Positions 1-54,020 of a stretch of 54,020 nt of DNA are shown one piece after another. Within the stretch, counting starts at the first letter, position 1. Each line of letters begins with the position of its first letter. A program made the position numbers and the translations under genes. The stretch is from assembly GCA_024685995.1 (NCBI GenBank), contig JAIBDY010000011.1, positions 1 through 54,020 of the forward strand, read 5' to 3'. The DNA is from Piscirickettsiaceae bacterium. Lineage in GTDB: Bacteria; Pseudomonadota; Gammaproteobacteria; Nitrosococcales; Methylophagaceae. The notes beneath the pieces were generated by a model. That model did not search any database. It worked only from the letters and a program-made list of their open reading frames with translations, and was not told where the DNA came from.

Positions 1-721
1 AGGGCATTGCGTCCGTCTAAGACAAGGTCGGATGGAAGACAATACGGTATTTTCTAAAGATCCCGTTGCTGTTGCAAAACAGTGGGTCGATGCGGGCGCA
101 AAGCGTCTTCATATCGTTGATCTTGATGGCGCATTTGCTGGTAAACCCGTCAATGCTGGAGTCATTCATCAAATTTGTAGCACCTTTCCAGAGCTTGACG
201 TTCAAATAGGCGGTGGTATTCGCGATGAAGATACCATTCAAACGTATTTGGAAGCCGGTGTTCGATATACCATTATTGGTACCAAAGCGATAAATGCGCC
301 TCACTTCGTGGGCGATGTGTGCGCCGAATTCCCGGGCCACATTATTGTCGGTTTGGACGCCAAAGATGGGAAGGTCGCTATCGATGGTTGGTCAAAACTA
401 TCGCACCATGATGTCACAGATATTGCTAAACAGTTCGAACAAGATGGCGTTGAAGCCATTGTGTATACCGATATTAGTCGAGATGGCATGATGCAGGGTG
501 TCAACCTAGAATCGACTCGTAATTTAGCCCGCGCTATCAATATCCCCGTTATCGCCTCGGGTGGTGTCACAGACTATGATGATATTAAAGCCTTATGCCA
601 TTATGAAAGCGAAGGAGTCATGGGTGCTATTGTCGGCCGAGCTATCTATGAGGGCACGATCGATTTAGCAAAGGGCCAAGCGTTAGCCGATCGACTCAAC
701 CCCCCTCAGCAGTTCCTATAA
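1..721 (+). CDS. hisA: HisA, ProFAR isomerase (5' end outside window)
   Basis: Phosphoribosylformimino-5-aminoimidazole carboxamide ribotide isomerase, a TIM-barrel enzyme of histidine synthesis in the cytoplasm. The reading frame is already open at base 2, and its first residues ([11 protein letters not shown]) match the conserved N-terminal stretch of HisA. The ATG at 32 is therefore an internal methionine, and roughly the first dozen residues lie to the left of the window. Family motifs are visible: [38 protein letters not shown] and VIASGGV. HisF follows after 10 bases, as in most proteobacterial his operons, and the promoter must lie outside. The paralogous barrel halves (IGGGIR, ASGGV) are shared with HisF, but the isomerase-type DISRDGM distinguishes it. 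Confidence 0.97.
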
Positions 722-731
722 AGGCTATCTT

Positions 732-1505
732 ATGGCTCTGGCTAAACGTATTATCCCCTGCCTTGATGTTGATAACGGGCGTGTTGTTAAAGGTGTGCAA
801 TTTGTCAATATTCGTGATGCTGGCGACCCGGTCGAGATTGCCAAACGCTATGATCAGCAAGGTGCCGATGAAATTACATTTTTAGACATCACGGCGACCC
901 ACCACGATCGCGACACGATTGTCCATGTAGTCGAGGCCGTTGCAAGCCAAGTCTTTATCCCACTCACGGTGGGTGGTGGCATTCGTAAACTAGAAGATAT
1001 TCGCCGCATGCTCAATGCTGGCGCAGATAAAGTTGGCATTAATTCGGCCGCGATTACCAATCCAGAGTTTGTCCGCGAAGCAGCTGAAAAGTTTGGCTCG
1101 CAATGTATTGTGGTCGCCATTGATGCAAAGCGGGTCTCAGCAGAAGGTGAAACCGATGCTTGGGAAATTTTCACCCATGGTGGTCGTAAACCGACGGGAA
1201 TTGATGCAATTGAATGGGCAAAAAAAATGGTGTCGTACGGTGCCGGTGAAATTTTATTGACCAGCATGGATCGTGATGGCACAAAGTCAGGCTTTGATCT
1301 CGCATTAACCCGCGCGGTCAGTCAAGCGGTAAACGTGCCCGTCATCGCATCAGGTGGTGTGGGAGAACTACAAGATTTAACTGATGGCGTAAAACTAGGT
1401 GAAGCTGATGCCGTCTTGGCTGCCAGCATTTTTCATTTTGGTGAACACACAGTAGGCGAGGCCAAAGCCCATATGGCTAGCCAAGGTGTCGAGGTTCGTT
1501 TGTAA
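732..1505 (+). CDS. hisF: HisF, imidazole glycerol phosphate synthase cyclase subunit
   Basis: A 257-residue TIM-barrel cyclase that, with the glutaminase HisH (not in this window), makes imidazole glycerol phosphate and AICAR. It begins [21 protein letters not shown], the family signature, with the catalytic aspartate in CLDVD near residue 11 and the second one in [12 protein letters not shown] near residue 180. TVGGGIR and ASGGVGE form the phosphate-binding loops. Its length equals the family norm. The stop codon overlaps the start of hisI (TAATG), indicating translational coupling. No internal oddities were seen. Confidence 0.98.
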
Positions 1506-1885
1506 TGGACTGGCTAGCGAAAATAAAATGGAATGATGATGGTTTGGTTCCAGTGATTACACAGGAGCATGAGACTCAACAAGTCTTAACCTTAGCATGG
1601 ATGAATGACGAAGCATTACGACTCACAGCTGAAACAGGCCATGCCGTATACTGGTCTCGTTCTCGTCAAAAACTTTGGCATAAAGGTGAACAATCAGGTC
1701 ATCAACAACAAATCAAGTCCATCCGACTCGATTGCGATCAGGATGCCGTGTTATTAGAAGTCGTTCAACTTGGTGGTATCGCTTGTCATACTGGCCGCCA
1801 TCATTGCTTCTATCAGCGTCTGGAAAATGGTCAATGGCTGACGACTGAGCCAGTATTAAAAGACCCTAAAGAGATATACTCATGA
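1505..1885 (+). CDS. hisI: HisI, phosphoribosyl-AMP cyclohydrolase
   Basis: A 126-residue zinc enzyme that opens the purine ring of phosphoribosyl-AMP in histidine synthesis. Conserved segments are LAWMNDEAL near residue 30, [14 protein letters not shown] near 50, DCDQDAVLL near 77 and [10 protein letters not shown] near 97. The cysteines and histidines of the last two segments bind metal. It is a stand-alone HisI, not the HisIE fusion of enterics. hisE is a separate gene that overlaps it by four bases, the arrangement usual in Pseudomonas and relatives. Confidence 0.97.
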
Positions 1886-2202
1886 CTGATGTTTTAGCAC
1901 AATTAGCGACCGTACTTGAAGCTCGCAAACAAGCCGATGCAGGGGAGTCTTATGTCGCTAGTTTGTATCAATCTGGCACCGATAAAATCCTGAAAAAGCT
2001 TGGCGAAGAAGCGACAGAAATCGTGATTGCCGGCAAAGGGGGTGACCGAGATGAGATTATCTATGAAACCGCTGATTTATGGTTCCACAGTATGGTGCTA
2101 TTGGCACACAATAACATCGATTACCAGCTGGTTTTAGAAGAGCTTGATCGCCGTTTTGGCTTATCTGGCTTGACGGAAAAAGCCAATAGGACAAAATCGT
2201 GA
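1882..2202 (+). CDS. hisE: HisE, phosphoribosyl-ATP pyrophosphatase
   Basis: A 106-residue all-helical MazG-like hydrolase that removes pyrophosphate from phosphoribosyl-ATP, the second step of histidine synthesis. The metal-binding motif [13 protein letters not shown] is near residues 40-52, and [13 protein letters not shown] follows near 66-78. Its start overlaps the hisI stop (ATGA), and its own stop overlaps the GTG start of the HIT gene (GTGA). The whole block from hisA to the HIT gene therefore appears to be one coupled transcript. Confidence 0.97.
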
Positions 2203-2537
2203 CTGATTGCTTGTTTTGTAAGATCGTTGCCGGCGACATTCCTTCGGATAAGGTCTATGAAGACGATCAAATCCTCGTCTTTAAGGATATAAACCCGCGA
2301 GCAGCTGTCCATTTATTAGCGATACCCAAAATTCATCTTGATAGTCTTGATGAATTGACAAATGAGCATCAAATGCTCATAGGGCATATAATGTTGCAAT
2401 TACCCCAGTTGGCGCGCTCACAAGGTCTCAATAATGGCTTTAGAACTATTATTAACACAGGACCTGATGGCGGCCAAGAAGTAGGGCATTTACATCTACA
2501 CATTTTGGGCGGCGAAGGCTTGTCCAGTTTTAATTAG
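2199..2537 (+). CDS. hinT: HIT-family purine nucleoside phosphoramidase (HinT type)
   Basis: A 112-residue histidine-triad protein. [13 protein letters not shown] at the N-terminus is typical of HinT proteins, and the catalytic triad HLHLHILGG lies near residues 98-106. HinT enzymes hydrolyse AMP-lysine and other purine phosphoramidates. It starts with GTG at 2199, overlapping the hisE stop, and tatA follows 9 bases after its stop. A HIT gene between his and tat genes recurs in gammaproteobacteria and does not itself imply a role in histidine synthesis. Confidence 0.93.
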
Positions 2538-2546
2538 GAGAGCATC

Positions 2547-2786
2547 ATGGGTTTGGGCGGTATCAGTATTTGGCAATTAATCATTGTCCTAGCGATTGTC
2601 ATCCTTTTATTTGGTACGAAAAAATTACGCTCTATGGGCGGTGATTTAGGTAGCGCAATTAAAAGTTTCAAACAATCTGTTCGTGAAGGCGAAGACGACG
2701 TCAATAATAAAGAAGACGCTACCCTTCACCATACCAGTAGCGAGTCACACACACAGCATTCTGAAAAAGATAAACATACGAGTTAA
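2547..2786 (+). CDS. tatA: TatA, twin-arginine translocase pore subunit
   Basis: A 79-residue protein with one N-terminal membrane helix ([17 protein letters not shown], residues about 7-23). The hinge [14 protein letters not shown] and an amphipathic helix [13 protein letters not shown] follow, then a polar acidic/histidine-rich tail. The FG-T-KLR hinge and the F in KSFKQ are TatA/E hallmarks. TatA multimers form the channel by which folded cofactor-bearing proteins cross the inner membrane. AGGAGAGCATC precedes the ATG as a good ribosome site. The gap to tatB is unusually wide (112 bases) but shows no terminator. Confidence 0.96.
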
Positions 2787-2898
2787 TGGTTGGTTTATTA
2801 GCTTACCCTGCTTTATAACGCTGAATCACTGATCATGACTTTGTTGTCATTCACGAGTGGTATTGCTTGGTTAGCTTAATAGGCACAGAAATATAGAC

Positions 2899-3228
2899 AT
2901 GTTTGATATTGGATTTTGGGAATTATTATTAATCGCAGTGGTCGCGCTGGTCGTTGTTGGACCGGAGCGTATGCCGCGGCTTATCCGTGTCACCGGTTTA
3001 TGGATTGGGCGTGCTACGGCGTCAATACAGTCCGTTCGTAACGAAATTTCGCGTGAACTCCGTGCTGAAGACCTAAGAAAAGCCATATCGGATCAAGAAG
3101 GCACGCCAGCTGTCCCTCGTTATGTTATACCTGATGAAATGGATACCTCAGAATCGCCTTCAGATGCTGTTAAACCAAGCCCCACGCAGGCAACAGAAAT
3201 CGATAAGGAAAAAAATGGCAACGGATGA
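2899..3228 (+). CDS. tatB: TatB, twin-arginine translocase receptor subunit
   Basis: A 109-residue protein beginning MFDIGFWELLLIAVVALVVV, with the conserved polar residue at position 8 (E) of TatB followed by GPERMPRLIR. One membrane helix is followed by an amphipathic helix and a low-complexity tail rich in Pro, Ser and acidic residues. With TatC it forms the receptor for twin-arginine signal peptides. Its 3' end overlaps the proposed tatC start by 14 bases. Confidence 0.95.
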   Translation: MFDIGFWELLLIAVVALVVVGPERMPRLIRVTGLWIGRATASIQSVRNEISRELRAEDLRKAISDQEGTPAVPRYVIPDEMDTSESPSDAVKPSPTQATEIDKEKNGNG

Positions 3229-3964
3229 CCAACAACAGTTGGTCTCTCATCTCGTAGAACTTCGTGATCGCTTATTACGGGGTATCTTGGCTGTCTTAGT
3301 CATAGCGGTACTGCTGTTACCTTTTTCCAATGACCTCTATCACTTCTTGGCTGAACCTCTATTAAAACATCTACCCGAAAGTAGCAGCATGATTGCAACA
3401 GAAGTGGCCTCGCCCTTCCTGACGCCTTTTAAACTGACCTTATGTACGGCCATTATGATCGCAATCCCAGTACTGTTATTTCAACTATGGGGGTTTGTAG
3501 CTCCTGGTTTATATGACAATGAAAAACGTATTGCTTTTCCTCTGCTTTTCGCCAGTACCGCCTTATTCTTCCTAGGCATTGTGTTTGCTTATTTTGTAGT
3601 CTTTCCGCTGATCTTTGGCTTTTTAACCCAAGCGGCGCCGGAAGGTGTCGCAGTAATGACCGATATTAGTAGCTATTTAGATTTTGTCTTAAAGCTATTC
3701 TTTGCTTTTGGTTTTGCATTTGAAGTGCCCATCGCCACACTATTATTAATATGGTCTGGGGTCTCTACCGTTGAAAGCTTAGGTGAAAAGCGGCCTTATA
3801 TTATTGTCGGTGCCTTTGTTATTGGCATGCTACTTACTCCGCCCGACGTTATTTCTCAAACCTTACTTGCGTTACCCGTTTGGTTACTCTTTGAACTCGG
3901 TTTACTGTGCTCTCGTTGGTTACCCAAAAAAGCGCAAGATGACGACGAACAAGAAACCGTCTAA
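3215..3964 (+). CDS. tatC: TatC, twin-arginine translocase core subunit
   Basis: A six-helix inner-membrane protein of 249 residues. The start is placed at the ATG at 3215 (MATDDQQQLVSHLVELRDRL) because LVSHLVELRDRL is the conserved TatC N-terminus and AAGGAA precedes it. The longer frame opening at 3122 would read through tatB sequence. Other family motifs are FQLWGFVAPGLYDNEKR near residue 88-104 and the glutamate in FAFGFAFEVP near 170. TatC binds the twin-arginine signal. The stop lies one base from the stop of the convergent pentapeptide gene. Confidence 0.96.
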   Translation: MATDDQQQLVSHLVELRDRLLRGILAVLVIAVLLLPFSNDLYHFLAEPLLKHLPESSSMIATEVASPFLTPFKLTLCTAIMIAIPVLLFQLWGFVAPGLYDNEKRIAFPLLFASTALFFLGIVFAYFVVFPLIFGFLTQAAPEGVAVMTDISSYLDFVLKLFFAFGFAFEVPIATLLLIWSGVSTVESLGEKRPYIIVGAFVIGMLLTPPDVISQTLLALPVWLLFELGLLCSRWLPKKAQDDDEQETV

Positions 3965-3965
3965 T

Positions 3966-4307
3966 TTAGCTATAACGTATCCGAGTTCCGTACTCTAAGG
4001 ATAATAATATTTCCTCTGCTCGGATTTCTGCAGGGAAACGCGCGCCTGATATTTTGGCACCATGAATACTCGCTCCAGCAAAGTTAATACAGTTCATAAA
4101 GTCCACCCCTCGCAGATCTGCTTGGCGAAAATAGCAATTAGCGAAGTCTAAGCCTTCAGCCTGTAATTGCTGCAAATTAATATGCCTAAAATCACAGCCT
4201 TGTAGATTAACAACTTCTCCTGCCGCAATACGCTGGTTAAATTCAGCTACTTTGCCTTCTCTGAGTAAGCGATATAAAGGGTCACTCGATATAATCGGTG
4301 CTGCCAT
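3966..4307 (-). CDS. Small pentapeptide-repeat protein
   Basis: A 113-residue cytoplasmic protein. Residues about 40-90 carry the A(D/N)LXX-type repeat that folds into a right-handed beta-helix: CDFRHINLQQL, LDFANCYFRQADLRG, VDFMNCINFAGASIHGA. The repeat region holds only about eight to ten pentapeptides, so it is a small member. No signal peptide or membrane segment is present. The biochemical role of such small pentapeptide proteins is mostly unknown. The gene is followed one base away by the end of tatC. The upstream 82-residue gene lies on the same strand 15 bases away, so the two may be co-transcribed. Confidence 0.8.
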   Translation of the reverse strand: MAAPIISSDPLYRLLREGKVAEFNQRIAAGEVVNLQGCDFRHINLQQLQAEGLDFANCYFRQADLRGVDFMNCINFAGASIHGAKISGARFPAEIRAEEILLSLEYGTRIRYS

Positions 4308-4322
4308 ATATTGTGTTCCTTT

Positions 4323-4571
4323 TTAAGCGGTAATATCAATGTTAGCGCCGTGGTGTGACGCACTAGAGCCTATCGCACTAGTTTCACCCGCTGCGGTCAC
4401 GATAACCGTTTCATTGAGATCTGTCGTGCTTCGCTCTGATGCTATAACTGTATCGGAAGTTTCACTGGCTTGTTGAGCCTGTGTTTGTTGTCCCACTAAA
4501 CGCTCACTTTGACTCAATGGGTTGGTCAATGTCGGCTGATTACTAAAAGGTGAGATACCCGGTATATCCAT
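4323..4571 (-). CDS. Hypothetical 82-residue Ser/Thr/Gln-rich protein
   Basis: Family not recognised. The start is set at the ATG at 4571 (MDIPGISPF) because GAGGAG sits seven bases before it; an upstream in-frame GTG at 4586 overlaps that ribosome site. The protein has no cysteine, no membrane helix and no signal peptide. Its composition (many Ser, Thr, Gln, Ala) suggests a disordered chain, with a short hydrophobic stretch ETVIVTAAGETSAIG. It lies upstream of the pentapeptide gene on the same strand. A good ribosome site supports it as real; the function is unknown. Confidence 0.6.
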   Translation of the reverse strand: MDIPGISPFSNQPTLTNPLSQSERLVGQQTQAQQASETSDTVIASERSTTDLNETVIVTAAGETSAIGSSASHHGANIDITA

Positions 4572-4626
4572 GATTTTTCTCCTCACTCAATTTATTTTTT
4601 ATGATGACAAACTCTGTCAGGTAACA

Positions 4627-4680
4627 TTATCACAAATTACCTACCTAGATATGTGAATATATTGGCATAATTTGTGATAA
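4627..4680. repeat. Perfect 13-bp inverted repeat with 28-bp spacer
   Basis: The left arm TTATCACAAATTA (4627-4639) is the exact reverse complement of the right arm TAATTTGTGATAA (4668-4680). It sits in the space between divergent genes starting at 4571 (minus) and 4787 (plus), where regulator sites are expected. It may be a pair of operator half-sites or a cruciform-forming element. Confidence 0.75.
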
Positions 4681-4713
4681 AACGGGGGCGTCATTAAGAT
4701 ACTGCTATTTTTA

Positions 4714-4741
4714 GTTTTAAACACAGCCAAGCTGTTTAAAC
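4714..4741. repeat. Imperfect hairpin upstream of TIGR02647 gene
   Basis: TTTAAACACAGC and GCTGTTTAAA face each other around CAA, giving a ten-pair stem with a two-base bulge. It lies about 45 bases upstream of the ATG at 4787 and is followed by no T-run, so an operator or leader structure is more likely than a terminator. Confidence 0.4.
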
Positions 4742-4786
4742 GGTGTAGAATGACAATCATCATTAACCACTTCTGGAGCCTAATTT

Positions 4787-5023
4787 ATGTCGCTTAAACA
4801 ACAATTGGTAGATGAAATTGAAGTCTTGTTACGTTATAACCTAGACACAACGCTTGAAGGCATAAAAGTCCACCACGATGCTCCTCCCGCCATGCGTGAC
4901 GCAACACAACGCTTATTTGTCAAAGGCCTTGTCAGCCAAAAAGATGGTGGTTATTTAACCGATTTAGGTCATGAAGCTGCTGAACATACACAAGCGGCGT
5001 TGGCTATTTTAAGCTCTAAATAG
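4787..5023 (+). CDS. TIGR02647-family small putative DNA-binding protein
   Basis: A 78-residue protein resembling the gammaproteobacterial TIGR02647 family (Pseudomonas, Vibrio and relatives). Features are the LVDEIEVLLRYNL start and a winged-helix-like block MRDATQRLFVKGLVSQKDGGYLTDLG with residues about 38-63. The length matches the family. It has no signal peptide or membrane helix. GGAG lies nine bases before the ATG. The last 15 bases overlap the 3' end of folA on the opposite strand. The molecular role is not established; DNA binding is inferred from the fold-like pattern. Confidence 0.75.
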   Translation: MSLKQQLVDEIEVLLRYNLDTTLEGIKVHHDAPPAMRDATQRLFVKGLVSQKDGGYLTDLGHEAAEHTQAALAILSSK

Positions 5024-5512
5024 ATTTTTATCCCGTTCATAAACGATAAAACTATAGGGATATTCGTTCTTTTCGTCGGCAAGGTGCGATTGTCTGCTCA
5101 CCTCATGCCATTGACCTTTATCCCAATCTGGAAACCAAGTATCGCCTTCTAGGCTCGCGTGAACTTGCGTTAAATAAATGATATCTGCAAGAGGTAAGCA
5201 TTGCTTATAAAGAGAAGCCCCCCCCATGACCATCACTTCTAATGCACCTTCACAGGCATCGAGTGCTTGTTGAATTGAGTGCGTTACGATACAACCCTGC
5301 GCTCGATAATCTTGATCGCTGGTCAGGATGATATTTTTTCTACCGGGTAAAGGACGACCAATGGACTCGTGGGTAAGACGCCCCATAATTAATGGTTTTC
5401 CCATTGTTACTTTGCGAAAATATTGTAAATCAGCTGACAACTTCCAAGGTAAATCATTCTCTTTACCAATCAGGCCACGCTCATCTGTCGCCACAATTAC
5501 CGCTAATTTCAT
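5009..5512 (-). CDS. folA: Dihydrofolate reductase
   Basis: A 167-residue enzyme that reduces dihydrofolate to tetrahydrofolate with NADPH. The start is the ATG at 5512 (MKLAVIVATDERGLIG) with AGGG upstream; a TTG two codons earlier is less likely. Diagnostic segments are GLIGKENDLPWKLSADLQYF with the catalytic Asp after the family WxLxxD pattern near residue 27, MGRLTHESIGRPLPGRKNIIL near 42-62 and VMGGASLYKQ near 96. The usual GRKTYES is GRLTHES here, a tolerated change. The gene reads away from the origin-like gap, and its end overlaps the neighbouring convergent gene by 15 bases. Confidence 0.95.
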   Translation of the reverse strand: MKLAVIVATDERGLIGKENDLPWKLSADLQYFRKVTMGKPLIMGRLTHESIGRPLPGRKNIILTSDQDYRAQGCIVTHSIQQALDACEGALEVMVMGGASLYKQCLPLADIIYLTQVHASLEGDTWFPDWDKGQWHEVSRQSHLADEKNEYPYSFIVYERDKNLFRA

Positions 5513-5817
5513 ATTCAAACCCTATTCATTTCTAGAAAATGAATACTACCAGATCCCCTTTTAAAGAGCCCAAATGATGAGATGATAAGTTATGTATAAA
5601 CAGTCTGATAAAACAAAGGAAAAGCTGTGGATAAGTTACCCTGTGGATAAGTGATCTCTTTATCCACAGCTATTACCCTAGTTTGATGATCAATTATCAA
5701 CAAGCAGATTAATTTTAAATCATTGAATATTAATCATAAAATCAGCTTATCCAGTTACTAACAGAGTCTAATCATTAACATCTTTTATCTTTTAAATAAT
5801 ATATTTATAGTGATAGC
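5513..5817. other. Origin-like AT-rich gap with DnaA-box cluster (candidate oriC)
   Basis: This gap between divergent folA and priA contains three perfect 9-mer DnaA boxes: TGTGGATAA at 5626-5634, TGTGGATAA at 5642-5650 and TTATCCACA at 5660-5668. One-mismatch boxes lie at 5591-5599 (TATGTATAA) and 5694-5702 (TTATCAACA). To the right (5701-5817) is a very AT-rich stretch with TTTTATCTTTTAAATAATATA, suitable as an unwinding element. GATC occurs three times. The third-position G/C bias of genes changes sign at this gap (see findings). Together these suggest the chromosomal replication origin. The alternative is a DnaA-controlled promoter for priA or a DnaA-titration site. Confidence 0.6.
5626..5668. 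promoter_or_regulatory. Three perfect DnaA boxes
   Basis: The boxes are at 5626-5634 and 5642-5650 (same orientation, 16 bases start to start) and 5660-5668 (opposite orientation). All match the E. coli R1-type consensus TTATCCACA exactly. Confidence 0.85.
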
Positions 5818-8004
5818 ATGCCAGTTATTCTAAAAATTGCAGTACCTTGCCCACTCAGACAGACTTTTGATTACCTACCAGATCAATCAAAAACACAATG
5901 GCAACGAGGTCTTCGTGTTAAGGTACCTTTCGGTCATCGAGACCTCGTTGGCATTATTGTCGCTATTGAGCACGTTGAAGATTCAACAAAGCTTGCAAGT
6001 TTAAAAACAATTATTGCCTGTATCGATAAAGGCCCATTACTGCCAAAAGCCATATTCGATTTAATACAATGGAGCAGCGATTATTATCACCACCCTATTG
6101 GAGATTGCTTTCAAGTTGCCCTGCCTAAAAAAATACGTTTAGGAGACCCAGCAACACTACAAACCGATACATATTGGTCTTTATGCCAAGAAAATAGATC
6201 GACAGCAGCCTTAGGTAAAAAACAACAAGCCGTCATAGTGTTATTGCAACAACACAATATGGCGATGTCTCAAACAATGATTACGCAAGCGATAGGGAAT
6301 CATAGTGATGCTTTAAAGCGATTGGAAAATAAAGGCTTGGTAGAACAACAGAACCGGGTTAAAAAGCCAGAGATTAATTTAAAGATTAAGGCGCTTAAAA
6401 CTTTAAATGATGAGCAGCAACATGCAGTCAATACTATTTGGCAACAACGCTCCCAATTTTCATCGACATTACTGTATGGCATTACCGGTAGTGGCAAAAC
6501 AGAAGTTTATATACAGTTAACAGCTTCAATGATCGAGGCTGATAAGCAAGTCCTGATCTTAATTCCTGAGATTGGTTTAACGGCACAGTTTGTCTCACGG
6601 TTTAAGCAACATCTAGCTGCTTGCATCGTCGTTTTTAATTCATCAATGAATGATAACGATCGACAACAAGCTTGGTTATTGGCACAAACAGGACAAGCCG
6701 ATGTCGTGATAGGTACACGGTCTGCGGTTTTTACCCCTCTCGATCGTTTGGGGTTGGTCATTATCGATGAAGAGCATGATAGCTCTTACAAGCAACAAGA
6801 TAGTTTGCGTTACCATGCCCGTAATGTCGCGTTAATAAGAGCCAAGCAAGCAACTGTACCGATTGTACTAGGCAGCGCTACCCCTTCCCTAGAAACCCTT
6901 TATCATGTTCAATCTCAGCGTTATCAATTGTTAAGTTTGACCCAACGCGCGACGGGCGCTGTTTTACCTGAAGTGGCATTGATAGATAGCCATGGGCCTA
7001 AGGCCAATAATGGCTTATCGAGTCAGCTCTACAAAGCGATAGCGCAGACCTTAGCTGACGATAATCAAGTACTCCTTTTTATCAATCAACGGGGGTATGC
7101 GCCTGTGTTGATGTGTCATGATTGTGGCTGGCAAGCAAGTTGTTCGCATTGTGATGCCAAAATGATTGTTCACCAAACGCGTTATCAACTGCGCTGTCAT
7201 CATTGTGGCTTTAACCAACCGTTACCAAAAGCATGCCCAGAATGTGACTCTAAAGATTTGGGTAGTTACGGGGTGGGTACCCAACAAATAGAGCAAAGCT
7301 TGCAACAGCTTTTTCCAACAACGCCAGTATTACGAATTGACCGGGATAGTACCCAGCGTATTGGGGCTTTTGCGAGGTTGGTCAATGATATTCAAGCTGG
7401 TGGGGCTAAAATCTTAGTAGGGACACAAATGTTAGCTAAAGGCCATGATTTTCATGATGTCACACTAGTGGGCATTTTGGATGCCGATCAGGGATTATAC
7501 AGTGCTGACTTTAGGGCAACAGAAACCTTGGCGCAATTAGTGACACAAGTCACTGGTCGTGCCGGTCGAGGACAAAAAACGGGTAAGGTATATATTCAAA
7601 CGCAGCAAATCGACCATCCTTTTTGGCAAGACTTGTTACAAGGCAGTTATCGACAGACGGCAGAGAAACTCTTGCAAGAACGTCGGCAGAGTCAGATGCC
7701 CCCAGTGGGTTCACTTTGTGTGATTAGGGCACAAGCCAAACAACAAGCGTCGTCATTACAGTTTTTAACTGAAGTGGCTGCCTTATTGAATCAACATCAA
7801 CAACAGGCGGTGTTTGTTTTGGGGCCGGTGCCAGCAGTGATGGAAAAACGTGCCGGACGATATCGAGCACAGTTATTGTTAACCACAGAGAATAGGAAAG
7901 CTTTACACCAGCTTTTGGATCATCATATTAATACTATTGCCAGCCTAAAAAGTGCTCGGTCGTGTCGTTGGTCTATCGATATTGATCCGATAGATTTACT
8001 GTGA
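5818..8004 (+). CDS. priA: PriA, primosomal replication restart helicase
   Basis: A 728-residue 3'-5' DNA helicase that reloads the replisome at collapsed forks. It has an N-terminal DNA-binding domain (MPVILKIAVPCPLRQTFDY), then a helicase core with Walker A GITGSGKTE at about 221-229 and Walker B DEEHDSSYK at about 316. An eight-cysteine zinc insert lies at about 430-478 (CHDCGW, CSHC, CHHCG, CPEC), followed by a second helicase half with GTQMLAKGHDF and VTGRAGRG. Length agrees with the family. No strong Shine-Dalgarno precedes the ATG, because the leader is part of the AT-rich origin-like gap. The stop lies one base from the end of the convergent gdh gene. Confidence 0.97.
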   Translation: MPVILKIAVPCPLRQTFDYLPDQSKTQWQRGLRVKVPFGHRDLVGIIVAIEHVEDSTKLASLKTIIACIDKGPLLPKAIFDLIQWSSDYYHHPIGDCFQVALPKKIRLGDPATLQTDTYWSLCQENRSTAALGKKQQAVIVLLQQHNMAMSQTMITQAIGNHSDALKRLENKGLVEQQNRVKKPEINLKIKALKTLNDEQQHAVNTIWQQRSQFSSTLLYGITGSGKTEVYIQLTASMIEADKQVLILIPEIGLTAQFVSRFKQHLAACIVVFNSSMNDNDRQQAWLLAQTGQADVVIGTRSAVFTPLDRLGLVIIDEEHDSSYKQQDSLRYHARNVALIRAKQATVPIVLGSATPSLETLYHVQSQRYQLLSLTQRATGAVLPEVALIDSHGPKANNGLSSQLYKAIAQTLADDNQVLLFINQRGYAPVLMCHDCGWQASCSHCDAKMIVHQTRYQLRCHHCGFNQPLPKACPECDSKDLGSYGVGTQQIEQSLQQLFPTTPVLRIDRDSTQRIGAFARLVNDIQAGGAKILVGTQMLAKGHDFHDVTLVGILDADQGLYSADFRATETLAQLVTQVTGRAGRGQKTGKVYIQTQQIDHPFWQDLLQGSYRQTAEKLLQERRQSQMPPVGSLCVIRAQAKQQASSLQFLTEVAALLNQHQQQAVFVLGPVPAVMEKRAGRYRAQLLLTTENRKALHQLLDHHINTIASLKSARSCRWSIDIDPIDLL

Positions 8005-8005
8005 G

Positions 8006-9295
8006 CTATTTTTGATTAAAATACTGTTGGGTACCTAAGGCATTGGTTGCGGCACTAATTTTATGAAGGGCGTTGATATAAGCGGCTTCGCGAAGACTAC
8101 ATTGTCGCTGCTGCGCTAAATCCCAAGCTTCAGAAAAGGCGAAAATCATTTTATCTTTGAGTTTTAAATGAATATCTTCTAGGTCCCAAGTTTGACCGCT
8201 GAGGTTTTGTACCCATTCAAAATAACTAACTGAGACCCCGCCGGCATTGGCTAATACATCGGGCACTACTTTGATGCCTTTATTAAAAATAATGTTATCA
8301 GCTTCAAACAAAATGGGTCCATTGGCAATTTCAATAATCGCTTTGGCTTTAATATTATTGGCATTATCTTTGGTAATTACGCCTTCTAAGGCGGCTGGGA
8401 TCAAAATATCAACCTCCAGTTCAAGCAAGGTTTCATTAGTGATGACGCTATGCTCGACTGTTTCACAGACAGAGCCATTGCAATAAACCGCTTTAATTTG
8501 CCTAGAACGCTGTTTTTCTTCCCACAGGCTGTCTACATCAAACCCTGATTCTGCATAAATTGCCCCTTTGGAATCACTGACCGCGATAATCTTACAACCC
8601 GCACGTTGTAATAAACGGGCGACATGATAACCGCCATTACCAAAGCCTTGTACCGCCACCGTTAATTCAGTGGGTGACCAAGTCATTTTTTTGATTAATT
8701 CAAGGGTACAGAGATAGGCCCCACGACCGGTAGCATCGTCCCGTCCAAGACTACCTCCTAATGCAATCGGTTTGCCAGTGATGACAGCAGGGCTATGACT
8801 GCGCTTGATAGATTCATATTCATCCATCATCCAACCCATAATCAAGGAATTGGTATTCACGTCGGGTGCTGGAATGTCACGCTGAGGGCCGATAAAGTCA
8901 ACGAGTGATCGCATATAAGCGCGTGATAATCGTTCTAATTCCATCGGAGATAATAATTTTGGATCGACAGTGATACCGCCTTTACTACCGCCAAAAGGTA
9001 AGCCCACTACGGCACATTTGATGGTCATCCATAAGGCTAAGGCTTGTACTTCATCAATATTGACATTGGGGTGGAAACGGATACCGCCTTTCGTTGGGCC
9101 GAGAATATTATTGTATCGACAGCGATAAGCTCGGAAATAACGTTTGGATCCGTTATCCATTCTGACCGGTAAGCAGACCGACATAATTTCTTTTGGGTGC
9201 GAAATTGCGTCGATAATTTCTGGGTTAATATCGGCTAATTTGGCCAATGATTTTACCCGTAATAAGGCATCTTCAAAGGTTGAATTCTTAGACAT
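8006..9295 (-). CDS. gdhA: Glu/Leu/Phe/Val-type glutamate dehydrogenase
   Basis: A 429-residue oxidoreductase interconverting glutamate and 2-oxoglutarate plus ammonia. The start is the ATG at 9295 (MSKNSTFED), with TTGGAG eight bases ahead; the frame extends to a TTG at 9313 with no ribosome site. The substrate pocket shows GPTKGGIRFHP and the catalytic lysine region PFGGSKGGI near residue 95-105, followed by PAPDVNT. The nucleotide fold carries VQGFGNGGYHVA near 215. C-terminal NAGGVSVSYFEW is typical of the short hexameric (bacterial/archaeal NAD or NADP) class. The symbol follows that class and cofactor use cannot be read from sequence. In methylotrophs this is a plausible ammonia-assimilation route. 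Confidence 0.92.
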   Translation of the reverse strand: MSKNSTFEDALLRVKSLAKLADINPEIIDAISHPKEIMSVCLPVRMDNGSKRYFRAYRCRYNNILGPTKGGIRFHPNVNIDEVQALALWMTIKCAVVGLPFGGSKGGITVDPKLLSPMELERLSRAYMRSLVDFIGPQRDIPAPDVNTNSLIMGWMMDEYESIKRSHSPAVITGKPIALGGSLGRDDATGRGAYLCTLELIKKMTWSPTELTVAVQGFGNGGYHVARLLQRAGCKIIAVSDSKGAIYAESGFDVDSLWEEKQRSRQIKAVYCNGSVCETVEHSVITNETLLELEVDILIPAALEGVITKDNANNIKAKAIIEIANGPILFEADNIIFNKGIKVVPDVLANAGGVSVSYFEWVQNLSGQTWDLEDIHLKLKDKMIFAFSEAWDLAQQRQCSLREAAYINALHKISAATNALGTQQYFNQK

Positions 9296-9462
9296 ACGGT
9301 TATCTCCAAGCAAAGGTAGTTTTAAACTAACACTAGCATAGGAAAACGTTTGCTTGCAGGACTAGTTGTTGGTGTGCGTTTTTGCGGGAGAATCAAAGAT
9401 GTGATCCATGCTTGGGATCAGTTAAAATGGCGTGATTACATTTTTATTAAGGCTACAACACT

Positions 9463-11223
9463 TTGAAAGACCAGCTTAAACAGATTATTGAGCAATCATT
9501 AAACCAGCTTATCGCACAAAAACAGCTCCCAGAATTTGCGTTACCAGCAATCCAAATAGAGCGGACAAAAGACAAAGCTCACGGTGATTTTGCTTGTAAT
9601 ATTGCGATGGTGTTGGCGCGTCCAGCCAAGATGAATCCACGGCAAATTGCGACATTATTGGTGGATAATTTGATCAGTGCTGATTTTATTACTGCGGTTG
9701 ATGTTGCGGGCCCTGGCTTTATTAATTTCACTTTATCGGCAGATTCTACCCAACAAATCGTCAAAACAGTGTTACAACAAGGCCAACAATTTGGTCTCAG
9801 TACTGTCGGTGCTGGGCGATCGGTTCAAGTTGAATTTGTCTCTGCAAATCCGACCGGTCCTTTACATGTTGGTCATGGTCGCGGCGCGGCGTATGGGTCG
9901 GTTGTCAGTAGCTTGTTAACGGCAATTGGTTACAAGGTTCACCGTGAATATTATGTGAATGACGCTGGCCGACAAATGGATATCTTGGCCACCAGTGTCT
10001 GGTTACGCTATTTGGCTGTTTGTGGTGAACAGTTTGTCTTTCCAAGTAATGGTTATAAAGGCGATTACGTTGTTACGATTGCAGAGGAAATGAAAGCTGC
10101 GCACGGGGCGTTATTTTTAAAATCGGCTGAACAGGTGTTTGATGCGATTCCCGCAGACGAACACGCGGGAGGCGATAAAGAGCAGCACATTGATGCCTTG
10201 ATTGATAAAACAAAGGCTTTATTGGGTTCAGAACTTTATCGTCAAGTCTTTGATACGGGGTTAACAGCTATTTTAGCCGGGATTCGTCAAGATTTAGCGG
10301 ACTTTGGTAGTGATTATGATGAGTGGTTTTCAGAGCGGTCATTGATGGAAACTGGTGTCGTGGATAAAGCCATTGCCGCATTAAAGCAAGCCGAAATGCT
10401 ATATCAACAAGATGGCGCTTGGTGGTTCAAATCAACCGAGTTTGGTGACGAAAAAGATCGTGTTGTGGTGCGTGATAACGGTCAGACGACTTATTTTGCT
10501 TCCGATATTGCTTATCATTTGAACAAATGCCAACGAGGCTTTGATACCGTCATTGATATTTGGGGATCGGATCATCATGGATATATACCCCGGGTCAAAG
10601 CTTCTCTAGCGGCGATGGGTCAAGATGTGGAACGACTAAAAGTGCTGTTGGTGCAATTTGCAGTGTTGTATCGAGGTAGTGAAAAGGTCTCGATGTCGAC
10701 ACGTAGCGGCGAGTTTGTCACCTTGCGTGAACTTTGCGATGAAGTTGGTAAAGATGCGGCCCGATTTTTCTATGTGTTGCGCGGCGCCGATCAACATATG
10801 GACTTTGATCTTGAGTTGGCAAAATCACAAAGTAACGATAATCCTGTTTACTATGTGCAGTATGCGCATGCTCGTGTGTGCAGTGTATTTAGACAATTAG
10901 CGGAACGCGGATTGATATGGGATCAACAGCTTGGCGAAAGTCACCTGGATCGCTTAACGGAAGATCATGAGCAGACCTTATTGTCGATGTTAGCGCGTTA
11001 TCCAGAGATAGTAAATTCAGCTGCAATGGGCTATACGCCGCATTTATTGGCCCATTATTTAATGGATTTAGCACGTGATTTTCATACCTATTACAACGCC
11101 CATCACTTTATTGTTGACGATACAACATTAAGCCAAGCGAGATTGACTTTGATTATGGCGATTAAGCAAGTAATTGCCAATGGTTTGTCGATACTTGGTG
11201 TAAGCGCACCGGAGGCAATGTAA
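9463..11223 (+). CDS. argS: Arginyl-tRNA synthetase
   Basis: A 586-residue class I aminoacyl-tRNA synthetase. It starts with TTG at 9463: [13 protein letters not shown] aligns with the Pseudomonas N-terminus, no in-frame ATG lies nearby, and AAGG lies upstream. The HIGH-type motif is [13 protein letters not shown] near residue 134. The KMSKS-type loop is replaced by KVSMSTRSG near 407, normal for ArgS. The C-terminal DALR anticodon-binding domain begins near [10 protein letters not shown]. The SPOR gene follows directly (stop TAA at 11221, GTG at 11224), the same pair as PA5051/PA5052 in Pseudomonas aeruginosa. Confidence 0.96.
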
Positions 11224-11781
11224 GTGGCTGTAAAACGAAATCAACGAAAATCAACCCAGCCAAAATCACTGCCTATCGGGCCGATGTTGATTAGTTTTGC
11301 GGTCGGGTTATTTGTGATGTTTTTAATTCACCTTAAGGACACCGCGCCTGTTGATAATACAACTGCGGCAGAAATCAAAAAAATGGTTAAAAAAGACAGT
11401 AATGTCATCGAGCCGACGTTTGATTTCTATACTTTATTGCCCGAAATGGAAGTGGTGGTTGATAAGCCTAAGCAGGTTGAAAAAAAAACTATTGTGTCAT
11501 CACCGCCGCAACAAACAGCAAGTGTGAAACCGGTAGATAAAATCAGCTACTTGATTCAAGTTGGGTCTTTTAAAAAGGCAAGGGATGCAGATGGACTCAA
11601 GGCAAGACTGGCTTTGCTGGGTATTGAATCTAAGGTACAAACAGTGACAATAGATAATGCCGCGACTTGGCATCGGGTACAAGTGGGTCCGATTGTGGGC
11701 CGAGATGAGGCCGATCAGTTGCAAAAGCAGCTTAAGAAAAACAGTATTGATTCATTGCTAATGCGTGCCAGACATGGTTAG
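11224..11781 (+). CDS. SPOR-domain membrane protein (FtsN-like)
   Basis: A 185-residue bitopic inner-membrane protein. A short basic N-terminus (KRNQRKSTQPK) precedes one membrane helix (MLISFAVGLFVMFLIHL, about residues 20-36). A periplasmic linker follows, and a C-terminal SPOR domain occupies about residues 105-182 (YLIQVGSFKKARDADGLKA to WHRVQVGPI). SPOR domains bind denuded septal peptidoglycan, so a cell-division role like FtsN is likely. It starts with GTG immediately after argS. The extended FtsN activation helices are not evident in the short linker, so the symbol is left blank. Confidence 0.88.
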   Translation: MAVKRNQRKSTQPKSLPIGPMLISFAVGLFVMFLIHLKDTAPVDNTTAAEIKKMVKKDSNVIEPTFDFYTLLPEMEVVVDKPKQVEKKTIVSSPPQQTASVKPVDKISYLIQVGSFKKARDADGLKARLALLGIESKVQTVTIDNAATWHRVQVGPIVGRDEADQLQKQLKKNSIDSLLMRARHG

Positions 11782-11897
11782 TTGTTTGAGATTACGTTAT
11801 GCTTAGCGATTTGAAAATAGAGTAGATCAGACGGCGCTATTGTCAGTTAAGAGAAGATAAGGGCGCGTTTTAACGTCTTGAAAATGGGGGGTAAATA

Positions 11898-13172
11898 ATG
11901 ACCGAAAGGCTTGATGGGGGTGTTTGGCAGGAAGTGCCGAGCCCATTCTGTGGTATTGCTTCTGATGATTTAACTATCGAAGTTAGCGGTCAACATGTCC
12001 GCGTCGTTGAAAATGGTGACGCAGTGACGATTGCTGGATTTGAAACGCCGATTACTGATACCGCTCCTCAAATTAAAGGCAAAGCGGTGTCTTTATCACA
12101 AGCGGTTGAGCATATCGCTGGTTTGTTGCGAGAGAGCCAACAAACGGTGATATCTGGCTTAGCGACGGATTTAAATGGGGCGAGGGCTGCGATGGCTTTA
12201 GCCGATAAAAATCGTGCCACCGTTGACCATATGAATTCAAACGGTGCTTTTAGAAACTTACTGGTCTTACAAGATACCGGCTGGATGACAACTACCCTAG
12301 CGGAAGTAAAAAACCGCGTTGATTTATTATTGATTGTTGGCAGTGATATCGAAACCAGTTTTCCCCGTTTTTTTGAACGCATGGTTTGGAACAAAGACAA
12401 TTTATTCGACCAAGATATCGCATCACGGCAAGTAGTTTATTTAGGACGGGCGCCTTCGGGAGATGCATCGACCTCTCCTTCGGGCAAAAAAGCCGAAGTC
12501 ATGGCTTGTGATGATGCTGATTTACCCGAAGTATTATCGGTATTACGCGCGTTGGTAGCGGGTCGTAATATGCAAGCGGAACAGGTCGGCGGTATTGCGA
12601 TCAATGACTTGGCGCAATTGGCCGCTCGCTTAAAACAAGCTAAATATTCCGTCGTCACGTGGGAAGCAGGGGCATTGGACTTTGAACATGCCGAAACCTC
12701 AGTGCAAATGATGTGTGAAATGATCAAAGATTTAAATGCCGAAACACGCTGTAATGGCTTACCTTTGGGCGGTAAAGATGGTGATGTAACGGTTAACCAA
12801 GTGGCGGCATGGCAGTCTGGTTATCCGGTTCGTACCAACTTTAATCGAGGTTACCCTGATTATGATCCTTACTTGTCTGATAGCCTTCGCATGCTAGCAG
12901 AAGAGGAAGTGGATACCTTAATTTGGGTGTCGAGTTTTGATATTAAACGTACACCTCCATCAACAAACGCGACGACTATAGTGTTGGGTCGTTCAGGGAT
13001 GACATTTGAACAACAACCGGAAGTGTTTATACCGGTTGGCACGCCAGGAATAGATCATATTGGTCGGGCATTCAGAACAGATGGGGTTGTTTCAATACCG
13101 TTGAGACAATTACGAGATAGCGGTTTGCCGAGTACTTTTGAAGTATTAAGCGCTGTTGAACAAGCGCTATAG
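11898..13172 (+). CDS. fhcB: FhcB, formyltransferase/hydrolase complex subunit B
   Basis: A 424-residue homologue of formylmethanofuran dehydrogenase subunit B. In methylotrophic bacteria it is part of the Fhc complex, which releases formate from formyl-tetrahydromethanopterin rather than reducing CO2. The N-terminal region reads SPFCGIASDDL near residues 15-25. Archaeal FmdB/FwdB carries several cysteines for a 4Fe-4S cluster there, and only one remains here, as expected for the non-redox bacterial form. AVAWQSGYPVRTNFNRGYPDY-like sequence near 308-325 is a conserved patch. A GGGGGG tract lies before the ATG as ribosome site. First gene of a four-gene operon; fhcA follows after 14 bases. Confidence 0.93.
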   Translation: MTERLDGGVWQEVPSPFCGIASDDLTIEVSGQHVRVVENGDAVTIAGFETPITDTAPQIKGKAVSLSQAVEHIAGLLRESQQTVISGLATDLNGARAAMALADKNRATVDHMNSNGAFRNLLVLQDTGWMTTTLAEVKNRVDLLLIVGSDIETSFPRFFERMVWNKDNLFDQDIASRQVVYLGRAPSGDASTSPSGKKAEVMACDDADLPEVLSVLRALVAGRNMQAEQVGGIAINDLAQLAARLKQAKYSVVTWEAGALDFEHAETSVQMMCEMIKDLNAETRCNGLPLGGKDGDVTVNQVAAWQSGYPVRTNFNRGYPDYDPYLSDSLRMLAEEEVDTLIWVSSFDIKRTPPSTNATTIVLGRSGMTFEQQPEVFIPVGTPGIDHIGRAFRTDGVVSIPLRQLRDSGLPSTFEVLSAVEQAL

Positions 13173-13186
13173 GGGCAGAGACGAAT

Positions 13187-14854
13187 ATGTTAATGAAATT
13201 AACCGGCGGCCGAATTTACGATCCTGAACATGGTATCAATGGTGATGTACGCGATATCTATATCAAAGATGGTCGCATTGTGGCTGCAACGTTGGATGAA
13301 AAAATTGATCAAGTGATCGATGTGCGTGGCAAGGTCGTGATGGCTGGAGCGATTGATATGCATACCCATATTGGCGGCGGTAAAGTGAATATTGCTCGGA
13401 CGATGTTGCCTGAAGATCATGCGGCCGACGTAGTGGCACGTACCGAACTGATGCGTTCGGGGTGTGGACATGCTGCACCGAGTACCTTAACAGCGGGTTA
13501 TCGCTATGCGGAAATGGGGTATACAGCGGGGTTTGAGCCTGCGATATTGCCGATAAATGCGCGGCAAGCGCATATGGAAATGCACGATACGCCGATCATC
13601 GATAAAGGGGGGTACGTCATGTTGGGGAGTGATGATTACCTACTTCGGATGATGGCGGCCAATAATGATCAAGAAGCGATTAATAACTATGTCGCTTGGA
13701 CGATAACGCATAGCCAAGCGATTGGCGTTAAAGTCGTTAACCCCGGTGGTATTAATGCGTTCAAATTTAATCAACGTAAATTAGACTTAGACGAGAAAAA
13801 CAGCTTTTATGGCGTGACACCGCGCGATATTTTATTACGCTTGGCGAGGGCGGTAAAAGAACTGGGGATCCCCCACCCTTTGCATGTTCATGGCTGCAAT
13901 CTTGGTGTGCCGGGCAATATGAATACGACCCTCGACACCATGAATGGAATCGAAGGTCTGCCAATGCATATGACCCATATTCAGTTCCACAGTTATGGTA
14001 CCGAGGGCGACTTTAAGTTTTCGTCGGGTGCGGCTGAGATTGCAGAAGCAATTAATGGCCATAAAAATATCACGGTCGATGTTGGCCAAATTTTGTTTGG
14101 TCAAACGGTCACAGCCTCAGGCGATAGCATGCGTCAACACGCCGCTCATGCCCATGCGCATCCGAATAAATGGGTGTGCATGGATATTGAATGTGACGCG
14201 GGTTGTGGCGTATTGCCATTCAAATATAAAGACCAGAGCTATGTTAACGCTTTGCAATGGATGATTGGCCTAGAAACCTTTTTGTTGGTAGATGATCCTT
14301 GGCGGATTTTCTTAACAACCGATCACCCTAATGGGGCACCGTTTACCAGTTATCCACATTTGATCCGTTTGTTAATGGATAAAACATTCAGAAACGAGGT
14401 GTTGTCACAACTGCACCCTGAAGCACAAAAAGCCAGTCGTCTGGCGTCGATTGATCGGGAATATTCTCTGTATGAGATCGCCATTATGACGCGGGCAGGT
14501 GCTGCTAAACTGGTTGGCTTAGCTGACCGGGGGCATTTGGGCGTGGGTGGTGCGGCAGATATCACAGTGTATACCGATAATCCGGATCGTGAGAAGATGT
14601 TTAGTCGCCCTGATTATGTCTTTAAAGATGGTCGAATGGTCGTTGAAAATGGCGATTTAATTGATGTGACATGGGGGACGACCCATGTGGTAAAACCTGA
14701 ATATGATCGTAGTATTGAGACGTCACTTAAAGGCTATTTTGATAAGTATCAAACCATGAAAATGGGCAACTTTAAAATCAGCAACGATGAAATTATTGAT
14801 GATGGTCGAGGTAGTTTGACGGTACAGCCTTTGCATAAAGGAGGTCCGATATGA
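13187..14854 (+). CDS. fhcA: FhcA, formyltransferase/hydrolase complex subunit A (amidohydrolase)
   Basis: A 555-residue amidohydrolase-fold subunit that hydrolyses formylmethanofuran (or the bacterial analogue) to formate. The binuclear metal site is begun by DMHTHIGGGKVN near residue 60. The downstream histidine-rich segments are HPLHVHGCNLGVPGNM near 228 and MHMTHIQFHSYG near 255. LTTDHPNGAPFTSYPHL near 373 carries the late Asp/His. The C-terminal GHLGVGGAADITVY is typical of the amidohydrolase superfamily. It begins with ATG at 13187, with a second in-frame ATG two codons later. Its end overlaps fhcD by four bases. Confidence 0.95.
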   Translation: MLMKLTGGRIYDPEHGINGDVRDIYIKDGRIVAATLDEKIDQVIDVRGKVVMAGAIDMHTHIGGGKVNIARTMLPEDHAADVVARTELMRSGCGHAAPSTLTAGYRYAEMGYTAGFEPAILPINARQAHMEMHDTPIIDKGGYVMLGSDDYLLRMMAANNDQEAINNYVAWTITHSQAIGVKVVNPGGINAFKFNQRKLDLDEKNSFYGVTPRDILLRLARAVKELGIPHPLHVHGCNLGVPGNMNTTLDTMNGIEGLPMHMTHIQFHSYGTEGDFKFSSGAAEIAEAINGHKNITVDVGQILFGQTVTASGDSMRQHAAHAHAHPNKWVCMDIECDAGCGVLPFKYKDQSYVNALQWMIGLETFLLVDDPWRIFLTTDHPNGAPFTSYPHLIRLLMDKTFRNEVLSQLHPEAQKASRLASIDREYSLYEIAIMTRAGAAKLVGLADRGHLGVGGAADITVYTDNPDREKMFSRPDYVFKDGRMVVENGDLIDVTWGTTHVVKPEYDRSIETSLKGYFDKYQTMKMGNFKISNDEIIDDGRGSLTVQPLHKGGPI

Positions 14855-15747
14855 TTATCAACGGCGTGACTATCGACAAGACTTTTGCAGAAGCCTTTCC
14901 AATGAAAGGAACGCGGCTGATTATTACGGCCCATAATGCCAAATGGGCGATGATTTCAGCTCAAGCCTTCACAGGGTTTGCGACATCGGTGATTGCCTGT
15001 GGATGTGAAGCGGGAATTGAACGTGAACTCGACGGCAGTGAGACACCAGATGGTCGTCCAGGTGTTGCGGTACTGATTTTTGCAATGGGCGGAAAGGGCT
15101 TAGCTAAACAAGTTGAAACGCGTGCAGGGCAATGTGTTTTAACCTCGCCTACGTCGGCCTTATTTTCAGGGCTTGATAGCGAAACCGAAATGGCTTTAGG
15201 ACAGAACTTACGTTATTTTGGCGATGGCTTCCAAATCTCGAAAATGATTGATGGTAAACGCTATTGGCGCATTCCAGTGATGGATGGTGAATTTTTAACA
15301 CAAGAAAAAACCGGCGTATCAGCAGCAGTTGGTGGGGGTAATTTCTTGGTCTTAGCAGAATCACAAGCCCAAGCTCTGGCCGCTTGTGAAGCGGCAATTG
15401 ACGCGATGAAAATGATCCCGAATGTGATTATGCCTTTCCCAGGTGGTGTCGTACGCTCTGGCTCTAAAGTGGGATCAAAGTACAAGGCGTTGAATGCCTC
15501 GACCAATGATGCTTTTTGTCCAACATTAAAAGGGCAAACACACAGCGATTTGTCGCCCGAAGTTGAATCGGTAATGGAAATCGTCATCGATGGATTAACC
15601 AAAGAAGATATCGATAAGGCGATGAGGGTCGGGATTCAAGCCGTTTGTGACTTAGGCGCAGATCAAGGTATTCGACGTATTAGTGCCGGTAACTATGGCG
15701 GTAAATTAGGGCCATTTCATTTCCACTTACAGGAGATCATGGCATGA
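14851..15747 (+). CDS. fhcD: FhcD, formylmethanofuran:H4MPT formyltransferase
   Basis: A 298-residue homologue of archaeal Ftr that moves the formyl group from formyl-tetrahydromethanopterin to methanofuran or its analogue. It starts MIINGVTIDKTFAEAFPMKG; the Ftr-specific pattern TAHNAKWAMISAQAFTGFATS lies at about 26-46 and CGCEAGIER at about 50-58. The C-terminal half has PFPGGVVRSGSKVGSKY and a GGKLGPFHFHL ending. Length equals the archaeal enzymes. The gene overlaps fhcA (ATGA) before it and fhcC (ATGA-type) after it, so the complex subunits are translationally coupled. Confidence 0.96.
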   Translation: MIINGVTIDKTFAEAFPMKGTRLIITAHNAKWAMISAQAFTGFATSVIACGCEAGIERELDGSETPDGRPGVAVLIFAMGGKGLAKQVETRAGQCVLTSPTSALFSGLDSETEMALGQNLRYFGDGFQISKMIDGKRYWRIPVMDGEFLTQEKTGVSAAVGGGNFLVLAESQAQALAACEAAIDAMKMIPNVIMPFPGGVVRSGSKVGSKYKALNASTNDAFCPTLKGQTHSDLSPEVESVMEIVIDGLTKEDIDKAMRVGIQAVCDLGADQGIRRISAGNYGGKLGPFHFHLQEIMA

Positions 15748-16559
15748 GCAACTTAACCTTTGCTTTAAAAGCAACGCCAAAACAACGCATCGATTGCTCT
15801 CCATTAACACCAGATAAATTGGCTGACAAAACGATAGCTGAGATTGCTGCCATGGAACTGGTCGTTGGTAATACCACTGCACGAGTGGATGCTTTATTTA
15901 CGATCAGCGCAGGCGATAGTGCGGCGATCACATTTACTTCGAGTGATGCCAAATTAGATTTTATCGGTCGTAATATGACTTTTGGCAGTATTACTGCTGA
16001 AGGTAATGTGGGCGCTTATCTCGGTATCTTTTTGGAAGGTGGTGAGATAACAGTTAATGGCAATAGCGGAATTTATACTGGCTGTGAAATGAAAAAAGGT
16101 CAGATCAAAGTTAATGGCGATGCTGGGGATTTTATGGGTGGAGCTAGACCTGGCCGCCGTAATGGCATGACTGGCGGTACGGTGATTGTGACTGGCAGTA
16201 CCGGTGCTAGAACAGGCGATCATATGCGCCGCGGGATGATTTTAATTGAAGGCAATGCTGGTGATTACTGTGGTAGCCGAATGATATCTGGCACGATTGC
16301 AGTGTTGGGTGATGTAGGTACTCACTTAGGCTATGGCATGAAGCGTGGCACCATTTTGCTAAGTCAGATGCCATCACGTGGTATCACAGCGAACTTCAAC
16401 GATTGTGGTTCACACACCTTGGCATTTTTACCATTGATGATTGCATCCTTTAAAAAGTTGGATAGCCAATTTTCACGCGTCGAGACCTTTTCGAGAGTGC
16501 AACGTTATGCCGGTGATTTGGGTGGTATCGGCATGGGCGAGATTTTAGTGAAAATTTGA
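15744..16559 (+). CDS. fhcC: FhcC, formyltransferase/hydrolase complex subunit C
   Basis: A 271-residue beta-helical subunit. Residues about 70-210 carry repeated G-XX-G-XXX-G turns (VNGNSGIYTGCEMKKG, VNGDAGDFMGGARPG, VTGSTGARTGDHMRRG, IEGNAGDYCGSRMISG, LGDVGTHLGYGMKRG). This pattern is shared by FmdC/FwdC and the C-terminal domain of glutamate synthase. The subunit is structural within Fhc. It is the last gene of the operon, and only a weak hairpin (16568-16584) separates it from the convergent DUF2721 gene. Confidence 0.95.
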   Translation: MSNLTFALKATPKQRIDCSPLTPDKLADKTIAEIAAMELVVGNTTARVDALFTISAGDSAAITFTSSDAKLDFIGRNMTFGSITAEGNVGAYLGIFLEGGEITVNGNSGIYTGCEMKKGQIKVNGDAGDFMGGARPGRRNGMTGGTVIVTGSTGARTGDHMRRGMILIEGNAGDYCGSRMISGTIAVLGDVGTHLGYGMKRGTILLSQMPSRGITANFNDCGSHTLAFLPLMIASFKKLDSQFSRVETFSRVQRYAGDLGGIGMGEILVKI

Positions 16560-16614
16560 ATTTTATGGGCTTTTAGGCAAAGCCAATAAGAAAAACCGAG
16601 CTGTTTTGCTATGT

Positions 16615-17022
16615 TTATTCATTCTTAAGATCATGCACTTTGGTTCTTTCGAATTCGATTTTGAGTGATTCCCCCGATTTTAGAATTTCGGTTAAGGAGA
16701 TGAGCAGGGAAATAATCATTGTGACGAGACTCATGATGAAGAAGATCTCACCCAAAAACTGGTTTTGCCAGAATAATGTCAGCATGGCAAAGACGCAAAA
16801 CAGAAATGAGATGACCGCAAAGGTTTGCATGTATTTGATTAGGTTTATCCGAAGGTGCATGTTTTGAATTTGTCTCGCTCTATTCAGCCCATCTTGGTTT
16901 CTGATCTCACTGTTGAGCGTACGCACAACACTGGCTAAGGCTAGATATCGGTTGGTATAAGCTAGAAATAACAGTGATATACCTGAAAACATAATAGCGG
17001 GATCAGTAATATTTAAATTCAT
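16615..17022 (-). CDS. DUF2721-family membrane protein
   Basis: A 135-residue inner-membrane protein with three predicted helices: IMFSGISLLFLAYTNRYLAL (about 9-28), TFAVISFLFCVFAMLTLF (about 68-85) and IFFIMSLVTMIISLLISLTE (about 93-112). A cytoplasmic helical loop rich in Arg and Gln (ALASVVRTLNSEIRN, about 28-42) matches DUF2721 members. The C-terminus is highly charged. Function unknown. It is convergent with fhcC and shares its upstream region divergently with fbp. Confidence 0.8.
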   Translation of the reverse strand: MNLNITDPAIMFSGISLLFLAYTNRYLALASVVRTLNSEIRNQDGLNRARQIQNMHLRINLIKYMQTFAVISFLFCVFAMLTLFWQNQFLGEIFFIMSLVTMIISLLISLTEILKSGESLKIEFERTKVHDLKNE

Positions 17023-17248
17023 GGTGTGGCCAATAAGTGTTATTAGCTTAATATTTTAACTTAAATTAAGTTAACTCAGGCTTTTAAACGTCTCTCTTCG
17101 CACCCAATTTCAAAGACGTGATTGGTTTGATACGCCTACTGTCCAATCGGTTTACTGATGCCACTAGGACTTCATTGAATAAACTTATCACCGTTGATCT
17201 AAGATCACGTACTATGAAAGTTAACTATAATTAACAAAGGCGGCAGTT

Positions 17249-18265
17249 ATGTCTGATATTGGCAAATCGATTATCCAATTTCTTGTTGAAGAGCAGCGAA
17301 GCCACCCAGAATCGACCGGTTCCTTAACTGGCTTGATGACCGATATTGTCAGTGCCTGCAAGCAGATAGCGCACTTAGTGAATCGCAGTGGCATCATTGG
17401 TATTGGTGGTGCGGCAGAATCAGAAAACGTTCAAGGTGAAGTACAGAAAAAGCTGGATATTATTACCCATGATGTAATGGTCGATCATTTAAGTTGGACT
17501 GGTCATTTGGCGGCGATGGCATCAGAAGAAGTGGAAGAGATTATCCAAATTCCTGATGGCTTGCCGAGAGGTGACTATTTGATTACCTTTGACCCCTTAG
17601 ATGGCTCTTCTAATATTGATGTCAATATTTCGGTCGGGACGATTTTTTCTATTCTACGCTGTCCAACTGGGGTGACCACGCCGACAGTCGAGGACTTCAA
17701 ACAAGCGGGAACAGAGCAAGTTTGTGCAGGGTTTTGTGTGTATGGCCCAACGACGATGATGATTTTGACAACGGGTAATGGGGTGAATGGTTTTACCTTG
17801 GATCGCGATGTTGGCGAATTCATTTTAACCCACCCTAAAATGACCATTCCTGAAGACACGGCTGAATTTGCGATTAATATGTCGAACCAACGGTTTTGGG
17901 AACCACCCATACAACGCTATATTGACGAGTGTATGAAAGGCGTTGATGGCGGGCGTGAGAAAAACTTTAATATGCGTTGGGTCGCTTCGATGGTGGCTGA
18001 GGTTTACCGTGTGCTAACGCGTGGTGGTATTTTTATGTATCCCTTGGATACTAAGCCTTCGACTCAAGGGGGTAAATTAAGACTGATGTATGAGGCCAGT
18101 CCGATGAGTTTTATCGTCGAGCAGGCGGGTGGTGTCAGCTCGACGGGTCGGCAACGGATCATGGCAATAAAACCGGAAGGTGTGCATCAACGGGTACCGG
18201 TTATACTGGGATCTAAAAATGAAGTGGCGCGGGTGGTGTCCTATCATCAAGACATGGATAAGTAA
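17249..18265 (+). CDS. fbp: Class I fructose-1,6-bisphosphatase
   Basis: A 338-residue sugar phosphatase converting fructose-1,6-bisphosphate to fructose-6-phosphate. The metal-binding signature FDPLDGSSNIDVN lies near residue 110-122, preceded by ASEEVEEI near 91. GGIFMYPLD near 259 and KLRLMYEASPMSFIVEQAGG near 274-293 form the substrate site. Length and motifs are those of the class I family. AAAGGCGGC precedes the ATG. In a ribulose-monophosphate methylotroph the enzyme can support hexulose-phosphate regeneration or gluconeogenesis; that reading depends on the fhc context and is inference. Confidence 0.97.
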   Translation: MSDIGKSIIQFLVEEQRSHPESTGSLTGLMTDIVSACKQIAHLVNRSGIIGIGGAAESENVQGEVQKKLDIITHDVMVDHLSWTGHLAAMASEEVEEIIQIPDGLPRGDYLITFDPLDGSSNIDVNISVGTIFSILRCPTGVTTPTVEDFKQAGTEQVCAGFCVYGPTTMMILTTGNGVNGFTLDRDVGEFILTHPKMTIPEDTAEFAINMSNQRFWEPPIQRYIDECMKGVDGGREKNFNMRWVASMVAEVYRVLTRGGIFMYPLDTKPSTQGGKLRLMYEASPMSFIVEQAGGVSSTGRQRIMAIKPEGVHQRVPVILGSKNEVARVVSYHQDMDK

Positions 18266-18339
18266 TGCTATTGTTGATCCATAGCAAACAGGAGTAGCAT
18301 AATTTTAGTATCGCAAGCTTAATCTATTAGGGGTTGCCG

Positions 18340-18573
18340 ATGAAAAAATTAAAAAATGAAAAGGAACTGGTCAAAAAAGCGATTATAGCGGGTGTAAAAT
18401 ACGGTGAGGAACGTGGTGTTGTTGAGTTTGAGCCGACCGATTCAGCCAAAGAAAAAATCGAGTATATATACCGTCTACTTGTTCACGATAAGGTGATACA
18501 GGCGCTGCCTGAAGATCAAGTGTCACAACAATCTATGCAGCATAAACTCGCTATTTGGGCTTCAAAGCTATAG
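18340..18573 (+). CDS. DUF5062-family small protein
   Basis: A 77-residue cytoplasmic protein beginning MKKLKNEKELVKKAIIAGVKYGEERG, resembling small marine gammaproteobacterial DUF5062 proteins. The start is set at ATG 18340 because AGGGG lies five to six bases before it, rather than at a TTG at 18334. The chain is helical and charged, with no cysteine and no membrane segment. The gene lies 74 bases after fbp and 24 bases before the RND gene, so it could be co-transcribed with either. Function unknown. Confidence 0.7.
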   Translation: MKKLKNEKELVKKAIIAGVKYGEERGVVEFEPTDSAKEKIEYIYRLLVHDKVIQALPEDQVSQQSMQHKLAIWASKL

Positions 18574-18597
18574 CGGCGTACCAAAGCATAGTGATCA

Positions 18598-21099
18598 ATG
18601 AGACAGTCTCTAGCATTCGTTTATGAGCGCTATTTGCTTATAAAGCCGGTCTTCAGCTTGTGCTTTATTCTGTTACTGACAGCTATTGCAACATGGTATA
18701 TCCAAGATTTTAAGCTGGATATTTCTGCCGATTCTCTCGTTCTTGAGCATGATCAAGACTTACATTATTACCGTTCAATCAACGCCCGCTATGGATCAGA
18801 TGATTATCTGATTATTACGTATACGCCTAAAGCGGATTTGTTTTCTCGTCAGAATTTGGATGATATCGCCGTGCTAAGGACCCGCTTGCTGGAGATTGAG
18901 CGGGTCGTGTCGGTGATTAGCATTCTTGACGTTCCATTGATCGCGAGTCCAGCGATGACATTGCAGGATCTACAACAGCGCACTCGGCAATTACGTGATG
19001 CTGATACCGACCTTGCATTGGCTCAAAAAGAACTGCGTAATAGCCCTTTGTACCGAAATAGGTTGGTCGGAGAGGATGGTAATACTACGGCGTTACAAGT
19101 TAACTTTGAACGCGATCAAACATATATTGATTTACGAACCCAACGCGATGCATTGCGCGAGAAACAGCTGGAATCTCATTTAACGCCAGCGGAATTGGTC
19201 GAGCTGGAAGATCTTAGCCGACAGTTTAAGCATCATAGCTCGGCATTGATGGCGCAAGAAGCAAAGGATATCGCTGCGATTAGACAAATATTGGACATGC
19301 ACCGGGGTTTTGCTGAAATACACCTTGGTGGTGTGCCGATGATTGTGGCAGATATGATGGATTTTGTACGCCATGATTTGCGGGTGTTTAGTCTTGCTGT
19401 GATGGCTATTCTGATTGGTATCTTGGCGGTGATTTTTGGCCGGCCTCGTTGGGTCGTTCTCCCCTTGCTATTGGCATCGGTCACCAGTGTGATGACGATC
19501 GGGTTATTGGGTTTTTTGGAATGGCGCATTACGGTGGTATCGTCGAATTTTTTAGCGTTATTACTTATTTTTGCCTTGTCGTTGACGATCCACCTGATTG
19601 TGCGTTATCGAGAATTACAGACATTACACCCCGAGTCTGATCAATTAACCCTACTGAAAGAAACGGTGCGAAGTAAGGTCATCCCTTGTCTTTATACAGT
19701 CATAACGACAATGGTTGCCTTTGGTTCACTAGTCGTGAGTGGTATTCGCCCAGTGATTGATTTTGGCTGGATCATGGTGATTGGCTTAAGTTTGGCTTTT
19801 ATCCTGACCTTCACCTTATTTCCCGCTATTCTGATGCTGATGAAGCCTGGTTATCTGTCGTCACCAAAGCGTGATGTGACGGGAGCAATTACGGGTTTTT
19901 TTGCTGATATTAATGCACGCTTCGGTGGCACCATATTATTACTGACATTGGTTGCGATGATATTGGGCAGTATAGGGATATCGAGATTATCTGTCGAAAA
20001 TCGCTTCATTGATTATTTCAAAGAATCGACAGAAATTTTTCAAGGGATGTATTTGATTGATCAGAAACTGGGTGGCACAACCCCTTTAGATATCATTATT
20101 GATGCGCCTGCAGATTTTATGAGCGATGCGTTGGCGTTTGAAGCCTTAGAGGAAGATGAAGATTTTGAATTGGAGGGCGAGCAAGGTTTTACGGCCAGCA
20201 GCTATTGGTTTAATCGTTATCAACTCGACACGATTAAAGCGGTTCATCAATACCTTGATGCATTAGCCGAAACCGGTAAAGTGTTATCACTGTCCACTAG
20301 TATGGATGTGTTAAAGCAGTTGAATGAGGGTGAGGTCATGGATGATTTCTTTATGTCTATTTTGTATAAGCGGCTACCGGAAGATATCAAACAAAGCATG
20401 ATACGGCCGTACCTTTCTGAAGATGGGAATCAGCTACGCTTTTCGGTTAGGGTGTTTGAGTCAGATAAGGGATTAAAGCGTCAGGCTTTATTGGAAAAAA
20501 TACAAACAGAGCTGACCGAAGAACTGGGGTTTGCACAGGAACAAGTGCGTTTAACGGGCATGTTAGTGTTGTTTAATAATATGCTTCAGAGCTTATATCG
20601 CTCACAGATTTTGACGCTAGGGGTTGTTTTTCTGGCAATCTTCTTCATGTTCACCTTGCTATTTCGATCACTTAAGCTCGCCTTGATCGCGATTATCCCC
20701 AATTTAGTTGCCGGTATCTCAGTATTAGGCTTGATGGGAGGAATAGGTATCCCGTTAGACATGATGACGATCACGATTACTGCCATTAGTGTCGGCATTG
20801 CGGTGGACAATACGATTCACTATATGCACCGACTACGTACTGAGCTGTCAAAAGATTGGGACTACCCTGCAGCGTTAAGACGCTCTCATGGCAGCATCGG
20901 TCGAGCGATGTATTACACTACGATCACCATCACGATAGGTTTTTCTATTTTGGCGTTATCGGACTTTGTGCCGACGATTTATTTTGGTGTGTTAACCGCC
21001 TTTGCAATGTTGACTGCTTTGTTGGCCGACCTTACGGTGTTGCCAATTTTATTGGGAAAATTGAAACCATACGGTCAACAAGCCTCGGCTGAAAGTTAA
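18598..21099 (+). CDS. RND-superfamily (MMPL/SSD-type) exporter
   Basis: An 833-residue inner-membrane protein of the RND superfamily predicted exporters. A membrane helix near 15-32 is followed by a periplasmic domain (about 35-255). A helix bundle follows (about 258-420: LAVMAILIGILAVIFG, SSNFLALLLIFALSLTIHL, VITTMVAFGSLVVSG), then a second periplasmic domain (about 450-680) and a second bundle (about 685-825). GIAVDNTIHYMHRL near 738-751 is the conserved TM4 motif with the proton-relay Asp. The second loop has a strongly acidic insert (EEDEDFELEGEQG, about 518-530). Substrates of this subfamily include lipids and hopanoids, but none can be assigned here. No membrane-fusion or outer-membrane partner gene is adjacent. 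Confidence 0.88.
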   Translation: MRQSLAFVYERYLLIKPVFSLCFILLLTAIATWYIQDFKLDISADSLVLEHDQDLHYYRSINARYGSDDYLIITYTPKADLFSRQNLDDIAVLRTRLLEIERVVSVISILDVPLIASPAMTLQDLQQRTRQLRDADTDLALAQKELRNSPLYRNRLVGEDGNTTALQVNFERDQTYIDLRTQRDALREKQLESHLTPAELVELEDLSRQFKHHSSALMAQEAKDIAAIRQILDMHRGFAEIHLGGVPMIVADMMDFVRHDLRVFSLAVMAILIGILAVIFGRPRWVVLPLLLASVTSVMTIGLLGFLEWRITVVSSNFLALLLIFALSLTIHLIVRYRELQTLHPESDQLTLLKETVRSKVIPCLYTVITTMVAFGSLVVSGIRPVIDFGWIMVIGLSLAFILTFTLFPAILMLMKPGYLSSPKRDVTGAITGFFADINARFGGTILLLTLVAMILGSIGISRLSVENRFIDYFKESTEIFQGMYLIDQKLGGTTPLDIIIDAPADFMSDALAFEALEEDEDFELEGEQGFTASSYWFNRYQLDTIKAVHQYLDALAETGKVLSLSTSMDVLKQLNEGEVMDDFFMSILYKRLPEDIKQSMIRPYLSEDGNQLRFSVRVFESDKGLKRQALLEKIQTELTEELGFAQEQVRLTGMLVLFNNMLQSLYRSQILTLGVVFLAIFFMFTLLFRSLKLALIAIIPNLVAGISVLGLMGGIGIPLDMMTITITAISVGIAVDNTIHYMHRLRTELSKDWDYPAALRRSHGSIGRAMYYTTITITIGFSILALSDFVPTIYFGVLTAFAMLTALLADLTVLPILLGKLKPYGQQASAES

Positions 21100-21146
21100 T
21101 ATTGGGGCGTAAAACACGATGCAGAGACAGTGTTAGATGTAAGCAT

Positions 21147-22304
21147 TCACTTCTGTTTTGTTGTTAATATACTTTCATTTTCAAACGAAGTTGTTAGTTT
21201 TTCTACGGCGGCCAACGCAGCTTGTAAGGCGCCCTCAAGGTAACCACCACCCGAATTGGCCGACTCGCTGCCAGCAAACAATAAGTGGCCATGCCAGAGA
21301 TCGTGAGCACTGGCTGGCAAACCATAAAGTGGGTGCTGATTGGCGCCGAATTGGTCTGCTTCGGTCGCGGTATAGTTTTCTTCTGACCAATCGATCAAAA
21401 AGGCATCGACTGGTTTACCGGCTTGCTCCCCAAAGAGGCCGGCAAGTTGGTTTAGTGTGACTTGAATGAGGGTGTCTCGGCCGGCGGTTTTACGCGCAGT
21501 AGCATTGATGCCGACAAAACCAAATAGCGCTGGTTTGCCTTCTAAGGCACTCGCATCATGGATTTCAACTAAGGGGCCTGTTTGACTACTCGCAGAGCCA
21601 GATAGGCCTTGTTGACGCCAAAACGCGCTGTCATAGACCGCGACAAACTTGGCATGAGCTGCCATCCAGGTCAGGGTGTTTTGGCAGTGCTTGATGAGAT
21701 TGTCTGGTAACGCTGGGGAAAACTGGATTGTCTTTGCAAGCAGTCTCGGTGGTAGCGCTAATACAAGGTGCTGTGTGGTGACGTTCATGCTGTTATTAGG
21801 CGTGTTGAGTGTGACCGTGATATCGCCATTGGCTCCATAAGTGACAGCGGTGGCTTGATGGTTGAGTTGAACTGTTTGCGCTGGTAATTGTTGTGTTAGC
21901 GCTTCGATTAAGCTACGCATACCGCCTGAAAGGCGCATCGATATCGGACTGCTGGCCATTCCTAATTCATGGCGTTGCGGGGGTATACCTCGACCACGGT
22001 CAAACAGGTGAGCGCCAGTCTGATGTTGTGGAAATGCTGTTAGGTTTAAGTCTTGAATCAATTGCGTGATATGTGGATGCATGTCGGGCCAGAACCAAGA
22101 AGGGCCAAGATCATATCGTTCTGTTTGTGAGTTGCTACCTTGTGCAGGTTGTGATGATGGTAGGGAGACAATACGGCCGCCTAAGCGATCTCGTGCTTCA
22201 TAAATGATCGATGGGATGCCTTGTTGGTGTAAGAGGTAGGCTGTATAAAGACCACTCAGACCGCCGCCAATAATGACGACTGGGGTATTAATATTTGTTG
22301 TCAT
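21147..22304 (-). CDS. FAD-dependent amine oxidase-family protein
   Basis: A 385-residue flavoprotein of the monoamine oxidase/phytoene desaturase-like class. The start is set at ATG 22304 (MTTNINTPVVIIGGGLSG), because the longer frame from 22355 would be encoded by the upstream gene's last codons. The dinucleotide-binding fold GGGLSGLYTAYLL (about 13-25) continues with YEARDRLGGR (about 35-44). The C-terminal FAD motif is LFAGSESANSGGGYLEGAL (about 345-363). LSGGMRSLIEALTQQL matches the substrate-domain start of amine oxidases. It lies 13 bases from the SDR gene and is probably co-transcribed. The substrate is unknown; an oxidation of an amine or alcohol pair is possible. Confidence 0.87.
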   Translation of the reverse strand: MTTNINTPVVIIGGGLSGLYTAYLLHQQGIPSIIYEARDRLGGRIVSLPSSQPAQGSNSQTERYDLGPSWFWPDMHPHITQLIQDLNLTAFPQHQTGAHLFDRGRGIPPQRHELGMASSPISMRLSGGMRSLIEALTQQLPAQTVQLNHQATAVTYGANGDITVTLNTPNNSMNVTTQHLVLALPPRLLAKTIQFSPALPDNLIKHCQNTLTWMAAHAKFVAVYDSAFWRQQGLSGSASSQTGPLVEIHDASALEGKPALFGFVGINATARKTAGRDTLIQVTLNQLAGLFGEQAGKPVDAFLIDWSEENYTATEADQFGANQHPLYGLPASAHDLWHGHLLFAGSESANSGGGYLEGALQAALAAVEKLTTSFENESILTTKQK

Positions 22305-22317
22305 GATGTTACTTATT

Positions 22318-22977
22318 TTAGAAAGATTCGGATTGGGGGCGGATATCGATTTCATGTGTCCAGGTTGAGGGGGCTTGATGTGCTAAATTCCAATAGAGAT
22401 CGGCCAGATCGTCACATTGCAAACAGTTTGCAGACTTGATGCTTGGGAAGCGCTTTCGGCTCAATTCTGACCAAATAATGCCATCAAGAATAGGGTGAAT
22501 AATGTGGATGCCTTGTGGTTGAAATTCTCTGGCTAGCGATTGCGCGAGACCACGCAGGGCAAACTTTGCAGAACTGAATGGACCAAAACCTGCGCTGCCA
22601 CGGGTACTGGCTGTGGCACCCGTCAGAATGATGGTGCCAGCCTGTTGTTGTTGCATTGATGGTAGAACAGCTTGGCTAACATTGATGGCGGAGAGAACTG
22701 TGCTGCGCCAGGCTCGCTCGAAGTCGCTGGCTTGGAGGTCAAGAAATTTACCGCGAACTAATTCAGCGACATTGTGGATAACAATGCCAGGGACGCCATG
22801 CTGTTCGATGATCTTGTTGATGACGTTACGTGTTTGGTCTGGGCTTGTTAGATCGGCTTGCATATCACCCGATGTGCGGGCGATGCCGATGACTTGGTAG
22901 CCACCGCGTGCAAAACGGTGTTTAAGGGCTTCTCCAAAGCCGGGCCCATAACCGGTGATGATAACAGGTGGTTTCAT
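22318..22977 (-). CDS. Short-chain dehydrogenase/reductase
   Basis: A 219-residue SDR-fold oxidoreductase. The nucleotide loop ITGYGPGFGEALKHRF (about 7-22) departs from the usual TGxxxGIG by having GPGFG. The NNAG-like position is HNVAE near 68. The catalytic region has ILTGATAS (about 115) followed by FSSAKFALRGLAQSLA near 133-148, where the usual Tyr-x3-Lys has Phe in place of tyrosine (FSSAK). That replacement argues against classic SDR catalysis or for an altered mechanism. It is upstream of the amine-oxidase gene on the same strand. Confidence 0.85.
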   Translation of the reverse strand: MKPPVIITGYGPGFGEALKHRFARGGYQVIGIARTSGDMQADLTSPDQTRNVINKIIEQHGVPGIVIHNVAELVRGKFLDLQASDFERAWRSTVLSAINVSQAVLPSMQQQQAGTIILTGATASTRGSAGFGPFSSAKFALRGLAQSLAREFQPQGIHIIHPILDGIIWSELSRKRFPSIKSANCLQCDDLADLYWNLAHQAPSTWTHEIDIRPQSESF

Positions 22978-23008
22978 GGTTATACCTTTATTTAGCTAGT
23001 GATGTCGT

Positions 23009-23530
23009 TTAGTCCGGTACGCTGATAGTGAGTATTTTACCGTGTTGTGTCATTTTTAAATGTTTTAAAAACGACATGCCGAGTAGGACGGCATCAAATT
23101 GCATGCCTTGACTAATGCTGGCGGGGACATGGTGCATTTCTATATCGCCGAGGGAAATACTATCAAGTGTGGTCATAAATGACGTACTGGTGCCATTTGC
23201 AGTGATGGTGTTGTGTGCACTGCCTTTTTTTAAATTCAACCTGTTGGCCAAGTGTTCAGGAATCGCGACATAGGTTGCACCGGTATCGAGTAAAAACTCG
23301 ACATTTTGATGATTAATCTGGCCGGTCGCGACATAGTGTCCCTGTCGGTTCTGTCTTAGAGTGATTTCCCGTTTGCCATTATCATTGATCTGGATAGCGA
23401 TGGTTTGATTGGGGTTGTTGATTTTTTCTAATACATCGTCAAAGAAGAAACTAGCAATAACTAGCAGCCCAACCCAGATCAATACCATGGTGAAAGTGTT
23501 CAATGTCGGTGGGTTTTGTTGTTTATCCAT
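23009..23530 (-). CDS. Retropepsin-like aspartic protease (TIGR02281-type)
   Basis: A 173-residue protein with an N-terminal membrane anchor (FTMVLIWVGLLVIASFFF, about residues 13-30) and a periplasmic aspartic-protease domain. The active-site signature FLLDTGATYVAIPEHLA lies near 79-95, and the later hydrophobic motif AVLLGMSFLKHL near 147-158 is typical of this clan. Single-domain members act as dimers. Physiological substrates in proteobacteria are poorly known. The gene stands alone, with a 209-base spacer to the helicase gene. Confidence 0.86.
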   Translation of the reverse strand: MDKQQNPPTLNTFTMVLIWVGLLVIASFFFDDVLEKINNPNQTIAIQINDNGKREITLRQNRQGHYVATGQINHQNVEFLLDTGATYVAIPEHLANRLNLKKGSAHNTITANGTSTSFMTTLDSISLGDIEMHHVPASISQGMQFDAVLLGMSFLKHLKMTQHGKILTISVPD

Positions 23531-23739
23531 AGTGATATGACAGATTTAGTAGAGCGTATGTTGCATATTATCGTGCCGTGTTTCAACAGGCTTTGCAATG
23601 GCATGACTCAGGGCGCTATTGAACAGCGTCTTAACGGTAGCTTGCATAGTATCGCCACTAGCGTTGATGGCCTTTTCTTTCACAGTCTTGTTTTTGAAGG
23701 GCTATCCAGACATGGCGAGCCCTTGTGTTTGTCTATCGG

Positions 23740-25062
23740 CTAATGCGTTGTAGCTGAGGGGCTAGGTTTTCTACGTCTACGAGGGCGGTTTGGTTTTTTG
23801 GCGGGGTCCGACGATGCTACTCTTGCTTGATTTCTTGGCTTGTTAGCCGCGCCGTTTGGCACTCTTTTTTTATGTCTGCTCGGGCGCTTGCTTAAATTAG
23901 ATTCAGGGAGATCATGAACGGGCTCAAAACCTGCAATGATCCGACGTTCGATAAGTTCACCCGTCAAGCGTTCGATATCCGATAAATAGTCAAACTCATC
24001 GGCACAAACTAGAGAGATAGCGTGGCCTGTGGCACTGGCTCGCCCAGTACGACCAATGCGGTGGACATAATCTTCGGGGATATTGGGTAAGTCAAAGTTG
24101 ATTACATAGGGCAATTGATCGATATCGATACCGCGAGCGGCAATATCGGTGGCGACCAGCACTTGAATCGTATTGTCTTTGAAATTTGCTAGTGCTTTCG
24201 TTCGCGCGCCTTGGCTTTTATTACCATGAATGGCTGCCGCTTTTAGGCCGGTGGCTTCAAGTTGTTTAACCAGCTTATTGGCGCCATGTTTGGTGCGAGA
24301 AAAGACTAACACTTGATGCCATTGATTATCATTTATAAGGTGGCAGAGTAGGGAAGACTTTTGCTTTTTATCGACAGGACAAAGCCACTGCTCGACCGAT
24401 TTCACGGTGGTGTTTCGTGGGCTGACAGAGATTTCGACAGGGCTGTTGACAAGGCCTTTGGCTAATTGGCGAATTTCGTTAGAAAAAGTGGCAGAAAACA
24501 TGAGGTTTTGGCGTTTGGGTGGTAGTAGTTTTAAGATTTTCTTTATGTCGTTGATAAAGCCCATGTCCAACATCCGATCGGCTTCATCAAGGACTAGGAT
24601 TTCGAGTTGGCTGAAACGCACGGCATTTTGGTTATATAAATCCAATAGACGGCCTGGGGTAGCAACCAAAATATCGACTCCGCGACGGAGCTTCATCATT
24701 TGTGGGTTGATTTTGACACCGCCAAAGACCACTGCTGACTTTAAGGGTAAAAATCGACCATAATTGGTGACGCTCTCATGAACCTGTGCTGCCAATTCTC
24801 GTGTCGGCGTCAGCACTAATGCGCGAGCTTGGTTGACTGATGCAGGTTGGCCTTGTGATAGCCGAGCAAGCAATGGCAAGGTAAAGCCTGCGGTTTTACC
24901 GGTACCGGTTTGGGCCGCTGCCATGACATCATGACCTTCTATGATCGCGGGGATAGCTTGGGCCTGAATGGGTGTCGGTGTGTCATAACCTTGTTGGGTG
25001 ACAGCTTTCAAGATGGGGTCTGGCAAGCCGAGGTCGGTAAAATGCATAGCGTTAACGCTCAT
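23740..25062 (-). CDS. rhlE: DEAD-box ATP-dependent RNA helicase (RhlE-like)
   Basis: A 440-residue DEAD-box helicase that remodels RNA duplexes. Motifs in order: Q motif ([14 protein letters not shown], about 25-38), Walker [13 protein letters not shown] (about 49-60), [21 protein letters not shown] ([13 protein letters not shown], about 155), SAT, and HRIGRTGRA (about 337). The tail is basic and Pro/Arg/Lys-rich ([15 protein letters not shown]), as in RhlE/cold-shock helicases. The start could also be the ATG at 25047 (MHFTDLGL). The exact paralogue (RhlE versus SrmB or DbpA) is assigned from motif pattern and tail only. Confidence 0.92.
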
Positions 25063-25178
25063 TAAAGGTCGAGATAAGAAGGTTAGCTAGCTTACAGGGT
25101 ATTGGGGAGAGGAGCTATCAAATTCTCCGCGCTGTTATGTTAATTTCATGTTATTAATCAGCTTGTAAAGGGAAGAAT

Positions 25179-26099
25179 ATGTTTAAAAAGCAAATATCAG
25201 GGTTGGTGTTATGCTTGCTGTTATCGTATACCGCGATGGCAGAGGCGCAATGTCAAAAAGACCGAGTTCAATTACAAGTGTTAGGCTCGGGCGGCCCAGA
25301 GTTGGATGATGGCCGGGCGTCAAGCAGTTATCTCGTGTGGTTAGATAATAAAGCGTTGGCCTTAGTCGATATGGGCCCAGGCGCGAGTGTCAATTTTGGG
25401 CGTGTAGCGGCGCGCTTGGAAGACCTGAAAGTGATGATGTTGACCCATCTTCATGTCGATCATAGTGCCGATTTACCCGCATTTGTTAAAGGTGCATTTT
25501 TTTCTCAGCGTCAAAACGATCTGACGTTATTGGGGCCAGAGGGTAATGATTTGATGCCATCAACAGATCAGTTCGTTTCGCGTTTGTTTGGCAGGGAAGG
25601 GGCGTTCTCTTATTTATCCAATTACGTTGATCCACAGCAAAACAGCGCATTTAAGTTGAAAACCAAAAGCGTGACTTTATCTTCAAAAGAGATCTCGTAC
25701 TATCCGATTGGTAAAGACATGATATCAAGCGCGATTCCAGTTCATCATGGCCCTATTGCTGCCGTTGCTTGGCGACTAGACATGGCAGGATGTGCCATTA
25801 CCTTTTCGGGCGATATGAATAATGAATATCAAACCCTTGAAAAACTGGCCTTAAACAGTGACATCTTGGTGATGCATAATGCAGTGCCAGAATCGGCAAC
25901 CGGTGCGGCGGCACATTTACATATGACGCCGTCAAAGATCGGTTATATCGCTGAACAGGCAAAAGTCAAACAACTTGTGATTTCACACCGTATGACCCGC
26001 ACGCTTCATAATGAAAGCAATACACGTCGACAGATTAAGCAATCTTATCGAGGCCCGGTATCTTTTGCCAATGATTTAGATCGTTTTACGCCTTTTTAA
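25179..26099 (+). CDS. Secreted metallo-beta-lactamase-fold hydrolase
   Basis: A 306-residue protein with a Sec signal peptide (MFKKQISGLVLCLLLSYTAMAEA, cleavage about residue 23). A metallo-beta-lactamase fold follows with the zinc motif THLHVDHSADLP near residues 89-100. Additional ligands are expected in PVHHGPIAAVAW near 187 and in FSGDMNNEY near 209. The closing ISHRMTR near 267 fits the RNase Z/PhnP-like hydrolase type. The periplasmic location argues against an RNase Z role. AAGGGAAG precedes the ATG. The last 14 bases overlap the convergent phnA-like gene. Substrate unknown. Confidence 0.86.
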   Translation: MFKKQISGLVLCLLLSYTAMAEAQCQKDRVQLQVLGSGGPELDDGRASSSYLVWLDNKALALVDMGPGASVNFGRVAARLEDLKVMMLTHLHVDHSADLPAFVKGAFFSQRQNDLTLLGPEGNDLMPSTDQFVSRLFGREGAFSYLSNYVDPQQNSAFKLKTKSVTLSSKEISYYPIGKDMISSAIPVHHGPIAAVAWRLDMAGCAITFSGDMNNEYQTLEKLALNSDILVMHNAVPESATGAAAHLHMTPSKIGYIAEQAKVKQLVISHRMTRTLHNESNTRRQIKQSYRGPVSFANDLDRFTPF

Positions 26100-26661
26100 G
26101 GAATTCGCTAAGTAAGACAATTCGAGTGCCATTGACCTTACCTTCAATCTGTTCAGGGTTGTCGGTAAGGCTGATGTTCTTCACCGTGGTACCGCGTTTG
26201 GCAGTGAAGTTCGCCCCTTTGACGACGAGATCTTTAATAAGTGTGACGGTGTCGCCTGCTGATAATGTGGTGCCATTACTGTCTTTGCATTCGACGGCAT
26301 TATCATCGGTCACGATCAAACCTTGTTTGGCCCAAGCAAGCGTCTCATCATCTAGGTAGATCATGTCTAATAATGCAGGCGCCCAATTGGTATTTGATAG
26401 AGTATGGAGCTGGCGGTAAGCGAGCACTTGTACCGCTGGCACAGGGCTCCACATACAGTCATTTAGACAGCGCCAATGGTTTTCATCGATATCAATATCA
26501 CCATCGAGCTGCTGTTGGCATGTCGTGCAGACTAAGACAGTTTGATCCTCCGTTGTCATATCCTGTGCCCCCGATACGACATAAACGTCTAAATCATGCG
26601 TGTTGCCACACAGTTCGCATTTGCCTTCGCTGCGGGTGATGAGTCTTGGTTTGATATCCAT
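26086..26661 (-). CDS. PhnA-domain (YjdM-type) zinc-ribbon protein
   Basis: A 191-residue cytoplasmic protein. The N-terminal zinc ribbon has CELCGN (about 15-20) and CTTCQQ (about 46-51). The C-terminal PhnA/YjdM domain (about 118-190) contains ECKDSNGTTLSAGDTVTLIKDL, FTAKRGTTVKNI and the late IEGKVNGTRIVLLSEFLKK. Despite its name the domain is not shown to act on phosphonates. Length fits the two-domain PhnA proteins. Convergent overlap with the metallo-hydrolase gene is 14 bases. Confidence 0.9.
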   Translation of the reverse strand: MDIKPRLITRSEGKCELCGNTHDLDVYVVSGAQDMTTEDQTVLVCTTCQQQLDGDIDIDENHWRCLNDCMWSPVPAVQVLAYRQLHTLSNTNWAPALLDMIYLDDETLAWAKQGLIVTDDNAVECKDSNGTTLSAGDTVTLIKDLVVKGANFTAKRGTTVKNISLTDNPEQIEGKVNGTRIVLLSEFLKKA

Positions 26662-26752
26662 TTTTGAGGCGGCCTATGTTGATTTGGGCGAGGTATTATC
26701 TCATAGTTAAGCCGGTGCTATGATGGGCGCTTGATATAGAGGGTAGAAGTGA

Positions 26753-28471
26753 ATGGTAGAAAAGACACTGATAAAAGGTAAGGATAGGGATTTAGAGTCT
26801 AGTATTACCTATATGCGAGAGCAGCTAAAGGCGTTGGGTTTCGATATCGAAGAAGTGTCTTGGCTTAATCCGGTGGAAGGTGTGTATTCCGTCCATATCC
26901 GTGATAAACACTGTCATGCTTTATTTACCAATGGTAAAGGCAGTTCTCGGAAAGCCTGTCTGGCGAGTGCTTTAGGCGAATTCTTTGAGCGTTTGAGTTG
27001 TCACTACTTTTTTGCCGACTATTATTTAGGGGAGGCAAATGGGCAACAAGCGTTTGTACATTATCGAAATGAACGTTGGTTTGATATCACAGCACAAAAA
27101 CGGCCTGACGGCTTGATGAATGACAGTTTATGGACCTATTTTGACCCGGAAGGCACGCTCAATGCTGGTGCATTATTTGATACCAATTCGGGGGCCGGTG
27201 AGCGGGGTATTTGTGCTTTGCCTTTTGTACAACTGTCAACACAAGATACGGTATATATTCCCGTTAACATCATCGGCAATATTTTTGTCAGTAATGGTAT
27301 GTCCGCTGGGAATAGCCCTGCTGAAGCGAAGGTGCAGGCATTGTCCGAGATCTGTGAGCGCTATGTTAAGCACAAGGTTATTTCAGAGGGATTATGCCTG
27401 CCCGAGATTCCGCAAGCAGTCATCGAGCGATTCCCCGCGATTGCTTTATCGATTCAAGCTATCAAAAATTATGGTTATCACCTTAAAATTGCAGATGCAT
27501 CCTTGGGCGGGGTTTACCCCGTTATCAGTGTGACATTGATTAACCCGCAAGAAGGCTCGGTATTTGCTACTTTTGGTGCTCACCCCTGTTTTGAGGTGGC
27601 ATTAGAACGGACGGTGACTGAGCTGTTGCAAGGTCGAAAGCTGAACCAAATGGACGTGTTTCATCCCCCTATTTTTGATTTAGATGAGGTCGCCGCGCCG
27701 CAAAATATTGAGATGCATTTCATTGACTCCAGTGGTTATATTTCGAATGATTTTTTCCGAACCAAGCCAGATTATGCCTTCACAGACTGGAATACTGACA
27801 CGACAACCGACGAAGAATACCAAGTTCTAACGTCGCTAATACACCAGCAAGGTTATGATATTTATTGTGCTGATTATGATCAGTTGGGTGTGCCGGCTTG
27901 CCGAATTTTAGTGCCAGGGATGTCCGATATTTACCCCGTCGATGAATTGATTTGGGAAAATAATAATGAAGGGGCTGTGTTTCGATCAACACTATTAAAT
28001 CTGAGCGGGGCTGATCCTGTGGTGTGGCAGGTTTTGTTTGATGCGCTTGAGGAAGGCGGTTATAACGATCAAACATTGGTGGCACAATTTATTGGTCTGC
28101 TGCCCGATCCCGACAGTCTTTGGGCAAGCATTCGTCTCGGTGAAATTAAGGCGATGTTATGTTTGGCCCTGCAAGATGAAGCAGCATTAGATTGGGTCGA
28201 GTGGTGCTTAACGCTGGAGGATTTAACGGCACAAGGCCTGAAACATTATCGTTGTGTGAAAGCATTATTAGAAATCAAAGGTCACGATGATCGTCATTAT
28301 GATAATTATATGGCCGGTTTGGCGTTATTGTATGGCGAACAAACCGCACAGACGGCGTTGGCGATAGTGGAAGGCAACAAAATATTTGACGGTTTGATCG
28401 CATCAAACTTAAATTTAAAGGGCTTTAAACAGCATCAGAGATTATTGGCGGCGTATGATAAGTTAAGATAA
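26753..28471 (+). CDS. ycaO: YcaO-domain protein (E. coli YcaO orthologue)
   Basis: A 572-residue ATP-dependent cyclodehydratase-fold protein. It follows the E. coli YcaO sequence closely from the start (KGKDRDLESSI, SWLNPVEGVYSVHIRDK, GKGSSRKACLASALGEFFERL), through YIPVNIIGNIFVSNGMSAGN (about 162-181) and ERTVTELLQGR, to the TPR-like C-terminal part. In E. coli the protein assists RimO in beta-methylthiolation of ribosomal protein S12. No rimO or peptide-maturation gene is adjacent, so a housekeeping role, not a natural-product cluster, is the best reading. AGAGGGTAG lies ahead of the ATG. Confidence 0.93.
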   Translation: MVEKTLIKGKDRDLESSITYMREQLKALGFDIEEVSWLNPVEGVYSVHIRDKHCHALFTNGKGSSRKACLASALGEFFERLSCHYFFADYYLGEANGQQAFVHYRNERWFDITAQKRPDGLMNDSLWTYFDPEGTLNAGALFDTNSGAGERGICALPFVQLSTQDTVYIPVNIIGNIFVSNGMSAGNSPAEAKVQALSEICERYVKHKVISEGLCLPEIPQAVIERFPAIALSIQAIKNYGYHLKIADASLGGVYPVISVTLINPQEGSVFATFGAHPCFEVALERTVTELLQGRKLNQMDVFHPPIFDLDEVAAPQNIEMHFIDSSGYISNDFFRTKPDYAFTDWNTDTTTDEEYQVLTSLIHQQGYDIYCADYDQLGVPACRILVPGMSDIYPVDELIWENNNEGAVFRSTLLNLSGADPVVWQVLFDALEEGGYNDQTLVAQFIGLLPDPDSLWASIRLGEIKAMLCLALQDEAALDWVEWCLTLEDLTAQGLKHYRCVKALLEIKGHDDRHYDNYMAGLALLYGEQTAQTALAIVEGNKIFDGLIASNLNLKGFKQHQRLLAAYDKLR

Positions 28472-28544
28472 CCCGTTTGATTGGACCCTGCTAACGACAC
28501 GACAATATAAAAATCGACTTTTTATATCAATGGTGGATATCTAA

Positions 28545-28970
28545 ATGGTTATTGCGATTATTGTGAATTCTTTTTTAGTTGCCTTGACGGTGATGATTCA
28601 CTATGAGGTTTTATATCGACTTGCCAACCAATTGCCGAAAGAGAATGTACGGCCTCGTTATCGCGTGTTGGTGGGTGTCTTTGTTATCATTGTTACCCAT
28701 GTCGTGGAAATTTGGTTGTTTGCGATTGCTTACTATCTGATGATCCAAAATGAAGGATTTGGCGTTTTATTGGGCAATACCGACCAAAGTTTATTGGATT
28801 GTAGTTATTATTCGTTTACAAGCTATACAACGCTTGGGTTTGGTGACATTGTGCCCTCGGGTTATTTACGTTTTTTAACGGGGCTTGAATCTTTAACGGG
28901 GCTGGTGATGATTACTTGGTCGGCCTCATTTCTATTTATAGAAATGCAAAAATATTGGCCAAAGCGTTAA
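28545..28970 (+). CDS. Small two-helix ion channel-like protein (K+ filter)
   Basis: A 141-residue inner-membrane protein. Hydrophobic helices lie at about 2-19, 41-66 and 106-128. Between the last two is a pore-loop with the selectivity-filter-like TSYTTLGFGDIVPSG (about 91-105), which resembles the TVGYGD of potassium channels, with phenylalanine in place of tyrosine. There is no RCK regulatory domain. Such short channel-like proteins are found widely in proteobacteria. It is 73 bases after ycaO, with an AT-rich hairpin between. Ion selectivity is inferred only. Confidence 0.82.
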   Translation: MVIAIIVNSFLVALTVMIHYEVLYRLANQLPKENVRPRYRVLVGVFVIIVTHVVEIWLFAIAYYLMIQNEGFGVLLGNTDQSLLDCSYYSFTSYTTLGFGDIVPSGYLRFLTGLESLTGLVMITWSASFLFIEMQKYWPKR

Positions 28971-29002
28971 GCTTTAACGGTATACACTCAGTGCTGAATA
29001 CT

Positions 29003-29332
29003 TTAGTGGTTGCCAGTATTCGAGAAAAGATGAATGATCACCACGCCCAAGATGATTAATGCCATGCCAATTAAGGCGGGGGCGTCAGGTACTTGTTCAA
29101 ATACGATGATACCCACGGTCGCAATTAAAACTATTCCTAGTCCGGCCCAGATAGCATAAGCGATACCAATGGGTATGGTTTTGAGTACGAGGGCTAAGAA
29201 ATAGAAAGAGATGGCGTAACCAATAACCACTAATGCGCTCGGAAACACTTTTGTAAAGCCGTCGGAGGCTTTGAGTGCGCTTGTGCCGATGACTTCTGTG
29301 ATAATCGCAATTGCCAGATAAAAGTAGCCCAT
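29003..29332 (-). CDS. SMR-family transporter (EmrE/QacE-like)
   Basis: A 109-residue four-helix small multidrug resistance protein. MGYFYLAIAIITEVIGTSALKASDGF carries the essential membrane-embedded glutamate at residue 13 (E14 in EmrE) and the LKAS-x-GF turn. YAISFYFLALVLKTIPIG and YAIWAGLGIVLIATVG are the second and third helices, with the conserved AYAIWAG. Members export lipophilic cations or guanidinium. No guanidine riboswitch is visible in the short leader. It cannot be decided which substrate class applies. Confidence 0.93.
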   Translation of the reverse strand: MGYFYLAIAIITEVIGTSALKASDGFTKVFPSALVVIGYAISFYFLALVLKTIPIGIAYAIWAGLGIVLIATVGIIVFEQVPDAPALIGMALIILGVVIIHLFSNTGNH

Positions 29333-29411
29333 TTTTTGTCCTAATTGAGTGGGTAGGTATAGCCAAGTATAGCGCCTGAATGGCGGAGTTTAATCCTGAA
29401 ATTAGCTAACG

Positions 29412-29800
29412 TCATAAAATAATTTGGTCCATTGACTTCAGCATCGTCAAGACGGGACATACAGCCTTATATACGGGTTTTCTTATAGCAAACCACCACC
29501 AAGGCGTTAAGTTAAATCGGCGGCCTGAGCCACGGGTTTTAGCGGACCAAGTAATGCGCTCAAAATCGATGCTTTTCCCTTTATTGAAAGGCGTGTTGCG
29601 TTGCAGGAAAAAGCACGTTTCTAGGTAGTCTTTTGTTACGGTATTATCGGCACTTTGTGAGTGAAGCAGGGAGCTATAGGGTGAGATGCCTATTGGTTTG
29701 CTGTGTCGAAGATCGTTAGCCTGTTGCTTATCACGATGGGCCCAAAGTGACTATCGCTATGATCGAGTTCACGGGTTAGGTCGTGAATATGTGTTGCCAT
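29412..29800 (-). pseudogene. Frameshifted gene, ~129 residues if repaired
   Basis: Reading leftward, an ATG at 29800 opens MATHIHDLTRELDHSDSHFGP, and this frame stops at 29690. A second frame without a start codon is open from 29750 to the TGA at 29412 (112 residues), with HRDKQQANDLRHSKPIGIS and later KTRGSGRRFNLTPWWWFAI. Inserting one base in the GGGCCC tract near 29735-29740 joins the two into one protein of about 129 residues. The family was not recognised. It is either a recently inactivated gene or carries a sequence error. The remaining flanks, 29333-29411 and 29801-29946, hold a short leader and a terminator. Confidence 0.6.
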
Positions 29801-29879
29801 TATATGTTCCGATGGCTCAAGGATGCTAAGTCGATTGATTTGAGGTGAAAGTGGAAATCCTTTGACCATTATCGGGAGT

Positions 29880-29912
29880 AAAAAGGCCGATGATAGACTT
29901 AAGTCATCGACC
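29880..29912 (-). terminator. Rho-independent terminator
   Basis: Read leftward, GGTCGATGA and TCATCGGCC pair (one G-U) around a ten-base loop and are followed directly by five T. It lies 35 bases past the stop of the gene at 29947-30474 and would end its transcript. Confidence 0.7.
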
Positions 29913-29946
29913 TTTACATTACTTACCTAAGGATTGAACATCGCCA

Positions 29947-30474
29947 TTATGTGGACGATTTTAATTTAACACCCCAGTTAGAGTTACTGACGCCGACAGC
30001 GTGTATGTGTGGGTGTGCATCGATCACCTCTTTCACGGCTGAATGTTGTTGCTTATTGCTGTCAATTAACAGCACATGTTTGCCTTCTTGTAGTGCTTTT
30101 TGGAAGGGAGCGTAGTTGATATTGGTCTTTTGTATCCCAATTAATCCCCCTTCCCATGTGCAAAACCCAAAAATGATCAGCGCAAAAAAGACAAAGGGTA
30201 TCCAACCGATGGGTCCGGTCGTCCACCCCATGAAGTAGGCAAGACTTAAAACGAATAGGGCGCCAAAAGCGCCTACAATCGCGCCGATCTCTCCGGAGTG
30301 AATCAAATCACGCTGAAATACGGAATTGACCAGATGTAAATGATGATTTTCTACGTCAGCCGCACTGTCACTCAGCACGTGTATCTGTGATTCTTTGATG
30401 CCTACGGATTCAAGCTCTTTCTCAACGCGTTCTAATTCATCGAGATTATTTGAAATATAATAATGTTTAACCAT
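29947..30474 (-). CDS. Hypothetical membrane protein, 175 residues
   Basis: The N-terminal half resembles a small alpha/beta domain (YYISNNLDELERVEKELES, then SQIHVLSDSAADVENHHLH). It is followed by two membrane helices, GEIGAIVGAFGALFVLSLAYFMG (about 61-84) and IGWIPFVFFALIIFGFCTWEGG (about 88-110). A soluble C-terminal domain follows (HVLLIDSNKQQHSAVKEVI). The layout, a glycine-rich helical hairpin between soluble parts, is like that of DUF1269-type and related stress proteins, but I cannot name the family with certainty. It has its own terminator and lies next to the non-coding gap before tRNA-Asp. Confidence 0.7.
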   Translation of the reverse strand: MVKHYYISNNLDELERVEKELESVGIKESQIHVLSDSAADVENHHLHLVNSVFQRDLIHSGEIGAIVGAFGALFVLSLAYFMGWTTGPIGWIPFVFFALIIFGFCTWEGGLIGIQKTNINYAPFQKALQEGKHVLLIDSNKQQHSAVKEVIDAHPHIHAVGVSNSNWGVKLKSST

Positions 30475-30870
30475 GACACATACTCCCCTGCTATAACAGC
30501 CAATTGTGAGATGAAATGGAAAGGTATCTATTTACAGGCTATACCTTTAATTACATTCTAGCAATGAATTTTGGACAGCAAGACGATAAAAAAATTCAGT
30601 AAAAGACAAGCAATCATTGTTGAAGCGTCGGATTGTCAAGACATCAGTAAAGGGGGAAGAGTTTGGAAAAAGGCGGATAGTCGAGCGTCGTTTTTAACGG
30701 CAGTAAACGCGGGTATATAAAGCACAACGCGATAGTCGTTTTTGTTATGTTAAAGGCGGTATTTTGCATGCCGTCGGGGTATTAAATAAAAATAATGTTT
30801 CACGTCGATCATAATTACTGTATTCTCCTCGCTTCTTGTTTATCAAGGTCTTTGATGAGTAAGTCAGTGC
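30475..30870. other. 396-bp gap before tRNA-Asp
   Basis: I see no convincing coding frame on either strand. The right part contains the tRNA promoter. The remainder has no clear hairpin with T-run and no repeat beyond short chance matches. A short frame antisense to the tRNA extends into it but is spurious. Confidence 0.6.
30798..30826 (+). promoter_or_regulatory. Candidate sigma-70 promoter of tRNA-Asp
   Basis: TTTCAC (30798-30803) and TATTCT (30821-30826) are separated by 17 bases. An A/T tract (attaaataaaaataatg) sits directly upstream like an UP element. The stretch after the -10 is GC-rich (cctcgc), as in stringently controlled stable-RNA promoters. The leader to the tRNA would be about 38 bases. 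Confidence 0.45.
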
Positions 30871-30947
30871 GGAGCGGTAGTTCAGCTGGTTAGAATGCTG
30901 GCCTGTCACGCCGGAGGTCGCGGGTTCGAGTCCCGTCCGCTCCGCCA
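30871..30947 (+). tRNA. tRNA-Asp (GTC)
   Basis: A 77-base tRNA with encoded CCA. The acceptor stem GGAGCGG pairs with CCGCTCC. The D-arm region is AGTTCAGCTGGTTAGAAT, and the anticodon loop CCTGTCACG carries GTC, reading GAC/GAU (Asp). The T-arm is GCGGGTTCGAGTCCCGT. It stands alone; no integrated element or direct repeat of its 3' end is seen downstream in this window. Confidence 0.98.
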
Positions 30948-31096
30948 TTTCTCTTTTGTGTTCTGTCTATTTTAATCTCCTCTTTCAAACTGAGCGCTTT
31001 ACCCAATCCCCTCGGAATGGCACTATGAGTCGAACGAAATGAGGGTGATAATGTCCACCTATTACTGGTTTTGATGACATTATCTTGGTTGAATTA

Positions 31097-31447
31097 ATGA
31101 CAAACATCTTCCGCCCACTGTTAATGGTACTTTTGTGTTTGCCCTATTTGGCTTTCGCCATGCCGCACTGTGGTCACGATATGATGGCGCATCAAGTTTG
31201 TCCTCATCAAGATCTGCATGACCAGACAGTATCAGATCTGAACTTTATAATGGCTTGCGCGGGCGTTGATACGCAATTGGTTCAACTGGATGTCGCCCTT
31301 CAAAAAAGCGATCAAATAACGACCGTTGTTCAAGGTATACAGTTTAAAACGCCCGTTGTTTATAAGCTGGCCGTGCGAGTTAGGTCAACGATAACACTCA
31401 ATTCCTCAACCAAGATCTTTTTAACGACACAACGTTTCCGCCCATAA
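31097..31447 (+). CDS. Small secreted His/Cys/Met-rich protein next to copper oxidase
   Basis: A 116-residue protein not assignable to a family. The start is ATG 31097; the frame could extend to a TTG four codons earlier. A signal peptide is clear (TNIFRPLLMVLLCLPYLAFA). The mature N-terminus is MPHCGHDMMAHQVCPHQDLHD, dense in His, Met and Cys, as in periplasmic copper-binding proteins. The rest has no obvious domain. It ends 62 bases before the multicopper oxidase start and probably shares its transcript, so a role in copper binding or delivery is the best inference. Confidence 0.65.
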   Translation: MTNIFRPLLMVLLCLPYLAFAMPHCGHDMMAHQVCPHQDLHDQTVSDLNFIMACAGVDTQLVQLDVALQKSDQITTVVQGIQFKTPVVYKLAVRVRSTITLNSSTKIFLTTQRFRP

Positions 31448-31509
31448 GCCGCCCCAACTATATCGTTGCGCTGCTGGGTGCTGTGGTTTTACTATTTGAG
31501 CAGGAAAAG

Positions 31510-33561
31510 ATGAATAAAGCGATGAAAACAATACTTTTTATGTTTGGAGTGATGTTGCTGAGCCCTATCGCAGTGTGGGCGAAAGTGGTTGAATATCAGC
31601 TCAATGTTGACTATAAAATGGTCAATTTTACTGGCCAGTCTGTACAGGCGATGACGATTGACGACACGTTGCCAGCGCCGACACTTGAGGCGACGGTCGG
31701 TGACACTTTACGAGTGACATTCCACAATAACATGGCCGTTGAGACATCGGTACATTGGCACGGTATTTTATTACCTAATAATCAAGATGGCGTGCCATAT
31801 TTGAATGCGCCGCCCATTAAGGCGGGCGCTTCATTTACTTATGAGTTTCCGGTGACGCATCACGGTACTTATTGGTATCACTCACACACAGGATTGCAGG
31901 AGCAGCGAGGTATCTATGGTGCTTTGGTCTTTCACCCTAAGCAAGGTGAAAGAGTCGAGGCAGATTATGAAGCCGTTGTGGTTTTGTCAGATTGGACCGA
32001 TGAAGATCCAAACCGTGTGCTTCATAACCTTAAAAAGTCAGATGATTACTATGCTTTAAAGAAAGACAGTGTTCAGTCTTGGCTAAAAGTCGCTGGCCAC
32101 GGCACAAAAGCGATTCACAGTCGTTTGAACGGTGCTTGGATGCGAATGGGTCCGATGGATATTTCTGATGTCGGTTATGATGCTTTTTTGGCCAATGGGC
32201 AGCGGCGACACCTTATTCCGGAGATAAAAGCTGGTGAAACGATTCGACTGCGCCTAGTCAATGCAGCCGCATCGAGTTACTTTAATGTCGTTTATGCTGG
32301 TGGTCCGATGACGATAGTGGCTGCGGATGGGGTTGATGTGATGCCTGTCGATGTGACACATCAACGGTTGGCAATTGCTGAAACTTTTGATTTGATCGTG
32401 ACGCTACCAAATGATGGTGCTTATGAGTTTCGCGCGACAGCTGAAGATGGTACGGGTTATAGCAGTGTGGTGCTAGGGGAAGGCGAATTGCACGCGGCTC
32501 CAACGGTAGTTAAGCCGGATATGTTAGCGATGGACCACAGCCTGCATGATGGGAGTGAAATGTCAGGCATGGCTGAGATGGATCCTGCCGCTATGGGTCA
32601 TCACAGGCCAAAGACGACACCGTCGTCAAGCCAGATGATGGAATATGAGTTGCTGCGTGCGCCTACGCCGACCAACTTTAATAGCGGAAATCCACAGAGA
32701 AAGGTTGTGTTAGCCCTGACAGGCGATATGGAGCGCTATGCATGGTCTTTTAACAATAAAGTACTGAGTGAAAGCCATCAGATCATGATTCGACGTGGTG
32801 AAACCGTTCAGTTTGTTTTAAACAATACAACCATGATGGCGCACCCGATTCATCTGCATGGACATTTTTTTCGGGTGTTGAACGGACAAGGAGACCATTC
32901 ACCGCTTAAGCATACGGTTAATGTGCCAGCTTTACAGACGGTCACCATTGAGTTTTTGGCGAATGAAGAAAAAGATTGGTTTTTCCATTGCCACAACCTT
33001 TATCATATGAAATCAGGCATGACACGAGTTGTCAGTTATAGCGAGACTTCGCAGCTGAACTTGGATTATTTATCAAAGATGTATTCAGACCGCCATTGGT
33101 TTTATTTTGCCGATGTGACCGTGCAAAATCACTTTACGAATGGCGAGTTGCGCGCAGAAAATACGCGTAACGCTGTCAATGTAGATTACGACTGGGATTA
33201 TGCAGGGCAATATGATGTGGAACTCACTTATGAGCGTAGTTTTAATCGCTTTTTTGAGTTATATCTCGGCGGTCAATTTGAGAAAGAAGATGGCGATATT
33301 GAGAGTCATGCCATCATAGGAGCGCATTATCTACTCCCTTTGCTAATTGACGCGGACCTGCGGGTCGATGATGAAGGACATGGCCGTTTGGGCTTGAGTA
33401 GTGATTTGCAGCTAAGCGACCGCATCTCGTTCGAGTGGGATGTGAACACCGATCATGAATACCGCTTATTGCTCGATTATGAAGTCAATAAAGCGGTTTC
33501 TTTGGTAGGTAGTCGTGATGACCAATACGCTTGGGGAATCGGTGTGAAGGTGAAGTTTTAA
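31510..33561 (+). CDS. Periplasmic multicopper oxidase (CopA-like) with C-terminal CopB-like domain
   Basis: A 683-residue protein. The start is ATG 31510 with CAGGAAAAG ahead; the longer GTG frame is less likely. The signal peptide is Sec-like (KTILFMFGVMLLSPIAVWA) and lacks the twin arginine usual in CopA. Three cupredoxin domains carry copper ligands: HWHG (about 82), WYHSHTG (about 121), HPIHLHGHFF (about 444) and HCHNLYHMKSGM (about 493). A His/Met-rich stretch (about 340-370: MDHSLHDGSEMSGMAEMD) resembles CopA copper-binding repeats. Residues about 505-683 lie beyond the oxidase and look like the beta-barrel part of CopB, with alternating polar/hydrophobic strands and a terminal phenylalanine. 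Likely role: oxidation or sequestration of Cu(I). It converges on the HAD gene with one base between stops. Confidence 0.88.
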   Translation: MNKAMKTILFMFGVMLLSPIAVWAKVVEYQLNVDYKMVNFTGQSVQAMTIDDTLPAPTLEATVGDTLRVTFHNNMAVETSVHWHGILLPNNQDGVPYLNAPPIKAGASFTYEFPVTHHGTYWYHSHTGLQEQRGIYGALVFHPKQGERVEADYEAVVVLSDWTDEDPNRVLHNLKKSDDYYALKKDSVQSWLKVAGHGTKAIHSRLNGAWMRMGPMDISDVGYDAFLANGQRRHLIPEIKAGETIRLRLVNAAASSYFNVVYAGGPMTIVAADGVDVMPVDVTHQRLAIAETFDLIVTLPNDGAYEFRATAEDGTGYSSVVLGEGELHAAPTVVKPDMLAMDHSLHDGSEMSGMAEMDPAAMGHHRPKTTPSSSQMMEYELLRAPTPTNFNSGNPQRKVVLALTGDMERYAWSFNNKVLSESHQIMIRRGETVQFVLNNTTMMAHPIHLHGHFFRVLNGQGDHSPLKHTVNVPALQTVTIEFLANEEKDWFFHCHNLYHMKSGMTRVVSYSETSQLNLDYLSKMYSDRHWFYFADVTVQNHFTNGELRAENTRNAVNVDYDWDYAGQYDVELTYERSFNRFFELYLGGQFEKEDGDIESHAIIGAHYLLPLLIDADLRVDDEGHGRLGLSSDLQLSDRISFEWDVNTDHEYRLLLDYEVNKAVSLVGSRDDQYAWGIGVKVKF

Positions 33562-33562
33562 G

Positions 33563-34312
33563 TTAAAGCTGGGCAAAATCCTTGAGCTCGATGCGTGTAA
33601 AATTCAGTTCTGTGGCCTGTTGCTTGTCTTGAAGGGTATTGTAGCCCCAATCGGCAAAGATAAGTTTGACCGTACTTAGTTGGTCATCTTTCATTATCTT
33701 GATGAGGGTGGGCAGGCGATCTTCAACAAAAATGATCGTGTGTTCAGGGTGTTGATTGACTAAGTCTCGTAATACCCGTTGTTTTGACATTTGGCGATCT
33801 AAACCAAAGATCTGTTCGGGCGGAATAAGAATGTCATTGGCTTTTAAGATCTCACTGACAAAGCGTTCTTGTTTGGTGGTGACGATATAGCAATCTTGGT
33901 TAGGGATCTCTGCCAGTTTGTCGACGATACCTTTGAACAGAGGGTTCATCGCTATCCATTGGGTCAAGTTGTCCTTGATCCAGTGGTCTCGGGCTTCACC
34001 AAAGCGTAATTTTAGCCTGTCCGTATCCAATTGGTCACGACGAATAATACCGGCAATTCGGTGTGGAAAATCGGCTAATAAGGCGTCTGTGGTGACGCCT
34101 TCAAATAACAACCGCAAAATGAGGATCGCTTCATAGCCGGTTTCGAGTACGGGTCTGACTTGTTTAAATGCGGTGATCAGCGGATCTGGGATTTCTGTCG
34201 GCATTTTAGGCCAGAAATAGTGAGCCGCTTTCCAGCCGGTGATACTGGTTTCTAGCGCGCTATCACATAACACGCCATCAAAATCTAATGCATAGAGTTT
34301 AGGTGTCGACAT
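33563..34312 (-). CDS. HAD-superfamily hydrolase
   Basis: A 249-residue hydrolase. Motif I is YALDFDGVLCDSALE (about residues 7-21) with the nucleophile Asp and the general-acid Asp. Motif II is YIVTTKQERF near 141, and motif IV is IIFVEDRLPTL near 192. A helical cap occupies about 25-115. The combination resembles phosphatases of the phosphoglycolate class, but the substrate is not determinable. The start follows the DUF3012 stop by six bases, so this gene is probably the last of a three-gene leftward set with the two lipoproteins. Confidence 0.85.
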   Translation of the reverse strand: MSTPKLYALDFDGVLCDSALETSITGWKAAHYFWPKMPTEIPDPLITAFKQVRPVLETGYEAILILRLLFEGVTTDALLADFPHRIAGIIRRDQLDTDRLKLRFGEARDHWIKDNLTQWIAMNPLFKGIVDKLAEIPNQDCYIVTTKQERFVSEILKANDILIPPEQIFGLDRQMSKQRVLRDLVNQHPEHTIIFVEDRLPTLIKIMKDDQLSTVKLIFADWGYNTLQDKQQATELNFTRIELKDFAQL

Positions 34313-34318
34313 GGCTGA

Positions 34319-34486
34319 TTATAATAAGCAGTGCTTGGCATAATCAGTGGCTTCATTGGCGGTCCAGCCGCCTTTGGGTTTATCTGTCATCATCGTGCAC
34401 CAGCTAGCGCTACCCACGTCGGGGCTGCAGCCTGTCAGCCAAAAAGAGAATAGAGCGGCTGTGCACGTTTGATAGTGTTTATCCAT
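34319..34486 (-). CDS. Small DUF3012-type lipoprotein
   Basis: A 55-residue frame, too short for usual gene finders. It starts at ATG 34486 with AGGAAAAC about ten bases ahead and ends at TAA 34319-34321. A short hydrophobic leader ends in the lipobox LTGC (cysteine near residue 20). The mature part reads CSPDVGSASWCTMM, then KPKGGWTANEATDYAKHC, which I recognise as the DUF3012 pattern (conserved WC, KPKG-W-ANEA-YAKHC). Such lipoproteins are small outer- or inner-membrane anchored proteins of unknown role. It sits in the 192-base gap between the HAD and SlyB-like genes. Confidence 0.82.
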   Translation of the reverse strand: MDKHYQTCTAALFSFWLTGCSPDVGSASWCTMMTDKPKGGWTANEATDYAKHCLL

Positions 34487-34504
34487 TAGACTTTGTTTTC
34501 CTGT

Positions 34505-34972
34505 TTATTGCGCGACGCGCGTTTGACCATTTATGGTCATTAATCTGACCCTATCGCCGATATTAAAGGGTCGCTTTGGGTTGTGCGCTTGTACCAGTGA
34601 AATGATCTTGTTGCTGTCACCCATGCGAATGACGAGTTCAACACCTTGTGATTTCGTGATGCCTTCTTCTGCTGCTGCACCCGCGAGGCCACCAGCAACA
34701 GCACCGATAACGGCGGCAACTTGAGCGCCTTTTCCACCGCCGACACCACTGCCCGCAATACCACCAACGGCGGCACCGGCGATAGTACCTATTGGGGTTT
34801 TTGTGCCTTCAATTACGACAAAACGGACATCCTCTATAGTACCGTACTGGACGGTTTGAACTTGTCTAGCATCGTCACGAGAGTATGCGTCGCCTTGTAA
34901 ATTACTTGCGCAGGCCGTGACTAATAATAGCAGTGGAATGGCGAGAATTAAATGTGTTCTTTTTACCATCAT
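34505..34972 (-). CDS. Glycine-zipper outer-membrane lipoprotein (SlyB/Pcp-like)
   Basis: A 155-residue lipoprotein. The signal ends in the lipobox VTAC at about residue 21. Residues about 60-103 form two glycine-zipper helices (GTIAGAAVGGIAGSGVGGG, AAVIGAVAGGLAGAAAE). The C-terminal part VELVIRMGDSNKIISLVQ fits the SlyB/Pcp family. Length matches SlyB. AGGAG lies seven bases before the start codon. SlyB proteins stabilise outer-membrane complexes in enterics; the same role is plausible here. Confidence 0.88.
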   Translation of the reverse strand: MMVKRTHLILAIPLLLLVTACASNLQGDAYSRDDARQVQTVQYGTIEDVRFVVIEGTKTPIGTIAGAAVGGIAGSGVGGGKGAQVAAVIGAVAGGLAGAAAEEGITKSQGVELVIRMGDSNKIISLVQAHNPKRPFNIGDRVRLMTINGQTRVAQ

Positions 34973-35020
34973 GATATTTCTCCTACGATAGGTATTACTA
35001 TGACATGAAGATGCGCGTTT

Positions 35021-36298
35021 TTATCCTTTTTCGTAGACGACGTTGCCAGCGAGCAAAGTGAAGGCGACGTCGTTATTAAAGTGCCAGCCAGCAAAGGGGC
35101 TGTTTTTGCCAGCACTGGAAAACAGCGTTGGTCGACATTCGTGATCTGAGTTAGGGTCGAATATACAGATATCGGCTTGCGCCCCGATAGAGAGATGACC
35201 GGCATCAATCCCTAACACTTGCGCTGGGTAAGTGGTGAGGCTGGCAATGGCCTGTTGTAATGTCAGTTCATCATCATCGACCAGCTTTAAAGTGAGCGAC
35301 AGCAAGGTTTCTAGCCCAGAAATTCCGGGTGTTGTATCCGCAAAAGGGCCTAGCTTGGCATCATTATCTAAAGGGCGATGATGTGAGCTAATACTGCTGA
35401 TAGTGCCATTCCTGACACCCTGTTGTAACTGGTCGCGATCACGTGTGCTACGCAGTGGCGGGATAACATGGCTTAAACTGTCGTAGTTACCGATATCATG
35501 TTCGCACAGGTGTAGATGATGCGGGCTGACATCGGCGGTGATAGGCAGGCCTCTTTCTTGTGCCTCTTTGATTAAGGCAACCGATTTTCCCGAAGAAAGG
35601 CTATGAAAATGGGCAGAGACACCAGATTGCTCGATGAGGGAGATATCACGCGCGATGGCGATGGTTTCAGCAGCTTCCGGAATGCCGCCAAGGCCAAGGC
35701 GAGCACTCACGGTGCCTTCATGCACACAACCTTGAGATTGTAGCCAAGGATCGGCAGCATTGATAAAGAGTGTGAGATCCAGTGTGGCGGCATATTCCAT
35801 TGCTCGACGGAGCACTAGCGTATTTTGAATAGGGTTAATACCGTTGCTGACGCCTAAACAACCTGCTTTTTTTAGCGCCAGCATTTCACTCAGTAAGTTT
35901 CCTTCTAAGCTTTGCGTGAGCGCGCCGATGGTATAAATCGTACTGTTGCCGGCTTTTAATGCACGATCAGTCAGCAATTCGACAGCCGCGGGCGAATCAA
36001 TAATGGGATCGGTGTCGGGTGGAATGCATAGGGTCGTAATCCCACCTTTTATCGCGGCTTGAGTCTCGCTAGCAATGCTGGCGCTATGGTGTTGGCTGGC
36101 AACGCCAAGGCGAACGGAGATATCGACTAGGCCTGGGCAAACAATCAGGCCTGTTGCGTCAATCGTTCTGTCTGGAAGGAAGTGTTCGACGGCTTTGCCA
36201 AGTGAAATAATAGTGCCATTGTCGATGTAGATATCAAGGAAGCGGTCAAGTTGATTGGCGGGGTCAATGACACGGCCGTTGGAGATGATGAGCTTCAT
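35021..36298 (-). CDS. pyrX: Dihydroorotase-like protein PyrC' (pyrB-linked, probably non-catalytic)
   Basis: A 425-residue amidohydrolase-fold protein of pyrimidine synthesis. Active dihydroorotases have Asp-x-His-x-His-Leu-Arg at the start of the barrel. Here the corresponding stretch is VDISVRLG (about 58-65), in which both metal-binding histidines are lost. This matches the non-catalytic PyrC' of Pseudomonas, which is needed as a structural partner of aspartate carbamoyltransferase. The start overlaps the end of pyrB (ATGA). A separate active PyrC is expected elsewhere in the genome. The name pyrC' is also used; pyrX is another label. Confidence 0.9.
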
Positions 36299-37269
36299 GC
36301 TGGCATCTCCTGTTGCTCAGATTGCGACCCAAGTGCCATAGACATGACGGCCATACGAATAGCAATACCATGTGTGACCTCCTCTAAGATGACGGACTGA
36401 GGGCCATCAGCGACAGGAGAGGCAATTTCAACACCGCGGTTGATCGGACCTGGGTGCATGACAATAGCATCCGGGTTAGCGAAATCCAATTTGGCTTGTG
36501 TTAAACCGTAACTTTCAAAATATTCTTGGGCACTAGGGAGTAATGCACCTTGCATACGCTCAAACTGGAGCCGCAAGGTGATAATGACATCAACATCTTT
36601 TAGGCCTAGCTCCATATTGTGATAGACATGCACACCCAGAGTTTGGCTATCGGACGGCAATAAGGTCTTGGGGCCAATAATGCGAATTTCTCCTACCCCC
36701 AATGTTGCTAAGGCTTGAATTTGTGAGCGTGCAACACGAGAGTGTAAGACGTCGCCAACAATGGCTACGCGGAGATCAGGGAAATGTTTTTTATGCCGTC
36801 GGATGGTAAACATATCTAACATGGCTTGGGTTGGGTGGGCATGGCAACCATCGCCAGCATTGATCACACTGACATGGGGTGCGACATGTTGTGCGATAAA
36901 TTCAGCGGCACCGCTTTGATGATGGCGAACGACAAACATATCCGTGTGCATAGCTTGTAGATTATGCAATGTATCGAGCAAGCTTTCGCCTTTTGAGGTC
37001 GCGGAGGTATTGATGTTGAGGTTCATGACATCGGCCGACAATCTTTTGGCTGCCAACTCAAAAGTGGTACGTGTGCGCGTACTGTTTTCAAAAAACAAAT
37101 TCATGATGGTTTTACCGCGTAATAGCGGTACTTTTTTTACCTGGCGCCCTGACAAACTAGAGAATTGTTCGGCGCGATCCATGATCTCTGTCAGTAAATC
37201 GCGTTTGAGGCCTTCGATGGTTAAAAAATGTTTAAGATGACCGCTTTCAGTTAACTGGTTGTTGGTCAT
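36295..37269 (-). CDS. pyrB: PyrB, aspartate carbamoyltransferase catalytic chain
   Basis: A 324-residue enzyme making carbamoyl-aspartate from aspartate and carbamoyl phosphate. The signature [19 protein letters not shown] (about residues 60-78) binds carbamoyl phosphate. [11 protein letters not shown] near 147 and [11 protein letters not shown] near 273 form the rest of the site. The gene overlaps pyrR before it (ATG at 37269, pyrR ending 37266) and pyrC' after it. No pyrI regulatory chain is adjacent, which is consistent with the class using PyrC'. Confidence 0.97.
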
Positions 37270-37790
37270 ACGTTGGTCTCATTTGTTTTGAGTTCTAATT
37301 TGAGGCCGTCTTGATTATTGAGTTTAATATGTTGTTCGGGGGTTAGTGTGATTGACTGGCCGACGATATCCGCTTGGATGGGGAGTTCCCGGCCATTGCG
37401 CTCGATAAGTACTGCCAAGGTAACGGCGGCAGGGCGGCCATAATCAAAAATTTCATTTAAAGCGGCGCGAATAGTTCGACCACTTTGTAGCACATCATCA
37501 ACCAGTAGCAGGTGGCGGTCATCAACAGAAAAAGGGAGGTCAGAAGGCGTCACCTGCGGATGCATCCCTATGCGGGTGAAATCATCTCGGTAATAGGCAA
37601 TATTCAGTGTCCCTAAGGAGGCATCGAAAAAGTCGGCACCGAGCATGTCGGCGAGCGCTTCGGCAACCCAAACACCACCACTGTGGATACCAATAAGAAG
37701 CGGTTGTTTGTCCGAGAGGGTGGCTCGGATTTCAGCGGCCATGGATTCGAGGGCGAGTTGGATATCAATTTGTGTTATTGGCGTTGTCAT
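37266..37790 (-). CDS. pyrR: PyrR, bifunctional pyr regulator / uracil phosphoribosyltransferase
   Basis: A 174-residue phosphoribosyltransferase-fold protein. The PRPP-binding motif is [21 protein letters not shown] (positions about 94-114), which is characteristic of Pyr[15 protein letters not shown] near 36 is the other conserved loop. The start is set at ATG 37790, which overlaps the ruvX stop (ATGA); the frame also allows ATG 37805. In gammaproteobacteria PyrR keeps a UPRTase role, and RNA-binding attenuation is not established. No obvious attenuator is seen, since the gene directly abuts ruvX. Confidence 0.93.
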
Positions 37791-38206
37791 TGCTGGTTCA
37801 ACCATGATTGAAGAATGAGTTGGGCGGAGATGCGATCAACATCTTCGCGCTTATTAGACTGCATTTTACTGCGAATGCCAAGCTGATCGAGCGCTTCAAA
37901 GGTCGTTAAGCGTTCATCTTGCCAGTCGACGGGGATATGAAAGCGGCCATTTAAACGATGGCCAAACCGCTTCGCGGCGGCAGTCATGTCCTGTTCGGTG
38001 CCATCCATATTCAAGGGTAAACCGACGACGAGAAGCTGTGGCTGCCATTCAGCCAGTAAGCTGCTGATTTGATCCCAGTCTGGAATACCTTCACGCGCTT
38101 TGATAACGGTTAAAGGGGTGGCGGTGTTGGTGAGTTCTTGCCCGACAGCGACGCCAATATTTTTCATACCGAAATCAAAGCCGAGAAAGGTGCGGTATTT
38201 CATCAT
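37787..38206 (-). CDS. ruvX: RuvX (YqgF), putative pre-16S rRNA nuclease / Holliday resolvase-like
   Basis: A 139-residue RNase-H-fold protein. FLGFDFGMKNIGVAVGQ (about 7-23) carries the first catalytic aspartate (D11). LLVVGLPLNMDGTEQDM (about 58-74) and DWQDERLTTFEA (about 97-109) supply the Asp/Glu pair. Family members are implicated in 16S rRNA 5' maturation. It overlaps yqgE and pyrR on both sides, the same order as in Pseudomonas aeruginosa PA0405-PA0403. Confidence 0.95.
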   Translation of the reverse strand: MMKYRTFLGFDFGMKNIGVAVGQELTNTATPLTVIKAREGIPDWDQISSLLAEWQPQLLVVGLPLNMDGTEQDMTAAAKRFGHRLNGRFHIPVDWQDERLTTFEALDQLGIRSKMQSNKREDVDRISAQLILQSWLNQQ

Positions 38207-38769
38207 GCATGTCCCGAGGTGTTGGGCATCAGTTCAATGTCTACACCGAGTAGCGCTGCAGCTTGTTGCCAAGATTGTAGTCCTGAGGAGTGGAAGAGGA
38301 TGTCTTCATTAGCGGTGACATTGAGCCAGTCATTATCGGCAATTTCTTGCTCTAATTGCCCTGCTTGCCAACTAGCATAACCTAAGGTAATAAGGTTGTT
38401 TTTTGGGCCTCGTCCTTGGCCTATGGAGGTTAATATATCTGTTGAAGTGCTTAGAAAAATGGTCTCCGTGATGGCAAGACTATTCTTGTCGTGATGGCCG
38501 TTATCATGCAAGACCAGACCTTGGTTTTTGGCAACTGGCCCGCCAAAAAAGACAGGTTTGATGTCGGTGATCGCTGTATTGTGCTTGAGTTGTAGGTGAT
38601 CTAATAGTTCACTGAGCATGATTTTGCTGGGGCGGTTGACAATGAGCCCCATCGCACCGTCATCGGAGTGCTCGCATAAGTAGACCACGGATTGATGAAA
38701 AAAAGGGTCATAAAGCGATGGCATGGCAATTAAAAAGTTATTTTTTAGTGATGCGATTGTGTTCATCAT
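38203..38769 (-). CDS. yqgE: YqgE/AlgH-family protein (DUF179)
   Basis: A 188-residue protein of unknown biochemical function, conserved across proteobacteria. FLIAMPSLYDPFFHQSVVYLCEH (about residues 12-34) and GAMGLIVNRPS (about 38-48) are the family core, followed by FFGGPVAKNQGLVLH near 73-87 and GYASWQAGQLEQEI near 129-142. In Pseudomonas the homologue AlgH affects alginate control. The start is directly next to the trkA stop (38769/38770), so it is coupled in a long leftward operon. Confidence 0.93.
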   Translation of the reverse strand: MMNTIASLKNNFLIAMPSLYDPFFHQSVVYLCEHSDDGAMGLIVNRPSKIMLSELLDHLQLKHNTAITDIKPVFFGGPVAKNQGLVLHDNGHHDKNSLAITETIFLSTSTDILTSIGQGRGPKNNLITLGYASWQAGQLEQEIADNDWLNVTANEDILFHSSGLQSWQQAAALLGVDIELMPNTSGHA

Positions 38770-40143
38770 TTAAAAGAAATTAATACCCACAGAGAACAGG
38801 CGTTCGACTTCTTTAATATAGCGTTTATTTATTAAGAATAAAATGACATGGTCACCGGCCTCGATAACGGTGTCATGGTGGGTGATCACAACATTGTTGC
38901 CACGGACAATGGCGCTGATAGTCGTCCCTGGTGGTAACTTAATTTCTTTGATGCTTCTGCCGACGACTAGGGAGGAGTTTTTGTCGCCATGAGCGATGGC
39001 TTCTAGCGCCTCAGCCGCCCCACGACGAAGTGAGTGGACAGCGACAACATCGCCTCGTCGGATATGAGCCAACAGACTGCCAATGGTGGCTTGTTGAGGT
39101 GATAAGGCAATATCAATGCTGCTGCTTTCGACAAGGTCAACATAGGCGGCACGATTGATGAGTGAGAGTACTTTTCTGGCGCCCAAGCGCTTGGCGAGCA
39201 TGGCTGAAAGAATATTGGCTTCGTCATCATTGGTTAAGGCACAAAATAAATCGACGTTGTCGATATCTTCGTCAATCAAGAGCTCCTTATTGGCGACATC
39301 GCCAAGTAAGACGATAGCGTTGGATAGCTCTTCGGAGAGGTAGGCGGCACGCCGGGGATCGGTTTCAATGATTTTGACTTGATAATCATTTTCTAAGGCT
39401 TTGGCTAAACGGGCGCCAATATTACCGCCACCCGCGAGGATAATGCGTTTGTAGGGTTTGTCGAGCCGACGTAACTCACTCATCACGGAGAGGGTATCTT
39501 CACGCGCGGCGATAAAAAACACTTCGTCATCAACCTCGATTACGGTTTCCGCTTGTGGAATGATTGGATAACCTTTCCTGAAAATGGCGGCAACTCGCGT
39601 GTCCGTTTTGGGGATGTGATGTCTTAGTTCCTTTAGTGGGTTGCCCACAAGGGGACCGCCATGGAAAGCTTTGACAGCGACCAGTTGAACCTTGCCATCG
39701 GCAAAATCGAGCACTTGTAATGCATTGGGGTGATTGACCAACCGTTCAATATAATCGGTGACGATTTGTTCGGGGCTTATCAACATATCGACAGCGATAG
39801 CTTCAGGCCCGAATAATTCAGGGGTTGAAAGGTAGGCTGCGCTACGGATGCGGGCAATTTTAGTGGGTGTTTTATACAGTTTGTGACAGATTTGGCAGGC
39901 GATCATATTGGTTTCATCGCTGTTGGTGACAGCCAGAATAAGATCGGCATCTTGCGCGCCTGCTCTAGCGAGGACGCTAGGGTGTGAGGCCTTGCCTTGG
40001 ACGGTGCGAATATCGTAATGGTCTTGTAGGCGCTCTAGAAGTTCGCTGCTGGTATCAACTACAGTAATATCATCGTTTTCACGGGCAAGCGTGGCTGCGA
40101 CAGAAGAGCCGACCTGACCTGCACCGAGAATGAGAATTTTCAT
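38770..40143 (-). CDS. trkA: TrkA, Trk potassium uptake NAD-binding regulatory subunit
   Basis: A 457-residue peripheral membrane protein with two RCK units. The first Rossmann fold is [18 protein letters not shown] (about residues 2-19), the second [17 protein letters not shown] (about 234-250); each is followed by a TrkA-C domain. The position directly downstream of ntrX, and upstream of yqgE, places it inside a long leftward transcript. The partner channel TrkH/TrkG is not in the window. trkA near rsmB, fmt and def is a common gammaproteobacterial arrangement. Confidence 0.97.
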
Positions 40144-40151
40144 ATGCGTTC

Positions 40152-41426
40152 CTAAGTTTGTTTGGCGTCGATATCCAATGAACGTAGCTTGCGATAGAGG
40201 TGGGTGCGCTCCATACCTGCGAGTTTGGCGGCTTTACCGACATTACCTGCAGTTTGTTGTAGTTTATAGAGCAGATAAATACGTTCGAATTGTTCGCGAG
40301 CTTCTCGTAAAGGCAGTTCGTAATTAATGGTGTTATTGGCTTTTTGACTCTCCTCGGAGGGTCTGAGTGCTTGCTCAATATCGGCTTCGTTAATCTCGTC
40401 GTCATCACCTAACAACAGTAAGCGTTGAATAATATTTTTCAACTCGAGGACATTGCCGGGCCAAGGGTAGTTTCGAAGCCGGTTTTGAGCAGCAACGCTA
40501 AAATGGCGATACGGCAGTTGGTTTTCGGTGGTGTGTTGATCGACAAAGTGGTGGATTAAATCGGGAATGTCCTCGATGTGATCGGCCAGCTTAGGAATGA
40601 AGAAAGTGATGCTGTTGATTTTATAGAACAAGGTTTCGTTAAATAAACCATTGGTCACCGCCTCTTCTAACCTACCGTTATTGGCAAAAATCAATTGCGA
40701 TTGGTCGAGCTTGTTATTTTCCAGCATGTGGAGCAGCAAGGTTTGTGACTTGTCAGACAGCTGCGCAACATTATGTAAATAGAGGCAGTTATGCTGAGCA
40801 AGGGCAGCTAGTTTTAGACTGTCGACAGGAAAACTTTCCGGAGATAATTCAATAAATTTACCTTCGGAAACGGTACTTAAGGAGTGGAGGTAATTGGCAA
40901 AACAACGTTTGCCGGTGCCGGATTCACCAATGAATAAAATAGGCATATTATGCTTGGCAACGCGTTGGGCCTGCTTACGTAACAAAACGGTTTCTGTACT
41001 TTTTCCGACAGGCTCATAATTTTGATGTTTTTGTGGTGTGGCGAGCTTGAGTTGCTTGCTGATGGCATTATCGACGCCACGTAATAGCTTTGAGGTGGAG
41101 AGCGGTTTTTCGATAAAGTCGCTTGCGCCCAAGCGAGTTGCTTCGATAGCGGATTCAATGGTGCCGTGACCGGACATCATGACGACATTGATGTCAGGTT
41201 CTTGTTGTTTGAATTCGCGTAGCAGGGTAATGCCGTCGATATCCGGCATCCAAATATCAAGCAGTACCAACTGCGGCAGACGCTGTGCGATGCAGGCGCG
41301 CGCGGCATCACCACTGCCCGCAGTGGTGACTTGATGGCCTTCATCCTGAAGGATGTCCTGAATTAATTCGCGAATGGCGGGTTCGTCGTCGATAACTAAA
41401 ATATAAGGTTTTTCTTGTGTGCTCAA
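40152..41426 (-). CDS. ntrX: NtrX-like response regulator with degenerate AAA+ domain
   Basis: A 424-residue regulator. The receiver domain (about 1-120) has the phosphoacceptor Asp57 in VLLDIWMPD and Lys107. The AAA+ domain (about 137-340) has an intact Walker A (GESGTGK, about 167-173). However, the GAFTGA loop for sigma-54 contact is absent, Walker B reads LYLHNV (about 215-220) instead of the usual LFLDE, and the arginine-finger block is [10 protein letters not shown] (about 261-270), lacking arginines. A Fis-type helix-turn-helix closes the protein ([21 protein letters not shown]). Start is TTG at 41426, overlapping the ntrY stop. A phosphorylation-controlled DNA-binding role without sigma-54 activation is likely. 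Confidence 0.9.
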
Positions 41427-43579
41427 GGTCTTGCTCTCTTTAACGGTAACCGGATAATTATACAGGTGCCATGAGGTGTGAGGTTTTTTGTTCTCACCGA
41501 GCCATGATGTTCATCAATAATTTTTTTCACGATCGGGAGGCCTAAGCCCGTTCCCTGAGCTTTATTGGTTGCATAAGGTTCAAATATCACATCGATCATA
41601 TCATCGGGAATGCCCGGGCCATGATCACGGACTATCAGCTCGAGCCACTCTGTATTGGAGACGAGGATAACACTATAGCTAATCTCAATGATGACTGCCA
41701 TGCCTGCATCTTCACTGGCTTCGATGGCATTCTTGATAAGGTTATGGAAGACCTGCCGAAAGCGGTTGCTATCAAGGTTGAGAGTGAGATCGACATAGGA
41801 GCTTAGGGAGATACGGTGGGTATAATTACTTTGGTAAAGCATAATGACTTCACGAATAAAGCGTTCTAGTGACAATGCATCTAGTTGTAGGCTGGGGCTT
41901 TTGGCATAATCAGAGAAGTCATTCACCATGTCTTTCATGGCGTCGACTTGTTGAATAATCGTTTTGGTCAGTTTGCGTAGTAGATCGGTTTTGTCTGGCG
42001 GCAATAAAGGTAGGTACTTGGATTGCAGCCTTTCTGCAGACAACTGAATCGGGGTTAAGGGGTTTTTTATTTCATGGGCGAGTCGTTTGGCAACTTCTCC
42101 CCAAGCGGCATCGCGCTGCGCCTGAATCAACATGGTCACATCATCGAAGACAATAACCCAGCCAGATTTTCGCGGGAGTGGGGTGCTTCGACAAATGAGG
42201 GTTTGGAGTTGCAGGTCGGTATGGAGTTCGATCTGGTGTTGCCAGTTAGTGGACTGGGTTAACCCTTTGGTAATCATTTGAACAAAACTTTGTAGGTGAT
42301 GGTGGTGTTTTTCAAGACTATCCAGCCTACGTTCTAAATGGGGTTGTAGGTCGATACCCAAGATAGTGCTACTGGCAATATTGGCCGTTTTGAGTACATG
42401 CTGATCATCGATGGTGATGACACCACTAGACAAACTACCTAAGACAGCGCTCAGGTAGTTTGTTTGTTGTTCTAATAAATAATGGCTGGTGTGTGTCGCA
42501 TCCTTAGCCTTCGTCAAACGCTGGGTCATTTGATTAAAGGACTGCACTAAGAAGCCAATTTCATCCTGCCCGCTGATGGTTAATCGGGTGTCATAATTAC
42601 CCGAAGCGACAGACTGAGTACCATCAGCTAGTTCTTGCAAAGGGTGGACCATGCGTCGGGATATCCAGATCGAAAACCAGGTTGAGGCCAAGACGGTCAA
42701 GAGCACGATGAGGCTGAGTGTTAAGGTGAAAATATTAATCAAAGGCTTTCGGAGATAATTGAGCTCTTTGTATTCGGTATAGGCGGCCTCAACGGTTTTG
42801 CTTAATGAACTGAGTTGCTCATTGACAGGGAAAAGGACAAGGAGCATTTTTTCTTCAGAAACTCTCTGCTGAGAAGGGATTCGAACTGCCGCGCGTAGCT
42901 GTAATTGGTCCTCATCACTGGGGTCTAATCCAATATAATCTTCTTGTTGTCGGAGCTGTCTAAGAATGACTTCATTGGGTCGATCGGGGACGATAATTTT
43001 GGGGTTTTGGATGCTGGAGGTGACCAAGCGCCCCTCCATGGTCCAGATACTGAGTTCGATGGCGCCGCTAAGTTCTGTCAGTTCAAGGAGGGTGGTATTA
43101 AACTCCGATTCCGGCACTTCGGCTAATACACCCGACATCATTCTGGTTTGCCGTAATAAAGTACGAATTCTGATACCAAGGGCGGTTCGGCTGAGTTCAA
43201 GCGCGTCGTCTAAGGCTTGTTCGATCCCGACATCAAACCAACTATTAATACCGCGATGTAGAAAGTGAATAGAAAAGCTGTACACGATCGTTGTTGAAAC
43301 GAGTATCAATAAAACAAAGAAGCTGGCCAACCGAATGGTCAAGCGGGAGCCGGGTTTTTTTAGTTTAAAATCTCGATATAATTGAAATAGACTTCTGATC
43401 AGTAAGCCGAGCACGATGATGAGCGTGAAGATGCTAAGGCCGAAAATAATCAGGAAGAGTTCATTGAGTTTAGAACTATCTTGTGTCGCTGCAGTGAGTA
43501 GGTAAGCCAGTACGAGTAATAGTATGCCTAGCGCGTAGTGGAGCGCTGGACTTGAGTTGAGGGGTTTAATGCGCTTCAT
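41423..43579 (-). CDS. ntrY: NtrY-like membrane sensor histidine kinase
   Basis: A 718-residue sensor. The start is the ATG at 43579 (MKRIKPLNSSP), forming an ATGA overlap with the DUF4390 stop; the longer start at 43600 is less likely. Membrane helices occur near residues 13-35, 40-65 and 85-105 (ASFFVLLILVSTTIVYSF), a periplasmic sensor part follows, and a fourth helix is near 285 (LSLIVLLTVLASTWFSI). A HAMP (MVHPLQELADGTQSV), a PAS-like region (LGSLSSGVITIDD) and the kinase core follow. The phospho-histidine is in RLAHEIKNPLT near 500 and the ATPase motifs are DHGPGIP and GTGLGLPIV. Partner of the adjacent ntrX. The signal is not known. Confidence 0.93.
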   Translation of the reverse strand: MKRIKPLNSSPALHYALGILLLVLAYLLTAATQDSSKLNELFLIIFGLSIFTLIIVLGLLIRSLFQLYRDFKLKKPGSRLTIRLASFFVLLILVSTTIVYSFSIHFLHRGINSWFDVGIEQALDDALELSRTALGIRIRTLLRQTRMMSGVLAEVPESEFNTTLLELTELSGAIELSIWTMEGRLVTSSIQNPKIIVPDRPNEVILRQLRQQEDYIGLDPSDEDQLQLRAAVRIPSQQRVSEEKMLLVLFPVNEQLSSLSKTVEAAYTEYKELNYLRKPLINIFTLTLSLIVLLTVLASTWFSIWISRRMVHPLQELADGTQSVASGNYDTRLTISGQDEIGFLVQSFNQMTQRLTKAKDATHTSHYLLEQQTNYLSAVLGSLSSGVITIDDQHVLKTANIASSTILGIDLQPHLERRLDSLEKHHHHLQSFVQMITKGLTQSTNWQHQIELHTDLQLQTLICRSTPLPRKSGWVIVFDDVTMLIQAQRDAAWGEVAKRLAHEIKNPLTPIQLSAERLQSKYLPLLPPDKTDLLRKLTKTIIQQVDAMKDMVNDFSDYAKSPSLQLDALSLERFIREVIMLYQSNYTHRISLSSYVDLTLNLDSNRFRQVFHNLIKNAIEASEDAGMAVIIEISYSVILVSNTEWLELIVRDHGPGIPDDMIDVIFEPYATNKAQGTGLGLPIVKKIIDEHHGSVRTKNLTPHGTCIIIRLPLKRARP

Positions 43580-44163
43580 GGCCAAGTGGCGTCGACCCAT
43601 GGGCTTTTAATTTGCCATTTATCTGATAGTAATGCGCCTGGCCTAAGTGGTGTCGGGAGGGCGTTGATATCGATACCGCTACGAATTTGTATCGTGGTGA
43701 GATCGTGTTCAGACACATGTTCGCTAGGGATAGTTAAATTGTCGACTTTGCCAAGCGCATCAAGCGTGAGATCCAGTGAAGGAAAGACACGATGTTTCGA
43801 TGTGTCGATGGCCACTAAAATATATTGTTCGGACAAGGCGTGATAGCGGAGTTGGTAGCGTATGAGGCTTGACCATAACACCCTTTGCCAATGCCAATAT
43901 TGGCGTATCAAAGGGAAATTATGGATGAGGCGCACTTCTTGTGTGAAGGTGATCGGCACCCCATGATTAATGGCTTCAATAATACGCGGCGATAATGGGT
44001 AATGAATGGTGGCATTGAGGGCGTAACCGTTGCGAGATTTACTGACTTTACTATGCGGAATACTGACACGTTCGGCAGCCCAAGTCGCCACACTGAAGCC
44101 AAACAGGCAGAAACTGAGTACTAAAGCTTTAGCGGTAGCGAATACAGGCATAATAGAATCCAT
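43576..44163 (-). CDS. DUF4390-domain periplasmic protein
   Basis: A 195-residue secreted protein with signal peptide (TAKALVLSFCLFGFSVATWA). The mature part is mostly beta, with HSKVSKSRNGYALNATIHYPLSP, GVPITFTQEVRLIH and QYWHWQRVLWSSLIRYQLRYHA. The HWQRVLW-type aromatic segment is typical of DUF4390. The gene sits between rsmB and ntrY, the same place as in many gammaproteobacteria and overlapping both (rsmB by about 35 bases, ntrY by four). A second possible start is ATG 44151 (MPVFATAK). Function unknown; the context suggests a link to NtrY sensing. Confidence 0.82.
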   Translation of the reverse strand: MDSIMPVFATAKALVLSFCLFGFSVATWAAERVSIPHSKVSKSRNGYALNATIHYPLSPRIIEAINHGVPITFTQEVRLIHNFPLIRQYWHWQRVLWSSLIRYQLRYHALSEQYILVAIDTSKHRVFPSLDLTLDALGKVDNLTIPSEHVSEHDLTTIQIRSGIDINALPTPLRPGALLSDKWQIKSPWVDATWP

Positions 44164-45451
44164 CTAAATTATCATCTCCAGGCAAGCGTTGGTAACCTAC
44201 GGTTCGCCTAGTTGCTGGTGGAGGACTGAGTTGTCGTTCTTCTGCTTCTGGGTGGTTGGCTAAGAAATTCAATATTTGAAGTTCATTCTCTTGTTGTAAT
44301 AACGAGCAAGTGGTGTAAACCAGTAATCCGTCAGTGTTGAGCAAAGGCCATAAACTTTCAAGTAATAGTTGTTGCTTTTCGACCAAATTATCAATGTCCG
44401 TTGGTCGTCTGAGGAGCTTAATATCGGGATGACGGCGGATCACGCCGGAGCCTGAGCAGGGAGCATCAATGAGGATACGATCAAATTTTTGACCATCCCA
44501 CCAGTGCTCTACATCACTTGCATCTGCAGCGATTAAAGTCGCTTTCAAACCGAGCCGGTCTGTATTTTGTTGGATTTGTATCAGCCTGTCAGGGTCAATA
44601 TCGAGGGCGATGACATTGTTAGTAGGCGTGTGTTCTAAGATGTGGCAGGTTTTTCCGCCTGGGGCGGCACAGGCGTCTAAGATGCGTTGTTGCGGTGCAA
44701 GTTGTAGTATGGCTGCGACCTGTTGTGCCGCACCATCTTGAACCGAGACCGCGCCTTCATTGAAGCCTGGCAGCTGGTAAACATCACAGGGTGAGTCGAG
44801 TAAAATGGCATCGGGTGATTGCTTAACGACGCTCGCTGAAATAGCACTTTCAGCCAGCTGTTTCAGATAGTGCTGACGTGACTGTTGTTGTTGGTTGACG
44901 CGAAGAAACATGGGGGGGTGTTGATTGTTCGCATCTAAAACCTGTTGCCATCGTTGCGGCCAGTCATGTTGAATTCGCTGAATTAACCAGTCTGGATGGG
45001 CAAATTTGGCTTCATCAGTGTCCAATGCTTGATTATCAATGTCCGCTTGGTTGCGCTGGTAATTGCGTAAGCTGGCGTTGATAAGGCCTTTCGCCCAAGG
45101 CTTACCCAGTGCGGCACAAGCATTAACCGTTTCTGATAACGCGGCATGTTCTGGCAAACGCATGGCGCGAAGCTGGTATAAGCCACAAAGCAATAAGGCA
45201 TTGATGTCGCTATCTTTATTTTTGAGTGGTTTTGATAAGAGTTGTGTGGCAAGGGCTTGTAATAAGGGTTGCCATCGGATAACACCATAGCAGAGCTGCT
45301 GGCATAAGCTTCTTTCCTTGTCTGGTAACGAGGCCAGTGCGGTACGCAACACACCGTTTAGTGAACGGTGATGACGGATAACCTCGCTGATCACTTTCGC
45401 GGCGGCGGGACGGGCGGCGGTGATAGGTTTGGTTTTAGCCAAGTTGCTCAC
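44129..45451 (-). CDS. rsmB: RsmB, 16S rRNA m5C967 methyltransferase
   Basis: A 440-residue protein. An N-terminal NusB-like domain (ARPAAAKVISEVI, then LCQQLCYGVIRW near 55-66) is followed by the methyltransferase, with the SAM loop LDACAAPGGKTCHIL near 259. The catalytic cysteines lie in LIDAPCSGSGVIRRHPDIK near 327 and YTTCSLLQQEN near 382. The start is given as GTG 45451 because fmt occupies the region above; a TTG at 45442 is also possible and fmt stops at 45435. No in-frame ATG is convincing. It forms the classical fmt/rsmB pair. Confidence 0.92.
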   Translation of the reverse strand: MSNLAKTKPITAARPAAAKVISEVIRHHRSLNGVLRTALASLPDKERSLCQQLCYGVIRWQPLLQALATQLLSKPLKNKDSDINALLLCGLYQLRAMRLPEHAALSETVNACAALGKPWAKGLINASLRNYQRNQADIDNQALDTDEAKFAHPDWLIQRIQHDWPQRWQQVLDANNQHPPMFLRVNQQQQSRQHYLKQLAESAISASVVKQSPDAILLDSPCDVYQLPGFNEGAVSVQDGAAQQVAAILQLAPQQRILDACAAPGGKTCHILEHTPTNNVIALDIDPDRLIQIQQNTDRLGLKATLIAADASDVEHWWDGQKFDRILIDAPCSGSGVIRRHPDIKLLRRPTDIDNLVEKQQLLLESLWPLLNTDGLLVYTTCSLLQQENELQILNFLANHPEAEERQLSPPPATRRTVGYQRLPGDDNLDGFYYACIRYR

Positions 45452-46364
45452 CGATCGATAAGGTGTTGGCGTTGAGAAAATCCGCGACGGACATGCTACG
45501 TTTACCGGCAAGTTGTATGTCTGTAATTCTCAATACTCCCTGACCACAAGCGACATCGATACCCTTTTTATCGACCTGTACTATTTGACCGGGAGCTGCA
45601 GTGTGTGGGCTATTGATTGCTTCTGCAGAACGAATACGACACGTTTTTTGTTGCCATTGGGTTTGTGCGACAGGCCAAGGGTTAAAGGCATGAACTTGCC
45701 GTGCTATGGCTTTGGCGTTATTTTGCCAGTCTATATTGGCTTCGGCTTTTTGTAGTTTGCTTGCATAAGTACTGCACTCATGTTGCTGTATTTCGGCGTG
45801 TTGTTGCAGGGTGATGAGAGAAGGTAACGCTTTAAGTAAGGTGTTGGCACCCAAGCGTGCTAGACGGTCATGTAATTGTTGAGCGGTATCATTTTGTCCT
45901 ATTGGGCAGTGAGCGCGAGAAATAACAGGCCCAGTATCGAGCCCCGCTTCCATTTGCATAATGCAGATACCGGTTTCGGTATCGCCAGCTAAGATGGCGC
46001 GTTGAATCGGGGCAGCACCACGCCAGCGAGGTAACAATGAGGCGTGAATATTAATACACCCCAATCTGGGCGTATCGAGCACGACTTGGGGCAACAGTAG
46101 GCCATAAGCCACGACGATCATGATATCGGCTTGGTAGGCGGCTAAGGTGTCGCGATCGGCTTGTTGTTTGAAATTGTCTGGTTGTTCGACTGGAATCTGA
46201 TGATCAAGTGCAATTTGCTTAACAGGGCTAGCGGTGAGTTTTCGTCCTCGACCCGCGGGTCGATCGGGTTGGGTGTACACTGCACAAATCGTATGCTCAG
46301 TGGTCAGTAAGGCCTCGAGAGAGTGGGCTGCGAAGTCTGGCGTGCCAGCAAAAATAATACGCAT
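45435..46364 (-). CDS. fmt: Fmt, methionyl-tRNA formyltransferase
   Basis: A 309-residue enzyme that formylates initiator Met-tRNA with 10-formyl-tetrahydrofolate. MRIIFAGTPDFAAHSLEALL at the N-terminus is standard. The folate-binding motif is NIHASLLPRWRGAAPIQRAI near residues 107-126, with the essential His and Asp (AGLDTGPV near 142). The C-terminal OB-like tRNA-binding domain starts near VHAFNPWP. def lies seven bases upstream, making the def-fmt-rsmB translation-start unit. Confidence 0.97.
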   Translation of the reverse strand: MRIIFAGTPDFAAHSLEALLTTEHTICAVYTQPDRPAGRGRKLTASPVKQIALDHQIPVEQPDNFKQQADRDTLAAYQADIMIVVAYGLLLPQVVLDTPRLGCINIHASLLPRWRGAAPIQRAILAGDTETGICIMQMEAGLDTGPVISRAHCPIGQNDTAQQLHDRLARLGANTLLKALPSLITLQQHAEIQQHECSTYASKLQKAEANIDWQNNAKAIARQVHAFNPWPVAQTQWQQKTCRIRSAEAINSPHTAAPGQIVQVDKKGIDVACGQGVLRITDIQLAGKRSMSVADFLNANTLSIGEQLG

Positions 46365-46371
46365 CGCGATC

Positions 46372-46875
46372 CTAATGTTGTTGTTTTTGTTGTTTTTCGA
46401 GTCGTTTTTTAATGCGTTGGCGTTTCAAATTGCTCAAGTAATCGACGAATAGTTTGCCATCAAGGTGATCTATTTCGTGTTGAATACAGGTTGCTAATAG
46501 CTCATCAGCGTCTAATTCAAAGGGCTCGCCGTCGCGATTGAGTGCGGTGACATGAACGGTATCTGCACGACTAACGATTTCATAGGCTTCGGGAACGGAA
46601 AGACAGCCTTCTTCGTGTTCACGTTCGCCTTGTTTATGGGTGATTTCAGGATTAATAAAGACATAGGGTTCTGACTTGTCTTCTGAGATATCGATCACGA
46701 TGAGGCGTTTTTGAACATTAATTTGGGTGGCGGCAAGACCAATACCGGGTGCGGCGTACATGGTTTCGAGCATGTCATCTGCAAGTTGGCGGATATCATC
46801 TGTGACATCACCGATCGGCGTGGCTTTTTTTCGTAAGCGAGGGTCGGGAAAATGCAGTATTTGTCTTAGCGCCAT
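46372..46875 (-). CDS. def: Def, peptide deformylase
   Basis: A 167-residue iron/zinc metallopeptidase removing N-formyl groups from new proteins. The three signature motifs are intact: GIGLAATQI (about 45-53), EGCLSVPE (about 88-95, cysteine ligand) and QHEIDHLDG (about 131-139, His ligands and catalytic Glu). The last ten or so residues are lysine/glutamine-rich ([12 protein letters not shown]), an ordinary tail. It is the first gene of the leftward def-fmt-rsmB-DUF4390-ntrYX-trkA series. Confidence 0.97.
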
Positions 46876-46986
46876 AATAATAACCTGATCAGACTTGATT
46901 AATGTTGTGTCGGTGTATTAGTAGAGATATTGTATAAGCTGTTGCTATTGTTTTGAAATAGATCCGTAACACGACAAGTGCCAACA

Positions 46987-47009
46987 TAAAAAAGCGGCCA
47001 GTTGGCCGC
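46987..47009 (-). terminator. Rho-independent terminator of cytochrome c gene
   Basis: Read leftward, GCGGCCA and TGGCCGC pair as a seven-base GC stem with a two-base loop at 46994-47009. They are followed at once by a T run (the A's at 46988-46993). It lies 25 bases past the cytochrome stop at 47034. Confidence 0.85.
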
Positions 47010-47033
47010 CTTAATATGCTACTTAAGACCGCT

Positions 47034-47351
47034 TTATTTCATTGCGGCGTAATATGCTGCTAAGTCAGCAATATCTTGTTCAGATAGGTTCGCTGCTTGC
47101 ATTTCCATAATGGCTGCCATACCACCACTACGTTGTTTGTCTTTGTAGGCTTGCATAGATGAAACCAAATAAGCTTCGTTTTGACCTGCAAGGCTAGGAT
47201 AAGCTGGGACAGCTGCGTAGCCATCGGCACCGTGACAGGCTGCACAACTTGCTGCTTTTCCTGCGCCTGCTGCTGCGTCACCCGCTGCGATGGCCGCGTT
47301 AGTACCGAAAAGAGCGGCCAGTCCTAAGAATGTGTAGGCGATATGTTTCAT
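47034..47351 (-). CDS. Periplasmic mono-haem cytochrome c (c5/c553-like)
   Basis: A 105-residue class I cytochrome c with a Sec signal peptide (MKHIAYTFLGLAALFGTNAAIAA). The haem motif is CAACH (CXXCH) near residues 35-39. The distal methionine probably lies in RSGGMAAIMEM near 74-84, and the C-terminal helix reads LSEQDIADLAAYYAAMK. The type is a soluble electron carrier to terminal oxidase. In methylotrophs such small cytochromes can accept electrons from methanol dehydrogenase systems, though this gene alone does not show that. GGAG lies seven bases before the ATG, and the gene has its own promoter and terminator, so it is monocistronic. Confidence 0.93.
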   Translation of the reverse strand: MKHIAYTFLGLAALFGTNAAIAAGDAAAGAGKAASCAACHGADGYAAVPAYPSLAGQNEAYLVSSMQAYKDKQRSGGMAAIMEMQAANLSEQDIADLAAYYAAMK

Positions 47352-47399
47352 TTATATTCTCCAGTATACATTTTGGTTAGATATTATTTGAGATATACA

Positions 47400-47405
47400 A
47401 TTATA
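47400..47405 (-). promoter_or_regulatory. Extended -10 promoter of cytochrome c gene
   Basis: Read leftward, TGCTATAAT (47408-47400) is a perfect extended -10 element. A weak -35 (TTTAAC) lies 16 bases upstream. The expected start is near 47393, giving a leader of about 40 bases. Confidence 0.55.
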
Positions 47406-47594
47406 GCATGCTACCGTGTTGGTTAAACGTTTTTCTTGCATCATTATTGTGAGCTAAGACAAGGAAGAAGCGGTTATAGTTCACACTCTTTAGAGTTATG
47501 ATTTGCGATAGTCTTTAATAGTGTTTAGGCTTATAGCACAAAAAGTAGTATGTATATCTAAACTTGGTTTTGCTTTTCGGTTGAGGATCTATCG

Positions 47595-48626
47595 ATGATG
47601 CGTCGTTTATTTTTAAGTAGTTTGTTCATGTTGCTGTCATTCTCGGCATTGGCAGCGGATGTCGTTTTGAAGCCAAACCATCCGCAAAAGCATGTGGTTG
47701 TGCGTGGTGATACGCTTTGGGATATATCGGGCATGTTTCTTAAGTACCCATGGCATTGGCCGGATATCTGGCAAGTCAACCCTCAAATTGAAAACCCTCA
47801 CCTAATTTATCCGGGCGATGTTCTGACGTTGGTCTACCGAGATGGTAAGCCGGTGTTAGAACTGACTCGAGGACCAACCCCCTATAAAATGTCGCCCCAA
47901 GTACGTGAGATGGCGCTAGAAAAAGCGATTCCAACCATACCGCTTGATGCGCTTCGCCCCTTTTTAAGCCGACCGAATGTCGTGGGTGCTGAAGTATTAG
48001 ACCGCGCACCATACGTCGTTGCAGGAGCTGACGAACGGTTGATTTCAGGTACTGGTGACAAAGTGTATGTGCGCAAAGTGGATGAGTTGGACGGCCAACA
48101 CTATAGTATTTTCCGCGGTGGTAAGGTGTATCGCGACCCCATTACAAAGGAAATTTTAGGCTATGAAGCAATCTACACGGCAGATGCATGGTTATCTGAG
48201 ATTGCAGAGGTGTCTACAGCGGAGTTACGTAAGACAACGCGAGAAGTGTTAATCGGCGATCGCTTACTGCCCGTGGTTGATGAGGACTATGAGGCAAATT
48301 TCTACCCGCATTCGCCAGAGGATAACTTTGAAGGCCATATTATTTCGGTGTTTGATGGCGTATCGCAAGTGGGTCAATACCAAGTTGTGGTCTTGAATCG
48401 CGGGGAGCGCGAAGACTTAGAAGTCGGTCATGCTGTTTCTGTTTATCAAGCAGGAGATGTGATCAGAGATATCGTTTCCGCCGATCCGAAAGATATTGTG
48501 ACATTACCCGATGAGTATGCGGGGGTTGCGTTGGTCTTTAAAACATTTGAAAAAGTGAGTTATGCGATTGTGATGAAAGCGAACCGTGCTATCCACGTCG
48601 GCGATCGAGTGAGCGCTGCGGATTAA
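47595..48626 (+). CDS. LysM-domain secreted protein upstream of dprA
   Basis: A 343-residue protein with a signal peptide (MMRRLFLSSLFMLLSFSALAA). A LysM peptidoglycan-binding domain follows at about residues 33-80 (HVVVRGDTLWDISGMFL to HLIYPGDVLTLVY). The remainder is a beta-rich region without recognised motif (WLSEIAEVSTAELRKT, YQVVVLNRGEREDLEVGH). The same protein type lies between def and dprA in Pseudomonas (PA0020). It probably acts at the cell wall. Confidence 0.9.
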   Translation: MMRRLFLSSLFMLLSFSALAADVVLKPNHPQKHVVVRGDTLWDISGMFLKYPWHWPDIWQVNPQIENPHLIYPGDVLTLVYRDGKPVLELTRGPTPYKMSPQVREMALEKAIPTIPLDALRPFLSRPNVVGAEVLDRAPYVVAGADERLISGTGDKVYVRKVDELDGQHYSIFRGGKVYRDPITKEILGYEAIYTADAWLSEIAEVSTAELRKTTREVLIGDRLLPVVDEDYEANFYPHSPEDNFEGHIISVFDGVSQVGQYQVVVLNRGEREDLEVGHAVSVYQAGDVIRDIVSADPKDIVTLPDEYAGVALVFKTFEKVSYAIVMKANRAIHVGDRVSAAD

Positions 48627-48641
48627 GTTAGGAGCGTTGCT

Positions 48642-49757
48642 CTGACACGTTTTTCAGACGATCAACAATTATTAGCATATTGGCTGGCCCTGCACCGGAC
48701 TCCCGGTGTGGGGCCAGTTACATTTATGCGCCTTTTGACACAGTTTCCGAACTTACAAAAGCTATTTGCGAACCCACGTGCTGCTACAGGTATTTCTGAG
48801 CGTTCACTACAGGCGTTGTTAGCACCCGACTGGGATCTTATCGCTCGGGATTTAGCTTGGTTTGCGGTGCCAGGCCGAGAGATTGTGACGATTCAAGACG
48901 CACGTTACCCCCGTTTGTTGAAAGAGATTCCCGATCCGCCGAGCATATTGTTCGTTCAAGGTGATGTGAATTTATTGTCCGCTTGGCAGCTAGCAGTCGT
49001 CGGTAGTCGCAACCCTTCACCGCCTGGGCGTGATAATGCCTTTGAGTTTGCTCGCTTTTTAGCACAAGGCGGGATGACCATTACTAGTGGTTTAGCGATG
49101 GGGATCGATGCGGCAGCACATCAAGGTGCGATGGCTGTGCAAGGGAAAACGATTGCGGTGATTGGGACTGGCTTAGACCGGGTTTATCCCGCCAAACACC
49201 GTGATTTGGCGCATGACATTGCCCAGCAAGGTGCGATAGTGTCGGAGTTTGCCTTGGGGACATCGCCACGTGCGGAAAACTTTCCTAGGCGTAATCGCTT
49301 AATTAGCGGGTTGTCTTTAGGCACGCTGGTGGTGGAAGCGGCGACGCGCAGTGGCTCGTTGATTACGGCTAGAATGGCCTTAGAACAAGGTCGCGAAGTG
49401 TTTGCAATCCCAGGTTCTATTCACAACCCGTTAGCACGGGGCTGCCATCAGTTAATTCGCGAAGGCGCGAAGTTGGTGGAAACGGCGGAAGATATTGTTG
49501 AAGAATTAGGCGCGTTAGCGGGTGTGGGCGAGATGCCGGTCGAAGATGAAGCGTTAGTAGACCAAGGTTCGCAAGCTTTAGATAGCGATTATCAACTGCT
49601 GTTTGCATGTTTAGGTTATGATCCAATTGAGATCGATAGCCTAGTAACGCAAAGTGGATTGACGGCGGAGACGGTTTCATCCATGCTGTTATTACTAGAG
49701 TTAGAAGGCCAGGTGGCATCATTATCTGGTGGCCGATATGTCCGAGTAGGGCATTGA
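48642..49757 (+). CDS. dprA: DprA/Smf, DNA processing protein A
   Basis: A 371-residue protein that loads RecA on incoming single-stranded DNA in natural transformation. The Rossmann-like core has AVVGSRNPSPPGRDN (about 114-128), ITSGLAMGIDAAAHQGAM (about 146-163), IAVIGTGLDRVYPAKH (about 170-185) and NRLISGLS (about 216-223). A winged-helix tail follows near residue 310. The conserved N-terminal LLAYWLALHRTPGVGP is upstream of the first GTG at 48708, and the frame is open only to a CTG at 48642. AGGAG (48630-48634) lies seven bases before that CTG. A CUG start is therefore the best reading. Confidence 0.88.
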   Translation: MTRFSDDQQLLAYWLALHRTPGVGPVTFMRLLTQFPNLQKLFANPRAATGISERSLQALLAPDWDLIARDLAWFAVPGREIVTIQDARYPRLLKEIPDPPSILFVQGDVNLLSAWQLAVVGSRNPSPPGRDNAFEFARFLAQGGMTITSGLAMGIDAAAHQGAMAVQGKTIAVIGTGLDRVYPAKHRDLAHDIAQQGAIVSEFALGTSPRAENFPRRNRLISGLSLGTLVVEAATRSGSLITARMALEQGREVFAIPGSIHNPLARGCHQLIREGAKLVETAEDIVEELGALAGVGEMPVEDEALVDQGSQALDSDYQLLFACLGYDPIEIDSLVTQSGLTAETVSSMLLLLELEGQVASLSGGRYVRVGH

Positions 49758-49779
49758 AGCACAGAATAAGAGGAATGCA

Positions 49780-50262
49780 ATGAAAGAAAATGTGATTGAT
49801 GTGCTGTTGTATTTGTTTGAACACTACATTGATAACGACGATGCTAGCCAACCCGATAAAGCAGAACTAGAAACAGAGTTAGAAAAGGTTGGCTTCCCTG
49901 AATTGGAGATCGGTAAGGCGCTTGTTTGGTTAGAAAACATGACGATTGTCGCGGAAGCATCGGAAGATACTCCCGCGCTTGAAACCGATTTAACCATGCG
50001 TTTCTATACGGAACAAGAACTTGAATTATTGAATACCGCGTGCCGAGGGTATTTACTGTTTTTAGAGCAAGTAGGCGTGTTAGATCAGATGACGCGTGAG
50101 GTAGTCATTGAACGTGTATTAGCGCTGGGGACCGATGAGATAGATTTGGAGCAACTTAAATGGGTTGTATTAATGGTCTTGTTCTATCAACCTGGGCGAG
50201 AAGTCGCTTATGCATGGATGGAAGATTTAGTATTTGAGGATATGGAAGCGGTTATCCATTAA
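49780..50262 (+). CDS. smg: Smg (DUF494) protein
   Basis: A 160-residue protein of the DUF494/Smg family, always found next to dprA in gammaproteobacteria. It starts MKENVIDVLLYLFEHYIDND; conserved segments are LEKVGFPELEIGKALVWLEN (about 32-51) and MRFYTEQELELLNTACRGYLLFLEQVGVL (about 73-101). The C-terminus is ELDLEQLKW-like followed by a conserved VVLMVLFYQPGREVAY. AAGAGGAATG precedes the ATG. The biochemical function is not established. Confidence 0.93.
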   Translation: MKENVIDVLLYLFEHYIDNDDASQPDKAELETELEKVGFPELEIGKALVWLENMTIVAEASEDTPALETDLTMRFYTEQELELLNTACRGYLLFLEQVGVLDQMTREVVIERVLALGTDEIDLEQLKWVVLMVLFYQPGREVAYAWMEDLVFEDMEAVIH

Positions 50263-50263
50263 G

Positions 50264-50309
50264 TTGGAATGGCCTAGCTCTCCTTTATACTGCCCGTTTT
50301 TACGGGCAG
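50264..50309 (+). promoter_or_regulatory. Candidate topA promoter with palindrome over the start site
   Basis: TTGGAA (50264-50269) and TATACT (50286-50291) are 16 bases apart. A perfect eight-pair palindrome, CTGCCCGT/ACGGGCAG (50290-50309) with a TTTT loop, covers the end of the -10 and the expected start site. No T run follows it, so it is not a standard terminator. Confidence 0.4.
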
Positions 50310-50349
50310 CGTTGTATAAAAAAACCGTCATTTTGGTAAGAATAAAAAT

Positions 50350-52632
50350 ATGGGCAGTAAATTAGTCATAGTAGAATCGCCGGCCAAGGCCAAAACAATC
50401 CAAAAGTATTTGGGTAAGGATGTTGAGGTGCTAGCATCCTATGGACACGTTCGCGATTTGTTGCCAAAAGAAGGCGCTGTTGATACTGCGAATGATTTTG
50501 CGATGAAATATCAAATCATTGATCGCAATAGTAAACATGTCGATGCCATAGCAAAAGCGATGAGAAAAGCCGATGTACTATATCTCGCAACGGATCCGGA
50601 TAGAGAGGGAGAGGCGATTTCTTGGCATTTATATGAGCTGTTAAAAAAACGCGGCACATTAAAAAATAAAGAGACACACCGTGTTGTCTTCCACGAAATA
50701 ACCAAACAAGCGGTCAACGATGCGGTGGCCAACCCCCGCGAATTATCGATGGATATGGTCAATGCACAACAAGCACGCCGAGCGTTAGATTATTTGGTTG
50801 GGTTTACCCTGTCGCCTTTGCTCTGGAAAAAGGTTCGTCGTGGCTTGTCTGCTGGACGTGTTCAGAGCCCTGCATTGAGAATGATCGTTGAGCGCGAGCT
50901 TGAAATAGAGGCGTTTAAACCCAAAGAATATTGGACGATTGAGGCCGATGTAGCTCTAAAAAAAGCGACATTTGAAGCCAAGCTGACCCATTTTGAAGGT
51001 AAGAAATTAGCGCAGTTCACGATTAATAATGAAACGGGTTCTGCCAAAGCTGTTGCGGTATTGACTAAAGCGGCCGATGGTAAATTATTGGTAACCAATG
51101 TCAGTAAAAAACAACGCAAGCGTAACCCTGCGGCACCGTTTACCACGTCGACATTACAACAAGAAGCGTCGCGTAAATTAGGGTTTGGTGCCCAACGTAC
51201 GATGAGCGTGGCGCAACAGCTTTATGAAGGTGTGGATACCGGCGATGGGGCTGTGGGCTTGATTACCTATATGCGTACCGACTCGGTGTCTTTAGCAAAT
51301 GAAGCTATCGATGAACTACGTGGTTTTATTGCGGAAAAATATGGTGCGACAGCAGTGCCAAAGACTGCACAAGTGTATAAAACTAAATCCAAAAATGCCC
51401 AAGAGGCACATGAGGCGGTTCGCCCAACCTCAATCTTACGCACGCCAGAGTCATTAAAGTCTTACCTGCCGGCGGATCAGCTTAAGTTATACACCTTGAT
51501 TTGGCAACGTACAGTGGCGAGTCAGATGGTTCATGCCACGATGAATACGGTTGCAGTTGACTTAGGATGTGGTGCCGGCAATACCTTCCGTGCCAATGGC
51601 TCAACGGTGGTTAATCCAGGGTTTATGAGTGTTTATCTTGAAGGTAAAGATGACTCCAAATCAGATAAAGATGAACGCATTTTGCCACCGATGGAGGTGG
51701 GTGATGTAGTTGACTTGAAAGCGATCCGCCCCGAGCAGCATTTTACCGAACCACCGCCGCGTTATAGTGAGGCAAGCTTGGTTCGTAGTTTGGAAGAGCA
51801 TGATATTGGTCGTCCTTCAACGTATGCCAGTATTATCTCGACCCTATTACAGCGTGAATACGTTGAGTTAGAGAAAAAACGCTTTCACCCCACCGATGTC
51901 GGCCGCGTTGTCGGTAAGTTCTTAGTCGAACATTTTACCCAATATGTCGATTATGACTTTACGGCTCATTTAGAAGATGACCTTGATGCGGTATCGCGCG
52001 GTGAAAAAGAATGGGTACCATTGCTTAGAAATTTTTGGGGTCCATTTAAAGCGCAGGTTGAAACGAAAGATAAAGAAGTCCAGCGTAGCGATGTGACACA
52101 AGAACTATTGGATGAAGATTGTCCAAAATGTGGCAAAAAGTTATCAAGCCGCTTAGGTCGAAGCGGTCGCTTTATTGGTTGTACAGCCTATCCAGAATGC
52201 GATTACACCCGAAATATTGATGGTGAAGAAACGACGGCCAGTGAGCCAGAAGTGGTGGCAGATCGAAAATGTCCGAAATGCGAATCGGATTTATGGGTAC
52301 GCACGGGTAAATATGGCAAGTTTATTGGTTGCAGTAGCTATCCTAAATGTAAACATATTGAATCATTAGAGCAGCCGACCAATACTGGTGTTGAATGTCC
52401 GCAATGTAAAAAAGGTGAGATTCTGACGCGTAAATCACGACGAGGTAAGATTTTCTATTCTTGCTCTGGTTACCCAGACTGTGACTATGCGTTATGGAAT
52501 GAGCCGGTTAAAGAAGCGTGCCCAGATTGTGATTGGCCGATATTGACGATTAAAACCACAAAAAGTCGTGGTACCGAAAAAGTGTGCCCACAAAAAGGTT
52601 GCGGCTATACCGAAAAAGTGGAGTCTAGTTAA
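50350..52632 (+). CDS. topA: DNA topoisomerase I
   Basis: A 760-residue type IA topoisomerase that relaxes negative supercoils. The Toprim domain starts [14 protein letters not shown] and continues [11 protein letters not shown] near 77. The catalytic tyrosine is Y307 in LITYMRTDS. The C-terminal part contains four zinc-ribbon units with paired cysteines ([40 protein letters not shown] and CPDCD/CPQKGC). It is somewhat shorter than E. coli TopA (865). Its end overlaps the convergent yaiI gene by four bases. Confidence 0.97.
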
Positions 52633-53084
52633 GCTTTAGCCTGCTGGGTCAAAATCTTGTCTAGTTGATCGGCAAAGGTTTTGCGATCGTTTTGGTTTAA
52701 TGCGGGAGGGCCGCCAGTATCGACGCCACTTGAGCGTAGACTATCCATAAAGTCTCGCATGGTTAATCGGGCTTTGATATTGGCGATGGTATACAGCTCG
52801 CCTCGCGGACTTAAGACGGTGGCGCCTTTTTCTATCGCTTCTGCGGCCAACGGTATGTCACTGCTGATCACTAAATCGCCGCCTTCTACACGTTTAACAA
52901 TTTCATCATCCGCGACATCAAAACCTTTGGTCACTTGATAATGCGTGATGTATTGCGAAGGCGGGATCCGCATCGCATGGTTGGCGATCAATGTCGTTTG
53001 GGTTTGGGTGCGTTCGGCAGCCCGAAATAAAATATCTTTTATCACGACGGGGCAAGCATCGGCATCGACCCAAATTTTCATCAC
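52629..53084 (-). CDS. YaiI/YqxD-family (DUF188) protein
   Basis: A 151-residue protein with a PIN-like fold. The sequence [22 protein letters not shown] (about residues 2-23) carries the family's invariant DADACPV. Other conserved segments are DVADDEIV near 56, [16 protein letters not shown] near 69-84 and [17 protein letters not shown] near 111-127. The function is not established, although the fold resembles nucleases. The stop overlaps topA by four bases and the gene starts one base after purK's stop, so purK and yaiI may be co-transcribed. Confidence 0.9.
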
Positions 53085-54020
53085 TTATTCAGCCTTTAAT
53101 CGTTCAAAGCTGCTGTTAGCAATCTGCATCGCTTGCTCGGTGGATTTTGCCAAGACATTAAAGTGGCCCATTTTTCGGCCGACACGGGCTTCTTGTTTGC
53201 CATATAGGTGTAATTTATTGTTGGGCACCGATAATAGGCTATCCCAGTGGGGTTCACTCTGACCCCAAACATCGCCAAGTAGATTGATCATGACGACGGG
53301 CGTTATTAATTCACAATGACCTGAAGGCAGATTACACAGCATACGAACTTGTTGTTCAAATTGTGATGTTTCACAGGCATCTAACGTGAAATGGCCAGAA
53401 TTATGAGGTCTGGGTGCGATTTCATTGGCAATAATATCGCCTTCTTTTGAGATGAAAAATTCCACCGCCATGGTACCGACATAGTTCAGCCCTTCGGCAA
53501 TTTTATCGGCGATCTCCATGATAGCCTGTGCTTGTGATTCATTCATGGTGCTTGGTACAGTGGTGCTGTGCAGAATACCATTGATATGGACATTTTCAGC
53601 GATAGGGAAATTGGTAATATCACCTAATTGACTACGGGCTAAAACCGCGGATACTTCGCGATCTAGATTAATACGTTGTTCGAGCACACACTCGGCTTGA
53701 TTTAAAGCGGCGAAAGCGTGTTTGATATCGTCCAAGCTGTGACAAACGACTTGGCCTTTGCCATCGTAACCAAAATTAGCGAGCTTTAAGATGGCGGGCA
53801 GTTGAATTTGACCTGCAACTTTAGCGATATCTGCTTCAGAGCGAATGGCTAAGAACGGCGCAACAGCAATATCGAGCGATACCAGGAACTCTTTTTCGAC
53901 AATACGGTTTTGGGTTTTGGCTAATGCGGCCGAAGAGGGATGTACGACGGTTCTCGTTTCAAGAAAAGCCAGTGTGGTTGCAGGAATATTTTCAAATTCA
54001 GTTGTGACCGCATCGCAAGC
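53085..54020 (-). CDS. purK: PurK, N5-carboxyaminoimidazole ribonucleotide synthase (5' end outside window)
   Basis: The frame runs leftward from the window's right edge and is open throughout, so the ATG-initiated 216-residue stretch is only its C-terminal part. At the edge it reads CDAVTTEFENIPATTLAFLE, typical of PurK, followed by KTQNRIVEKEFL and LKLANFGYDGKGQVV (ATP-grasp domain). Further on are EVSAVLARS, NEIAPRPHNSGHFTLDA and FNVLAKS. PurK is an ATP-grasp enzyme that carboxylates AIR in purine synthesis. About 311 residues are present; about 60 N-terminal ones and the likely partner purE lie to the right. Confidence 0.95.
   Translation of the reverse strand, partial: ACDAVTTEFENIPATTLAFLETRTVVHPSSAALAKTQNRIVEKEFLVSLDIAVAPFLAIRSEADIAKVAGQIQLPAILKLANFGYDGKGQVVCHSLDDIKHAFAALNQAECVLEQRINLDREVSAVLARSQLGDITNFPIAENVHINGILHSTTVPSTMNESQAQAIMEIADKIAEGLNYVGTMAVEFFISKEGDIIANEIAPRPHNSGHFTLDACETSQFEQQVRMLCNLPSGHCELITPVVMINLLGDVWGQSEPHWDSLLSVPNNKLHLYGKQEARVGRKMGHFNVLAKSTEQAMQIANSSFERLKAE

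Follow-up and report, generated by a model that had tools for sequence, protein, structure and literature searches.

Could the short gap between folA and priA, rather than the neighbourhood of dnaA or mnmG, be the place where a bacterial chromosome begins to replicate? A sequence-only reading of the window, the whole 54,020-nucleotide stretch of DNA analysed here, had read this gap as the chromosomal origin of replication (oriC), or at least as a strong DnaA-binding regulatory site. On comparative evidence, the folA–priA gap is very probably the oriC of the window bacterium and of the Methylophagaceae. This assignment draws on (i) a conserved array of DnaA boxes, (ii) unstable DNA beside it, (iii) a change of GC skew at or near it in five relatives, and (iv) a dnaA–dnaN junction that is nearly gapless and carries no boxes. 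The skew change and the conservation of the array in the family both support the original proposal.

The folA–priA gap and its DnaA boxes

The gap spans 305 bp (5513–5817) and is free of genes, as had been claimed: nothing lies between the ATG of folA at 5512 and that of priA at 5818. Both flanking genes read away from it. On the left is folA (5009–5512, minus strand), which encodes a dihydrofolate reductase matching Pfam DHFR_1, and on the right is priA (5818–8004, plus strand), which encodes the primosomal helicase and matches the Pfam PriA domains.

Three perfect DnaA boxes had been reported at 5626–5668 and are indeed exact copies of TTATCCACA, two of them on the minus strand (box 1, 5626–5634; box 2, 5642–5650) and the third inverted on the plus strand (box 3, 5660–5668). 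Of the two additional boxes described as having one mismatch, only the right-hand one stands (box 4, TTATCAACA, 5694–5702, plus strand). The left-hand one (TTATACATA, 5591–5599, minus strand) has two mismatches and is better regarded as a weak DnaA-box-like site, although its core, GTATAA on the plus strand, recurs in relatives. A possible weak box with two mismatches (TTATCCAGT) is found on the plus strand at 5747–5755. The gap thus contains an intergenic DnaA-box cluster such as is sought in an oriC. The window carries this one cluster, and not the two around a single gene that would mark a bipartite oriC.

Allowing at most one mismatch, the whole window contains 22 boxes against 15.5 expected, and 22 was reached in 4 of 100 shuffles; as this enrichment is mild, the weight falls on the clustering. 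The MAG to which the window belongs (1.84 Mb in 56 contigs, 81.6% complete) contains 21 exact boxes, compared to 12 matches of the pattern read backward, and among these 21 places three boxes occur together solely at the folA–priA gap.

The stretch on the right, said to be very AT-rich up to 5817, proved to be so: AT content is 78.3% at 5703–5817, 70.8% in the gap, and 54.4% in the window. We computed the nearest-neighbour stacking energy over the 54-kb window. By this measure, the 100-bp stretch of lowest stability in the window (5709–5808, z of about 5) adjoins the right side of the boxes and forms a predicted DNA unwinding element, so that AT-rich DNA predicted to unwind easily lies beside the boxes as in an oriC.

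A cluster of this kind could instead be a DnaA-binding site for regulation or titration, resembling datA or DARS or serving as a promoter of priA or folA under DnaA control. The boxes are immediately upstream of priA, and promoter-like matches do overlap the gap, though they barely exceed chance (4 versus 2.4 expected, standard deviation 1.4); a promoter and terminator scan of 5400–5950 returned nothing clearly exceeding chance. Against a regulatory site speak the presence of the least stable DNA of the window next to the boxes and the lack of a second three-box cluster in the exact-box list of the MAG. Furthermore, in 580 kb sampled from two relatives, G036 and G038, no 200-bp segment contained more than two near-boxes (37 of 40 stretches). 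The GC skew described below weighs against it as well, and on skew and DNA stability we reject regulation as the main function, giving this explanation a very low probability. The boxes of the predicted origin may nevertheless regulate priA in addition.

The box array in relatives

A protein search with the PriA of the window identified Methylophaga and Gammaproteobacteria MAGs as its nearest relatives; the window genus (g1) is distinct from the Methylophaga genus (g3). Among 36 loci upstream of priA, the array was present with the same spacing and orientation in 13 loci of the family, 11 of which have three exact boxes while two (L009, L032) have one change in the third, and in none of the 23 loci from outside the family. 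The gap sequence of locus L010 (Methylophaga aminisulfidivorans) is also present in genome G053. Two loci from other gammaproteobacterial MAGs (L028, L029) contain two exact DnaA boxes about 200 bp upstream of priA in a different arrangement. We do not claim them as the same system, as the arrangement differs and the skew of their short contigs is uninformative.

Family genomes were then searched with the pattern box, 7 bases, box, 9 bases, inverted box, with at most two mismatches. The array was found in 50 of 57 Methylophagaceae genomes, compared to 0 of 57 for the control pattern read backward, and in 34 of the 36 genomes with at least 90% completeness and at most 5% contamination. Inspection of the folA–priA gap of relatives had been suggested as a check, and every one of the 50 family genomes in which the gap could be located contains the array. 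Its position is conserved along with its sequence. The array is next to priA in 48 of the 50 genomes, and in the remaining two (G006, G056) the contig stops there, with folA on the opposite side. The order folA, priA, argS is kept around the array in the longer family loci, and folA adjoins the array in a fourth genus of the family, too.

This setting bears on the possibility that the boxes derive from an integrated plasmid or another mobile replicon. DnaA boxes are known in plasmid origins, but we found no support for such a derivation here. The core-gene flanks, their preserved order, and the fact that folA adjoins the array in the fourth genus as well all argue against it and leave a mobile replicon with a vanishingly small probability.

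Two further observations concern the genes next to the array. In the window, a glutamate dehydrogenase gene (8006–9313) is located between priA and argS. A glutamate dehydrogenase match also follows priA in genome G021 (locus L266), and there is none in the 13 longer family loci. In genome G036 (contig C1, 1438931–1441106), priA is split into three pieces in different frames, perhaps by assembly errors.

None of the seven family genomes that lack the array has the 5′ end of priA assembled. Five of them (G003, G017, G029, G030, G042) gave only weak PriA matches typical of other helicases, G032 retains the last 33 PriA residues at a contig start, and in G051 a contig end truncates PriA at residue 158. 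G003 (1.1 Mb) is rated 100% complete and has neither the array nor a clear priA, and an origin of this type is thus not visible in every member of the family. A box pair of G003 at about 60.3 kb of contig C12, seen among 100 of 104 box places, was considered as a candidate origin. It is located inside a reading frame that we take, from its sequence, to be murE-like, and the pair was put down to chance.

Outside the family, the array was absent from the other family in this order, hereafter the sister family (six of six genomes). In a class-wide sample searched with at most one mismatch, the array was found in 3 of 369 genomes, all three of them family members, and in 0 of the 365 genomes outside the family; in the fourth family genome of this sample, G021, the array carries two mismatches.

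We aligned 48 family copies and compared them pairwise. Identity is 97% over the 27 box bases, against 54% for spacers and 53% for flanks; selecting the copies by pattern inflates the value for the boxes but not those for spacers and flanks. Box 1 is exact in 44, box 2 in all 48 and box 3 in 36 of the 48 copies, and TTATCAACA is the commonest form of box 4 (16 of 48). Beyond the boxes, the GTATAA core recurs on the left, and on the right there is a conserved block with ACAG followed by a TTTT stretch.

GC skew and the dnaA and mnmG loci

The sequence-only reading had named a skew minimum elsewhere, for example at dnaA, as evidence that would speak against oriC. Skew was sampled in stretches of five family genomes (G026, G033, G036, G038, G053), and in all five the sign changes at or near the gap and not at dnaA. 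In contiguous blocks, the cumulative minimum is at 1987 kb in G033 (array at 1987.95 kb), at 1426 kb in G036 (array at 1438.7 kb), and at 556 kb in G026, where it follows a flat stretch from 531 kb and is 27 kb off the array at 528.7 kb. In G053 (M. aminisulfidivorans), it is at 368 kb, with the array at 362.8 kb. The offsets between minimum and array in these four relatives are therefore 1, 5, 13 and 27 kb, and G038 gave a coarse result.

The single 3.107-Mb contig of G036 places the array at 1.4387 Mb, mnmG at 1.506 Mb and dnaA at 1.656 Mb. All 11 stretches starting below 1.42 Mb have negative skew and all nine from 1.43 Mb positive skew, one of them about zero (0.004); the stretch across 1.42–1.44 Mb has a skew of −0.009. 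In G038, the sign flips beside the array (0.306 Mb) and reverts, coarsely, between 1.67 and 1.95 Mb, where 1.87 Mb would be half a genome away from the array; one stretch at 0.40 Mb, about 95 kb past the array, is still negative. At close range the signal is less regular. The skew of the window is positive to the right of the gap and mixed to the left, with bases 1–3000 positive. Ten family loci include 10 kb of sequence on the left of the array; a clearly negative skew is seen there in L004 and L006 alone, the other eight ranging from −0.011 to +0.038.

Could the true origin nonetheless be at dnaA or mnmG, the usual places in this class, with the gap cluster being secondary? In the five sampled genomes, mnmG is only 46–69 kb from the array (G036, 67 kb; G038, 65 kb; G033, 46 kb; G026, 53 kb; G053, 69 kb), a point in favour of such an origin. 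The distance to dnaA is 75–217 kb (217, 146, 123, 75 and 213 kb in the same order), and the site is thus away from both genes, as had been stated. The array is neither adjacent to mnmG (gidA), as in origins of the E. coli type, nor within or beside an rpmH–dnaA–dnaN cluster. In the MAG of the window, dnaA is on a different contig from the array and encodes a DnaA protein comprising an N-terminal, an ATPase and a DNA-binding domain; mnmG was not found in this MAG, which is 81.6% complete.

We examined the dnaA and mnmG loci with about 1.5 kb on each side in 30 of the 57 family genomes each. Neither has a box cluster: the count of near-boxes per 200 bp never exceeds one in the 30 dnaA loci or two in the 30 mnmG loci. 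The dnaA–dnaN gap, stop codon included, measures only 17–74 bp in all 29 family dnaA loci examined for it (14 bp in the window genome), and a near-box occurs there in none of the 29. Furthermore, the skew trend passes mnmG and turns at or near the array in G026, G033, G036 and G053, and in G026 it passes dnaA, too, before turning. With no box cluster at either gene in these loci and no skew change there in the sampled genomes, we reject an origin at dnaA or mnmG as exceedingly improbable and retain the folA–priA gap as the predicted origin.

The sister family, by inference the Nitrosococcaceae, displays a different arrangement. Five of its six genomes have dnaA, and in all five the dnaA–dnaN gap is 275–874 bp long and contains 5–9 boxes with at most one mismatch, 1–3 of which are exact. 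The sixth, G057, is a single contig of 1.8 Mb rated 98% complete that gave no match to the DnaA ATPase family at E 0.001, neither dnaA nor hda being detected. In the simplest reading of this comparison with one sister family, the origin apparently moved from the dnaA–dnaN position in an ancestor of the Methylophagaceae; a move in the reverse direction is possible.

Second arrays and known origins

By analogy with characterised origins, we propose the following course of events at the gap. DnaA would bind the two strong direct boxes and the inverted third and then oligomerise toward the weaker boxes on the right. The AT-rich DNA at 5709–5808 would melt, and the replicative helicase would be loaded there, allowing two forks to depart in opposite directions.

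Seven family genomes contain two arrays. In six of them (G004, G010, G011, G016, G019, G023) the second array is located between priA and argS, an arrangement also seen in loci L004, L006 and L011 (for example at 12382–12424 of L006). In G001 both arrays are in a single folA–priA gap, 323 bp apart (contig C1, 302817–302859 and 303140–303182). In a tree of these short copies, drawn without support values, G010, G016 and G023 group with one another both by their second and by their first copies. G011 and G019 likewise group by their first copies, and by their second copies together with that of G004. As the copies group by position, the second copy seems to predate the divergence of the species within each of the two groups; either one duplication or two may lie behind the second copies. 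Their boxes are 97.5% identical pairwise compared to 61–62% in spacers and flanks, with the copies again picked by pattern, and the second copy of G004 has two mismatches in the array. This retention of the boxes suggests that the second copies are functional, for example as part of a bipartite origin. More tentatively, and with rather less than even confidence, we envisage that the twin oriC modules around priA in part of the window genus act as a bipartite origin that loops out priA and ties its dosage and expression to initiation, and that, more widely, selection placed oriC beside priA in this family, linking initiation to replication restart.

The assignment places the origin for a family of methylotrophs and provides a contrast between a sister family with boxes at dnaA–dnaN and the Methylophagaceae, whose origin would be 75–217 kb from dnaA. 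Genomes with one and with two copies offer material for testing the role of a second box cluster. In addition, growth-rate estimates from metagenomic read depth would be off for this group if dnaA were assumed to be the origin. Among the matches listed, we found no description of a Methylophaga origin in the open literature, and a DoriC prediction may exist. Term look-ups in gammaBOriS (PMC7174414) and Ori-Finder 2022 gave neither Methylophaga nor priA in the text they covered.

The origin of E. coli, between mioC and mnmG, is likewise away from dnaA, and it shares with the folA–priA gap TTATCCACA boxes in mixed orientation and an AT-rich unwinding region at one end. The two differ in their flanking genes (mioC and mnmG versus folA and priA) and in box order and spacing. 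GATC sites number three at 5500–5850 of the window compared to 11 near E. coli oriC, according to an excerpt of PMC5859110, in which priA is also named as one of the marker genes close to the origin of Francisella. The dnaA–dnaN clusters of the sister family resemble the array in that their TTATCCACA-type boxes form groups of opposite direction, but they occupy a dnaA–dnaN gap that in the Methylophagaceae is nearly closed and has no boxes at all.

Bacillus subtilis and Epsilonproteobacteria have bipartite origins in which two box clusters flank dnaA, as outlined in part of PMC5043019. Relative to that outline, six family genomes are alike in having two clusters around one gene of about 2.2 kb, and they differ in that this gene is priA and not dnaA and that the clusters are copies of one module; the window genome has a single one. 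A cyanobacterial origin, too, is away from dnaA in the portion of PMC6323995 that describes it. Among origins away from dnaA, a kind already known, the predicted folA–priA origin has a lineage-specific place and layout.
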